From Ectocarpus siliculosus (lineage: Eukaryota; Sar; Phaeophyceae; Ectocarpales; Ectocarpaceae), in the NCBI GenBank assembly GCA_000310025.1, contig FN648593.1:65119-129118 (forward strand): DNA of 64,000 nt, in the 5' to 3' direction. A program made the position numbers and the translations under genes. Shown piece by piece: positions 1-64,000 of the stretch. The notes beneath the pieces were generated by a model. It worked only from the letters and a program-made list of their open reading frames with translations. It ran no database searches and was not told the origin of the DNA. Position 1 is the first letter of the stretch. Each line of letters opens with the position of its first letter.

Positions 1-3000
1 TCCGCCCCTGGGTCACCTCCTCCACCTCCTGCCCCCTCGTCCGCGGACAAGCACGGCTTGAGGTAGGGATTAGCATCTTCCTGACGATCAATACTCTCGG
101 TGGAGAGGATCGGCCCAACGTATTTCAAGCCGAACCGCATAAAGCTCTCGTAGAACCTGAGACACGAAACAAAGAACAAATGGCGTTTCATGTGAACGTC
201 AGTTTGTTTGACGTCACGGATTCATACAAAAATAGCTTGCGACAAACCACCAACGCGTCGACTGCCTAGAAGCAACTTCAGGGGACGCCGAAAATGCGGG
301 AAAATGATTTAAAAGGCTGGAAACGCGTCGGGAACAAAATAGACGAGAGTGTTAGACGTTCGGCAGAGCTTGCACGTCCAATGAGCGCTTATCGGCCTGA
401 CTAATTGCCGACAGTACACCATTGGAGATAGGAATAGAAGAAAACGCTCAAGACAACAAAACCCTCAGCCCCATAGAGCTTCGTTCACATGTCAACAAAG
501 CCAACGTACATGTCGCTGATGACGTCCAAGTTTTTTCACCGCCGCCGCCCTTTGCAGCGAACGCCTTCTCGAAAAGAGCCTCGCACACGAGGAAGGTACG
601 GCAATACCGTCGTGGTCGGGGTCGCTCTTGTTACCGCAGTGTAGCCTGTAGTTCCCATCCTCGTCTTGATATCCGTGAGGACATACTGCTCGAGCACCTT
701 CGAACGATGCCAATCCATACCGTGAAGGGGGGGGGAGTGGTGCTAAGCGGGCAAGGGGCTGGATAGATGGATGCACCAGAGCAAGGGTGACAGTAGATGG
801 CCTGGAATTTGCGCCGGAAACAGCAAGCAGGAGGGCAAACAGGATATGAGCTATCCTCGCTGTAAAGACGTGCATGGGGATAAATAAGTTCAAGCGTCAT
901 AACCACAGGGATCCGGCGTAAACATTTCAAGGACAACAATTCTTCGTCCCCGGCGCTGTTGCTTGGCATCATGAGATGTTGGCCAATTGCACACTATCGG
1001 TTCACCTTGCGACGTCCCTTTGTCTTGCACTATAGGCTAACGCTACAACATGTGAGACCCTCAAACCAACAGCAGTACCGGTGCGCGTGCGTCAAAATTC
1101 TCTACTCCTTCCACAAGCAATGCATCGCGAGGAATAATTGCCTGCAGGTCCCCCCGTCCCTTCCCTCTATTGTATGCATGCGCTTTGGTTGAGTCTCATA
1201 AATGAACGAATGAACATTTCTCGAAAGAAGGTACTCCATCGTTCCCTCCGTTCAAACTCAAATAGGAGCGATTTACTCAAACCTTGAGTGGAGCTATGCC
1301 GGAGTGATCGACGATGTTATGCACGACTCTAACAGCAGGTGCCGTAGCAGACCTTCATCGGTTCTCGGTGGACAGAGGCGTCGCGGGTCGGACATGAACT
1401 TTCCATCATACTCTGTTTTTCAAATCACTGGGCACCATTTCTGAACAAAATCTCGCATTTACTCCGGAGAGTTCACTTAACCCGACCGTACCTGAGCGTA
1501 CCTGAGCTATGGGGTGGTGCGCTTGCATCGGTGGACCTGATTGAAGGTCACGCTCTGCATGGCCTCTTCCTCTGACACGGGAATGCCGTGGTTGGCTGTC
1601 CCTAGAACCAAGCCCACTCATGGCGGTATCCGCCTACATAGTACGATATAAGGGGGGGGGGGAGGGAGAGTGGGTGAGACGCAATATATGAAGACGCACA
1701 TGCATATCCCTTCGCTCTGCCATGCATACTACTGGTGACCTCTTCCTTTCGCATCAGTGGCGCGGCATGGGGGACCCGCTGCGACCGCCTTTTCTTAGTT
1801 AGTTGTTGTTGTTGTTGTCTTGACATCGAAAGAAAAAAGCTGTCCGATCTCTGACACGCCATACTTCTCAGGAGTTTACTCGGTATTAGGTATTCTACGG
1901 CCAATAATGTTTTCAAAGGGGTACATCAAAATCCCGGATGAAAAATAAGAGAAAAAAAGGGTGGTGGGAAGAAAAAATAATGGCGCAGAGAAGAATCGAA
2001 TCCACTGATCTCACAACACAGCAGTTGCATTAGATGTCACGCCCCCTGGACCAATTTCCAAAGCCTGATTATTCCACACCAGGAGGAGTGGCGAGGCCGG
2101 AAATGGCTGCATTGGAACTGTCTCGTGGAGAGCTGTTCGAAAAAGTATTGTTTGATTTTCGGAATTGTCTTCGTCGTGGAACATGATAGGTTGAAACTTG
2201 GTCGAGGGGGTGTGGTATCTTGTGCAACCTACGGTTGGTTACTGTTAATTCTTGCTTTCAACACGATATATTTTGAATGTAAAACAATTGGGTGTTACGA
2301 GCGCCGGACGTTGGTTGAAGCATGTGGACGGTCGACGCGGTCGATGCTATGCATGTGTGTGGACAGGTCAGATACAGCAGACATGCGGTGTTGTTACTGT
2401 TTCGTACGTGCTGTTGAAGAAAACGAGCGCCCCCCGAAAAACAAAAAAACCGTTGAAAATAACGAAGTGCCTACCCACACTCCAAAAAGCTCTTGTGTGA
2501 GGCTGGGCGCTTACTGACGCCTCCGGGATAATCTCCGCTCTGTACATGGTGAGGAAGAGCCGCATACACGCAGTAGGTCGAGAGCCGGTGGGTGTGCAGG
2601 ACCAACTGCTGGTGTCTGGGCGTACTTGCATCTACAGCACGTGGAGACTTCGCACCCTTCCCAACGGGGACATATGCATAGGGATACACAACTACACAAC
2701 ACACAATATCCCCTCAATTCATCCTTCTATTGCTACCATCCAGATGTAGCTGGAGGGGAATAGCTTACCTAGTCAGCAACTGCTGCCGGAATGTCGCTCT
2801 CTCTTCTCCACGCGCGCCGTGTAGAAGCTCGTGTTGCCGCTCTACAGCAGCAGTGTCGTGCGGCGGGTTTAGCTCGCGGTGGTTGCTGTGCCCCGAGTCC
2901 GAGCATCTAGAGATAGCATAGCTGTTTGCCTTGGTTACGAAAGGAATGACACCAGCTTAGTCGCTATTCGTGTTGGCATACTGCGGCCTGTGGTCGTCTG

Positions 3001-3390
3001 TGTCAAGGCTAGCTAGATGCGTCATGCGAGGGCGATGCAGGGCCAAACAGTTGGGGGCTCGATGGTTCGGATGCCCCCCAACCCCGTCTTTCCTCTTCCC
3101 ATCTGTCTGGCGATCCATAACGATATCTGAGAGCTTGTTGTACCCTGCACCATTTAGCTGGTACACACATAGCACTTGTGGCCCCCCGCACACACTCACA
3201 CAAAAGCCCAAATTAAATAGTGTATGCGTTCGATTAGTACACATTGTGCCAACGCATCCTAGGCTCTTATATCTACATACTCTATCTGTCTTGGAGACGA
3301 ATTTGTTGCGTTTTGTCATGCCGAAAAAATAAAGAAATTGTAGTACACTGAAGCCAGTTTTCCCGGACCGTCGAACCAGCACCACAATCT
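1..3390. other. No supportable gene (intergenic or degraded repeat DNA)
   Basis: Short reading frames occur on both strands, but none shows a recognisable domain, a believable exon boundary series or biased composition. Homopolymer and low-complexity patches are scattered (poly-G near 727 and 1652, CAA/TTG runs near 1801). Noncoding or ancient repeat DNA is the default reading. Isolated small exons of an unrecognised gene cannot be excluded. Confidence 0.5.
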
Positions 3391-3572
3391 ACAGCCAGGA
3401 GGTCTGCCCTTCGGTTGTGACTGCCTCCCAACCTGTAACATCGGTGCTTTCACAACCAGGAGGTCTAGCCTAACGTTGTGGCTGCCTTCCAACCTTCCGC
3501 ATCCGTCCTTGTACAACCAAGTCGTTTGGCCAAGGTTAGGGCCACCTCCCAACCCCCCTCTACAACCTGCCC
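3391..3572. repeat. 61-bp tandem repeat, about three units
   Basis: Units begin ACA(G/A)CCAGGAGGTCT at 3391, 3452 and 3513, giving a 61-bp period. Each unit ends with a GTTGTGGCTGCCTYCCAACC-like segment. The third unit is more diverged and shortened. The array continues into CAACC-rich degenerate sequence to about 3600. It is a minisatellite with no evidence of coding. Confidence 0.7.
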
Positions 3573-3813
3573 CTACCTTGTGGATGCCTACAACCCACCC
3601 ACAATCTGCCCTCTGGCCCCCCGTGCACGTGGGACCCTGCACAAGAGGCTATCCCACGATCGCTGTTGCTTGAGACTTTTATCTTCGCGGGGAGTCCGCA
3701 CAGACGCGGGAGTTGATACTGAAGGCATGACACGAGCATGCAAGCATCAGACCATAAAAAATCCCCCACTTGCCACAAATGTTTGGCGGGTCCAGTCCAA
3801 TTTTAACACAATG

Positions 3814-3845
3814 CATTTCAGGGGTCGGATCCGACCCCTGAAATG
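3814..3845. repeat. Perfect 32-bp palindrome
   Basis: CATTTCAGGGGTCGGA is followed directly by its reverse complement, giving two 16-bp arms with no spacer, centred on a BamHI-like GGATCC. A direct repeat (TGTTTGGCGGGTC) lies on the left (about 3780) and overlaps the right edge (about 3845). This suggests a small inverted duplication or a foldback remnant. Confidence 0.85.
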
Positions 3846-4664
3846 TTTGGCGGGTCTGTTTCATTTTTCTAGTTCCCACATGATCCGCATCTCAACACGT
3901 TGACAACACACGCCACCCCTCGTGCTCTGCAGCATCAAGGACGTATCCGCTATTATTATTCAAGGTCATAGGTCTACAACGGCACTGCTGCTGCGTGTTC
4001 GTGTCGCCGCTGCATGGTCGTAACCGAGAAGCATGGCTGCAGAAGAAAAGGAGGAAGCTGGTGTCCATGTCCAAATTCCTCGGTCCCGATCAGAACACAC
4101 ATGTGCATACCCACCCTTCAACAACAGGGAGGGATGGTATGCTACCACTAACCTTGCGAAACCCCGCCAGGATATCCTTGCGCGCGAGTGCTGAGCTCAC
4201 CGCGTGTTCATTCAACACGTCGTGGGCCGCGTCTCGTCGCTACAGCTATAATTGTGTAGACACAGCAGCCGTATGGAACAGCGCATCGATAAAATATTTC
4301 ACCCCAAACATTGGAGCACTACTACCACAGAGTACAGCAGCAACAGAAGCACGATTGCCGTACGGGGGTTGGTTCCGTAGCAACTAGAAGAGCGCGCAGG
4401 AGGGAAAGTCGAGGTGTCATTGAGACGGTATGATTTGGAAAACTTCAGAAATTACGCGGCTTCAGAATGTAGACTAGCAACAACAACACCTGTCTGTCGG
4501 CAAACGAACACAGACCTACGAAGGCACAACATTCATTTATCTGTGCCTATCTTTTTATCGACCCCGAAAGATCGAGTCGACAACATTCCGAGTCTGTGCC
4601 GACCTTCCGGTCACTCTGTCTACGACGCGTGAAAACAGCCTAGAGTATTTCGGTCATTTTTCGT
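3846..4664. other. No supportable gene
   Basis: Reading frames up to 130 codons exist on both strands, but none has recognisable motifs or intron signals that agree with each other. Nothing further can be supported. Confidence 0.4.
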
Positions 4665-5350
4665 TTGACGAAAAGTTGTTTTCGCGAAAGACCCTTTCGG
4701 ACTCGAAATTTCTCCGAAATAACAATATATATATTTTGATGCAAGCCATCGCTCTGAGGATCGTTCCTGACGGTCTCGCCAGAACCCACGATAAGGAAAA
4801 AACAATCAGATTTTGACAGCGGATGGAGGCTTGTTTCGTGGAAACATGTTGACGATTTTCCGATTTTGCAACAATCTTTGATCTAAAACATTAGGCACCA
4901 AATTCACGAACAAACAGCAGTCCGCGCGTCCAAAGAGAAGGTCAGCGCCAAGAGAATAGGCCCTGGAGTTGGCGCGACACCACCAAGAGGGAGGCTGCGC
5001 GGTCAGAAAGCCAAGTTGGGCTTGTTTGCGCGGCTTAAGGTCAGCAACACCCGCCGCCCGTCACACAGGTTGAGGAAAGGGGAAAAAAGGACAGCGAGCG
5101 CCGGAACCCCGGAGACAACTACAACCGATGACGTAGAGGTGGTGGCAGCACACCGCCAGCAAAGAGAAGCAGACAGACAGCAGAAAGAGCACATACGGTG
5201 GCCTCCTGGTGTAGGCGGGCGCGTCCTTCCCCGCGTAAGTTTATTCTCTGCTGCTGATTCTCTGCTAACAACATGGAGAGAGAGCTCGACTTGATGTGCC
5301 CCCGTCCCAAAAAGCTCTCCTCCTCTCCTGAATGCTCGAAATGCGACACG
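4665..5350 (+). repeat. Dispersed repeat, inverted-pair arm 1
   Basis: This segment matches the reverse complement of 13145-13810 over most of its length. Shared blocks include CTTTCGGACTC, GTCTCGCCAGAACCCACGAT, TGTTGACGATTTTCC and the GGAAGGACGCGCCCG region. Divergence with small indels is clear by eye, so the copies are old. The interior has no intact open frame. The two arms enclose 7.8 kb of nested transposons, which could be coincidence or reflect one larger element. Confidence 0.75.
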
Positions 5351-5709
5351 GCCATTTGCGCTGAGAAAGACTGCCCTTCCCTCTCTACGTTCTCGTGCGA
5401 TTTCGTGTGCTGGGGTGGAGGGGGCGACACAGACACGCATACGCATCGCATGCACGCACACTCAACAGCAGTGAGAGCGGTTTCAGCAGGGTGCTGCAGC
5501 TGTCACGCAGCGCACCACAAAAAAGCAGTACCACCTGCGGACAGGGAAAGCTCGTCGGTGGGAGAGGATAACGGTTGCCCCTCAGCCAATGATATGAAGC
5601 CCCTCAAATCTGAATATATTTGCCTGCCCGAAGTTTTCAGGAAACTTCCTTTATTATAAATTGCTTGCTCAAATGAAAAAAAATAAAGCCCCAGTCCGAG
5701 TTCGTGTAA
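5351..5709. other. Unannotated flank ending in the TAA target site
   Basis: A/T-rich sequence with an AAATAAAG stretch near 5684. No gene is seen. The last three bases (5707-5709, TAA) form the apparent target-site sequence of the TIR element that begins at 5710. Confidence 0.4.
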
Positions 5710-6189
5710 GGCCGAGTCTTGTGGTGTGATTATTACCGGATTGGGTTTGGGGAGGGTGTCCTTTTCTGAGCCAAAAAAAAAATCATTTCGGCGTCTTAAG
5801 GGTAGGAAAATGGCATTTTCAACAGCCCAAAATCCAACAGCGCAGTTTCCAACAGCGATTCCCCGCCGGCCTGTTGGAAAATTGGACCATTTTCCAACAG
5901 CGATCCTGTTGGAAAACCGCTGTTAGAAATGGGGGGGGGTACCCCCTGGTCACACCCCGATCGTGCCAGAACGAAGAACTACGCCATCTGCTGGCCAAAC
6001 AGAGGCCAGTATCATGAGGTCATGCACAAACCCTCTGCAGGTATCTCGCATTCAGGGCGTTCAGGGCGTTCTGCATCGTGTTGGCCGCACACGAGCCGAA
6101 AACGTCAACCCTGCCACATTGCTCTGCTGACGTTCTTGCCTTTGGGCCGAAAAGAGCCGTTTTTGCGCCTGCTGCATGTGTGACCAGTT

Positions 6190-6872
6190 CAAAACGCATG
6201 CCAGAGAGGGGCCTTAAGCCGTTGACATCCACAAACTGCAGCCAATGGCGTGTGTTCATACTCATGCCCTCTGCTCGCGTCCCAGAAACAGAGCGTGTTG
6301 TCCAGTTTTGATTGCAAACGGCCTGCAAACATGAACCAAAGTGTGTTGCGGTGTTGCCTTTTTGGTCTTTTTTCTTGTTCCGCCGCGTGTTTGCTCCGTG
6401 TGTCACCCGCGACCAGTCAAAAACGCATGCCAGAGAGATGCCTTTGGCCGACGACATCCACAAACAGTAGCCAATGGCGTGTGGTCATACACATACCCTC
6501 TGCTCGCGTCCCAGAAACAGAGAGTATTGTCCGGTTTTAATTGCACACGGCCTGCAAACGTGAATCGAGGTGTGGTTCGGTGTTGCCTTTTTTGCACGTT
6601 GTTTTTTTTTCTGCCGGTCGCTCCGAGTCGGCGAGTGTGATCAGTCTACAACGCATGCCATCAGAGAGAGGCCTTTGACCGACGATATCCACAAGCTTTT
6701 GCCACTGGCGTGCGATGATACACATGCCCTCTGCAGGCGACCCATAAACAGGGCGGTCGGTGGCTCGTTGGTGGCACACGAGCCAAAACCGTGTACTGAA
6801 GCATGTTGTGACCAACAAGAACATGAATCAGCCTCTTTTTTCCCTTCAGAAAAAGTATACCTCGAGGACTTG
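6190..6872. repeat. About 229-bp tandem repeat inside TIR element copy 1
   Basis: Three units start at AACGCATGCC near 6191, 6420 and 6649, so the period is about 229 bp. Shared blocks include GACATCCACAAAC, CATGCCCTCTGC and CGGCCTGCAAACRTGAA. The sister copy at 10402-11406 has fewer units, so unit number differs between copies. The repeats carry no intact frame. Confidence 0.8.
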
Positions 6873-6943
6873 TAAGGCCATTTCTTGCTGTTGTCATTTT
6901 TTTTTTATCTTTTTCTTTTTTACTCAAAAAAAAATCGCCAAGA

Positions 6944-7028
6944 AAAGACAACCCGTTTTGGACAGCCCATCCTTTTCTTTTTGGGGGCAGTTTTGGACAA
7001 GTGGAGGCTGTCCAAAACTGTTGTCTTT
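6944..7028. repeat. Imperfect hairpin
   Basis: The left arm at about 6944-6967 (core GTTTTGGACAGCC) and the right arm at about 7006-7028 (core GGCTGTCCAAAAC) are complementary over about 22 nt with few mismatches. They enclose about 38 nt. The hairpin lies just inside the left end of the 3.4-kb TIR element, so it could be a subterminal structure. Confidence 0.6.
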
Positions 7029-7299
7029 TTTTGGTCACAACCACGTCACTCGTACCTAGAAACTGGAATCTCTCGACGGCCCACCGCAAACTCTCACGGT
7101 GGTCACACGAGTTGTGTCATGTTGGTGGTACAGAGTCGGTTGCACCACCGGCGGTAGCCAATGTTTTTTCAGTGGGCTGGACCAGGTGGACAACCCGATG
7201 TGTGCGGCAAACAAGAGGCAAACAAACCGAGAGAGCCTGGACGCAGCAGCGGTGGGTCATTTTTCGTGTACTGTCAACCTTGCGAACCCAACTTTTGGG

Positions 7300-7790
7300 C
7301 GCCTATAGCCCCCTGGTCTGTATCAATCATCACACAAGACGAACCATACGCACAGCTCGTGGCGCATGCCTTTTTTATCGCAGTTTCTTGAGTGGGTGGT
7401 GAGGGAGTACTGGCAAACCAAAGTTGCGACACGGGCAAAAGATCGAGAAAAGTTGCTTGAAGATGCGGCGGATCATTTTTCCCGCTTGTCTACCATTCTC
7501 GCGCTCACAATTTCTGAGCGTCCTATAGCCTCCTAATCTGTATCAGCCACCACACAAGACGGACCATATACACAGCTCGTGGCGCATACCTTTGTCATCG
7601 CTGTTGCTAGAGTGGGTGGCGAGGGAGTACCGGCAGGGGCACAAGAGCAAAAATAAATGGTTGCTGGCGCGGTGGGCATTTTTTCAGCGTGCTGTCGACT
7701 CTCGGCACCACCCTTCCCGTGCCTCCTATCGCCCTGTGGTCTCTGTCAGCCGCCACCTAAGGCGGACCATTCACACAGCTCGCGAGGGAT
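7300..7790. repeat. About 200-225-bp tandem repeat, three units
   Basis: Units share CCTAT(A/C)GCC, CTGTRTCAGCC, CAAGACGGACCAT, CACAGCTCGTGGCGCAT and GAGTGGGTGGYGAGGGAGTA. They begin near 7302, 7526 and 7726. No conserved frame runs through all three, so this is treated as a minisatellite inside the 3.4-kb TIR element. Confidence 0.75.
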
Positions 7791-7980
7791 AGCTTTACAG
7801 TAGGCGCTGCTTCAATATGTGAGGAGATATCACCGAAAAACCATTTCGATGGCAGGGTGCATGTATGTGTGACAGCAGCCGTTGCAGAGTCCGTTTATTT
7901 TTTGATCGGTGAAAAATTCATAGCAGGGTTTGGTGTGTTGATTGTGTAATGGTTTCGGAGTAAGACATACTGGCATATTA

Positions 7981-8120
7981 ACTCGCTTCGCTCGCAGACA
8001 CTTCACGGGGTTTCGGGCGCGGTCCAGTGTGCGGTCACAGTGCCGTGTGACTCGCTTCGCTCGAAGGCACTCAACGGGGATTCGAGCGTCGTGCAGTGTG
8101 CGTCACAGGAGTGCCGTGTT
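7981..8120. repeat. Short tandem repeat, about 67-bp units
   Basis: ACTCGCTTCGCTCG is followed by a CACTYMACGGGG...GTGCAGTGTGCG block. It occurs at about 7981 and 8049, with a partial third start (GCTCGC) near 8120. The minisatellite lies inside the same TIR element. Confidence 0.7.
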
Positions 8121-8280
8121 GCTCGCATGCATGTACTCAAAGGCAGTTCATGCGCAGCAGCGTCGTCATGTATGTTCTCCCTCTCGAGGAGGTCCTTTTG
8201 TGCTTCGTCACACACCGGTCGGTGTGCCTCTCTTCTCTCCGTTCGTAGCCACATGGCTATATTGCACAAGATGGTTATTA

Positions 8281-8712
8281 TTAATAGTTCGACCGCTCAG
8301 CAAGAAAGGTCATACTCCCCCTCGACACGCGTTGCCCCACCCAAACCATTGTACAGAACTCCAGGCCACACACCCACCCACCCGTCTGGGGCTTCGTATG
8401 ACCGTCTTTCGTCCCACAGTGTAGTTTATACGCAACTCCCCTACCTCTCGCGTCAACCGTAACAGTGGCCGGTGCCTTTTGTCGCATGTCGGCTAGAGCG
8501 TTGATGGCATCGATGGGCGGTTGGAACGCCTCCTTGAGGAAATCTCTTGCTAACTCTCTTTCCTGCAAGACATCGTCTGCTAACACGAGGAACAGGCCGT
8601 CTAGAGTTTCCCCCCTGGACACGACGGTGTACCCCTGACCCTGGGCGAAGAACCCTCTAGAAGGAATCCACACGGCCACCCTTTCGAACCCTACCCCTGG
8701 CACTCTGTGCAT
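8281..8712 (-). pseudogene. PIF1/RecD-type helicase C-terminal fragment
   Basis: The 143-residue frame contains FFAQ followed by GQGYTVVSRGETLDGL. This fits the last helicase motif of PIF1-like and UvrD_C_2 domains, F-x-x-G-Q-x-Y-x-x-x-S-R-x-x-x-L-x-G-L, where the usual Y-V-A-L-S-R is replaced by Y-T-V-V-S-R. In intact PIF1 proteins this part binds ATP and DNA during DNA unwinding. All upstream ATPase motifs (Walker A and B) are absent, so this is a fragment or a lone exon; a possible acceptor (GGGGTAG) lies near its start. It sits inside the 3.4-kb TIR element, so capture by a transposon or decay of a Helitron-type helicase are both possible. Confidence 0.55.
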
Positions 8713-8829
8713 ACCTACCCGGGCAGCGATAATACATGAAGTCGGCTACGCACGAGCGTCGACGGCAGCAGCGAGCCGGGCAGGAGCAGTGTTGCCGTCC
8801 GTTTGAAATTGACCCCCCAACATTATGTA

Positions 8830-9210
8830 ATTAGGGGGTATGCAGTTGTCCCGTGCCTCACAGCAGCAGCAGTTGGTTTGAGAGTCACAGCGGGTTGAAT
8901 TCGAGCACGAGACAGAGATACAGCAGTTACTAGAGCAGAGAGTACGAGCCAAGAGAGACGTGCAGCAACTGCTGTGATGACTATTCAGTATGTTACGCGT
9001 GCGCGCATGATGTGTGGTTGTACCTGTTGATGCACACGCTTGGAGGAGAGGGTTGTACGTCCGACGCTGCTCTACTGCGGTTCGTAACCGAGAAGAAGCA
9101 CAATAGCAGTAGAGAGCTGCGACGAACGTTATACAGTGGTTGCTCCGCGGGCAACCCCGTGGTACTGCTGCATAGCTCATGGCATAGCAACGGACTGCGT
9201 TGGTTACAGT
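8830..9210. repeat. Direct repeat, copy 1 of 2
   Basis: This segment is repeated at 9433-9785. Shared blocks include GATTCGAGCACGAGA-like sequence, CTGTGATGACKATTCAGTATG, GTGTGGTTGTACCTGTTGAT and the TGGTACTGCTG...AGCTCATGGCATAGCAAC end. No believable coding frame is seen. Confidence 0.8.
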
Positions 9211-9432
9211 AGCGGACATGCAGCCCAGCAGAAACAGATAGATGGGTTGCCTGCTGTGCTTCTATATGCAAGTGCTGAGCCTGCTGTGTGGTATGACGTA
9301 TTTAAATAGTTTGGCGTTTTGGTTTTCCGGGGACGCGCCTCCCGCAGCCCAGGGCACAAAGAAGTGAGGCCGGAACGAGATATATGTCCGGAGGTGTCGC
9401 GACCCCCCCCCCTGGATTAAGAATTTGTAGAT

Positions 9433-9785
9433 ACAGGGTATGCAGCTGTTCCGTGCCCCAACAGGAACTTGCCAGCAATTTTCAGCAGTCGAGAGAGGCT
9501 GGGTGGATTCGAGCACGAGAAGATGTGCAGCACCTGCTGTGATGACGATTCAGTATGTTATGCGTGCGCGCATGATGATGTGTGGTTGTACCTGTTGATG
9601 CACACGCTTGGAGAGGGTTGTATTTTCACGCTGCTCTACAATACTGCGGTTCGCATAACCGAGGAGAAGCATAGCAGCAGCACAAGGTAAAGAGCTGCTA
9701 CCAACGTTACACACTGGTTGATGCGCAGTCAATCCCGTGGTACTGCTGTAGTAGCTCATGGCATAGCAACCGTCTGCGTTGGTTT
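9433..9785. repeat. Direct repeat, copy 2 of 2
   Basis: Second copy of the 8830-9210 segment, with several indels (for example, an extra GATGATG and a missing GGA). The two copies lie about 600 bp apart in the same orientation inside the 3.4-kb TIR element. Confidence 0.8.
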
Positions 9786-9949
9786 GCTGGTTCCACCACA
9801 CGCGTAGTATGCTTGGTCCACCGCACGCGTTGTCTGCTGGGTCGCAATACGAGTGCCCCCCCCAGCGTGGTTTGCTGGGTTCACCAACCGCGTAGTATGC
9901 TTGGTCTACCGCACGCGTTGTCTGCTGGATCGCAACACGAGTGCCGGGG
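9786..9949. repeat. About 98-bp tandem repeat running into the gap
   Basis: TGGTTTGCTGG(G)TTCACCA, CGCGTAGTATGCTTGGTC and CCGCACGCGTTGTCTGCTGG occur twice, followed by CGCAAYACGAGTGCC. The array ends at the N run, so the gap is probably an unresolved extension of it; GC-rich homopolymers flank the gap. Confidence 0.75.
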
Positions 9950-10101
9950 NNNNNNNNNNNNNNNNNNNNNNNNNNNNNNNNNNNNNNNNNNNNNNNNNNN
10001 NNNNNNNNNNNNNNNNNNNNNNNNNNNNNNNNNNNNNNNNNNNNNNNNNNNNNNNNNNNNNNNNNNNNNNNNNNNNNNNNNNNNNNNNNNNNNNNNNNNN
10101 N
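9950..10101. other. Assembly gap (152 N)
   Basis: A run of N. It is flanked on the left by a tandem array and on the right by long G and C homopolymers, which explains the assembly failure. Its true size may differ. Confidence 0.99.
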
Positions 10102-10401
10102 CGGGGGGGGGGTAACCCCCCCCCCGGACCCCCCCCCTCGAGCCAGAGCGCGTGGTCTGCTTAGTCATTACATATATGTACTTAACTTTTGTAAAGAATC
10201 GACCAACAACGTTAGAAGGGGGTCATCTTTTGCGTAGATCCCTTTCTGGGTTGTCCGAAAGGGGGAAAAAAAGATCTGCGAAAAACGAACCGCAAGAAAT
10301 GGCCTAAGACGGTCGTATAGATCTGGGTAATTTCTTGGTGCATGCCACCCTCCGCCCCCCAACCGAGAGAAAAAAAATTGTTTGAAATAATCACACCGTA
10401 C

Positions 10402-11406
10402 GGCTGAGTCTTATGGTGTGATTATTTCGGATTGGATTTGGGGGGGGGGTCCTTTTCTGAGCCAAAAAAATATTTTGGACGTCTTACGGGTAGGAAAATG
10501 GCATTTTTCAACAGCCCAAAATCCAACAGCCCATAGTCCAACAGCGCAGTTTCCAACAGCGATTCCGGCCGGCCTGTTAGAAAATTGGACCATTTTCCAA
10601 CAGCGACCCTGTTGGAAAATCGCTGTTAGAAATGGGGGGGGTACCCCCTGGTCACACCCCGATCGTGCCAGAACGAGGAACTACCCCATCTGCTGGCCAA
10701 ACAGAGGCCAGTATCATGAGGTCATGCACAAACCCTCTGCAGGTATCTCACATTCATGGCGTTCAGGGCGTTCTGCGTCGTGTTGGCCGCACACGAGCCG
10801 AAAACGTCAACCCTGCCACATTGCTCTGCTGACGTTCTTGCCTTTGGGCCGAAAAGAGCCGTTTTTGCGCCTGCTGCATGTGTGACCAGTTCAAAACGCA
10901 TGCCAGAAAGAGGCCTTAAGCCGTCGACATCCACAAACAGAGCGTGTTGTCCAGTTTTGATTGCGCACGGCCTGCAAACGTGAATCGAGGTGTGGTTCGG
11001 TGTTGCCTTTTTTGCACGTTGCTTTTTTTTCTGAAGCTTGCTCCGAGTCGAGTGTGATCAGTCTACAACGCATGCCATCAGAGAGAGGCCTCTGACCGAC
11101 GACGTCCACAAACTTTCGCCACTGGCGTCGCGATGATTCACATGCCCTCTGCAGGCGACCCATAAACAGGGCGCTCGGTGTCTTGTTGGTCGCACACGAG
11201 CCAAAACCGTGTACTGAAGCATGTGGTGACTCACAAGAACATGAATAAGCCTCTTTTTTCCTTTCAGAAACAAATATACCTCGAGGAACCGTAAGACGGT
11301 CGGTTGGATGTGGATAATTTTTTCCGTGCAGGCCACCCCCACCCCCCCCCACCCCCCCAAGAGCAAAAAAACAATCTCGGAAATAATCACACCGTGAGAC
11401 TCAGCC
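10402..11406. mobile_element. Harbinger-like non-autonomous TIR element, copy 2 (about 1 kb)
   Basis: The left end GGCTGAGTCTTATGGTGTG (10402) and right end (11380-11406) are inverted repeats of 27 bp with two or three mismatches. The flanks are TAC (10399-10401) and TAA (11407-11409), a near-perfect 3-bp duplication. The interior matches 5710-6872 of copy 1 but lacks the middle 229-bp unit. It has no coding capacity. It is inserted in the right TIR of copy 1, so it is the younger insertion. Confidence 0.85.
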
Positions 11407-11444
11407 TAAGACTCAGCCTGAAAAAACAACAAAAAAATAAATAT

Positions 11445-11870
11445 ACTCGTCAGGTGGGAAAAACTGGAACACTGCCTCCACTACTGTTGTTGCAGGCAAC
11501 GCGAGACTCCGACTGCTGTATATCGACCCACAAGCACCGGTAGGAGATTGGCGTGAAAGCTGCCGTGACAACACGAGTAACTCGACACTCCCATGACGAC
11601 TTCTATGTACAGTAAGTACAGTGGAAGATCCCCGAGAAGAGCCTTTGCGCGGCAACAATTACAGAGAGAGCGGGAGCTCTGCGTATGCCTTTTGGTGGAC
11701 ATGTGGCAGGCGCACGACATGCGAACGGACGTTTGCATCGCATAGTAACAACATTAGTATGGCTCGCCGTCGCAGGAGTTATGCCATCCAGTCATGGTCG
11801 GTGTAATAGGCGGACGTCGTCCGGCGTCTGGTCCACACTGACTGACTGTCGTGAAGCAGAAACAAACAGT
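11445..11870. repeat. Large direct repeat, copy 1
   Basis: This repeats at 12195-12620. Shared blocks include TGTTGCAGGCA, ACCGGTAGGAGA, GTGGAAGATC(C/T)CCGAG, GACATGTGGCAG(G/C)CGCACG and GCATCGCAT. A third partial copy lies at about 11930-12040. The frames are not conserved between copies, so no gene is called. Confidence 0.75.
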
Positions 11871-11929
11871 GATCGAGCTACCGAAAGAACCCGAGATTTT
11901 CACTTCTGGGTCCCGACGTACAAGACTGC

Positions 11930-12040
11930 CATCGACACACCAGCACGGACGGGTAGGAGGAGTGGGTGCGTGGAAGATGCCGTCACAACACAGCTAATTC
12001 CACACTCCTACGACTATGTACAGTCGGCGTCTGGTCGATA
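11930..12040. repeat. Partial third copy of the 11445/12195 repeat
   Basis: GGGTAGGAGGAGTGGGTGCG, TGGAAGATGCCGTCACAACA and CTCCTACGACTATGTACAGT match the middle part of the flanking copies. The segment then jumps to the GGCGTCTGGTC tail, so it is internally deleted. Confidence 0.65.
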
Positions 12041-12194
12041 AGAAAGTCGAAGGTGGGCATGATGAAGGTCGACCCGTCCTTCGTCGTTCGAAGTAAAATG
12101 ATAAATGCGAAAAATGGACGGCGTAAAGATGCAGCGGTCTTTCGGCAGTGGCAAAGAAATATGTAATCACATGTCGCAAAAAAAAAAACGTTGA

Positions 12195-12620
12195 GCGGGA
12201 TACTGTAGTAAATAGAACACCGCCTTCTCTGCTGTTGCAGGCAGGTTTGCCTTCACAACCCGGGAACCCAACCCACTCCTGTATTTCGGCCTAGAAGACT
12301 CCAATCGATGCAAGTACCGGTAGGAGAGTGCGTGGAAGATGCCGTGACAGCACAACTCCACTCTCCTACGACATCTATGCACAGTAGTACTGCTGTCGTT
12401 GTAGCACCATGTGGAAGATCTCCGAGGGGTCATCCTGGGCGGTAACGACAACATGGCGAGAGCTCTAGGTGTACCTGTCGTCGACACATGTGGCAGCCGC
12501 ACGCCATACGAACGGATTTTTGCATCGCATTGTAGTATGGTTCGCCGTGGCGGGAAGTATCCCATCCAGTTAGGTCGTTGCCGTGGTACGCGGAAGTCGT
12601 TCGGCGTCTAGTCCATACTG
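12195..12620. repeat. Large direct repeat, copy 2
   Basis: Second full copy of the 11445-11870 repeat in the same orientation, with point changes and small indels. Confidence 0.75.
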
Positions 12621-13144
12621 CTGTTGCAAAAACACAGCAGTAGTCGAGCTGTGCATGCAATTTTTCGCTCAAAAGGTTTGCGACTAATAATGTGGCGGGC
12701 AAGTTGTGAGCCTGACGAAATATTTGTCATTTGTCTTGTCACAATATTCGATGTCTACGCTGCTGGTTGTGCTCCTCGACGGTGTCATGTCTGATACGCT
12801 TGCTGCCAGGCATTGTCCAGATGTACGTGCGTATTTGCGACCGCAGCGGGAAGAGTACAAAGTTTGTTTCTTCGCGGGTGTGTGCATGTGCATCAACGGA
12901 AAAGCAACAACCGTATGTGACATGCAACATTTCGAAAGGGGGCCGCACATACAACCATATTCAACCATCGTCCCTTGAAGCCTGTCCCTCTGGTGCACGC
13001 GTAGCTGCACCACAAACAACTTACGCTGCTATGTGTGTCGGGATTCGTGCACCACCATCAGCACCGCAGATAAGACTACTCTAAGGTATTGAGCCGCTCC
13101 CCCGCGGCTCGTTACCCCGCCCTATTTAGTACTAGCTGGCAGTC
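12621..13144. other. No supportable gene
   Basis: Only short uncharacterised frames occur. The sequence leads into the inverted repeat arm beginning near 13145. Confidence 0.4.
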
Positions 13145-13810
13145 TCTGAACGAAGTGCTGTGTCGCATTTCAAGCGTTCGGGAGAGGAGAGAGGTTATTG
13201 GGATGGGGGGGCACATGATGTCAAACTCTCTCTCTCTGGGCTAGCAGAGAACCAGAGAATGATCTTGTGCGGGGAAGGACGCGCCCGTCTACGTCAAGAG
13301 GCCACTGCATGCTCTTCCTCCTGTCTCACCCTCTTCTGGCAGTGCTGCCACCATGGTCGGTCGTCGTTGTCTCCGCGGTGTCCGCGCTCCCCTCTCCCCC
13401 CTTGCCTCAACTCGTGTGTGTTTGACGGGCGCGTGTTGCTAACCTTATGCTGTAGAGCCGCGCAATCAAACCGAAGTTAGCTTCCTGACCGCGTAGCCTT
13501 CCTCTTATTGGTGGCGCGCCAGCTCCAGGGCCTGTTAGATGGGCGCTGGCCTTCTCTTGGGCAGCGCGGGCTGTGTGTGCGTGTGTGTGGGTGATGTATG
13601 TGTTAAAACGAAGAATGTTGCTAATTTGGAAAATCGTCAACAATTTTCCACAAAACGCGCCTTCCTTCGCTGTTTTTGAAACTGTTTTCCTTATCGTGGG
13701 TTCTGGCGAGACTGTCACGAACAAAATCCTCAGAACGATAACTTAAATCAAATTTTATTTCCATAATTCGGAGAATTTTGGAGTCCGAAAGAGTCTTTTC
13801 GGGAAAATTG
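13145..13810 (-). repeat. Dispersed repeat, inverted-pair arm 2
   Basis: The reverse complement of this segment matches 4665-5350 along its length (see that entry). The most conserved blocks are the CTCGCCAGAACCCACGAT segment and the TTGACGATTTTCC segment, both read on the minus strand. Confidence 0.75.
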
Positions 13811-15133
13811 CACCTCAATTTAGTGCAGCTTCATCATCCTGCTACAGCACGGGCAACGCTACAGAGATCGGATGAGATTCATTCGTAATTGTGCAAGGTG
13901 TGTTTCCCAGCAGAACGATGACCGCACAGCTAGTGGTGGTCTAGTGGTCAACATTTTACGAGTCCCCATCGGCAGGTTGTTGGTACGATTGTTCGATTGT
14001 CTCTCGGGAGGGTTTTTTCCCGGGATTCATCTCCAGCAACCTGTCGGTTGGAAGCGATCTACAGTAGCTCATAAATAAACGATTTTCTTCTGTACGGTCG
14101 ATGAGGTAAAGGGATGGTTAAATCATTCTTGCAATAAAACCAAGGCAAGCACCTCAGAGGGCAAGGTGGGGTAGCAAAAGTATAGTAAAATCGTATAAAA
14201 ATGCTCCCGTGTAACCTTCCTCTTGTCCGACCCCGGCTGATAGACGTCATAGGATAGATAGGTGGAACGAACGCACACCCAGTAAATCCCTAATGCATGA
14301 TACGACGGAAAAGACACGTGGGATTAAATATTTAAGAGCACGCACCCTTCGGTTGATTCTGTCGCGGATGCAGATGATGATGCGTGGTGTATACAAACCA
14401 CAATGCAAATCATCATCAGCGGCAGGACAACGTGGTTTGGGTTTCGCTCAACAGCCAACGCCATCTGCAGGGTTTTGACACCCGGCGTCAGAAAGGACGA
14501 CCGTTGGTCTTGGTAGTACCTGAGAGTCTTCGTTAACGTGATTGTTGCTTGCGTTTGCTTTGAACTGTTTCCTCCTTGTGCAGTCCGCGACTCGATGGCA
14601 AGCATTCTGAAGGGCGTCGTCTCGGTGTTCGCTGTGACCGCGTGTTCTGGTGTTTACTCGATCAAGCCCCGTCTTCCCGAGACATCAATCGAAACCGCGT
14701 CGACGGCACGGATTGGGACCTTGGACGTTGAGAATCGAAACAGAAGGTGTGTTTGAAAAAAAAAAGGGACGTCGGCGCAAATGGATGAGCCGTCAACCAA
14801 GACAGGTGGTGAGTACAACCTAGCATGGAAGACGTTGCTCTGTGAGTGACCAACCTCGCATTTCAGTAGCGGATAACGTCGAGTAAGGCGTCCGTGACCG
14901 TGGAAGGTGTTCTGCAAAGCGAAACGTTTGCGCCTTGTCCCCTAGCAATTGGGTTATTATGATGAAGATGTGATGGGACATGATTAGACTCGAGGTCGGA
15001 ACATTCATAGTAGACCGCAGGCACATCGCACCATCCAGTCTAACGTGTAACGTGTTAAGTCACTTCGGCAAGCTGTGCATTTGGCATGCTTTGCGTGCCC
15101 ACTTGCCCTAGAAATACTCTTCACAACTAGGTT
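13811..15133. other. No firm gene; a possible exon and a degraded tRNA-like promoter
   Basis: A + strand frame from an ATG at about 14594 opens with a hydrophobic stretch and ends at a possible donor (AGG|GTGTGT) near 14744. It could be a first exon of an unrecognised protein. An A-box-like TGGTCTAGTGGTCA (about 13937) and a B-box-like GTTCGATTGT (13991) are spaced like Pol III internal promoters, but no cloverleaf folds. Nothing else is supportable. Confidence 0.3.
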
Positions 15134-15691
15134 ATGGTGGGCCTAAAAACGTACCCAGTCTATATAGTGCTTATAGCTGCGCATGCTCCGAGTTCTTGTC
15201 ATTCCTTCCCACAACCAACGCCGTTGACCGTAACACCACGAGCATGGGAACCACAAATAAATCGCCCTCCTCACCGTATACAACCAAGCCACGGGCTTTC
15301 CTACGAACGGTCGCTGGTGTTGTTTCTACCCATCGGCAGCGGACTTGAAAACAGCGCGAGTGGCACAGAAGTTGCGGACCGCGTGGTACAGTATGTAGTA
15401 CCAGCAAACAATATGTGGAAAGTACACCGATCTAGGCAAACCTGTTCTTATCTGGACATTCCCGTCCGTGTGTGTTCGGTGCGAATCCAATACAGTATTC
15501 AAAGCGTGGGGAGTGTCTCTCTAACGACCACAAACCGTGGAGGTAGTGCAACATCGCGGCATGCACCTCAGGAAGAAAATTCGATACAACCTGTCGACAC
15601 GCCATTCATTCAAGAATCTCATGGTGAGTGGTTGTGTCAAATTTTCCAGTCGTGTATTTCGAGTGTCTTGGTGATAAGCTTGCAGCTGTAG
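15134..15691 (+). CDS. Possible first exon of a secreted or membrane protein
   Basis: An open frame of up to 185 codons begins with ATG and a hydrophobic N-terminus (VYIVLIAAHA) that resembles a signal peptide or signal anchor. A strong donor-like CATG|GTGAGT lies at about 15625, so the coding part may end there. The rest is Ser/Thr/Pro/Gln-rich with no recognised domain. It lies upstream, on the same strand, of exons that include a sulfotransferase-like motif. It could be the N-terminus of that gene, but phases could not be joined convincingly. Chance is a real alternative. Confidence 0.3.
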   Translation: MVGLKTYPVYIVLIAAHAPSSCHSFPQPTPLTVTPRAWEPQINRPPHRIQPSHGLSYERSLVLFLPIGSGLENSASGTEVADRVVQYVVPANNMWKVHRSRQTCSYLDIPVRVCSVRIQYSIQSVGSVSLTTTNRGGSATSRHAPQEENSIQPVDTPFIQESHGEWLCQIFQSCISSVLVISLQL

Positions 15692-17132
15692 CGCGTCGGG
15701 CTGGACCGCTTTGGAAAGCTTGCCGAAGGTGCTTGTTGAGAAGGAAGACGGCCTGCTTTATGAGAGAGGTGAGACAATGCTGAGTGCTGTTTTTCGCAAA
15801 TCTGGGAACCTCAGAACGATGAGATACAAGATGTCGTTGACGGCGTTGTTCCTGGCTGACTCCAAGGCCCGGTTCTGACGATGAAAGATGAGAGTGAGAG
15901 AAGGAGGCGCGCGGACCAGCCCTCGATCATTGTAGAAGAAAAACAAAAAACAAGGAATTCTGTTCACTATGGCTGCGGCAAAATGATGTCGGTCTCAGCT
16001 GAAATAGGTGTTTTGTTACGAGCGGGCCGGCACTGTAGTCAAACCGGCTGTGGAGGGGTTCTCTCGAGAAACTCTTCCGACGGTGTGCTGATGGCATGTG
16101 GTGTCTGCTCTACTAGCTACCAATGTACATGCTAGCAGAGTACTGTCTGTTGTATGTTGCCAACAGCGAACACAAAAGAGATTTGACTTGGCTCGATACT
16201 AACGGAAATATCCCTGGCAGAGTGGTAGTACCGGCGATACTTAGCAAAGGTTGACACAATCGGTTGGAAGCTATCGGCATATAGTTTTCCTGGGATCTCG
16301 AACCTCGAAATGTATTCACCAAAGGAAAGCACGTGCAAACCGTCAAGAGGTACTGTCAGCATTGTTCAGGGTTGGAAGGCCGACCAGGACGTATGTACCC
16401 TGTCGCGCTATTCCGGGGTGAACGCCAGGACCCTGGGCCTCGCGATTGAAGCTGGCTGCAAATACATTTGATAGCGTTTCCCGTGATTACGGACGAAGCA
16501 TTACACAACCTGCTTGGACGTGAAGGACGCTCGAGCTTGCATCACTCTTCCGCGATGAAGCACTTTCTACGTCAACGTTTTTCCTGAGGTTGGTCTCCTT
16601 AATCACGTCCAAAGGTGACGTTCGTCTAGTTGATCCATGACTAATCCGTCTTTTCTCGCTCACCGTGGGCTGTTGAACATTTCTGTTGCCGATGGTCAAA
16701 ATCGCGGTGACTTGTTTCGCCAAGCGCTTCCTCTGCCGTCTGTTGATTTGTGCATGTACATCCAGGTGGCTTGAGGAACCGAAGACAGGGGATAACTCTT
16801 CTCGCGCTCGGTGGTACGGCTGAATTGGTCTTTAGGTTGGGGTTTGTGGGAAGAAATGTAGGTCAAACATGATTGTTATGTCAACCGTTATAGTACTCGG
16901 TCGTATGCCCTAACATGTCGAATCGAACTTTAACACCACTGGTACCCCGTACCCTCTTGTGTTCTTTGCCGTGCCGTGATTTTTCCGACACCAACCTAAA
17001 GAGCCTAAAAGTGGTACGACTTGGACGGGAAGAATGGTACCGGAGCTTGCGATCAAGCTCTGCGGTAGCTACAACAATCTATGGTATGCCCTGCGAGGTG
17101 TAGGAGGGCTGTAGAGTTTGTACGTATGCCAG

Positions 17133-17312
17133 TGTTCGGAACGCTGGACCTTCAGCGTGCCGTGGCCCGTTCTGTATGTGTCGTTTGACTACAAGCATGG
17201 CATGACCTTGTGCCTTGCACTCGGGTTTGCAAATCACCAGTGCTTCGTGTTTTCCCATGGAGGACTCGATCATCTAATGTACAATTCGGGATACTTTTTC
17301 CTATGTAGTCCG
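17133..17312 (+). CDS. Candidate internal exon, unrecognised protein
   Basis: The segment is bounded by an acceptor (ATGCCAG) and a strong donor (CCG|GTAGGT). It is 180 nt long and open in one frame, with several Cys, Trp and aromatic residues (begins CSERWTFSVPWP). No domain is recognised. It belongs with the other + strand candidate exons at 15.1-19.6 kb, but linkage is unproven. Confidence 0.35.
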
Positions 17313-17381
17313 GTAGGTATCATCCTTCAGGTCATCGGACACGCTAATCTGGACTTGTGATTTCGACGCGAAATTTGATAG

Positions 17382-17499
17382 GTGTCAGCTTGGCGGAGTG
17401 GTAGTGACCCCGCACAACCCTGCACCCTGTTATGAGTTCGAGCTGCTCAACACGACCACCAACGGCGATAACAACCCGGAGCTCTTTCTTCATTTTGAT
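17382..17499 (+). CDS. Candidate internal exon, unrecognised protein
   Basis: Open between an acceptor-like GATAG and a donor GAT|GTGAGG. The translation (LGGVVVTPHNPAPCYEF, continuing through NTTTNGDNNPELFLHFD) has protein-like composition and no stop. It is too short to assign a family. The simplest join to the exon ending at 17312 is out of phase, so an intervening exon or a different boundary is needed. Confidence 0.35.
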
Positions 17500-17525
17500 G
17501 TGAGGGTCTGAAAAATTGCAACGAT

Positions 17526-17690
17526 GCCATGGAATGATGGACGCGTTCATCCTACCTCTTCAGGATCTGAATCTGTCAATCGTCTGGACTGGATTGTGTA
17601 GGCCATGGAATGATGTACGCGGTCATCCTACCCCTTCAGAAATACCACCATCCGACTCTGTGAATCGTCCGGACCTGGATTGGGTAGGTA
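17526..17690. repeat. About 80-bp tandem duplication
   Basis: GCCATGGAATGATG(G/T)ACGCG, TCATCCTACC(T/C)CTTCAG, TGAATCGTC(T/C)GGAC and TGGATTGGGTAGG-like blocks occur twice, at about 17526 and 17604. The repeat lies between candidate exons and is probably intronic. Confidence 0.7.
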
Positions 17691-18320
17691 CAGCAGTGCT
17701 TCCATTGCGTCTCTAGGCCGGAACTGATGATGCAGTTGCTGACTGAAATATTTGAATGTTTTTCTTTGTGCTATGGCATGAAAGTTTGTTGTCGAAGATT
17801 AAGAAAACTGTGTGGTAGGTTTTTGTGCACGAAAGAGTTGAGAACATCTCCCGGATGTACGTTTGTATTTGGGTTCCTGTTGTGTCACCCCGGAGGCGTG
17901 CTGGTTGGGTTGTCTTGATTTGTTTTCTGGGGTCCTACAAACGAGGAAGGTCTCACGGAGTTCTCATTCGGCTGCCTCGCTGCTCCTGCAGCAAGAGTTT
18001 GATAGACGCGTGTCTACTGGACCAAGGGCCACGTGTTCAGGAATGCACAGTGTGTAACACGTAGCCCGCGTTGGAGGGTCACGCGTGAGGAGGGCAGCAG
18101 CTAGCTACTTTAAATTTAGGACCTAGCTATGAAGCGGAAATTTGTAGCTTTTCTGAAGAAAACAATAAATTACTCTTCTTCGTGCAAAGGAACCACGACA
18201 AACAACTACTGCCAGTATTTTTCACATGCTGACGGTTTGATTCTAGTCGACGACCCGCTCACTACTGTTACATGCTTCTCTTTCCTGCTTCACGAAAAAG
18301 GGGCGGGCGAAACACATCAT

Positions 18321-18510
18321 TCCAGGTATGGATCAAAAGCTTCCAGAAGGATGCCGCAATGGAGGACGACAGCACAAAAATAGCTTCATGGATCTTTCGC
18401 CATGCGAACGCGATGAAGTACCCACTAGACAGGGCCTCAACTCCTGCCTCTGGAAAACATCTGAGCAATGCGTGAGCAGAATGTCGAGCGTTGGGCCTTC
18501 TATCACACGG
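18321..18510 (+). CDS. Candidate internal exon, Cys-containing, unrecognised
   Basis: The acceptor TCATTCCAG precedes an open frame starting GMDQKLPEGCRNGG and ending at a consensus donor (ACACG|GTGAGT near 18511). There are four Cys in about 60 residues and no known domain. A second frame is open over part of the same stretch, so frame choice is uncertain. Confidence 0.3.
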
Positions 18511-18716
18511 TGAGTGACGACCTGTAAAGGATTGACCACAATGGAAGCAACAACAGCACGAGTATATCTTTCAAGCTCCCGAAAAAGTCTGTAGGGGAAG
18601 TGTCATAGGTGCCACGTGCGCCGTAAATCGTCCGTACTTCTACAATCGAACCAGGATGTGCAAGGGAATGATACACAATGTTTTCTATTACTCATTTGAT
18701 CCACAGAGGGTGGTAC

Positions 18717-18950
18717 CTTAGGAACACACTCCACTTTTTCGAGGTGTATCAACCGGATGCCCTCCACGAGAATCCTTTCGTCGTTTATTGTCAACGAAAG
18801 TGATGCGCGTGCAGTCAGTGCGTCGAACGTTGCCGCCTGCACTCGCTGCTGGGTGATCCGCAACTCCAAATATCGAGTCATCACCAGGTTGAGCTCCCCC
18901 CAAACGCCCAAATTTCCTACTTTGTGGGCAGTCCACGCTACGGTCGTATC
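18717..18950 (-). CDS. Candidate minus-strand exon, unrecognised
   Basis: On the minus strand an acceptor (TTTCTTCAAG) is followed by about 78 open codons and then a donor (CCTAAG|GTACCA). The translation is rich in regular hydrophobic/charged alternation (VGNLGVWGELNLVMTRYLEL) and reads like a folded protein. The + strand is also partly open here. If real, it belongs to a gene opposite to the surrounding candidate exons, or it is a gene fragment. Confidence 0.3.
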
Positions 18951-19126
18951 CTTGAAGAAAGCGCTCGTTCAAGCAGCATGCTACCGGAGAGTTGCGCCTC
19001 ACGACGGTCAAAATTTCGGAACACCAAAGTCTTCTTGCAGGCTTGAGAGGATAGTCATATATGAAGCGGCGAACACGACATCGTTCACCGCTTGACCTCG
19101 ATACGCGTAAACATCATTTTTTTCAG

Positions 19127-19304
19127 ATCAATCGTTATCATGCGGGACCCACGTAACGTGGTGATATCGGAATACAAGATGCGGATTAAGTGCAAATCCC
19201 CATTTGTCGTGAAGCGGTCCTTGGAGGAGTTTGTGAATTGGAAATTCGAGGTGAGCTGTCAGACAACCGTACGCATGTTGTTGTGCTTTGAAAATGCTAC
19301 CGAG
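19127..19304 (+). CDS. Sulfotransferase-like exon (3'-phosphosulfate-binding motif)
   Basis: After a strong acceptor (TTTTTTTCAG) the frame reads IVIM-RDPRNVVISEY, then SLEEFV. This matches the 3'-PSB region of PAPS-dependent sulfotransferases (R-D-P-R-D-x-x-x-S-x-Y), in which Arg and Ser contact the 3'-phosphate of PAPS, followed by the common S-L-E-E-F segment. Two donors are possible (19250/51 GTGAGC or 19304/05 GTAGGT). Such enzymes transfer sulfate to carbohydrates or small molecules, often in the Golgi. The matching 5'-PSB (K-S-G-T-T) was not found with confidence; CKGTTT near 18190 is a weak candidate. The gene is therefore incomplete as modelled. Confidence 0.5.
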
Positions 19305-19511
19305 GTAGGTGGATCGTTTGCGCCTGCGAATGGGGGGTAATCTTGTGAGAATTTTTCTTGGGTGTTGGCGATTTGAGACCGTATCCGGGGGCGAATGCTA
19401 TGGGTTTGTGGTAAAGGTGTTGGAAACGATCTGTGTAGAACGCGTGGCCAGTTTCTGTTGAGGATTTTGTCAGGTGCCCTGTTTGTCTGGTTCGCTGATT
19501 ACGTGTAAAAG

Positions 19512-19639
19512 ACTTCGAAATCGTCGAGAGTGCCGAAGTCGTCGGACGGTTTGTGGTACTTGTGGATACGACATCAGACGTCAGTGTCCGAGCACAAGGT
19601 ATCTATCTCGCGAACGCAGTAGGGCACCGTTTGGAGTAG
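19512..19639 (+). CDS. Candidate terminal exon
   Basis: An acceptor-like GTAAAAG is followed by an open frame (FEIVESAEVVGRFVVLVD, continuing to LANAVGHRLE) that ends at TAG. The composition is clearly protein-like. It may be the last exon of the sulfotransferase-like gene, but no family match is seen for this part. Confidence 0.3.
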
Positions 19640-20829
19640 TGAAACCAGGGACGAGTAGCTGCAGAACTCAGCTATCGTTTGGGGTGAAGCACGTGTGCAT
19701 GCTGGCTGCGTGCGACTTCTTCGTCCAAACGTGTAGTATTTTTGAGGTAGCATGTAGCTAGATAGAGATAACAAGGGTTGAGGATTCGCCCGCCCACTGG
19801 GGCGGGCAGCCACACCGGAATGGATGACGGCTAGGGTTTGAGGGGAAGACGACACGTCAAAAGTAGTCAAAATTTACGAGGTATGGAGACGCAATGAAGA
19901 CATGAAGACGTGGAGACGTTCGCGAAGCGCGAGAGGGCACCGTATCGGCCCCCGCGGCCCCAGTGGGCGGAACGGGCGTAGGGTGTGCCAGATTAACAGA
20001 TTTCGAGTAGGTCGGCGAGAACGGCCGACGTGTGCTGCGCGGCTGTACGGTCGATGCTACAGTCGTACGGCACCACCTCTCTCTCTCTCGACTTTTTATT
20101 TCGTGGCCTGACCAAAACTTTGTTCACTCAAACAACTTCGTGTTCGAAGCTTATTTGTTGTCCCATACAACCAAGATGGGCGTCACCAATCCACATCCTT
20201 TATTCGGTGCGGCAATAGTCGATCCATCTACTTATTTCGTGCAAGCTTTTGACGATAGCAATGATTTCAACTCGATGAAGTACATACTTCTGTGACCCGA
20301 GAAACGAAGAAAAAGATGTCTACAGTGCTTCAAGCATAACACCGTAGCCCCCATGGTAAGGAAACGAAAAAGGGGTTTTTCGCGTGCAAAATGCACAACA
20401 CACGCACACCTATTAACCATAGACTATACTCCGAGTAGTGAAGACTGTGGAATATCTATGATGGAATAACGTAGGGAGCTCTGTACAAACACTGTGGACA
20501 TGAACATGCGGAAGAAAAAAGGGGGGGAAAGAGCGACCAGCCCGGCCTTGAATGTGGGGCGTGTTGAACGCCGTGCGTGACGTCCCGACACTGAGCGCTG
20601 ATCTTCGCCGGCAAAATCACGCATGAAATGCAGTAGAACTGAAGAAGACTGTAAGGACGGGTGCACAGCAATTTTCAGATTGGTGTGCTGGACGCACGAC
20701 GGCGGCCCCCTCTGCTTTCGATGTGATGAATGGGAACACGCACCAGGCCGCAGCAGAAAAGTGCTTTGTCTTGTGTCATGCGGAGAGTTATTACGCGAAA
20801 AGATAACGTTGCGCTCGTGTAGTATCAAG
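19640..20829. other. No supportable gene
   Basis: Overlapping uncharacterised frames occur on both strands. A short GC-rich inverted segment (CGCCCACTGGGGCGGGC, about 19790) is visible. No domain or splice pattern is seen. Confidence 0.4.
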
Positions 20830-21240
20830 CGTGGTGCCGCTGTCGATATGCATACACGTGCGTCCAAAGCTGCGCTTAAACTTCAGTTGGCCTGCGGTAG
20901 GTCTGCAAGTACGATCGACCCGTGCTGCTCGTCTACTGTATGCTGTCGATCAGTTGCGACGTGTGTCGGCCTTCATTTGCCCGTAATTGAACGTGTGTGC
21001 CTGTTGCTGTGCGTGCTGCTGCAGCGTAAAACAGCGCGGTGTGGATACATGCATGCTACAATGCCAAAGTTGCGCTACCCCTTAATGGCTTGCGGTAGGT
21101 CTCCAAGTACGGCTGACGCGAACTGCGGGTTTATGCTCCGTGCTGTCAGTCATTTTCGACGCGTGTAGGCCTTCACCATGCGGTTGCGCGTGACTGAACG
21201 TGAACCCTTTCCGGTGTCTGTTCCACACTGCGGGGTTGCG
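20830..21240. repeat. 198-bp tandem repeat, two units
   Basis: GCGGTAGGTCTSCAAGTACG occurs at 20894 and 21092, within longer shared blocks (GTGCGTCCAAAGCTGCGCT / ATGCCAAAGTTGCGCT, and CGACGYGTGTMGGCCTTCA). The period is 198 bp. Confidence 0.75.
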
Positions 21241-21469
21241 GCATGCGCTATGCGCGTGATCACGGCCTACCACACCGGTGTGATAGGGGGCGCCGTGGTA
21301 TATATTTGCGGCTCAACTTAGGGGGTGTGGTATGTGTTTTCTGTGACCGTGTGATAGATCGGTGGGTTTTTCCAGGATCAACCACTGTTGCACTCTATCA
21401 TCAAGACGTTTTTTTCGGTTCATCAGTCCGCGGTCCTCTTCAAACTTCTTCTTTTGCCGGTCGTAGCCC

Positions 21470-21740
21470 GCTGCAGCGGGTCAGTCTCTGGATCACAGCG
21501 CCCCTGCCGTGAGCTCGAAACTCCAAAGGCGAGTGGAGGTACAGCACCGTGAGTGCACGCAACCATTACTTCAGTCATTGAGCTAGGCGTTGTGGTGCGG
21601 TATATCCAGTTAAATCGTTTTTACATGTGGGTGAAACATTTTTCATGCCATCTTCGCGGACATGACCGTGCTAATCTGACGATCACAACGCCCCTGTTGC
21701 GAGCTCGAGATTGCATGGGTGAGCCAAGTTAAAGCACCGT
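21470..21740. repeat. About 190-bp tandem repeat, two partial units
   Basis: GGATCACAGCGCCCCTGCCG / CGATCACAACGCCCCTGTTG is followed by GAGCTCGA and GCACCGTGA in both. The starts are near 21490 and 21680. It may be a further diverged part of the upstream repeat block. Confidence 0.55.
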
Positions 21741-22333
21741 GAATAACGCGTCAATCTACTGCAACCGGGGCGAATCTACGAGGGGGCTGTCACTTCGTAA
21801 GAAACTCTCAGTTTGTTGGTCAAAACTTTGTTGGAGAACGTCAACTCATTCAACCATGCCCGACCGACCACCAGCTGCCGACGACAGAGTTCCTGCTTTG
21901 TTCTGCTCCGAAGATATTTCCAAAGACCAAACTTACTTCCAATCTTCACCAACCTAACCTGCCGAAACGATGTGCGTGTGTTTCGTTCCAACGATTTTTT
22001 GCCGCACCTCATTTATGTTTTTTTACTGTAACTCTTTCTGCAAGACACAAGGCAAAAAGAAGTAGTAGTAAAAAGGGTTAACGATGAAGAACGGGCCCAC
22101 CTGAATCCATCCGTAAGTGCAACATTCTCTTTATTGTTCCTACACAACTATCTCTCACACACGCAACACTAACAGCAGCAGGGTCACCCACACCTACTAC
22201 CTGAATCAGCGGCCCCGCCTGGGTAGCTATTGTTCGATATATTTTTCTGCGACGTTTATGTAACGGTATCATCGAGCGTCTACAGCTCGTTAGCACGGAC
22301 CTCCTCGGCTTCATCACGCCCAGTGCTATTGGG
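21741..22333. other. No supportable gene
   Basis: Short frames only. This is the left flank of the decayed copia pol; no LTR could be identified here by eye. Confidence 0.4.
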
Positions 22334-24190
22334 GGCTAAAACTACATGGCGAAAGGTTCCGATCATCTCTGTCGGCTTAAAGCGGTCTTCTTCATAGCCA
22401 AGAAAAGCGATGCTGTGTCGTCGCTCATCAACTTCGTCCAAGGTATTTCCATTCCGCTCGGCCTGCGGGTGCAGCGTCTACACTCCAACAACGGGGGAGA
22501 ATACGTCAACAGCGATTTTTCGGCGCTACTGCAAGAGATGCGAAAAGTAGGGCTGTTGTCGTTGTAGCCGACCATAGCTCCTTCCCACGCCTTTGGCCGC
22601 ACACGCCGTAAAAAAATGGCATCGCGGAACGTGATGACCCGTTGTCTCCTCAATGAGACTGGTCTTCCCAAGCATCTGTGGGGGGAAATCGAAGCTACTT
22701 CGGTGTTCCTCATCAACCGTCTACCGCCCAAGGCACTCAAGGGGGGTACGCCGTACTTTGGAATGTTCGGCAAGCAGGCGAATCTTCCGTTCCTGCGAAT
22801 CATCGGCTCGCGCGCCTTCGTTCTAGTTGACGGTCATACTACCAAGTTGCAGCCAAAGGCGTGGGAAGGAGCTATGGTCGGCTACAACGACAACAGCCCT
22901 ACTTTTCGCATCTACGACAGGGCAACAGGGCGAATAACAAGCTCTCGCAACGTCATGTTGATGGAGCAGCCGCCTGTTCGTCTACCAATCGAAGACACAT
23001 AATCAGAGGATTTCGGACAACGACGGCATTACTCCCTTGGAGCAAGGCGACGCAGCACGCACCAACGCTCAGCGTCAAGAAGGCGGTAAGATCAGTTCTC
23101 GTCTGCGGTCGTCTGGACGAGCTCAGCTTCTGTAGCCCGATAGAAGCAACACAAGGCAAGCTAGGGTTCTGCACCAACCCAACATGGCAAGCACTCCTCA
23201 ACAAATGCTCGACTTCTACACCAAAAATATCGGCGGTCGGTATCGACAATGTTCTCCCTCCAGCCGCAGTTGACTTTCTCAACACCTTTAAGCAGTCAAT
23301 GAACTCACCGCAAGCAACTCAGTGGGAGAAAGCCATGATCAAGGCGCTCTCCAGCCTGGACGATCATGAAGTGGCTGACCTCATTCCTTCTTCTTCGGTT
23401 CTTGCCGGCTGCGCCTTCATCGGTACACGCTGGGTTTATCGAGTCAAGGCGGACGGACGTTCCAAGGCACGAGTGGTTGTTCAAGGTTGGGCTCAGTACA
23501 TGACATCGACTGCTTCACAACATTTGCACCTGTGTGCAGGATCGGAAGCCAGCGTCACTGCTTGCTATTGCTGCATTACAGGGGTGGCCTGTGATTGCTA
23601 TGGACGTTCAGACTGCATCTCTTAGTGGAAAATTGTCGGAAGACGTCTTAGCCTTCCAGGCGCCAGGGTTCGAGAAAATCGATAGCAACACTGGAAAGCC
23701 ACTTATTTGGAAGCTGAAGAAGAACCTTTATGGACTACGTCAGTCTCCAAGCGTGTGGAATCTCACGATCGACCAAGATCTCGGCCGCAAGGGGTTCACT
23801 CGCGCGGCATCCGACCCATGCATCTACACTTTAACTACCTCATGCTTACTTTTTTCGTCGACGATATCTTGCTAACTGGACCTTCACACCAAGTCCTTCA
23901 AGAAACTCGTCGTGATCTACAAGAATCGTTCGCCATGACTGTCTTGGGCAAGCAGCCCAAATCCTTATCATCGACATCAAGCAGGACCTCACCAACGGCA
24001 CCATCACACTTAGCCAGGAGAAGTATACACTTGCAACCCTGTGCACACCCCGGGTCAGGGCGGGACCTCAAGGTATCTGCTGAGGACGGCACTCTGTCGT
24101 CGAAATTACCCTTACAAAAGGCTTCATGTGCCAAGTGGTTGGCGATGGCTACGATAAACCGAACTGTGCCTTTGCCAAGACCACCATACA
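22334..24190 (+). pseudogene. Ty1/copia-type pol pseudogene (integrase to reverse transcriptase)
   Basis: In order: an integrase core piece with HSNNGGEY (the usual D of the D-N-G-G-E-Y motif is changed to N), broken by a stop near 22566; the integrase C-terminal region (22616-23002) ending K-L-Q-P-K-A-W-E-G; then reverse transcriptase pieces with RWVYRVKADG, WPVIAMDVQTASLSGKL, YGLRQSPSVW and the catalytic-site variant FFVDDILLTG; then the pre-RNase H segment NGTITLSQEKYTLATL. These lie in at least three frames with intervening stops. In intact elements this polyprotein copies and inserts the retroelement. No flanking LTRs were found. It is clearly inactive. Confidence 0.88.
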
Positions 24191-24479
24191 TTAAAAAAGC
24201 AGCGTGAGGAGGGTAGATCTAGACGGGTTGAAAGGTGCTGGATAGTGGCTTGCCTTACTTGCAGCTCGATCTTCGTGGGCGGATCAATGCGATTGTATCG
24301 ACTTGTCGATGTTTCGACCTGCAGATGGGTTGGCTATCGTTACGTCTATAAGAATGGACTTTGTGCAGAGTTCTTCTCTGTTCTTTTCAGCATGTAATCC
24401 TGGGGGGATCCCCAAATCGATTTCGTAGAGCCTCTCTCCCCTACCAGTGGCTATGGTACAGGTTAGGTATGTGTCACAA
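24191..24479. other. No gene seen
   Basis: Downstream flank of the copia remnant. The RNase H domain is not recognisable here, so the element is truncated at its 3' side. Confidence 0.4.
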
Positions 24480-24715
24480 GCGTAATGTCTTCAGTATCAC
24501 GCGATACCCATCCCCGCCGTGGTGGGCGGTCCCGATACTGGCGGCAACTACCGCCACATTCGGTGGTAGCGGGAACCGCCAAAGGCGGTACCGCCGAAAA
24601 ACGAAACACCGCCTGCCGCGTAAAAAGTACCACCATATTGCGGTACCGCCGTAGAAGTACCGCCATACTACAGTACCGCCGTAAACGTATTACCATGTTG
24701 CAGCTGGGAGAGAAG
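24480..24715. repeat. TACCGCC-rich repeat, copy 1
   Basis: This contains GGGAACCGCCAAAGGCGGTA and many TACCGCC/GTACCGCC units spaced 12-20 bp, with short dyads (ACCGCC...GGCGGT). It is related to 25500-25695. Confidence 0.7.
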
Positions 24716-25499
24716 TAGGCTAGAAGAGTATGCTATGTGCGATGTTTTGCGCAAAACAGTGGTTCGAGTCCAGCTGACTTGCATCGTCGTCCATTTTTTT
24801 TCTTGTTCTTCTTTCTCTTTCGTCATATTTCTTTGTTTTTCATATGTGAATGCCACCTCAGACTGTCGTAAATTGTGACGTCAGATGACCCGTCGGAGAT
24901 CTACCTTCCGGGTGCTGCCACAGATAGAGTCAATGTAGGATGGACGCTGAACCTTGCCTCAACGCAAGGTTGCTCCTCCCTCACTCGCAACTTTCCGTAC
25001 TCATCAGCCTTTCCACCAGAGGTTGAACCGGTGTGTATCCACACCACACATCCCAAAGAGAACTACTCACACGCGAACTTGGAGACAACCATCTCATAGT
25101 GGCGTCAGTGGCTGGATTCTGTTATTATTATTTTTTTGTCTATGTCTTGTTTGTTTGCACTGTAGCTGATTGATAGATCTTAGCGTTTCAGACGCTATCA
25201 CGAATTACCATGTGAAGTGTTTACTTCAATCTGTTGCCGTTCTACAACAAGTTATGCTTCTGTTTCCCGTGGCATTCGGCTGATCGCGTTTCAGCGCACC
25301 TCTTTTTTTTGCATTTACTTCTTCTTTCCGTTGCCTTTCGTTTGTTCATGAACTGCTCAATTTGGCGATGGGTATGCATCGCATCGTGAAATCACGAAAT
25401 CATAGGGGAAATATAGGCTCTCAAGCGTACATACAGAAGACGAAAAAGACCCATTCTAGAAGAGAGGAAAGAGGTTCGACGATTGATGGGGCGCTAAGG
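24716..25499. other. No supportable gene
   Basis: T-rich stretches and short frames only. A GGTTCGAGTCC string near 24761 resembles a tRNA T-loop, but no cloverleaf folds. Confidence 0.4.
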
Positions 25500-25695
25500 G
25501 GACCGAATGTAGTTTGGCATCGCCATATTTTGATATTCTGGTGTTCCCGCAACCACCGAAGGCGGTGCGGCCATATTTCAGTACCGGGAACCGCCAAAGG
25601 CGGTACCGTCGGAAAACGAAATACCGCCTACACCAAAAAAAGTACCGCCACATTGAAGAACCACTCCGCCTGAACCCGCCTAAAAAACTACAATA
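25500..25695. repeat. TACCGCC-rich repeat, copy 2
   Basis: This shares GGGAACCGCCAAAGGCGGTA, a CGRAAAACGAAA block and AAAAAGTACCGCCACATT with 24480-24715, in the same orientation. The two copies could be ends or internal arrays of one small element family. Confidence 0.7.
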
Positions 25696-25779
25696 GTACC
25701 GAGGTGTAACCTGAAATCTTGAACAAAAACATTATTATTGCTCTTCAAACAGTATGATGTTGAGGAGGACCCGATTTCC

Positions 25780-26075
25780 GCCAGTTGTCATGTTTTTCCC
25801 GCGGTGGCGATAGGGCGGGACGCACGCACTCTGGCCGGCGGTGTTCTGCTGCGGATGTGCTGCTCTTTCCAGCCGCGAGTGCCTGCGCCCCGGCCGTCTG
25901 CCCCTCCGCCGCCACGAGGAAAACCCTGCCGCCGCGCGTCGCCACTCTCGCCGCCGGTGCCGCTACCGATGGTACCACCATAGCCGCGAGAGCCTGCACC
26001 CGGGTGGTCCCCCCGGCCGGCGTCGCGGGGAAAGACTCCAGGGGGTCACGCCTTTTGCCGTTGGTCCTTGCTGCT
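25780..26075 (-). pseudogene. Ala/Pro-rich copia linker fragment
   Basis: The minus-strand frame carries the repeated GAQALAAG motif. The same motif occurs in the Ala-rich region upstream of the copia reverse transcriptase at 57.3 kb and at the window end (63.95-64 kb). This suggests a solo fragment of the same copia family. GC content is much higher than in neighbouring DNA. The N- and C-terminal pol domains are absent. Confidence 0.5.
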
Positions 26076-26329
26076 ACCAAACAACCACAAATGTGACAAA
26101 TACAGTAGGGGGCCCGCTATAGTGCCGGGTAGTGTCCAGAGGGATAAGCGGCACTATAGCGGGCACCGGCAGTATTCAGAATAGTGCCTCAGTAGTGCCG
26201 GTCCGGCACTATTGAGGAGGTGGTGGTTTCATGGTGTAGCGCTCAAGCTTTGCGGGGCCAACACAGTACGATGTGGATCGTGGATCGAATATGTGTGTAC
26301 TATGAGTGGACGTGTAAGTCCTCGTTGCC

Positions 26330-26800
26330 TTCCTTCGATGTTACCAGATAAAAAAAAGACAGCAGAGAACCACGACAGGAAGCGCACCGCACGGAAAATA
26401 AACGGCCATTACATGCTACCACAGCTATTCTCCCCGCCCTCACTACGTACCAGCAACTCTATCATGTTTGCCTGCCGGCGCACCCCTTGGATGTTGCAAG
26501 AAATAATCAAAACAACCCGAAGAACACAAGCACGACAGGAAGCGCACCGCGAGAAAAAAACATTACTACCCACCACAGTTATACCCGCCGCCCTCGCAAC
26601 GTAGCAGCAACTCCCTCATGTCTGCCTGGCGCACCCCCTTGGATTTTACTAGAAGAAACAAGACGAAAAGAAAACCACGACAGGAAGCGCAATGGAAGCA
26701 AAAGCAAACAACCATTGCTTCAACAGCTGAACCCCTCGACCTTACTCCGTAGCAGCAATAAACTCTCTCATGTCTGCCTGGCGCACCCGCTTAGCGGAAT
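26330..26800. repeat. About 153-bp tandem repeat, three units, overlapping a coding 3' end
   Basis: Shared blocks are ACCACGACAGGAAGCGCA, CAGCAACTC, CTCATGTCTGCCTG and GGCGCACCCC. They occur with starts near 26340, 26500 and 26650. The third unit includes the last codons of the minus-strand frame at 26742, so the 3' end of that frame (RQADMREFIAAT) is present as two additional decayed copies downstream of its stop. Confidence 0.75.
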
Positions 26801-27603
26801 GCGCTGCAATCATCGCCATCTTCGCTTTCGTTAGGAAGAAGGCCGCGTCTCCGTTGCCACTCTCCTCTGCTGCCGCTTCCAGGACGATGAAGTGAGGCGA
26901 CAGCTTAGCATGAGCGGGTGGAGCACGGCGCTCGGTCCCCGTGTTGTCATCGCCACTACCCTCCTCTTCTTCGTCCTCCTCCCCACCGCCGGTAGTCACA
27001 TGCGTTCCAGCCAGCAGTGCCGCCATTTCGTCCACTGCGTCCAGTCGAAGAGCCTCTACCACCTCATCGTCGTCTTCGATGGTAGCCCACCCCTGAATCG
27101 CGCTCACCGCTTCTCCCTCGACCGGCTGTCCGGGTTCGATGTCGAGATCTGCGAAGAGCTCGGCGACGCTCGTGCTCAACTTGTTGACGGTCTCCGTGAG
27201 AGCCTTCAAGTCAGGCTCGGCGATGCTGAACCGGGTCTTTCCGTGTTGTTGTGTGAGCTCAGCCGCCATCTCCGGAGGAAGCGTGTCGGCCTTGACAAAG
27301 CACCTGGGATCAAAGCTTCTTGTTGCTGTCCGGGCGCGCACGAGAACCCCCCTTCTTGCTCCCACCGCTCTTGTCGTTCTGGCGTTTAGATGGTCGCGCC
27401 CCCGCACCGCTGGCTGTTGTCGCTTTGCGCTTGCCAGTCCTGGCGACGCACGCGCTGCAGATGCGGTGCTGCTCGTTGTCCTCAAACACGCTGCCGCAAT
27501 TGCCGTGGAGCCGCCCGCCACATCCTCCCTTGCAGATGTGGCCATGAGGGTCTTGCGGCGTTCGGTTCTGTTGAAGGCACAGTTCACCTTCCGCACAAGG
27601 CAT
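26742..27603 (-). CDS. Cys-rich zinc-finger/acidic protein inside the TIR element (two overlapping frames)
   Basis: From ATG at 27603 the frame has C-x5-C-x14-C-x3-C-x4-H-x2-C-x12-C-x2-C (residues 3-52), a PHD/RING-like metal-binding spacing, followed by a basic K/R/S/G-rich segment ending at 27310. A second minus frame, open to 26742, continues with an alpha-helical region (AELTQQHGKTRFSIAEPDLK), an acidic E/D run near the middle and a charged C-terminus. The two probably form one protein joined by a small intron (acceptor-like ATCCCAG near 27294) or by a frameshift. Such fingers often bind histone tails or protein partners; the function here is unknown. It is the only coding capacity of the element. 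Whether it is a captured host gene or a transposon accessory gene cannot be decided here. Confidence 0.5.
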
Positions 27604-27689
27604 GGTGCGTGCGCCTCTGCGTAGAGCTCTTAGGGTCTGCAGCAGCAGGTGTACACTCTTTTCAGTGTGCCGTCTGTCCTCTGGCGTGG

Positions 27690-27718
27690 GTTGTGGTGTG
27701 TGTGTGTGTGTGTGTGTC
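27690..27718. repeat. GT microsatellite
   Basis: GTGTGTGTG... of about 28 bp inside the 1.79-kb TIR element. Confidence 0.9.
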
Positions 27719-27949
27719 TACAGCACTACAGCAGTAGTGAACCGGCACTATTGGGGGGCACAGCGGCGCCCAACCGGCACTATAACGGGCCAGCCCTCAA
27801 TAGTGCCGGACCGACCCTATTGAGGGCGCTGTCCGTGTCCCGAAAATTTACCGGCACTATTCAACCGGCACTATAGCGGGCCCCGTACTGTAGATAAAAA
27901 AAAAATCCACATGGTTATGCGAGGTTATGCGAGAGCACTACCCTCCTGG

Positions 27950-28330
27950 GAACGTGGAATGCACACTCCCTCTGGGGGCATTTTCGTGAGAACCCTCTGA
28001 AGGGCAGGTTACATAGAACCTCTGGAGGGAAATCCTCTTTGGAGTTCTACAGAGGGTTGGCTCAACGCATCCTTCCTAGGGGGGAACCTGTTTCGGCGCC
28101 ATAGAGAAGGTTCGTGTTGTTAAGGACCCTCTAACGGGCATTGAACGACACTTCTTACACACATTTTCTCTCTATAGGTATCACTAATGCCTCGAAGGGA
28201 AGTTTCTATTCGTATGCTTTATAGGGTACAGATATCCCGAACCCTCCAGGGCGTTTTCATCCGGTCCCTGAGAGGATATGTTACACTCAAAAGGCTTGAG
28301 ACCCTCCACGGGATTCAAAATCGAGCACCG
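27950..28330. repeat. Degenerate CCTC/GAGG palindrome-rich segment
   Basis: Repeated short palindromes such as CCTCTGGAGG, CCTCTGAAGGG, CCTCCAGGG and CCTCTAACGGG are spaced 30-50 bp. This resembles the arrays at 34-40 kb but is shorter and more diverged, so it may be an old copy of that family. Confidence 0.5.
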
Positions 28331-31014
28331 TGTAGAGTGCCAGAAGCATCGAGGCCTTGTAGATGGACGGGATGTATACACTTGCTTGATCACAAACGTA
28401 TGATAGGTGCGGTCGTGATGCTTCAAAACTATCATCAAATCGCCACATTCGCTGTCCCGGTTCAAGCGGCGCGTCTACCACATTGATTATACATTTTTTA
28501 CATTGATTGAGACACGCACAAATCCAGATAGTAATATTCATGGGGGGCCGGATTCGTGCATACCTCCTCAATCCAACCCCGATCAGTGAAGCCCCCCCCT
28601 CCCTTCAAGCCAAGCCGTTGGCTTCGACGAAGCACGCACATGTCTACAAACACACGACCGCAATGCCTAGCGGATGAAAATGCCATGATCAAGCGGTCGA
28701 GCCCGAGCCCAGGTGCTTCTCAGCTTGGGCTGGAGCGATGATGGAGGGAAAGGGCACACGACCTTGCACTAGCGCTCGCGTCTCGCCCCACCAAGAACTT
28801 TGCGGCATGGCGAGAGGACATCCACCGCCTTTCCCCCCTGCTGGAACTCGGAGCACATGTAGAGTTGAGGACCGGGAGAGCTTTCTCGAGACCCGAAGCT
28901 GTCGAAGTTGGTGAGTGCTGAGAGACATGTCGGGATCCCGACATGAAGGTGACGGTGTGTGGCCTGTTTGATCCGGTAGGTCCGGTAGTCGCGAAGCAGC
29001 AACACCTACCGAGGCCGGAAAGCATGTGCAATGCGTCAGTACCGCAATCATGTTACTCCCATTGTGTGATTCCATCAACCCCTGTATCGTCCGTAGCTCC
29101 TTCCTGCTTTTCTCTCCACAAACACAGCAGCATTTGAATAATCGAGAAACGAACTGCGTGCTGCGTGTACGACCACGGCGGCCTCCCTTCTGCTCGTTGT
29201 TCCTTTTGTGCTGAGCCGATGTTGGACAATGGCCGTAACCAACGCGGGGACTCATGGCGTAGACATCGAGTTGTAGTGAAACCTGCAAGACACACCGTGA
29301 CAGTCATCTTGTTCTGTGTCAGCAAGCAATGATTTACCGTTGAGCGACGAACAACTTCTGCTTCTGCCTCATCGTAACTGAAACATGTTGTCGCTTTTCT
29401 GTTTGCTTTCAGGCACTCTCTTTGGCCTCTCTGGAGGAACCTGCTCAGCCGATACAACCTCGCACAATGGTACCCACTCTGGGTTACTTGAATACTTCCA
29501 CATACTTGGAAATACATCTACCTCCAAAGGCGTCATCAAAACGAGGGGGTTGGGTCCTATTATGTTCAGCAAGACGGCACGTGGCGAAAACACATCTGTA
29601 CAAACACGTGACATCAGATATATTGCCGCTACCTTTTTTTCGTCTCTTTTTCGTCTACTCTTTCACGCATACTATGTAGTACAGGGACCACAGGATTCCA
29701 ACATCCGAAAGCTCGCTTGGGGCCCGCGATGTGGTTTTTGTCGTGCCGGGTATGGTGGCAGATGAGTCGCGTGCGAGCTCATAAGCTTATGCGTAACAGT
29801 AGTAAATGAATCTCCGATAACCACGCATTCGTTTTTTGCGCGTTGCTCCGGGCGCATGGACATCCTTTGCATTTTGTGGCTTTCTCATGAAATTACTGTC
29901 AACAAAGTTTCATCATTATCCAGATCGGTGCTTATTGCCGCATGTATCCCACGTTATCTGTGTCGTGACAGACATGCAACTTCTCCGTCTGCTGCGTCGT
30001 TTTCCCGGGGGGGGACCATCCACCTTGGGCCTTATAGGAAGCTCGACCTCCACCTGCCCGTTCTCCTGGCTCTGGAGAATTGTTTGGAGGGTACTACTGG
30101 GCGCAGCAGCGCGCGGGATGGCACAGCTGCGTAGACTATACTGGTACAAATTTTCACCATCGTGCCACGTTTTTTCACTTGTTTGGAACATCCGGCGTTC
30201 CCTTGCCCAAAACGTGCATAGTACTCCACTTTGGGGTTAATGAATTGTACCAGCAGCCTTCAGCATGGGGTACCTGACGAAAATTCGCTTGTGTGTGGTT
30301 GACGAAAATTCGCTTGTGTGTGGTTGAGGTCAAAATATCCTTCTATTTCGTTTTGGCAGTGGGCGGTTGCATGTGGACGTTTTCGCCTTCAATTTCTTGC
30401 ATTTCGTTGTTGAAGCCCTGTCTCATCTGCACCTCCTCCCTGATACACATTGCTGCCCATGTAAGTACGGTACTACTCGCATGAGTCTCGTTATTCAAGG
30501 TGTGGTAAGAGGCGAGATGCAATCGTCGCATACAATGTCCTTCACATTCCACCTCCTCACTGCGACCTGTTGCTACTGCCGACGTATTCGCGTAACTCGC
30601 TTTTTTGCAGTGTGTGGGCCACCACCGTGCCCGTCATCGTGGGACCTGGACCAGTGCAAGACCCTCCTCTCGTCCGCTCCGTAAGTAACAGGTGACCCAG
30701 CATCCGGATAAACATTCTTCTGCGTGCCTCTTACGCTTGTCGGACGCACCTGTGTTTCACCGCTTAAGTCCCACGCTCACTCGTTCCCCGAGCGTCAACT
30801 TTGTACGTGGACTTTGTCGCGGTGTGCGGTAGAAGATATCGGTAGCAGACTTGCACTTTAGCCGCGCACGCGACATGGAATTGCGCTTGCTCTTGGGCTT
30901 CATTCGATCAAACCTCGACCGTCAACCCCGCCGTCAGAACGCCCATCTCCCCAAAAGTATTTTTTTTTAATCCATCAATTTGTCTCTGTCGGCCTATCTC
31001 GTACTCCACATTAG
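28331..31014. other. No firm gene; a few possible exons
   Basis: Possible + strand exons include 29411-29593 (acceptor TTGCTTTCAG; Gly/Ser/Thr-rich LFGLSGGTCSADTTSHNGTH) and 30608-30680 (TTTTTGCAG to a consensus GTAAGT donor). A 25-bp tandem duplication (GACGAAAATTCGCTTGTGTG core) lies at 30278-30327. No domain is recognised and no phase-consistent model could be built. Confidence 0.3.
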
Positions 31015-32345
31015 GAGGCGCCGGCGCCGTAGATGGAGACGACGGCCACTCCGATGAGGACCTCGAGGTCCTGACACCTCGACAATGTCGAGAAGTCAGC
31101 GCCCTGTGCAGGACGGGGGACGATGGCTAAAAGGCTGAGAATCGCGCCCGTCTGGCGCACTGATAAAAAACATCAGCCGTTTTGGCGAGAGCCTGGCTGG
31201 AATATGTCGACGGGGATGGGACACCAATGCCGTCGTCTCGTTTTGAACAATTTCTTGGCTATTTCACGGCGTCTGCATCTGAAGTGTTTTTCTCGAACTG
31301 TTACATCCATATACGGTTCACTCCACTATGTATACGAGATAGGAGCTGTGTGTCACGGTGGTAGACATAGGGCGTTCGTCTTGTATCGGTTTGTCGACCT
31401 ATTATATGTGGTAACATTACAACGATATTTGTGCCGAACAAAACGAAAAATAACACTTGGTGATTGGTAGTCGTCCGATCGCTTCGGAGGGGTTAGACAT
31501 GATGCCACGTGCACCAGGGGGGGCGAGTATGACAAAACGTGCGTTGAATGGGATAGTCTGGGTGTCCATCGCAGGTAGAGAGAGAGAGAGTTAGGTTGTG
31601 CATGGCGGGGCAGCACGTTCGTCACTGCCGAGTAACGCGCCCGGTGGAACCTGTATGTGTTTCGGGGGGGGTCACCGGGAGGGTGTGGGCGGGGCCTAAC
31701 CGTGTTTTCTGATGCGTGTGTCGCGTTCATACAGCACGAAAATATCACTGATGCGGGAAAGAAGTGAAACCCATAAACTTGTTGTTAGCGTCATTTAATA
31801 TTTTTGGGCATGTCCACGCCGTAAGATGGAAGATGGAATCATCTCATCTGCGGTTCAGAGCTTCAACGGCTGCCATATTTCCATCCAGAGTAGTATTTTA
31901 TCCCGGTGGACGTCCCGCCCCGGCCACCATACTGTAGTTCATTCAAGAAGCCAGCCACTTTAAACCTCGTGGTTTCCGCAACAATATTTACGCTCCCTAA
32001 TGGTTCGTCATATGAAGCCCGAAAGACCCCTTATCCATAACGTTTGTTACGGAATTCACCACTTGAAGTATTATCTTCCGTCGTCAACCAACTATGATTC
32101 ATTCGATATGATTTCACCTTGCACAATGAATGATATTTCTGATTTGTATGCAGGTCATCGTGTCGTGGATGCATCAGCGGTACATGTGGCATACCGCCCC
32201 CCTGATGGAAGCCTCGACCCATATCGAGTTTTACGAAGACTTGCAGGTACAAACTTTGTGGTGTTGCCTGTGCGCCGTCATCTGGCAACGAACCCAGGCC
32301 GGGTTCGAAAATGCTGTGCATATGTTTCAAATGGTAGCGTGGGTT
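31015..32345 (+). CDS. Candidate multi-exon gene, unrecognised
   Basis: Protein-like open segments lie between splice signals. One follows CACATTAG at 31015 (acidic DGDDGHSDEDLEV, then TPRQCREVSALCRTGDDG). One follows ACATCAG at about 31171 (AWLEYVDGDGTPMPSSRFEQ). One lies at 32154-32246 (TATGCAG to a CAG|GTACAA donor; SWMHQRYMWHTAPLMEAST). One lies at 32298-32333. The acidic, Trp- and Met-rich composition is unlike random frames. No start, end or family could be set. Confidence 0.3.
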
Positions 32346-34025
32346 CGTGTGAAACAAAAACTGAATGCGGCAGTTGAGGACCATGACTTTCGCCAACATG
32401 CTCGCGTCGTCAATGTTGATGCTGGTGACGTCATTTCAACAACTTGTATTTTTCCCGAATTGTTCCATTGCTGATTAGGAAAGCCACCGTGGGTTCATCG
32501 GAATTGCTGGGTTCATGGGCCTTGAGTGTTCTGAGGCACAAGCATATGAAGCGTGGAATGCTCACAAGCAACAATCGCCCGACAGGGGCTATGGTACTCA
32601 CGGTCTGTCAGTCGGTGCCATATCATTCATGAATACCACGATGGCGAGACTACTTCCTCCAGCACTGGCACTTCGATGGCAAGTGCGACCTATTGAGCAC
32701 TAAATAAGACGGAGCATCGCTGGCAAGCATGGGCAAAGACCGGAAAACCAGGGCAGTAGCTCGGTCAATCCAGTGTCTTGTTCATGACGAACCAGAGACC
32801 ATTTGTCGTCAGGAACTTGGTCCGGATACCTGCAAGTGCTGTTCCCTGTTGTTATGCTGTTCCTTTTGGGTACTTTTAGAATTCCGGTAATTTTATCCTC
32901 CTTGGCTAGCTCTTGAACATTGTTTTGACCCTGACGTCTACCACTCGTTCCAGTGTGAGGAGAACGAAGGCTTGTGTCTCCGGTTTGAATATATAGTCCA
33001 CATCAAGTCACCCGTTCGAGATATGCATACAACATTCTGAAGTGTGTTGTTGAAGTCTTTCCAGTGAGTGGAGGTTGCGTTGTAGTGTCTGCGAGCGTTG
33101 CACCACTGCCGCATCGAAAGATCATGAAAGTGAGAAATATTATCTATGGGTTTATGCGGTCAGTCGCGAAATGGGTGCTCCTTCTCTGCGTGAAGATAAA
33201 CTTTCAGTGTTGGCGTAATTCTGCGTTCGCGTCGGTTGTTCCGAGCGGAAGTCACCACATATGTCACGACTGCAAGCACATCTCATCCCACGGAGACGAC
33301 ACACCTGACATGCATCACAACGGAGGGCATCCACAATGGCAGAGATCGGCCTTGGCAACCGAAACCCATGGGTGATGTTATTAAATGGTTGCTTGTCTGG
33401 TGTTTCCGTTCAAAGGGAGTGGAAATTGGTTTCTGCGTTGACTCTGTTCATATTTCGGCTGGTAATTCTCTCTACCCGGTTTTACGGTCTTCCTAGAACT
33501 CCGGCAGCATCGTGTGGCCACGGACCATACTCCGGCCCCCAAGGATAACCGTGGTGCCGCCTACTCTGCGTGAAATGCCCCACGGGTGTGCAATGCCTTA
33601 CGATCGCCTTACCAACCACCCACCAACCACGCTATCCTACCGGCACGGTGGGAGGTGAGTATACCAACCGGTGGATGAAAGGGGGAGTATATAGACCAAG
33701 GTGAGCGTCTGGACTCCAGGGGAAAATCTGGAGGCGCCTCCAACGAGTGCCTCGTGCTTGGCTTTCACACCACCACTGCCAAAGCCATCAAGCCAACCAG
33801 TCCCTCCACCATTAACCACATCAACCCCTAAGTCTCAACCTTGACCACCTCAAACCAGAACCATCCACACATGAAGCATGGATCTTGTGTCACCCACCAA
33901 ACTGTTGGAAAAACCTCACGAAGCCAAACCGCGCCATCAGTTCGTCTTGTGACGGACCACTACTCCAAGAATGTGGCACTGAAGGTGAAATTCTCGGATC
34001 GGACGTCGAGTCCGTCCCTGCACAG
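32346..34025. other. No supportable gene
   Basis: Unrelated short frames only. CCACC/CAACC-rich sequence at 33560-33850 precedes the palindrome-rich repeat that starts near 34026. Confidence 0.35.
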
Positions 34026-34708
34026 GTAGGCAAATGGCTACCCACCCATATTCCTCTGAAGAAAAATAATCCTCTAGGGTTCGAAATCCTCTGGAGGATA
34101 TTTAACCCTCTAGAGGATTTGTGCACGATACACTCCGAGGGAAAAATCCAAACAAAGCTCGGAGGGAAGACAATCGGCCCCTTCCGAGGATATATAAGAA
34201 AAAATCCTCCCGAGTGAACGATATACAGCATCCTCCAGAGCATTGCCTGAGAAATGTTACTCTGGGGGGTACATATCTCACGTATTCCTCGGAGGGTAGG
34301 CAATCGGTGTCCTCCGAGGATTTGAAAGCACGACTTCGTCAGAGGGAGCAGATTCGGCATCCTCCAGAGCATTACATCAGGAACGGGTTGCTCTAGAGGA
34401 AAAATGTCGAACAGTTCCTCGGAGGGCAACACTTGACAATCCTCCAGGGGGAATCTGAAATTTGAATCCGCTGGAGTTGACTGGATTACGATTTCCCCTC
34501 GGAGGAAGCCATTCTTGCTTCGTCGAGGCGTTGCAGTAGTCTAATTTCCTCCTGAGGAAAAAGCCCGAAAATGTTCCTCCTGAGGTATCTGACTTGCATT
34601 CCTCCGGAAGGTGGAGGGTGTCCAAGTTCCTCCAGAGGTTACTGGGACAACCCTGATATCCTCCAGGAGAGGAATGAATGTGAACTTCTCAAAGATAGAT
34701 GCAGATGT
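34026..34708. repeat. TCCTC/GAGGA palindrome array, copy A, left part
   Basis: The array begins ACAGGTAGGCAAATGGCTAC and continues with about a dozen small palindromes (CCTCTAGAGG, CCTCCGAGG, CCTCGGAGG, CCTCCAGAGC...GCTCTAGAGG) spaced 20-50 bp. Many pair at longer range to give hairpins. It aligns collinearly with 38069-38650 (copy B). An LTR element is inserted at 34709, and the array resumes at 37620. Confidence 0.8.
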
Positions 34709-35064
34709 TGTTCGTGAGGTTGATTATTTCATCATTACGAATACGCTACTGCTGTAGTTACTCATGTATGATGGTTTCTACCATGGAGCTAAAGTGGCAG
34801 CAAGGGGCATAGATCTTCGGGGTATCCTAAGACATGTCTAGAATTCTGTATCTTTGACCTGTTGCATAGTGTTCCGAGTTCTGCGTTTTCTTGCTACTAC
34901 TGGTGTGCGGCACGGGAGTTCGCCTCCCGTTGCCACTCTCTCTCCTGTTCCCCTTACGACAAGGGCAACCTAATCAACGACTTTACCATCTTAACATCTC
35001 TTCACGCCTACCAACGGCGCAGCCTTGCTCATCCCAGCAGCACTAGGCTTGGGACAATCAAACA
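34709..35064 (+). repeat. 5' LTR of the gag-only element (356 bp)
   Basis: TGTTCGTGAGG...AATCAAACA. It starts with TG and ends with CA. Compared with the 3' LTR it has CTACTACTGG instead of CTACTGG and a few point changes. Confidence 0.9.
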
Positions 35065-35105
35065 CTCTAGAGTAACCGCTTTACTCCGATTCTAGTGGGC
35101 ATACC

Positions 35106-36033
35106 ATGCAGTCAGGAGGACCTGCAGGATCGAGCGACGCCGGCGACGATCCCCCGACTCGCGAGGAGTTCCGGGATGCACTTGCCGAGATCAGCGGCAG
35201 GATGGAGAGAATCATGGAGGAGAAGTTGGAGAGGATAATGGATGCCTTGCCTCGAGTAGTGCCCGAGGCACCGCCCGCCGGTAGTGTGGCCGCAGCGGGC
35301 GGCGGGGGAGAGTCAAGGGGGGGAAGGCACGCCCCTCCAGGCGCGGGTTCACCACCGGATCAAGCGCCGAACATAACCAGGGGAGGATATGCCGAGGGGG
35401 CGGAAGGGCTGCTGGGGCCAGCACCATCGGAGGGAGAAGCCTCGCGCGGAAGCGAACGCCACAGGACCGACGGGCACTACTCTTCGGACTCGAGGGCCCG
35501 GATCCCGCGTCTGAAGCAGCTGAGCTTCAACAGCCATGAGAAGACCTGGCCCATGTTCAAGAATGACTTCACCACGCACGTGCAAACGTGTGGGATGACT
35601 CGGGCGCTCAAAGACAGCCGAGACATTGTGGTGCTAGGGATGGACGATGCCGGTATGGTTGAGCAGGGGGTAGAATATGAGGACATTCCCATGTACCGTG
35701 ACTTGTGGAGTATGTTGACTGGATCTATCGTAGACGACACCACCAAGATGATGGTGTACCAGAATAATAAGGGGCCCTCTGCAGCATGGCGTGCACTTGA
35801 GCAGCAGTTTGCGCCGTTGACGGGACGAAGAGGCATTCGTGGCAAAGTCTATCCGACGTCACGTGTACTCCGGCAACCACTATGCAAGCGCATGCCCTCA
35901 ACAGATTTGCCAGAGATGCGGAGGAATGGGGCACAATGTGAAAGACTGCGCATCGAAAGGTGTAGAGACAGCTGAGCTCGCGTACGCGGGGATGAGCGAG
36001 GAGGAGTTGGACGTAGCTCGCGAAGCACTTTGA
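35106..36033 (+). pseudogene. copia-like gag with CCHC zinc knuckle (one frameshift)
   Basis: The frame from 35106 has a coiled/charged N-terminus (residues 15-50), a Gly/Ala/Pro-rich linker, and a gag core with WPMFKNDFTTHVQTCGM and AWRALEQQF, as in copia UBN2-type gag. At about 35830 the frame changes: the continuation carries CQRCGGMGHNVKDC, a classical C-x2-C-x4-H-x4-C nucleic-acid-binding knuckle, and ends at 36033. The distance from gag core to knuckle is shorter than usual, suggesting an internal deletion plus a 1-nt shift. In an active family this protein would package element RNA. Confidence 0.8.
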
Positions 36034-36528
36034 CGTTTTTCTGCAGTTCTTCGTTGTATCTTTGTTTCTTTTGAACAAATGCCCTGACCCCCCCCGCGTC
36101 ATCCAGCAGGTCAGCTTTTTTCCAACTATCTATGTGGTATTTTTATTTTTTCCGGTGCGTTGTCCTTCTGATGTCTATCGCAGATACATAGAGCTGGTAC
36201 GCACAGAGTTCCCGCTTGAATCGACATGTCGCTCGCTTGGGTTTTTCTGTGCTCATCTCAGTTGACAACCATGCAGGTAGATGCACGTGGCGTCCTTGCA
36301 TGAAATAAAGAATTGATGATGGCATAGCAGTTCCGCTGTTGTCTCATTTCTGGGTTGATGACCTGCGGGGCACCGCGGGCACACCGATTTGATTGATGAT
36401 GTCGGAATTATTTTCAGCCTGATTTGTTCGGGTGTGCGAAGAAGACGCGCCCCGTTGTACCGAATTTAGGTTGAGTTCTTGCTATGAAGTCAGGGAGGGT
36501 TGACGCAGGGCACTGCAGCCCCTCTTTC

Positions 36529-37075
36529 GTGATGGATGGCGACCAGTGTCTCCCATTGTAGTAGCACCGGCAGGTTGGTTGGGCTGTCTGTGGTTGAGAT
36601 GCTGCTTGATCTTTCATTGATGTATAGGTTGAGGGGGGCACCCTTCCCTACGATGTGACTGATTGCCCTTTTAAATGTTCTTCCGATGTGACGGATCAAC
36701 AAGGTGTTCGGGGTTGTAGACGAGCTCCAAATGCTAACAGCAACCTGATACAGTAGGGACCCTGTTGCTGGGAGGGGGCTACTTGAAAAGGAGTAGTAAA
36801 AACTGTCTGTGACCAGTGTCTCCCGTAGAAGTACCGACAAGTTGGTTGGGCTGTTTGTGGTTGAGATACTGCCTGATCTTCCGGATGGTTGATCGCCCTT
36901 TTTTTGGGTGTCATCGAGAGCGATTAGCGTTGGTACACGTTTTTCCGCTGCGGTTTGGCATTATTGGTGCTTGGGGTAGTAGACGCACCCCAGTGCTAAC
37001 AGCAACCTGATACAGTAGGGATCCTGTTGCTGGGAGGGGGCTGCTTGAAGAGGAGTAGTAATAATGTCTGATGTG
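36529..37075. repeat. About 275-bp tandem duplication in the gag element's 3' region
   Basis: GACCAGTGTCTCCC occurs at 36530 and 36809. GCTAACAGCAACCTGATACA with the following GGGAGGGGGCT block occurs at about 36733 and 36996. The region is noncoding and lies between gag and the 3' LTR. Confidence 0.8.
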
Positions 37076-37257
37076 TGCAGGCTCGCGGGTTTTGCAAGGT
37101 GCATACTGCTGTATGGTTTTGTGTTGACAATTCAAACAGTAGGGCGGAGGGTTTTGATCCGGTAGCCGGGTTTCCCTTCGTTTGCTTTATTTTTGGAGTT
37201 TTTATGAGTACCATTGAATCCTTTGGTTTTTCGAGCGTCCGTAACGATGTGCTGAAT

Positions 37258-37266
37258 CAGGGAGGG
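37258..37266 (+). promoter_or_regulatory. Polypurine tract (plus-strand primer site)
   Basis: CAGGGAGGG lies directly before the TG of the 3' LTR, as expected for the primer of plus-strand DNA synthesis in LTR retroelements. Confidence 0.7.
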
Positions 37267-37619
37267 TGTTCGTGAGGTTGATTATTTCATCATTACGAAT
37301 ACGCTACTGCTGTAGTTACTCATGTATGATGGTTTCTACCATGGAGCTAAAGTGGCAGCAAGGGGCATAGATCTTCGGGGTATCTTAAGACATGTCTAGA
37401 ATTCTGTATCTTTGACCTGTTGCATAGTGTTCCGAGTTCTGCGTTTTCTTGCTACTGGTGTGCGGCACGGGAGTTTGCCTCCCGTTGCCACTCTCTCTCC
37501 TGTTCCCCTTACGACAAGGGCAACCTAATCAACGACTTTACCATCTTAACATCTCTTCACGCCTACCAACGGCGCAGCCTTGCTCATCCCACCAGCACTA
37601 CGCTTGGGGCAATCAAACA
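37267..37619 (+). repeat. 3' LTR of the gag-only element (353 bp)
   Basis: Near-identical to 34709-35064 and followed by the target duplication GATGT. Confidence 0.9.
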
Positions 37620-37760
37620 GATGTATCCGCTGGATGAAAGCACCTGAAACAATGCTCGCGGGGTACCGCTGTAACAATCGTCGGGAGGGTTCTTCCGGCG
37701 GGTTGTTCCTCCGGAGGGTGTTGGTTTCTAAATGTCCTCTGTTTGTTGGGCATGATGATG
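37620..37760. repeat. TCCTC/GAGGA palindrome array, copy A, right part
   Basis: The segment with CGTAACAATCGTCGGGAGG-like and CCTCCGGAGGGTGTT aligns with 39769-39870 of copy B. This confirms that the LTR element split copy A. Confidence 0.7.
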
Positions 37761-38068
37761 TCTGTTGCTCTGGGGAAGGAAATTATCAGCTGAAAAATAT
37801 CACGGCTGCGGCTTTGGCTCCATCACAGCAGCACAGAGCACAAAACAAAGAAACTCCGACGACGACAGAGGCCACGGGCTGCACGAGTCAGCATGAAAAC
37901 TTTCCAGAATACATGCAGCGGTGCTGCTGCGAGACACAGCCCGAGGATGGTTCCTCGGCCGTGCCGCTCTACACAAAGAGGAAGCGCAGGCAGCAGGTGT
38001 GCGCGGAGGAAGGCGCCGTGGTGGGCACACAGCAAAATTGGCCAAAAGGCGGTCGGGGGAGTCGGCAC
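37761..38068. other. Spacer between array copies; possible coding remnant
   Basis: An open + frame (part of 37580-38074) has protein-like content with TKRKRRQQV and several Cys, but no domain and no clear splice sites. It lies between the two palindrome array copies. It may be a captured exon or a chance frame. Confidence 0.3.
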
Positions 38069-38650
38069 AGGTAGACAAATGGCTACGCACCCATATTCCT
38101 CTGGGGAAAAATTGTCCTCTAGAGGATTTACTATCCTCGGAGGATATTTAATCCTCTAGAGGGTATGCGTGCGATATACTCCGAGGGAAAAACCCAAAAC
38201 TTCCTCGGGAGGGGAGACAATCAGCCTCTCCCGAGGATGTAAAAACAAAAATCCTCCCGAGGTTAACGACACAGCAACCTCCAGAGCATCGAGTAGAAAT
38301 CGTTACTCTGGGGGGTACGTGTCTGACGTATTCCTCGGAGGGTGGGCAACAAGTAAGTGTCCTCCGAGGATTTGAAAGGGCAATTTCCTCAGAAGGGGAA
38401 GATTTAGCATCCCCCCAGAGTATCACCTGAAATTAAGGTACTCTCGAGGATGTGCAGGACGCGTATCCTCGGGGGACAACATTTTATTTTTCCTCCGAGG
38501 GACAAAATCGAACAAACCCTCAGAGGGGGGAAGAATCAGCATCCTCCAGGGCAATAAATAAGAAGGAACTGCCCTAGAGGGAAAATGGCCAACAAATCGT
38601 CGAGGAACAATACTGCAGAGTCCTCCAGGGATAATTTGCGTTATCATCGT
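38069..38650. repeat. TCCTC/GAGGA palindrome array, copy B, left part
   Basis: Collinear with 34026-34440 of copy A, starting ACAGGTAGACAAATGGCTAC and sharing TTACTCTGGGGGGTACRTRT, TATTCCTCGGAGGGT and CCTCCGAGGATTTGAAAG. Palindromes repeat every 20-50 bp. Confidence 0.8.
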
Positions 38651-38981
38651 GGCAAACTGAAGGAAGAGGCGAAAAATATGTAAGACCTGGCGCCAGGGGA
38701 AGAGCCAGCAGCGAAGCGAGCGGTCATTCTTCTCGGGTGGGTTTTGCCCTCTTCTGTTCCCGTGCTAATTTAGCCGATATCTCGCCAAGTACGTAACGAG
38801 TTGCCTCAAGAACGGTATCCGGAAGGAGCTGGCAACATGGGCTGTTGGGAATGCCAAGGTTTGGCGCCATGAGTTGCCGAATACACGCCGTAAAAAAAGG
38901 TTGTGTGTTGAAGCAAAAAGGCCAAAACGGTTGCGAGCGGTGTTTTGGACCGCCGCGCCGGGTTTGGTTATATTATCCACC

Positions 38982-39320
38982 GATAACTTTCCGAAGGAGG
39001 AAGCAACAGCAGCAGCAGCAACGCCACGCGGCGGGAGGTACCTCTCTGCTCCATATTACAAGCCCAAGGTTTGCTACCGTGTGGGGTATCGCGCGTACAG
39101 GGAAAAAAGTTTTGGTTGACCCTAAAAATATCCACGTCAGAGAGCGGTTAGTTCAAGTTCGCGCCGAATGTCTGCTCACAGTTTAGTTTTGAAGCGATAA
39201 CTCTTCGAAGGAGGAAGCAACAGCATAAGCAATGCCACGCGACGGGAGGTAGCTCTACCCGCCATCTTTCTCGCACAAGGTTAGATGCGTTGGGGTACCG
39301 TGAGTGTGGAGAAAAAAGGA
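38982..39320. repeat. 214-bp tandem repeat, two units, inside copy B
   Basis: GATAACT...CGAAGGAGGAAGCAACAGCA, GCCACGCGRCGGGAGGTA and AGGTT...GGGGTA occur at 38982 and 39196. They lie in the 38.65-39.59 kb block that separates the two parts of copy B, so that block is probably another insertion. No TIR or TSD was found for it. Confidence 0.7.
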
Positions 39321-39585
39321 TGCAACTAGCCTCTCCCGCACGGAACAGCCCGAAAAAGCCGCGCAGCCCTCTGTTCTGATCGCCAGTCAGTCCGGTCACC
39401 GCTTGTCACGATCGGCATTTTCTCCCTTGCACCCCACGAGACGGCCCGTTTTTAGGCTTGCCGGCGAGCAGAGTCTTCCAGCTACAAATGTTAGGTGGGT
39501 AGGGTGCAGACAGCCCCTCTAAGCGCAGTGTAACAGCAGGTCGTGTCGTACACTTGCTTTGGAGCGGCCTCGCGGCAGGTGTTTT

Positions 39586-39870
39586 ATATATCTCCTCCTG
39601 AGGAAAAAATCGAAAAATACTCCTCTGGAGGAATCTGACGTACATTCCTCTGGAGCGCCCCCGGTTCAGTAATTCCTTTTTTTTTCCAATAATATCACCC
39701 AGAAGGATGTGTGTGACCTTTCCTCTAGATTTTTTGCAGACGAAAAATCCCCTGGGGTGAAAACCTTCAACAAAAATGCTCGAGGGGTAGTGCCGTAACA
39801 ATCGTCGGGAGGATTGTTCTGGAGGATCGTTCCTCTGGACGGTGTTTCCTACCCAAGTTCCTCCCGACAT
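39586..39870. repeat. TCCTC/GAGGA palindrome array, copy B, right part
   Basis: CTCCTCCTGAGGAAAAA, TCTGACKTRCATTCCTC and CGTAACAATCGTCGGGAGG match copy A at 34545-34610 and 37668-37740. Confidence 0.75.
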
Positions 39871-40606
39871 TTTTTTTTTTCTTAATATGACACAACGAAA
39901 CCATCTCTATCATAGAAAATAGTTTTTTCTAAATGTTCATTGCTTCTGTTCATCTATCTTGAGAAAAACAACACAGCAGTCAGTCATACCGCGGGTGTTA
40001 CGCACTACTGTAAACAGAGAATTGTCGAACTTCGGTTTGAATTATGAACATCGGTTTGAGAATTTTCTCGTGGTTGGAGTAAATCGTTCTTTTGACTTGA
40101 GGATTGGAATCGAAAACACCGTTTTGATTGCCGCCTTTCCCAAGACCTCTCCAAAAAAGTAAGTTTCTGGAGCAGCCCCAAACGGCCTCAGGCGAGCTTC
40201 TGTGGCGGTGAGCACGTACCCTGGCATGTACTGAGGGGTCAGCTTAGCTTGGCCGTTGCGTTGGGTCCGCCGAGAGATAGAGAAGCAACTCATCGGTGAT
40301 CAATTGTATTTTTTTAGAGAATAGCAAGAAAACGTGGTGTCGTGTGTGTGTGTTTCGCGTACCCTCTCTCTCCCCTCCCGACAACACACACCCTCGCACC
40401 TGCACCTGCTGCACATCCGTACAGGCCACCCATACATGGATGTGGTGAGGATCCAAACGTGAGCACTCCTCCCCTCCTCGGGGGCTCGTTCCTTCGCGGT
40501 AGAGCTGCTCTTCGGCTGTAGTGTGCACGCACATCCGAGAGAGCTCGCTGCTGTACCCACCAGACCCACCCGCTCTTTCCGTTTCTCGGAACGAATAAAC
40601 AAAAAA
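39871..40606. other. No supportable gene
   Basis: Short frames on both strands, with a TGTGTGTGTG stretch near 40342. No recognisable domains. Confidence 0.4.
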
Positions 40607-41127
40607 GGCACGCACGTGTGTGTGTCCCCACAGCCTCGTCCGGGTGGCCACCGCCGTAAACTGCTAACGGGTGATGATCTATCTGATGTATTTGGTTGCA
40701 TTGTTCGAGGTAAGGTAAATAGTGCAGCAGCATCCCAACGCCCTCTCCGTGCTGCTCCGTTCGCCCCCAGTCTGATCTGAATCGACTCCTTCGACAGCAG
40801 CACCTGATCTCACCACGTCACCTCGTCAAGCAGCAAGCAACCACTCGGAGGAATATTTTATTTAGTTAAAGGCACGCACGTGTGTGTGTCCCCAGCCTCG
40901 TCCGGGCGGCCACCGCCGTAAACTGCTAACGGGTGATGATCTGATGTATTTGGTTGCATTGTTCGAGGTAAGGTAAATAGTGCAGCAGCATCCCAACGCC
41001 CTCTCCGTGCTGCTCCGTTCGCCCCCAGTCTGATCTGAATCGACTCCTTGGACAGCAGCAGGACCTGATCTCACCACGTCACCTCATCAAGCAGCAAGCA
41101 ACCACTCGGAGGAACATTTGATTTGTT
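40607..41127. repeat. 264-bp near-identical tandem duplication
   Basis: GGCACGCACGTGTGTGTGTC begins at 40607 and 40871. The two units differ by a few substitutions and small indels (for example, GATGATCTATCTGATG against GATGATCTGATG). The high identity points to a recent duplication, or to collapse/misjoin in assembly. Confidence 0.9.
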
Positions 41128-41865
41128 TCGTCAAGCACCCGAGCCGTGCTCGGCACTCGGCACCCGAGAGAGCAGCGGACAGGGTGTATCCAGTTGAGCG
41201 AGCTGGGTCTTTCGAGCAACCTGGGAGCACACCTTTAGTTCATACTGCTGTGCCGGTGAGTGGAGAGAGAGAGAGCACACTCTTTCGCAAGGCAGATGGA
41301 TAGTTTGCCCAAGGAGACGTCCTTGTCTTTCGGTGTTTGTACTTGAAAGAGAGGGATGGAAAGAGAGAGGGGCCCTACCCTAGCATCGAGGCGTGGCACG
41401 TTGGCACGACCACCTTAGTGCAGTCACCACTCACTCCCCGACAGTCTGGAGGTAGGCAGTCCCATCAGGTATGGTTCTTGGATTTTCATCGCACAGAGTG
41501 GGTGGATGCGGTATGACAGGTGGTACGTGCGATACTGAGTAAAAAAAAAACCGACAGCAGCAGTCTCGCGCATGACGCCTACTGCTGTACTAAGACACCG
41601 TTCACGATACCGCGAAGTACCTCCTGCTCAGCGAGGGCCCTGGAGCCACTTAACAGGGGCTCGGTATCGGTGATACCGTGCGATATCACCGAACGCCGTG
41701 CGTCAATCGAGTTACCTCGTTTTTTTTCCGCCGCAGTCAAATAATAATAAGCAGTTGTCTCTCATTTGTCGTAAAATACATAAAAGCTGTCTGTTCTCAC
41801 AGGTGCTACCGGGTCCACGTTGAACTTGTTGAACTTGTAACAGCCGGCGTCTTTCTGACGCCAAC
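41128..41865. other. Probable promoter/5' region of the ParB-like gene; no ORF of note
   Basis: GAGAGAGAGA (about 41264) and poly-A (about 41543) are present. No TATA-like element stands out. It is followed by the first coding exon at 41866. Confidence 0.4.
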
Positions 41866-44800
41866 ATGATTGATAACGTTGGAGCGAATCCACAGCCACA
41901 CCAACGCTGCCCCTTCCAACTCGTGGTCGGTCTTACTGCATTGATTGCCCCCTCCGTGACTTATATCAAAGGATCAGCTGTTCCGCCAGAGTATAGTCTA
42001 CAGCAGTAAGTGTTTGTGGCACAACTAGCGCGCAGATAGTCGTGCGCATCTCTACCGCCTTTGGTTGCGACTACTTTTGTGCTTGGACCACCTCATCTCT
42101 CTGCTCTTGCCATAGCTTTATTGACGGAGTATTATTATTATTGCAGGCGCTCCCGTTGGCCCTTTACGACCAGTGACAAGTCTGCCGCTCTGTACCCCCG
42201 TCTCCTGCAATGTTCGTTATCCTGTGTGCTGCCGTGCGCCCCCCTCCTCGCAGGCATGAATTCGCTAGTTGACCAATCGTTTCAAGGCCGTTGGAAGGTT
42301 CCGGCTTGTAACCTGGACCTGTCGTTTAGAGGGAGACCATTGCGTCCTGACGGCGTGGCACGGATAAGGCAGAGCATCATGTCCAACGGCTGGGTTGACA
42401 CACGTATCATCGCCTGCCGACTTGCTGGTGACAATGGTGTGTTGGACGAGGCCACGGCGAAGACAAAGCCCCTGAGAGTCATAGATGGGCGCCACAGGTA
42501 TCTACTATGGTGCATGCATTAGGTGGAATATGGGTGTGTGTATTTTTAGAGTGTTCGCCCCGTGTTGTACTTGGCGCCAGTCTACTAACCAGTGCGTTTA
42601 CCACCGTGGCTCAAAAAGCGGGCTCCCACAAAAAGAAGGTAGGTATAGTGGCCCACAGCAAAAGAAACGAATCGCCCACTAACCGGCGGCAGTCGCTGCC
42701 GTTGTTTTTCTCGCGACAAGGACTGCGCCGTCCCTATCGATCGGCCGTCGACCTCGAAGCGGCAGCACACTCGCATGATTGAAGTTATTCATTTTTTTCG
42801 GGGATCAAGTTGTAGCAATTATATTGGCGAGTCACAGTTGAGTCGACTTGTGACAGCAGTAACGAGAGAGGGCCGGGAAGAAAGCGGTGTTCGCGCTCGC
42901 TCGAGGCTAGGAATAGTCCCCATGTCATGATGGAACAAGACAGGACAACGAGTTCCACGTGTTCCTGCCAGGACAAGTAAAGGCCTCCACTTGCTGTGTT
43001 TTTTGTTTGTACTGCAACAGATGCGCAGCTCTTGTTGCACTCAACGCCGCCAAGGATTCAGGACAAGAGATCTGCCCGCTCGTTGATGTTCATAGTGCAG
43101 TGGACGCGGATACGGAGAGGTTGATAGCTGCAAGTAAGTGTGTGCAGATGGGTTGGTTGTTTCAGCCTTACATTATTCCATGGCAGCGTGTACGTTCCGG
43201 CAGCCTGAACTGCAGAAACCGTTTGTGTTTGTTGTCGACATACTGGGTTTGGTTTGCACCTTACTATCTATGTGTTCATTTCAGGACCGCCGATGCCAGG
43301 CACAGAGAGAGGCGGCCTTTGTTTAATCACCAAGGAGCGTGAGAGTAGACAAGTCTGCTGTGTGTGTGCGTGAAAAAAGAACACGAGGAGACTGAAACTC
43401 AATGGACCATATGACATGAACGTACAACCCTAGACTTAGCCCCACCCATAGCATTTGGCATGTCCGGTTGTCCCGGTTATTTGGTTGTGCCGAGGAGTCC
43501 AGCGATGCCCTTTCTTTGTGTTCTACCCAGAACGCACAAAACAGCGTATGCACTGCTGTATGTAGGGCATGCATTTTGCAGCAAAAAGAGAAACGCACTT
43601 ACCCCCCCCATCATAGATACCGCAAACACTCGCCCTGGCCCGCTTTCGACCTTCGTACTCCATACCCAGGTGCGCAGGATATCACCGAAGGAGTTGTCAA
43701 GACCACGTTATTCGATCGGGTTATGTCAACCAAGGCCGCTCTGCAGGGGTGCAGTAACACCAGGTCCAAGCCTCTCGCGGTAGAGGGCTTGGCCTCTGGT
43801 TGCGGTGGTTCGCGCGAAAATGTGAGACGAGGGTTGTATATCATCACTTACTTGTCGTCGTAACGTAGTGCAGTCATCCGTCTTGTTAGGTCGACTCACG
43901 CACGTACCTGGACACTGTAAACCCTCCACCAACTTAACAATTCTTGAGAACTTGGAAAATGTTGCACGATCACTGTACGAAACTTGGCGGGTCAAACAGG
44001 AAGCAACTCAATGTTCAAATAAAATTATTCCTTCCATGCATGCATGTTGGTATTGTCAGAGAATGCAATAATCCCATTTTCGAAACCACACTCATTTCCG
44101 CGTATGCGCAGGCCAAGAAGTCGGTTGCAAATGCGACTGAAGCCCTCAAGCAGGCAGGACTCGACGCTCTGGAGGACGTCACGGTGCTTGAGGGACGCCC
44201 AGCCGGACATCGCGACCTCAACCCCTCACCGGACGGCCTGCATTTTGAACGCGTTACACTGGAAGCCCTGCTTCGGCCCGAGTTCGCGGCAATGCCGGGG
44301 GAAGATCAAGCCGCGTACATTTACCGCATGGCCTCGTAAGCTGTTGCGTGGTTATTTTTGCAGGCGCTGGAATCGTGTTTCGTAATACGTAAAAAACATT
44401 GTTCGTTACACTAAAATCATTGTTTGTTGTATACTCTGAGAGGGTGAAAACCCGTGCGCTTATTTCAGTCCACCGCGTAATCTTTATCTCCTCAGTCGTG
44501 TTGCTTTGGGAAATTCCCACGTAGAAGTTGCTGCGTTGCGTGCAGTTCTGCAAAAACTCTCGAAGCTTTTTTGCTGCGTACGCACCAAACGTCCGCGTTG
44601 GCGCCACCCATCCGTTGCGTACGGGACATCCAACAATTGTGTTTTGCCGAAACCCCCAATTGTCTTTGTAGCGGGTTCAAGATTGGAAAGCTAACCGAGG
44701 ATGACTTCAGGGAACTCGACGGGGCGGCGAGCGCCACTGGTCGCGTCGTTCGGAGCGTTTCCGCACTCGTCGGACGACAGGACTGGACTCCAGGATTCAA

Positions 44801-46931
44801 TGAGTGAGTAGTTAGGTTGTTGATACCGCGAAGGAGTTGGGTTAGAAGGAACGCACTTGTTGATGGAGGCTTGTTTATGTTGTTCAACAAACAACTTACA
44901 TCTGCCGATTGTCCCTTTTCGCATCCCAGTTTCATCCGCAGGGTTACGGCGTACGAGCCGTACTCACAGTTCATCTCACACCACCACGCACTTGACGAAG
45001 CGTGTACGATCCACGCGAGGAGCTTGCCGGACGGGATGCTACCGCACACGCCTCTCAATGAGTTCCAGCTTAGTCGACCGTGGCAACCGACATTACAGGT
45101 AGGTTATCGGCATCCGGTTTACTGCTTCACTTTGTAATATATTTTTGCCCTCGACCAGCCGAAAATCATGGAAACCCGCACCGTAGGTTGTCGTCCACGA
45201 ATAACCGAACTGGTCGATCCGCCGTAAATTCCACGCTTATTTCGCGATCGTCATGTTGGAAACGTCACCCAAGACGCCCTTCACACCCCGTAAAAATGAT
45301 GTTTTTGGATTGAATCAGGAGATGAAGAAGTACGAGGCTATGGAGTCGTTCCCCGAGATCCTCATCAGCAAGGAGAAGCAGTTAAGAGAGGATGCCGCGT
45401 CGAAGGTCGAAGAGTTCAATCAGAAGATTCACAAGCGTCAACGCTGCTACTCCGCGGATGAAGCGTCGGAGGTCGGACAGGAGTGCAAGGTGAAGATTCA
45501 CAAGGAGGGTCAACGCGCAGCCAGGACGAAGGCATCAGAGACCGCCGCTGCTTCCGCTGCTTGTGCGCCGCCATCGACAGCCAACGAGGTGGCGGCCGAC
45601 AACATGGCTGTAAGGAGGTGAGATAAATAGTGTATGCCCTCGTGCGCGCGATGTGCCGTCTGCGAATTGCTGGCAGCTATAATGGGGTAAGACCGATAAC
45701 TGCGAGCAGCTGGCCGTTGACACCAATTCCCTTAGGAATTGATGGCCACGTTTCTTTCCGAACACCACTGGGATAGCAACCATACCGTCTACGCACACGA
45801 CGCCATATTCCTTGACCAACATCCACAGGCGGCTGTTGTCGAGGCTCCTTGCGATCGACGTATTCTGCCCATATTCCGTTGGGGATCTGGATGGATTGCA
45901 TTCCCTGGGCATCAGGTACACGCTGGCGTTCCTCAACCTCTCCCGGTATGTCAGCGTTCCGGCCGGGACTTCCGTCAGCTGTTCGTCGTCTCCCCTGAAC
46001 CAACGTCTACAGACCGCCCTCGACTCTCTCTCGAACAACTTGGAAAATCACGGCACCGTGTTGCTGTCTGTACCTGGCGAGATGCAGGAAACCAACCTTC
46101 TGACAGGTGTGCGTGAATCGATTTTTGGCGCGCGGTCACACATAGAGCGTTCCATGGCCTGCAACGTGATTATATTGTCGCGAAATTCCGTATAGCTCGG
46201 GCATTCTGTGTTGTCCTTACCTGCCACGCTCTTGTGTTGTCGGCTTCCTAAAACTTTGAGGAATACGGTGTGACTGACGTTAAGACCCTTGTCCTTCCTC
46301 TTCCCTCTCACGCACACGATGATTCCCGAAAGACATGTTCAATAAAGCGGGTCTTCGGGTAGAGGGGAATCCAGTCATATCAACGTACGCTGGGTCTGAG
46401 GGCCGCGGAGGCCAGAGCTCCATCACCATCGTCGCGCACAAGGATGGGGAGAGGTTCATTTGCAACCCGGGGGGTCGGAACAGCAATGAGGAGGGCGAGA
46501 CGACACACACACCTCGGGCATCCAGGCCACCCTATGTCCAGCGGCATGTAGACGCTGCGTTAGACCCGCGAGTAGGGAAGTGGTCTTGTCGAGCACCCGC
46601 CGAGGGGTCTTTCATCAGCAGCGCCCTGACCACGTTCTTCATCACACGGTAAGAGAGTGATCGTGCTGTATTGTTTTTGTCGTGTCGTAAAAAAAGGGGT
46701 TGCAAATGATGGGCCTTTTCCGTATCCTGAGTAGCTATGAATCCTCCGTTGCACGGAATGTTAGGATGTCTTGCGCATACCATTAACGAGAAGTCCCACT
46801 CGAGACGTCATCCTAAATGTATGCATACCCTAAATGTATATGGCTCTCTGTGTTTTGTGTCGTGTAGTGACGGTCGTCGCTTGCTTGGTACGCACTCATA
46901 TCTGAGTTGCATTTTCCCTACTATGACGTGA
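41866..46931 (+). CDS. ParB/sulfiredoxin-fold protein, multi-exon gene
   Basis: The proposed coding exons all join in phase: 41866-42005, 42147-42497, 43021-43133, 43670-43821, 43890-43916 (27-nt exon, optional), 44112-44335, 44496-44577, 44682-44803, 44930-45098, 45159-45182, 45319-45617, 45829-46106, 46363-46648 and 46868-46931 (TGA). This gives about 776 residues. Exons 2-4 encode the ParB-like domain: LRPDGVARIRQSIMSNGW, then VIDGRHR, continued across an intron by CAALVALNAAKDSG. This is the G-x-x-R-x-x-A-type nucleotide-binding loop of ParB/Srx folds, which act as CTPases, nucleases or reductases. A later exon has a charged helical stretch and a basic KIHKRQR motif. The rest is unrecognised. 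The exon ending at 46648 can also splice in phase to 46998, giving a fusion to the SET region. The domain is secure; single exon edges are less so. Confidence 0.7.
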
Positions 46932-46997
46932 CACACCGACCAAGCACACCTTTATTCTCCGCCTCGATGCGTCACCATGCCGAACCCATGGCCACAG

Positions 46998-48060
46998 ATA
47001 TACCGACCGAGACGATGCGGTGCTCACAACTGATGCAGCCGTAGACATCACAGTTTGCGAAAAGACGCTCTATCACGGACGTTCGCTGGTGGCATTAGTC
47101 CCTGCCTTCGGTAAGGTGGAGTTGGTGAGGCAGAAAGTGGGGCAATTGGAAGAGGACTTTAAGTGTGGATGGCCTCGATCCTGGCTTCGGGTTCAACGCC
47201 CCATCAACATCCCTGACAGCAATGTGCCACGGTCGGTGGCGCCTCGGGTCTGGGTTTCGAGGGACAAACGTCCCATGAACGTCCCTCACAGCAACGTGCC
47301 ACGGGAGGTGGCGCTTGAAGTGGCCTGGAGGCAACCCCAACACGTACCGCATGTGATCTCCCCTGAACAGCAGGTCGCCGCCATGGCCGCCAAGGAGATG
47401 GGACTCGAAATAAAGGTGCAATTTTGAGTTTTTCGGGTGGGTCGTGAACAACTTTGAAACAAAACGCATCCACAAGTCCTCAAGCAGGTAGTTTCAAAGT
47501 TGCTTCTCTTTTATCTCTCTACAACTCCCGGCCCCTCCGTTGCCTTGTTTGCGTGCGCCCGGCAGGCATCAAATCGCCACGGACTCGGTTTGTTTGCTCA
47601 GGAGGACATGGCTGCAGGAGACGCCATGCCTATGGCTTGTTTCGGGTCTTTCGTAGTGCATGATTCTTTAGAAGAGGTGGTGTCTGCCATCAACAAGGAC
47701 GGTGTCCCTCGCCACCACGTGACTTCTCAAGTGTATATGCTGTGCACAGAGGAGGAGAACAGTCGTCCAAAGGCCGCGCTGTACATGGTGCCTCACCAGT
47801 CTTGCTTCTTGTGGTACATGAACTCAAGCGGCTCGGACGGTGGAGATGCCAACGTGGAGGCACACAAAAAAATTGATGTTGAAACTCTCAGTCTGGGGAG
47901 GCAGGGCCGGGGTGGGACAGAGATTCTGCACGTGGAAGACCCGGCCTTTGAGGAGCTGCTCGCGCCATCTAAAGTACTGGTGTTCAAACTCTCTAGAGAT
48001 GTCAAGGCTGGAGAAGAACTTCTGTACGACTACCATGTGGCGGAGTCGAAGGGCAGTTAG
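46998..48060 (+). CDS. SET-domain coding exons (own gene, or C-terminus of the ParB-like protein)
   Basis: Exon 46998-47415 (acceptor GGCCACAG, donor AAG|GTGCAA) joins in phase to 47566-48060 (acceptor CGCCCGGCAG, stop TAG). The last exon reads GLGLFAQEDMAAG, then WYMNSSG with a nearby NVEAH, and VKAGEELLYDYH. These correspond to the N-terminal G-x-G-x-F strand, the central N-H-S/N-x-x-x pseudoknot region (modified) and the G-E-E-L-x-x-D-Y catalytic/SAM segment of SET methyltransferases. The usual N-H-S-C is not conserved, so activity is uncertain. SET enzymes methylate lysines on histones and other proteins. An internal 63-nt repeat (PINIPDSNVPR / PMNVPHSNVPR) occurs in the first exon. No good ATG exists in frame upstream, which favours fusion to the exon ending at 46648. 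The alternative is a separate truncated gene. Confidence 0.65.
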
Positions 48061-48951
48061 GGTAGCGTCTAAGAAGGGTAACAGTATCGTAAACGTACTT
48101 TGGCAGTGGAATCTAATTATTCCGTGACAATTCGTAGGATACAAAGTTCGGGTTAACTTATGTTCCGATTCTGCGGGGTCGCTTGGCGTGGTAACGAACC
48201 TAATTTCAATCTCTAAACGTGGTGATGAACAAGAAGGACAGGTCGGAATTGGTTAGGCCAGCTTTATGTGCCGTACCGACTCCTTTTTGTGCGCATGGGC
48301 GGCGATGGAACCTTCTGTCTAATGTGTTGACGCTCGCTCAATAAGCTTAATATATTTTTTGCAGTGTTGTCTGGTGCACAGCAGCCGTGGGGAGCCTTCT
48401 TCCTGTGAAGGTATCTTACATGGACATGTCGTGTTGGCATTGCAGATCTGATCATCAGCTTTTTGATCGTAAGCTCCTTAAATTCTGAATTAGGGCTAAA
48501 CCATAGAGACACCGTGACAGGAAATAAATGCCAAGAACAAAATTCTCATCGGTTGAGATAGTTGAAATCGGTAACCAACACTACCTTCACTTACGAAAGC
48601 AATATGTCCGGCCTTTTCGAGAATAATAGGCTAAAGAGACAACAAGGAGGAAAAAAACAAAACGACACAACAACAACAGCATCCTGCGCCTGGAGAGACA
48701 GGGCGTTCGCCGGTATCTTCGGATTTCGGTAGGGGCACCCCTATTCCGAGAAAAGGCCAGCTTGGTACGATTACCGTACACCTCGAGACGGACCTGGTAA
48801 CAAGGACGACTTCCCCCCCCGTCCTGTAAAAAGAAAAAAAAAAAGCAAACATTCGTCCGCACCCACCCCCCCCTGTAGGAAGTGGCGTTTGGCCGTTTTC
48901 GAGCCACAGCAGCTCAGTATCACAACCAATCCCCCATCATCGTCGTTGTTC
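48061..48951. other. 3' region between convergent genes
   Basis: This contains the presumed 3' UTRs of the + strand SET region and the - strand DUF7869-type gene. AATAAA-like strings occur (48522). No further gene is seen. Confidence 0.45.
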
Positions 48952-51900
48952 TTAGTTATTATCACCACCGTCCTCCCTCCACCTTCGCCGCGGCACGCAT
49001 CCCCGCGTACTGACTCGGGTTTGGGGGGTCGACCCCCCTGGAGACATGGTACCTCTGTCCTCGACCGTCTTTCTTCCCGGCTGCTCCACCCTCCTGGAGT
49101 GTCGGCCCCTCCTCTCCTGCTCCACGCGCCCCTCTGCAGCCCCCTGCCGGGCCACCTCCTGCAAACCCGCGCCCTCATTCCGAAACGTCCCCTCCTCCTC
49201 CTTCTCCTCCTCCTCCTCCTTCTTGTCCTCCTCCTCCTCCTCCTCCTTGTCCTCCTCCTCCTCCTCCTCCTCCTCCTTCTCCTCCTCCTCCTCCTCCTCC
49301 TCCTCCTCCTCCTCTCCCTCGGCCGGTGGTTTTGAAGGCCGACCCTTACGTTTTGTTCCTACCCTGACGTTGCTTTCGCCTGCCGTGGGAATGTTGTCAA
49401 CATCGTCGTCGTTGTCTGGTCCTCCCCCCTTCAGTATCCGTTTAACCCCCGCTGGGATCTTCTTGCCGCCGGAGATGAGCGCAGGACACGTTGCTACAAT
49501 ACTGTCCACTTCCTCCCACGACACATCCGGGCGAATTGCGGGGCGGCTGCTGCTGCTGCTACCGCCGGCCGTGGGGTCCTCGACGTAGTCGGGAGAGAAC
49601 ACCCCTCCCGCGTAAGTGTCGAAGGTAGCCGTCGCGGCCCCGTCGACGAGACTCCTCGTAGCAGGGGTGTACCAATGAAGAGAGACCTCCCGTTTTCCAT
49701 TCGCCACCCTCTCCTCTAGCACTTTCCCCACCAAAAACGGTGCGCCGACGGTCTTGAAGAAAGCGAACGTTTTCGGCGTCCCGTGAGGAAATTCCGGTTG
49801 CTCCTGGGAGCGGCTTTTCTTTCTAGAGCGAGAGCGCTGTTGTTGTTGTAGCCCTTCTTGTTGCAGGCGTTCGTCACCACCGAGACCTTCGTCCGAACTG
49901 TCCTGGGAGGAAAAGCTGGCCTCGCTGCCACCTCCTCCGTCAATGCCGACTTGTCCGCCGTAATCATCGTCGTCCACGTCGTCGTCGTCGTCGTCCATTT
50001 CCTCCCGAGGAAGCCATTCCGTATCGAGGTCGAACAACCGCGACCCCGTCATCTTGAGCGTCAGAATGCTGTCCCGGTGTTCTTTCTTGACTTGGTCGTG
50101 CTTTGCGTAGTCTGAGGATTTGAGGATGCGGCGACGACGGAAAGGAACCGAGGGGGGGGGGCGATGTCAGGAGAGCAAGTAGTCGGTTGTGCGATGGACC
50201 GCTTAGACAGACCCCACAAACAGCGTCGGTAGTACAGCAGCAGTAGTACGGTTAGTTGGTGTGTTCGTCCTTTCTGCCGTCGCTCCTTGGTGTTAATATA
50301 TATATATGGCACCAACAACGTTCGGCAGGCGCGATCTCACTCACCTCCAGGAAAGGCGGCCGGCAGCTTTAGCCATGACGCCTCCTGTCGCAGTTGGACC
50401 TGGTGGATAATCTCGTCGGGCACCTTCTTCAGCTGGTACGGTGGGGTTCCCTCCAAGCGCACTGCATTGCAACGCATGAGGCGCCAGGGGTTGAAACCGG
50501 ACCCGCTCCCAACGCTTTTCCCGTCCGAGCTGAAGCCCAGCCAGGCGTCGTGGTGCATCTTGAGCTTGACCGTCACCACCATCCAACCCCCCTCTCTCAC
50601 GATGTGAAACCCCTGGAACCTCGTGATGCCCGGTATTCGGTTAGTAACCAGCGCCACCAGGTCCTTGAAGTTGGCGAGATTTTCAAGCAGTTGGGTTCGC
50701 ACCTCGACGGCCTTGTAGGCTTCCTCGAACTCGTTTGGCCATCTGCTGGCGGGTGAAAATGTCTCGCCCCTTGACATGTTTGGAGAAGCTGTGCACTTAG
50801 GAACGACGAGGAAGGAAGGGCCACATAAAGCCTTCAGTGCCCTCAGAGGTTCAACTTTGTGCGAGTCAGTCGAAGCATGGTCCTCTCTTTGCTGTACAGG
50901 CGACTTTAACGAACCGCACGGACGAGTGTGCCATGGTAGAGTGGCAAGGCGACTGGCGAGTTTTACTTGAACAACACAGAAAAGAAGAAGCTAGGGCAAG
51001 CTCGCGGCGATGCGGGCGGTGTTTTCTAGTGGCTTGCATGTGACGTGCTTACTATCTCAGGTCTACCGTTACTATCGCTTTATCTGGAAGCCCCGAGCCC
51101 CCTTCCTTACCAGGAGAACACCTGATCGATTTGGGTGTGTGTGTGGCCAACCATCATGAAGTACAAGGTGACGGTGTTCATCACTCCCCTCCCAATCATC
51201 GCCGCCAAGAAACCCATGAGGTAGTTGTTCTTGTTCTCCGAAACGGTGTTGTCCAGTAGAAAGCTCACGTCTCCGAGGAACTTGCCATACTTTGCGACCA
51301 GCGACATCAGCTGGTTGTACAGCGCCGTGGCGACGAGATTTGTACCTGGAAGGACACGACGAGTGCAAAGGACGAGTAGTAGCAACACAACAAATAATTT
51401 CAAGTGTGGCACAACAACAACGCTTGGTACACAGTATCGGCATGAGCAACTCTTCCGATTTTGCACAGGGCTCGCGGAAGAAAGAGCTGTGTCGTAGATG
51501 CCTATATTACACATAAACCTGTGACAAGGCGCCACAGACAGGTCTGTTTGTCAGGCACATGCTGCGACCTGAACAAAAACGCTTACCTCCGCCCAGAACC
51601 TGAGGAACGAACGAAACATCCATCACGACACCCTCGACGAGGACTCCGTATACCTTGCCTCGCTCCGCCCATCCCCTGGTTGCAGCCGCAAATGAAGACA
51701 ATAAAAGGATACAGCGTAGGGTCGGATTGAGGGCCAGACAGACGCATCCGGATGCCATACTGGCATGTAGAGACTAGTTTGGGTCCAGAAATTAACGTCT
51801 CAGTCACGGGGTGGGCGTCTTGTCATCGCCCAAATAAAGGAAGGAAGAACAACAAGGAGGGAGCAAGGACCGCGCTTGGGGCCCCGCACGGGGAGTCCGT

Positions 51901-53985
51901 TTGTTTGCGCATGTTTGTTGACGTGTGTGTGCGTTTGTAATTAGCGTCGACCGCGCTAACCGGCTGACGAAGTTGACGTGTGTGTGTGTATGTATGTGAA
52001 CCGGCACATTTTTTTCAAAAATTACTCAATCAAGAGTTACGGAGCCCAAGAAAGAATAGCTCAGCCCATACGTACCCGAACAGGCAATGAACGATAGACA
52101 GAAACCAAACGCCGTACCTACTTCCACCATATTTTAGAAACGAGGCTGGGGGAACTGAGAGCGGGAACCCACTTACTTGTCGTCGATGCCATGCGCCCGA
52201 GCAGCAACGGAAGGGGTCACGTAGTTGGTTTGATTCGCGCCATCCGCTGATATTAGCACCTGTTCATTGGTGTACCTCGCGCTCGGGCCTCCCGCGTTTC
52301 TGCTCTCAGCTTGGCGATCATGTTCCGGTCGAGTTCCACGTCCTGTCCACGCAGCGCGCGAGAGAAAAACCTTGTCTGTCAAACTGTCTGTCTGTTTAGG
52401 TAGTAGGTAGGGTGTCTATATATTATGTGTATGTCGTTCATACGGAGTATATACAAACATACATCATCAACAGAAAGCCACAACATGGCAGCAACAGTTC
52501 CAAGGGCCGTCGTAACTACACATACGGCCGTCAAATAATGGGGGGACTGACATTGAACAACAGTGGAGATGATGATGTTCTTGTACGAGGTGGGTGGGTA
52601 GCAGCAGTAAACGAGATGTAAAGTACTTAAAATGCACGCGTCCGTACGTGTGTCGACCACGGGCAGTGTATCATAACATACATGCATGCATGTATGTATA
52701 GGTAACCTTGCCTCCGACCCGTCCGAGCTATACGGTATGTATCGCGGAGAACAATCACAGCACAACTGAGACAGGGAGGCGGCCGATGCGGCCAAGCATT
52801 AGCTTTGCCGCGGTGGAAGCACCCACCTTTAAGTGCTTCTGGTATTCCGCGCGCTTGAGGTCCATCTGTGCTTGGTCCTGCACCCCGGTGACACCGGAAG
52901 CCCCCCCCCCGTAGATCTCGCCCTTGAACAGGGTGCACAGCTGGCACTTCATGAAGTCGCCGTCTGCTCTGAGCTTCAAGTTTGGATAAGTCTTCGCCCA
53001 GGTCTTGTAGAAGTAGTCCTGGGTACACAACATGACGTCCACGCCCACCGCGACGTCGCGCACGGAGACCCTCCCGTTGTTGTAGTACCTGCAGTATTCG
53101 TGGTACAAGTCCTGCGGCAAAAAAGGGAGTGAGTGCAGACGAAATGGGTCCCTACATACAACATCAACATACATACATACATACATACGACGCTACGCGT
53201 ACGTACCTACCTACCTACGAAGACAATACCTATAATTAATTGTGCCTACCTTGATAAAAATATTTCACATTTTCATATTTGATAATACGTACCTACCTGC
53301 GCGGCTGCATGCCATAGTTAAAACCTAAATAATTGTAATAACCAACAACAAACAAACACCAACAACTATATATATATATATACGCATAATATATCATCAA
53401 CAGTACTTCAAGCACAGACAGCGCGGGGTTGGGCTGCCGGTGGCGGCAGCGATTTAATTATTATTGAGATGAAGACACCCATCCATCCATCCGCGAGCGA
53501 GCACCCCACAACAAGCATCCTACAGCAGCAGCAGCAGTCAGTCGTGCTGCTGTTTGAGGAATGATGTCGCTTGGTCGGGGTGGAAGAACAGAGGTACTAC
53601 ACACCAAGGGAGTAGAAGAAGTTTATTGCGAGAACTCGACAATAATAATAATATTATGATGAGGATGACAGAGAGAGGAGATAGATACGAAAAAAACTAC
53701 TAATAATAAGGCAGTGGGGACGACGTCCACTTCATCAGGCCAACCCCTGCACATGCATGTCGGGGAGTGATGCCAGTGATGTCGTCTGTCCTGTCGTCGT
53801 CGTCGTGAACCTATCTATCTACACTAACTACTATATCTAACCTTCTTGTGCTTCATGTACAGGTAGGTGTCGGAGCTGTTGGGCATCGACTGCCCGCGCG
53901 TTCTCTGGATGTGCTCGAGGAAGGTAACAACACCATCTTCCTTAGCATGGTCGAGTGTTTTTGTTACCACCGTTCTTCTCGTCGT
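48952..53985 (-). CDS. DUF7869-type protein, multi-exon, acidic C-terminal tail
   Basis: Minus-strand exons: about 53985-53842; 53111-52827 (begins DLYHEYCRYYNNG; has C-Q-L-C); about 52343-52182 (ISADGANQTNYVTP); about 51776-51596 (VLVEGVVMDVSFVPQ); 51345-51111 (LDNTVSENKN and GHTHTQIDQVFS); about 50776-50349; and 50111-48952. From 51.6 kb onward the exons join in phase (GG|G-TNLVATAL; FS-W-GETF; PG-DYAKHDQV). The D-N-T...E-N-K and G-H-T-H-x-x-I-D-Q-x-F-S motifs mark DUF7869, found in large eukaryotic families often linked to transposable elements. The exon near 52.27 kb needs a 1-nt shift between ELDRNMIAKLR and ISADGANQ, so it is a frameshift or a sequence error. The last exon encodes a Glu/Lys tract and a basic KRKGRPSKP motif. 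Start codon unknown; molecular function unknown. Confidence 0.6.
49195..49320. repeat. TCC/GGA trinucleotide repeat in coding sequence
   Basis: Nearly uninterrupted CCT/TCC triplets on the + strand encode a poly-Glu (with Lys and Asp) run on the minus strand, in the last exon of the DUF7869-type gene. The tract is likely length-variable. Confidence 0.9.
53160..53400. repeat. Microsatellites in an intron (ACAT, TACC, TA)
   Basis: An (ACAT)n run lies at about 53166-53188, TACCTACC at about 53205-53216 and a TA run at about 53369-53383. All lie in the interval between the first two proposed exons of the minus-strand gene. Confidence 0.8.
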
Positions 53986-54480
53986 AGACACCGATGAGCA
54001 GTGATGAGAGTGGGAGCAAAGGGCGGATACGAAAAATAACAATAGATAGCTGTTTGGGGTGTCGGCGCGTGTACTATGTTATCACGCTCGCGGGCTCTTG
54101 TCGAGAGCGTGTTGCACAAAGGAGTGACTCAAGTTCCTTGATTATTAGAGAGTTTAACGAGTGACAGACGTGAGCAAGAAGAGGCAAAGCCTGCTGCACC
54201 AAGTCTATCATACCCATATCTATATCATCTGCGTAACCCCCTCGGAGATCTCGGAGAATTGTATCCTGCCGTGTACACACATAAACAGCCCCCCCACTCG
54301 GTACGAGATACGATCTACGAGATCCTCCGTACATAACGCCAGGTAAAACGGCAACAAATCTAAAAACCATTCATCTTTCGTATCCACAAATAAATCATCT
54401 CAACTCCCGGATCTATCGAATATTCAAGTTTCAGGTTACCACTCCTCCTACGACTATGGAACTTCACTAAGAGTCTTAAC
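53986..54480. other. Upstream region of the minus-strand gene; no firm exon
   Basis: A minus-strand frame at 54370-54074 could hold a further upstream exon, but no motif supports it. AT-rich sequence with ATAAATC strings follows. Confidence 0.3.
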
Positions 54481-54900
54481 AAGCACCCCTCTCGAGAAAA
54501 TGTCGTCACCACATTCTCAAGTAGTCAAACACAAAGATTTATCCTTGGAAGATTACTCAGCAAAGATCAACATTACATCAGAGCCACGTCATAAAGACTC
54601 TGGACGGACAACTCTGGCAACACGCGTCAACAAATACCTCGAACAAAACCCTCGCACAAAACTGTGTTTCAACTCATTGACCAATTTGAACTAAGCTTCG
54701 GAAGCACATAGGCCTCAACCATGTCTTACCAAAATATGTCAAATCCTTCCTCCAATACATCGTTCAGAACAACAGTCATCAATACCTAATACATGCGGCA
54801 CAAATAGACAAACGTTAAAAACCCGGCGTTCAAAGACGCCAGAGGAAACTTTCGCCAATTATTATGCCGTTTCTCAAACATCCAGACATGGACTTCTTGA
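54481..54900. other. Short unrecognised + frame, no firm gene
   Basis: A 64-codon + frame (54500-54694; hydrophilic, Lys/Ser/Thr-rich) is followed by sequence that stays protein-like in other frames. It may be a decayed gag or other element gene. No domain is recognised. Confidence 0.3.
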
Positions 54901-55235
54901 CAGCCCCCCTGCTGCATCATTGCCCAAAACATAAAAGTTTAACAGCCCCCCTGCTGCATCATCTCCCAAAACACAAACGCTAACAGCCCCCCTGCTGCAA
55001 CAACTCTCGGATCCAAACAACGAGAAATCAAACGAATATCATGAAGTTACCTCCGAACTCCGCGGGAAAAACGCGGAATCGCGAATAAACAAGAAATGTG
55101 TTTCTTATCCTAGCAACGAGGAATCAGACAAGTATCATGAAGTTGCCTCAAACTCCGCAGGTAAACGCGAAATCGCAAACAAACAAGAATTGAGGACGAA
55201 GTTGCCTCAAACTCCGCAGGTAAAACGCGGAAAAC
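54901..55235. repeat. Two adjacent minisatellites
   Basis: CAGCCCCCCTGCTGCATCAT repeats at 54901, 54943 and 54984 (about 42-bp period). Next, TATCATGAAGTTRCCTC, CTCCGC(A/G)GG and AACGCG blocks repeat at about 55039, 55129 and 55198. Both lie just downstream of the copia pol on the minus strand, possibly in its 3' region or LTR. Confidence 0.7.
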
Positions 55236-55454
55236 GTGAACACAATGAACAATCAAACCCGAACGTCCGCTAGAACTCTGCTTGTACTGCGGCGAAGATC
55301 ATGGCATCTCAGCATCACATTCATCCCCCCCCATGATTTTTGACAGCAGTGCTAGCAGTGACCCAACAACATCAAGACAACATCAAGAAAAACACACATT
55401 GGCCAAAAGACATGCCGCCAAACATTAACAGGACAGGAACAGCCCAAGAATGCC

Positions 55455-57378
55455 TCAAAGGTTCATGACAAAGTTGCGGTGCACTGAAAACGCCTCCTTG
55501 TGTAGTGGTTTCGTAAGAAAGTCGGCGTGCTGCAAATGCGACGGAACAAAAACGACCTTGAACTCCCCCCGGTCAACACGCTCACGAATGAAATGAATGG
55601 TGGCGGATGTCAATGTGCTTGGAGTTGGGGGTTGTGGCTGGGTTATTAGCCAAATGAAGCGCCCCGACATTGTCCTCCTTGATAACAGTGCACCCCACAT
55701 CCCCATCCGGAAAGATAAAACTCCAGAGATACCGCAAGAAAATCGCCTCCTTCATCCCATCGGCCATTGCAGCGTACTCAGCTTCCGTAGAAGACAGCGT
55801 GACGCTCTTCTGAGTCCGAGAGAAAAAAGACACGCAGGACCCCGCGCACATGACAACACCTCCCGACACAGACCGCCTGTCCGTCGCTTTGCTAGCGTAG
55901 TCCGAGTCCACGTACACCTCCAAGCTAACACCACCTACCGTACCCCGCTGAAATGTAATACCGTACGCACTCGTGAATCTAATGTACATCACAATATGCA
56001 ACGCAGCCTTCCAGTGTACGGACTTGGGCGCGTAAGAATACCGTGCAACGGCACGGACGGCGTTGAGGATGTCCGGCCGAGTTTGATTCGCAAGCCACAT
56101 CAAGTGCCCCACCAAAGAGCGAAACGGCTCTGTAACGTCAGGTTCACACGCATCAAACTCCTCAAGCTTCACGCCAACGGCCATGGGGGTTTCTTTGTTA
56201 CGGGTGACACCAAACTTCGCGACCATGGTGGTGGAATACGTCTGTTGGGAAAGCGTGATGGTTCCCTGAGCAAAATCACGAGAAAAACGAATACCAGCGT
56301 ACAAGCGAAGTTCTCCAAGGTTGGTGATGGGAACGTACTCGTTCAAGTCACTACCAAATTGCTCACACCGACTCTTCTTCCCGATGGCAAAGATGTCATC
56401 GACATGGACGACAACGACCATGGCGACAACTCCCGCTTCGATCAAGCGCATGACGCAAGCGTCGGCAGCACACTGTTCAAAACCAAGACTCGTCATGCCC
56501 CTAACCAAGTGTTTATGCCACGTGCGGGATGCTTGCTTCAAGCCATAGAGACTACGACGAAGGCGAACAATCTTACCAGAAAGAACACCGCAGCCCTGCG
56601 GCAGGCGGAGGTACACACACTCCTGCAACTCTGATTGTACAAAGGCCTGCTCCGCGTCGAAATGACATAAGTCCAAACCCAACTCACATGCAAGAGCTGC
56701 TAACAAACGGATACTAGTGACAGACGGGCACGGGTAGAAGGTCTCAAAAAAATCAATACCTTCACGTTGAACGAAACCTCGAGCCACCAACCTCGCCTTT
56801 GCACGGACAGGACGGCCATACTCGTTCCCCTTCCACGCGTAAACCCACTTGGCCGTGATCACGTTCGTTCCTCGTTGCTATTCCCCCGCTGCCATCGTCT
56901 CGAACGTCCCCGCCGCCGAAAGCCCAGCAATCTCCTTGCGCTCCGCCGCTCGCCAGATGGGATCATGCGGTCCGGCATGTGCTTGCTTGTAAGTTTCCGG
57001 AGTCTCCAAGTCGGCAACCATACCATCCGGCAACGCTGGGTCATCGATATCCGCTGTAGGGCCACTAAGAGAACGGGTCATCTGCTCATCCGCCGCCAGC
57101 AGCGCGAAAGCCCCCGGCATGCCGGTTCTGCGAGACCCCGACCTCGTGACGGCAGGCGTCACCTCGTGCTGCTGCCGGTGCATCACCCTCCGCTCGGGTG
57201 GCGCGTGGTACATGTCAGCCCAATCTAGCTCCATCGCCGCCTTCACGGGAATTTCACCTGCCGTTGCCCCCACCACCGGTGCCGCCGCTCCTGCCGCGAG
57301 GGCCTGCGCCCCGGCCGCCTCCCCCACCGTCGCCGGGGGGAAGACACTGCTGCCGGGGGCCGCCGCTCCAGCTGTAGA
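55455..57378 (-). pseudogene. Ty1/copia pol (reverse transcriptase and RNase H), 3' portion
   Basis: Running minus: an Ala/Gly-rich linker (GAQALAAG), then DPIWRAAERKEI, a stop/shift near 56878, then a long frame from 56862 with ITAKWVYAWKGNEYGRP, LVARGFVQREGIDF, YGLKQASRTW, the catalytic VHVDDIFAIG and RNase H motifs (VYVDSDYA, SSTEAEY, HIDIRHH). A final 1-nt shift near 55595 separates the end (LQHADFLTKPLHKEAF), which stops at about 55455. In intact elements these enzymes make element cDNA. Gag, protease and integrase lie beyond an LTR element inserted at 57379; the linker resumes at 63943 and runs off the window. The long intact RT frame indicates a relatively recent copy. Confidence 0.9.
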
Positions 57379-58014
57379 TGTTAAAACAGCTAAAAAGGAA
57401 AGCGCTCATACAAAGTAGACTTCTCTCACCTTTCGTAGCTGAGTACAGTTCGTGCGTAGACCTTATTCCTCGGGGCTGGGAACAGTGTGGGCAAGGTGGG
57501 AGGAGCGGGGCGCTCACCTGGATCACATGTCTCTCCCGTGATGGTCTCCACTCTCGTACGGTATCCTGGAAAACAAGGTAGCAGCTTGCTGACGACCGTC
57601 GTGCCGAATTCGACGGTCATTTACTCACCAACGGCCCACACGGAAATCACCCGTTCGCTCATGTTAACATGCATAGTGAGGCATGTGATAGACATGTTGT
57701 TAACGGGTTGACGGGTGATATATGCACTTTAACGGGCTTTATTAACTTTCATCCACATTGGGGGTGTTTAGTAAACACCGGTGGTTGTTGACAACGTTCG
57801 TGAGAACGTGTCGCGAAGGGACAAGTTGAAGTTGTCCTCTTCTTCGTAGATGCGGCATATCCGCCGCCTCTTCGATCACTCTAGAGGGCAAACAGGGAAG
57901 TGTTCGATACTTCGATTCCTGAATATAGCCCCCAGACCCCTAGCGCCGTAACCATCGAACAGTCACGGCCCATTATAGTATTTTGTGTAGATTCTGCGCG
58001 CAGCCGCCATAACA
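57379..58014 (-). repeat. LTR (3' LTR relative to the minus coding strand)
   Basis: TGTTAAAACAGC...CATAACA on the + strand. Near-identical to 63307-63942. Confidence 0.92.
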
Positions 58015-58021
58015 TCCCCCC
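58015..58021 (-). promoter_or_regulatory. Polypurine tract
   Basis: On the minus strand GGGGGGA directly precedes TGTTATGG, the start of the 3' LTR, as expected for the plus-strand primer. Confidence 0.6.
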
Positions 58022-58221
58022 AGCACTACGCGTATCAAGCGAAGATGCTAACGGAATGCCGGCTAGACGCCCAGAATCAAACACCTCCGAGCTGCTCTCG
58101 ACCTTCCAAAGCTGCTCTTGATTCCATCCAGCTGCTCTTGATCTTATCTTTATTTTTTATCCAGCTGCTCCTGAAAGGGTCCTTAACATCACTTGAGTCG
58201 TGACACCAAGCTCGTAGACCC

Positions 58222-59907
58222 TCATTGAGAAGATGACGCCTTGTAAAGGTCGGCCTTCATCTTCCCTCTATATACCTCGCGGCGACTAAGCTCCTCCCAA
58301 TCTCCGTCCGGATATCGCACTTTCCAATACGGTTCCCTAAAGTCATAAACCATTCCCGTCTGCTCACTAACTTGCCCTCCTCCATCAGTGAACGCCTGTC
58401 TTACCTTGGTACCCACCGGGAAATCCTTTTAGTGCTTGTTCACGAGAGGCTGCATCTCGGTCTTCTTTGCTCGGGTATTCAGGAGGTCTAGGTCGACACG
58501 TGTCATCATGATATTCTTCCCAGAGTGCGTGAAATACGTCTAACTGAAGAGAGGTAAAGCTATTGTAAGCCTCTTCCTCATTAATCCACTCTGACTCACG
58601 ACCGTCCTGATATCGGCCACGATACTCCCAACACCAAACCCGATCGTTCTTCCATAAGACCCGGCGATCTAACAAGGTGAAGAGAGGGCAGGCAGCCACA
58701 GACACATCGGGTAAACCCAAGTCTGCGCCCCAAGCCCAATGAGCAAACTCATCTTCAAAACCGTGGCGCAATTCTTTAGGGCGCAGGTGAAATAACTTAA
58801 CACTTGCTCCAGAAACCACTCTTCTTCGGATTCGGCGCCCATTCAGTCGAACTCTAATGCTTTGTCCTAACCTAGTTACTTCGGTTACTATCCAAGGTGC
58901 AGTATAATGATCCTGGATCAGTTTAGGATGCAGGCCTTGCGAACTCAAAGAACTGTCAGCTTCCAAACCATCACTAAATTCCCTTCTTTAACCCGATTAC
59001 CAGCCGAGGCTCGTTGGATGGCCGCATTGGCGGTCCCTCTTTGTTTGTTTTTTTGAGCTTGTCGCTTTTCTAAGGCATTTCGAACCTCCACAAAGGATTG
59101 ATGTTTCTCCGCGACGTAACTATCCATACCACCTCTAAATTCGGTTCCATCAATGTGTCGAGTCATCGAATCTAAAGGTGTACGGGGAGTGCGTCCAAAC
59201 AAAATACTGAAAGGGGTTGGGTTCCCAGGTAACGTAGGATCTGGGGTCACCCTCTGGATCCAACAAGCGGGCAAAACATAATGATCCCATCGAAGGGGCC
59301 AAGATTGGCAAAGAATAGACAAAACTTCTTGAAACCATCCCCCCATCCGTTCTGCCGCTCCTTGACTTCGCGAGAAATCTGCCGGACCATGATCAAGCGT
59401 AACATTTAACCATTTGCATAAATGATTGACCACCGTAGCCGTAAATTCCCCCCCAGCATCACTTCGGATCGAAACGGGTACGCCAAAAGTCAGCATTAAC
59501 TCCAACAGTTTCTTGCTCACCTCTAGCGCCTCCTTCGAAGGTAAAGGATAACCGAAAATAAATTTACTAGCTCTGTCTACAACCACCAGCAAATATCGAT
59601 TTCCTGCCGCCGATACCTGATGAAGATCCTGAATGTCCATCTCCAACACTTCCCAAGGATTCAAAAACCTAGCGGGAAGCATGTATACCTTCCTGCTCAT
59701 AGCTCTTTTCCGCCGGCGACATCCACAAGATAGGACATACTCACGAACATCCCGTTTTAATGTCGCCCAACTAAATTTCGCCATGACAAGCAAAGTAGTT
59801 CGTGCTACCCCCGGATGTCCATAAGTAGTGTGGATCAACGACATAACTCTCGATACTAACGAACGAGGAATAGCTAGCGTAGGTTCCGCCCCTTTAGAAT
59901 AATGCCA
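58222..59907 (-). pseudogene. Ty3-type integrase with chromo/Tudor-like C-terminal extension (frameshifted)
   Basis: From the stop near 59908 the minus frame resumes as the pre-integrase linker (LAIPRSLVSRVMSLIH), then the H-H-C-C zinc region (HTTYGHPG, about 30 residues, C-G-C). The catalytic core follows: EMDIQDLH, RSDAGGEF and GAAERMGGWFQEVL supply the D, D and E. A 1-nt shift at about 58960 leads into the C-terminal SH3-like domain (IQDHYTAPWIVTEV, then FHLRPKEL). Next comes a region resembling a degenerate chromodomain (RYQDGRESEWINEEEAYNSF) and, after another shift near 58400, a Tudor/agenet-like motif (REPYWKVRYPDGDWEELS). Integrase inserts cDNA; such C-terminal readers usually steer insertion to chromatin. 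The catalytic residues are intact but the frame is broken at two or three points. Confidence 0.8.
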
Positions 59908-61392
59908 TCATATGCCCTCATCGTCAGTGATAAAGTCTCCAATGGCTGTTCCTTCAGGTGATAGCTGTGACTTCAAGAAAGGATCAGCCCGTTGTTGATT
60001 CAAGATAAACTTAACATCCTTAAGTAACCGCAGGGTCTCGCTTACCAAAGAAGATTTGCATTCAACCGTATTCAACGGAGGGGAAATCGTGGGAGGTGCC
60101 GGTCTCGTTTGAGACGTGGGTTCCGGAAGGATTGGAGAAGATACAGGTTCTTGGGTGGTAGTCTCCCCCTTCTCCTCCTCTACTGCTGGTGGAGATTGAA
60201 CAAACTCAGGCGCATGTTGAACACTCTCGACCACTCTCGTTCTCCTAGTAGCGCTCCGGGTTACAGAAGGGGTGACTTCTAAAGCGGCCAACCCTTCGGT
60301 AATATAATCTAACGAATTCTCAAGTTCCTGGAAGAACCCTTGAAATTTCAAGCCCAAGAGAACCTCCCTCATCATAGGTGGAAGGGAATAGTTAGACAAT
60401 ATATTAGCGGCTGCTCCCCGGCTAAGAGCTCTCGGGATAACAAAATCACGTTTCGAAGTAAGAATCTGCTTAAAGTCCTCCAACTCTAACTCAACCGCTT
60501 CTTTGATATCACCAGAATCCGCTTTATGAGCTTGATAATCTTCAGGCAAAGGTATCGTCCCCATTATATGACCCCTTGAGATGGCCAGGGTGGGTTCCCC
60601 AAAAGAGAAAATGTGGCGTTCTCCTTTTTTCCTCTCTAAAAAGTAAGTTCCAGATTTGTTCAAGAACTCACCCAAAGAAGGAGTCGCTCCACCTCCACCT
60701 CTCTCGACGATTTTTTTCCAAGCCTTCAACCTTTCTCTTGATCGAGGAAACCTTCCTCTCTTAACCAACGAAATGTAAGTTCTTCTCCGTCCCGATGGAA
60801 TATTTACTTGAATAGCTCTCAAATCCACTGACTCCACATAGTATGCTTGAGACGCAATCGGGTATATTTCTTGTGTCCATCCATGTTCTAGAAGCCATAA
60901 ACGGACCTGCGCATTCAATTACTATTATCTCAGCTGTCGTCCTCAATAACGTGTCCATGATTAACCTGACTTGATTTATATCACATCCTTTTTCCACGTT
61001 GCATACAACTACCTCCGGGTGAACCTCTTGCAAAAGTTGGATGCACAGCGGTTCTCCTGGAAATGATCGTAACAATCTAGGACGTCCATCACCTGGATTA
61101 AATCTTGCACACTCTAAGCCTCTTCTGCTTCTATAGCAACCTTCACGTCTAGAATGCTTTCTGCGGCTAGGATATTACCTCCCCCCCCGCAGCAGAGCAC
61201 GACCGCGCCAGGTTGATATTCAAAGAGATGTGGCGGTGCTTGATATGACTCATCGAGCAACTGAGCATCTATCATATCTGTCTCCAACAGCGCCGCAATA
61301 GTTGTTGTACTCAACAACGACTGATCGTTTACTGATCCGTCCTGATACGAGATGTCTTCCACCCCTAAATCCTTCAATAAAATGCCATCCAA
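59908..61392 (-). pseudogene. C5-cytosine-methyltransferase-like domain in the LTR element (frameshifted)
   Basis: The frame from 61392 has GAVVLCCGGGGN followed by DVKVAIEAEEA. This fits motif I of C5-DNA methyltransferases (F-x-G-x-G-G plus the acidic SAM-ribose residue). After a stop/shift near 61115 the next frame gives PEVVVCNVEKGCD at the position of motif IV, then TLLRTTAEIIVIE, where motif VI (E-N-V) should be. After another shift, from 60918: a GxGY-like LLEHGWTQEIYPI and NIPSGRRRTYISL, matching motif VIII (Q-x-R-x-R). The catalytic P-C is not conserved (G-C instead), so activity is doubtful. The rest, to 59908, is Ser/Pro/Glu-rich and then a typical pre-integrase segment. The order and spacing of motifs I, IV, VI and VIII support the assignment; similarity is weak and was judged by eye. 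Confidence 0.5.
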
Positions 61393-61468
61393 AAAAATAG
61401 TATCCCTTTTTTACTTACTACCCCGATGTTCCAATTTTTTTCTGTGTTACTACTACAGCAGGCGAACC

Positions 61469-62038
61469 CTAATCAAATTCTTCTGGCCACGTCACAGCTA
61501 GCGACGGACAATACTCCCAAGATTCTTCCAACAAAGGAATAAATTTCTCAATATTGTCAACCCCCGACAGACAGTCCACAAACCTCCAGTACAATGCTTC
61601 AAATGCTTCCTGTTGCTCAACTGTCGCCTGTGGGTTCCCTTGAGGGAGCACCATAGAGGGGCTCTCTGCAGCTACCGACGGAGAAAAACCTTCTACTGAC
61701 GACGTGCTCGAAACTATCTCAAGGGACGGCAAAGACAGTGGGCTCGGCAACAATAGAGTTTCCGACAATCCGTGCTCTTGTACAATCTGAAGATCTGGCA
61801 TGTCATTGAAGAAATGGTCCGCCTCAACAGGGTGATCATCGTCATGATCCGACTCGAGTGCCGGATCGTCTGGAGGGACTGTAGTATCTTGGTGTAGCTG
61901 GAGTTCAAGATCGAGCAAGCTGGGACCATCTTGGGACGGCATCACGACCGCTACAGAGCTGTAAATATAAAAAAACATAGATATAGCGCGAGGATACAAA
62001 GTGTTTTCGTCAAGTTCGTGTGTGTACTTACCTTGCAT
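61469..62038 (-). CDS. Acidic protein of unknown function in the LTR element
   Basis: The likely start is ATG at 61942 (MPSQDGPSLLDLEL), giving about 157 residues. A donor/acceptor-like pair (ATGCAAG|GTAAGT near 62030 and TATATTTACAG near 61960) suggests an intron in its leader. The protein is rich in Asp, Glu, Ser and Pro, with a C-terminal helix-like segment (EQQEAFEALYWRFVDCLSG). It occupies the gag position but has no CCHC knuckle or known capsid motif. Stops follow before the methyltransferase-like frame. Confidence 0.45.
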   Translation of the reverse strand: MQGKYTHELDENTLYPRAISMFFYIYSSVAVVMPSQDGPSLLDLELQLHQDTTVPPDDPALESDHDDDHPVEADHFFNDMPDLQIVQEHGLSETLLLPSPLSLPSLEIVSSTSSVEGFSPSVAAESPSMVLPQGNPQATVEQQEAFEALYWRFVDCLSGVDNIEKFIPLLEESWEYCPSLAVTWPEEFD

Positions 62039-63288
62039 GCGTCACATCAAAAAGAAAGCTGCGCACCCCGCCACCCAGATGAAACACAGAGTATTTTTCT
62101 TTTCAAGTTTCTCCCACATCACCGACATTAAAGCGATATGTGGTCAATGCGACTACAGACCAGCGTACGGCGATGCTCACTAGCCACCATCACACTAAGA
62201 TTCGAAGCAGTGACCTCAGCCTTCGCGTGCGATCCAAGGTAAAACCAGCAGTTAACATGATGATGTACTATCAGTTGAAGGTCCACAGATTCCCGGGCAT
62301 TCCCGGGCAATTACTGGTACAATTACCCGTCCAACGATGCCGTTTGCTCATATCGTCCAACGTGAATACTCAGCCTAATCCCAACGGCCTGAGATTTTAC
62401 TAACACTCATCCCCATGATATCGCTGTATGAGCCGTATGGTCCACCGCTCTTGTCAGCATGAACGGCGCCATTTCAACCCACCGGAGAAAAAAGAATTCT
62501 ATCCGACCGAAAATTTTTCTTTTATCTTGGATTGTGTGTGTATCGAATTCTCAACGGCTGTAACCTAACGCGTGTGTTACTTCAACGGCTACTTCGTAGT
62601 AAAAGTTCACTTCAGTCCTACTGTAATCATGCTTGTACTAACCCACAGCTACCTTTATTTGTCATTCGGGGCCTGATCGCCCTACTTGAAAGCCGGTAAG
62701 AAGAGCTGTTCACCAATGTCGTTCACGATGCTTGTACAACCAACCATGTTATTCAATACCATGAATTTTCGGCGCTCCCCAAAATAAATCTACCGAAATT
62801 TTTCTGGTGGAATTTTTGGCGCTGAAACGTTTGTGTATCTTGTGTTCAGCTAGTAGACACCTCCTTCCTATATGTCACTCGTTCTGTCTTCTCGACGATA
62901 CATCACTACCTCGTTACCCGTACAGTTTGCTCAGTTGACCTTGGCTACCTGTAACCTGCTCGCTTCCAACGATAGCTGATGATTGATGATCCATGGAAAG
63001 CTGCCCGGTACACGAATTTTTTTTGTTGTCTTCCGGCACTATTTTTGTCTCCGCCGCTGTCGGAACCGACTCTAGTAGGCTCTCTTCTCTTCCTCCTCCT
63101 GACAGTCCGCGTTATCCCACTGATATAAGCTGCCCTGCTTTTGACCCCCTAGAAAGTCGCGCCATCACTGGAGTTAGATCCAATCTCCCAAAAAGCGCGC
63201 GTTCGATCCCTCAATACATAAAATCACAAATCACCGAGCCGATGGCTGATTTTTGCACCACCAGCACCGGGTCATCATGTGCTACGCA
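62039..63288. other. Leader region of the LTR element; no supportable gene
   Basis: Between the primer site and the first recognisable frame there are only short frames. No gag capsid or zinc knuckle is seen. A duplicated ATTCCCGGGC motif occurs at about 62291-62308. Confidence 0.45.
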
Positions 63289-63306
63289 TTCTCCCCGGCC
63301 TCACCA
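63289..63306 (-). promoter_or_regulatory. Putative primer-binding site
   Basis: On the minus strand TGGTGAGGCCGGGGAGAA directly follows the CA end of the 5' LTR. TGG start and position fit pairing with a tRNA 3' end (...CCTCACCA). The tRNA identity was not determined. Confidence 0.6.
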
Positions 63307-63942
63307 TGTTAAAACAGCTAAAAAGGAAAGCGCTCATACAAAGTAGACTTCTCTCACCTTTCGTAGCTGAGTACAGTTCGTGCGTAGACCTTATTCCTCG
63401 GGGCTGGGAACAGTGTGGGCAAGGTGGGAGGAGCGGGGCGCTCACCTGGATCACATGTCTCTCCCGTGATGGTCTCCACTCTCGTACGGTATCTGGGAAA
63501 ACAAGGTAGCAGCTTGCTGACGACCGTCGTGCCGAATTCGACGGTCATTTACTCACCAACGGCCCACACGGAAATCACCCGTTCGCTCATGTTAACATGC
63601 ATAGTGAGGCATGTGATAGACATGTTGTTAACGGGTTGACGGGTGATATATGCACTTTAACGGGCTTTATTAACTTTCATCCACATTGGGGGTGTTTAGT
63701 AAACACCGGTGGTTGTTGACAACGTTCGTGAGAACGTGTCGCGAAGGGACAAGTTGAAGTTGTCCTCTTCTTCGTAGATGCGGCATATCCGCCGCCTCTT
63801 CGATCACTCTAGAGGGCAAACAGGGAAGTGTTCGACACTTCGATTCCTGAATATAGCCCCCAGACCCCTAGCGCCGTAACCATCGAACAGTCACGGCCCA
63901 TTATAGTATTTTGTGAAGATTCTGCGCGCAGCCGCCATAACA
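63307..63942 (-). repeat. LTR (5' LTR relative to the minus coding strand)
   Basis: Near-identical partner of 57379-58014. The differences seen are in a CCTGG/CTGGG pair, GATAC/GACAC and TGTAG/TGAAG. Confidence 0.92.
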
Positions 63943-64000
63943 CAGATGCTACCGCCGATGCCGCCGCTCCTGCCGCGAGGGCCTGCGCCCCGGCCGTCTT
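63943..64000 (-). pseudogene. Continuation of the interrupted copia linker
   Basis: CCGCTCCTGCCGCGAGGGCC-type Ala/Gly-rich sequence (minus: GAQALAAG) continues the frame broken at 57379. The rest of the copia element lies beyond the window end. Confidence 0.75.

What the first reader, a model, noticed from the sequence alone, without database searches (positions are those of the whole stretch)
57379..63942. Very young LTR element that pairs a C5-methyltransferase-like domain with an integrase and lacks reverse transcriptase
The LTRs differ at about four of 636 positions and a near-perfect 4-bp duplication flanks it, so it moved recently. Yet the interior has an integrase with intact D,D,E but no RT/RNase H motif. 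Where RT should be there is a frameshifted region with ordered motifs I, IV, VI and VIII of C5-cytosine methyltransferases. Methyltransferase capture by LTR retrotransposons has been reported in a few other eukaryotes. A methyltransferase-plus-integrase element without RT would be a distinct, trans-mobilised arrangement. Brown algae such as Ectocarpus are reported to have little or no cytosine methylation, which makes this stranger.
Basis: partly seen in the sequence, partly recalled or inferred. Interest (0 to 1): 0.85.

Follow-up and report, generated by a model that had tools for sequence, protein, structure and literature searches.

The report
Gypsy retrotransposons carrying a decayed methyltransferase
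A young jumping gene in what looks like a brown alga is an internally deleted copy of a larger family whose polyprotein carries a DNA-methyltransferase-derived domain between RNase H and integrase; this is odd because brown algae are reported to lack DNA methyltransferases, and the domain is kept although its usual catalytic motif is gone.

Summary
Window 57379-63942 is a minus-strand LTR element: 4 LTR mismatches in 636, TAGA/CAGA flanks, an integrase, no RT, and a frameshifted region derived from a C5-cytosine methyltransferase. The claim of a distinct RT-less arrangement fails. The same genome holds an 11.5-kb relative (C30) with a gag ORF and an unbroken 1943-aa Pol in which RT, RNase H, a methyltransferase-like domain and integrase follow in that order. 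The window copy lacks 4.95 kb of it (gag to RNase H), joined at a 4-bp overlap. Two sister copies with another shared RT-removing deletion have moved too, one with identical LTRs. The domain is real: two AF2 models give C5-type methyltransferases in all 50 listed structures, and a profile comparison exceeds 100 of 100 shuffles. It occurs in families down to 33% identity and is under purifying selection (dN/dS 0.21-0.31 in the deep pairs that could be computed). The motif IV Pro-Cys is absent in 15 of 15 copies spanning it, so I favour a non-catalytic binding module. The host looks like a brown alga whose only PF00145 gene found is DNMT2. Capture by Gypsy elements is known (KnitGypsy-Dnmt3); a conserved but catalytically degraded form here is a new variant.

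The parts
57375..57378 (.). left target-site duplication TAGA
   Evidence: empty sites
57379..58014 (-). 3' LTR (element reads on the minus strand)
58015..58021 (-). purine tract GGGGGGA directly before the 3' LTR, probable polypurine tract
   Evidence: by eye
58225..58951 (-). C-terminal Pol region after integrase, frameshifted; in the C30 relative it ends in a sub-threshold Tudor-like match
58966..59907 (-). integrase (H2C2 and rve core)
59908..60303 (-). linker between the methyltransferase-like domain and integrase; an in-frame stop separates it from the integrase frame
60304..61392 (-). C5-cytosine-methyltransferase-derived domain in three frame pieces (61123-61392, 60881-61123, 60304-60879)
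   Evidence: fold and profile of relatives
61391..61394 (.). deletion junction: 4-bp overlap of the two C30 sides (C30 776566 | 781519); gag, protease region, RT and RNase H are missing here
61469..62041 (-). 190-aa acidic ORF upstream of the lost gag; also in C30 and C3
63288..63306 (-). primer binding site: 19 nt complementary to the 3' end of a host tRNA-Trp(CCA) plus CCA
63307..63942 (-). 5' LTR
63943..63946 (.). right target-site duplication CAGA
   Evidence: empty sites

Best explanation
The window element is a non-autonomous, internally deleted copy of a Ty3/Gypsy retrotransposon family whose Pol carries, between RNase H and integrase, a domain descended from a C5-cytosine methyltransferase. 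SHOWN by sequence: the family layout; the deletion; the empty site; a 19-nt tRNA-Trp primer site and a purine tract in this copy; two RT-less sister copies that moved after their shared deletion; a C5-type methyltransferase fold in two predicted models; purifying selection; absence of the catalytic Pro-Cys. INFERRED: RT-less copies were reverse transcribed in trans by proteins of full-length relatives. INFERRED: the domain was captured once, before the present families split. INFERRED: it no longer methylates DNA and works as a nucleic-acid- (perhaps SAM-) binding part of Pol, for example holding cDNA or target DNA for the neighbouring integrase.
For: Layout: C30 has a 1943-aa open Pol with RVT_1 E 1.9e-18, RNase H 3.5e-31, integrase 4.7e-10 and a separate 733-aa ORF taken as gag by position. 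Window against C30: 97.8% over 4024 columns and 95.9% over 2567, separated by the 4952-bp deletion. Movement after deletion: C53 and C129 share one junction (also seen in the C143 fragment); C53 has 2/635 LTR mismatches with TGCA|TGCA, C129 0/635 with GCCA|GCCA. Fold: Foldseek best hit Dnmt2 6fdf E 7.8e-8; VIA 3g7u Z 14.9, rmsd 3.0, 174 aligned; second model, another family, HhaI Z 10.7, rmsd 3.8, 154 aligned; in both the 50 listed rows of 1000 chains compared are all C5-type methyltransferases. Profile: hhalign against 7 phage C5-MTases scores 47.7 (A1) and 50.6 (A4); reversed controls 14.3 and 14.9; best of 100 column shuffles 20.3 and 24.5. Selection: dN/dS 0.23 (C30-L039), 0.21 (C98-C3 and C26-C3), 0.24 (C3-C143b); against C30 the domain is below the adjacent linker in 5 of 5 copies (0.27-0.44 against 0.62-0.78). 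Motifs in A4: Pro-Cys of motif IV in 0 of 15 rows, motif VI Glu 15 of 16, motif VIII Arg 16 of 16.
Against: No member passes the PF00145 cut-off: it appears in 2 of 8 members at best E 0.046, and the six-frame PF00145 search of the genome found only the DNMT2 gene. The A1 profile found no PDB chain at E <= 10. hhalign covers only motifs VI-VIII (73 columns) and is weaker against a 3-sequence set (E 0.0011). Mean pLDDT is 51 and 55; the part with motifs I-III is poorly modelled in both. Foldseek also lists KsgA-type methyltransferases from rank 14 at E ~1e-6. In the second VIA list only 40 of 1000 chains reach Z 8. A Cys directly follows strand beta-4 (NAC) in 11 of 15 rows, so an atypical active site is not excluded. 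Recent copies give domain dN/dS up to 0.77, and the linker falls to 0.38-0.39 in two pairs. Trans mobilisation and the binding role are not shown.
Confidence: 0.68

Rival explanations
1. The domain is an active C5 DNA methyltransferase with an atypical active site that methylates the element's own cDNA, as proposed for other DNMT-bearing retrotransposons.
For: C5-type fold; GxGG and an acidic residue of motifs I-II kept in the four rows aligned; motif VI Glu 15 of 16, motif VIII Arg 16 of 16, a Cys after beta-4 in 11 of 15 rows; deep-pair dN/dS 0.21-0.31. De Mendoza et al. 2018 report activity for other retrotransposon DNMTs (PMC5890265, abstract and sections 6, 9, 11). A kelp, Saccharina, is reported to have about 1.4% methylated cytosines (PMC6916402, passages), which its authors ascribe to DNMT2.
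Against: Pro-Cys absent in 15 of 15 rows; L019 has Asp and L039 no Cys there. CpG observed/expected 0.85-1.03 in the MT-positive stretches measured (window LTR 1.07), window background 0.96; the two lowest, L005 and L006 at 0.85, also have low GpC (0.82). Brown algae are reported without DNMTs other than DNMT2 (PMC13076208, passages).
Confidence: 0.12
2. The domain binds or modifies RNA, such as the tRNA-Trp primer or element RNA, as DNMT2 does with tRNA.
For: Best Foldseek hits are Dnmt2 structures; the element has a tRNA-Trp primer site; the domain lies beside RNase H.
Against: VIA ranks bacterial DNA C5-MTases at or above Dnmt2 (several of these differences are under 1 and so ties); the Pro-Cys is missing; no RNA test was possible.
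Confidence: 0.12
3. The domain is a relic with no function, carried along in Pol.
For: A clade of related elements lacks it, so it is dispensable there; among recent copies dN/dS reaches 0.77.
Against: Deep-pair dN/dS 0.21-0.31; open through the whole domain inside long Pol frames of C30, C98 and C147.
Confidence: 0.06
4. The element is a separate MTase-plus-integrase class that never had RT and moves in trans.
For: RT-less copies with the domain have moved recently, one with identical LTRs.
Against: The parts of the five other copies that were compared (C53, C129, C17, C241, C143) align to C30, broken by deletions, one of which removes RT in whole or (C17) in part; C129 also has an insertion of about 1 kb. 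Integrase is truncated in C53, C129 and C241.
Confidence: 0.02

Closest known systems
KnitGypsy-Dnmt3 of Klebsormidium nitens (de Mendoza et al. 2018, PMC5890265; abstract and sections 6, 9, 11 read)
   Same: A C5-MTase domain inside the Pol polyprotein of a Ty3/Gypsy element, under purifying selection.
   Different: KnitGypsy keeps the functional residues, groups with Dnmt3, has DIRS-like repeat order and lives in a methylated genome (as the paper says). Here the Pro-Cys is lost, LTRs are simple, and the host looks like a brown alga.
Gypsy-10_Ec32 of Ectocarpus (Dinatale et al. 2025, PMC12477816; abstract, section 5 part 1 and passages read)
   Same: Brown-algal Gypsy with a C-terminal Tudor domain; C30 Pol ends in a sub-threshold Tudor match (PF21743 E 0.0038).
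   Different: A word search of the main text for methyltransferase and methylase shows none in a Gypsy element; the sequence could not be compared.
SymbioDIRS-Dnmt3 and SymbioLINE-Dnmt (PMC5890265)
   Same: Retrotransposons carrying C5-MTase domains.
   Different: DIRS-like and LINE classes, functional residues kept, host genome heavily methylated.
Methylase-encoding Ty3/Gypsy and DIRS elements in stramenopiles, as stated in PMC6338049 (passage)
   Different: The passage names no element, species or domain state, and does not say which of the two types occurs in stramenopiles.
DNMT3L (recalled; called catalytically inactive in an abstract listed)
   Same: A C5-MTase-fold protein kept without catalytic activity.
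   Different: A mammalian host gene that partners DNMT3A; not mobile. Analogy only.
Sola1-1_Ec32 accessory ParB-methyltransferase (PMC12477816, passage)
   Same: A methyltransferase carried by a transposon in a brown alga.
   Different: A DNA transposon; predicted N4-cytosine or N6-adenine methyltransferase, not the C5 type.

Membership tests
Ty3/Gypsy LTR retrotransposon | LTRs with TG...CA ends and short target-site duplication | tested here: met
   (one mismatch in the 4-bp duplication of this copy)
Ty3/Gypsy LTR retrotransposon | tRNA primer site and polypurine tract | tested here: met
   19-nt match to a tRNA-Trp(CCA) gene; GGGGGGA
Ty3/Gypsy LTR retrotransposon | Pol order RT-RNase H-integrase in a full member | tested here: met
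   C30, L003; the window copy itself lacks RT and RNase H
C5-cytosine methyltransferase (PF00145) | profile match above the curated cut-off | tested here: not met
   2 of 8 members at best E 0.046; not found by the six-frame PF00145 search
C5-cytosine methyltransferase (PF00145) | C5-MTase fold | tested here: met
   the 50 listed VIA rows are all C5-type for each of two models; motif IV-VIII part mostly at pLDDT 63-94 with single blocks of 45 and 58, motif I-III part low
C5-cytosine methyltransferase (PF00145) | catalytic Pro-Cys of motif IV | tested here: not met
   0 of 15 rows of A4 that span it
C5-cytosine methyltransferase (PF00145) | motif VI Glu and motif VIII Arg | tested here: met
   Glu 15 of 16 (Asp in one), Arg 16 of 16 rows; the Asn after Glu is in 1 of 16
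C5-cytosine methyltransferase (PF00145) | methylation of cytosine C5 | not testable with these tools
   needs biochemistry
KnitGypsy-Dnmt3 | DNMT-type domain in Gypsy Pol | tested here: met
KnitGypsy-Dnmt3 | conserved functional residues | tested here: not met
   motif IV Pro-Cys absent
KnitGypsy-Dnmt3 | domain groups with Dnmt3 | not tested
   identity to C5-MTases too low for a tree that I would trust
Gypsy-10_Ec32 | C-terminal Tudor domain | tested here: inconclusive
   PF21743 E 0.0038, 17.4 bits against cut-off 27.2
Gypsy-10_Ec32 | sequence identity to the published family | not testable with these tools

The most novel reading that the evidence does not exclude
In a lineage reported to have lost DNA methylation, Ty3/Gypsy elements keep a cryptic C5-MTase-derived enzyme with a rebuilt active site (NAC in place of Pro-Cys) that still modifies nucleic acid during replication, so published surveys that report only DNMT2 in brown algae would have overlooked a mobile methyltransferase below Pfam detection.
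Probability: 0.13. Interest if true: 0.85.

Novelty: new variant of a known kind. Interest (0 to 1): 0.6.

Why it matters
Brown algae are reported to have no DNA methyltransferase besides DNMT2. A C5-MTase-derived domain kept under selection in several of their retrotransposon families, and below the reach of the usual profile, suggests that mobile elements preserve parts of a lost methylation system. It also suggests that a DNMT fold can serve an LTR element without standard catalysis. Both points can be tested with one purified domain and native long reads.

Tried and rejected
Single-sequence Pfam scan of the window pieces: no hit for the methyltransferase-like pieces at E <= 10. The PF25645 viral-protein hit of one member (E 0.022, 1 of 8) was set aside as below its cut-off and unsupported by the fold. 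PDB sequence search with A1: nothing; with A4 one hit, 3qv2, a 5-cytosine DNA methyltransferase, E 0.32: weak. hhalign of A4 against 3 phage C5-MTases was weaker (probability 21, E 0.0011) than against 7. Relatives outside the host genome: viral contigs with A1 and with one family member gave none; an integrase query gave one weak locus, L062, not followed. No prokaryote collection scan ran, and other brown-algal genomes are not in the collections, so the family's spread is untested. One gain, or one gain with one loss, is open: C30 is unresolved between the MT-positive and MT-negative clades (RT+RNase H tree: 2 changes, 10% of 200 bootstrap trees with 1; integrase tree: 1 change, support 73/65, with a long-branch warning). 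L011, L017, L020 and L025-L030 were not given to the tree. Alignments do not place the beta-4 Cys on the canonical Cys consistently. Insertion age in years was not computed for want of a rate.
Full report
What is there. The window element spans 57379-63942 and reads on the minus strand. Its LTRs (57379-58014, 63307-63942) differ at 4 of 636 positions and the flanks are TAGA and CAGA. It sits inside a Ty1/Copia element: RVT_2 on 55582-56877 minus, E 4.6e-43. The flanks joined without the element match uninterrupted at 97% over bases 1-192 of 193 in five host places, and the three fetched carry the same Copia RT at 98-99%. A tandem repeat in the flank leaves open which repeat unit was hit. The copy keeps a 19-nt primer site complementary to the 3' end of a host tRNA-Trp: the 14-nt core occurs at 8 places in the genome (3 for the reversed control), and of the four loci scanned one, on C1, is a tRNA-Trp gene. 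A GGGGGGA tract precedes the 3' LTR.

Not a distinct RT-less class. The nearest integrase relative lies on C30 (99% over query 1-315). Its Pol is one open frame of 1943 aa with RT, RNase H and integrase found by Pfam, next to a 733-aa ORF that I take as gag by position (no Pfam match for it). Its LTRs at 772550 and 783427 differ at 6 of 635 positions with GTTG on both sides. Against it the window copy matches in two blocks and lacks 4952 bp between C30 776566 and 781519, with a 4-bp overlap at the join. That loss removes gag, the protease region, RT and RNase H. The domain lies between RNase H and integrase, not in the place of RT.

RT-less copies have moved. C53, C129 and the C143 fragment share another junction (776604 | 782121); C53, C129 and C241 share a deletion inside integrase (773903 | 774623). 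C53 has 2 of 635 LTR differences and TGCA|TGCA; C129 has 0 of 635 and GCCA|GCCA. Different target duplications with one shared junction mean transposition after the deletion, shown for these two; LTRs of C143 and C241 were not compared. Help in trans is inferred, since RT and part of integrase are gone. C17 has 7 of 635 differences, 18 gap columns and no matching flanks.

What the domain is. Of 49 sequences searched (48 host loci and the window part), 31 matched the domain; most loci had been chosen because they matched it or the integrase, so this is no frequency. Pfam alone is silent or weak. Alignment A1 (8 single-frame translations) gave a model of mean pLDDT 51: ten-residue blocks of 40-64 over motifs I-III and 63-84 over IV-VIII, one of 45. 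Foldseek's best hits are Dnmt2, a prophage C5-MTase and DNMT1, from E 7.8e-8, with KsgA-type enzymes from rank 14. VIA re-alignment of 1000 chains lists 50, all C5-type, Z 14.9 to 11.3. A second model from another family (A4, 19 rows; mean pLDDT 55, motif I part low) again lists 50 C5-type rows, Z 10.7 to 7.7, 40 chains at Z 8 or more. hhalign of A1 and A4 against seven phage C5-MTases scores 47.7 and 50.6; reversed controls 14.3 and 14.9; best of 100 column shuffles 20.3 and 24.5. The 73 aligned columns cover motifs VI-VIII. Motif numbering is recalled knowledge of the family.

Is it catalytic. In A4 the motif IV Pro-Cys is absent in 15 of 15 rows that span it: eleven have NAC after strand beta-4, one NAD, two CNVEKGC, one no Cys. 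Glu of motif VI is in 15 of 16 rows, Arg of motif VIII in 16 of 16. Among four representatives identical columns are spread over every segment, 12-26%, the target-recognition part included. CpG observed/expected is 0.85-1.03 in the MT-positive stretches measured (window LTR 1.07) and 0.96 in window 1-57000; the two lowest also have low GpC. I see no sign of long-term CpG methylation.

Selection and history. dN/dS of the domain is 0.23 for C30-L039 (dS 1.09), 0.24-0.31 for the other copies of that family against L039, 0.21 for C98-C3 and C26-C3 (dS 1.9) and 0.24 for C3-C143b (dS 2.79); 18 of the 21 between-family pairs are saturated at synonymous sites. Against C30 the domain gives 0.27-0.44 and the adjacent linker 0.62-0.78 in the five copies with both; integrase 0.16-0.52; RNase H 0.06-0.10. 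Among recent copies the domain reaches 0.77 and the linker falls to 0.38-0.39 in two pairs. On an RT+RNase H tree of 19 rows the MT-negative clade is firm (100/100) and the MT-positive rows need 2 changes (1 in 10% of bootstrap trees); on integrase they form one group with weak support 73/65 and a long-branch warning. One old capture, with or without one loss, fits.

Host. PF19114 (EsV-1-7), which I recall as greatly expanded in brown algae, has 150 matches over its cut-off among 150 scored of 880 candidates. The only PF00145 gene found in G000 is DNMT2; G000 may be incomplete. A 2026 study (PMC13076208, passages) reports no DNMT besides DNMT2 in brown algae, with DNMT1 in Schizocladia. Against a simple 'no methylation' picture, Saccharina is reported with about 1.4% methylated cytosines (PMC6916402, passages). 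Dinatale et al. 2025 (PMC12477816; abstract, section 5 part 1, passages) report negligible 5mC in Ectocarpus and describe Gypsy lineages with chromodomain, Tudor and NADAR domains; a word search of its main text shows no methyltransferase in Gypsy.

Literature. De Mendoza et al. 2018 (PMC5890265; abstract, sections 6, 9, 11) describe KnitGypsy-Dnmt3, so capture by a Gypsy element is known. PMC6338049 (passages) states that methylase-encoding Gypsy and DIRS elements occur in stramenopiles, without details, which narrows the novelty. My searches for a brown-algal or catalytically decayed case listed none; they cover open-licence PMC full text only.

Verdict. The interest lies in a conserved, degraded C5-MTase domain in retrotransposons of a lineage reported to lack DNA methyltransferases.

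Noticed in passing
window 55582-57405 minus and 63943-64000: The element is nested in a Ty1/Copia element (RVT_2 E 4.6e-43); a GC-rich tandem repeat lies at the insertion site. The window ends at the contig end.
   Followed up: partly
window 61469-62041 minus; G000 C30:781599-782169, C3:4271829-4272329: A 190-aa acidic ORF between the 5' LTR and gag, 97% identical in C30 and 90% in C3, no Pfam hit; function unknown.
   Followed up: partly
L003 7774-9972 minus (C30): The 733-aa ORF taken as gag has a Cys/His-rich motif near its C-terminus by eye but no Pfam match.
   Followed up: no
L008-L010 and L012-L016 (C150, C227, C141, C156, C120, C14, C16, C88): A related Gypsy clade has a short interval between RNase H and integrase (205-238 aa in the six loci measured) and no methyltransferase-like match.
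   Followed up: partly
L027 (G000 C129), about 2417-3459: The C129 copy holds about 1 kb of sequence without a match to C30 inside its 5' region.
   Followed up: no
L031 (G000 C2:8123500-8128500): Multi-exon host DNMT2 gene, the only PF00145 gene found in the assembly.
   Followed up: yes
window 22831-23625 plus: Another sub-threshold Copia RVT_2 fragment (E 0.00058).
   Followed up: no
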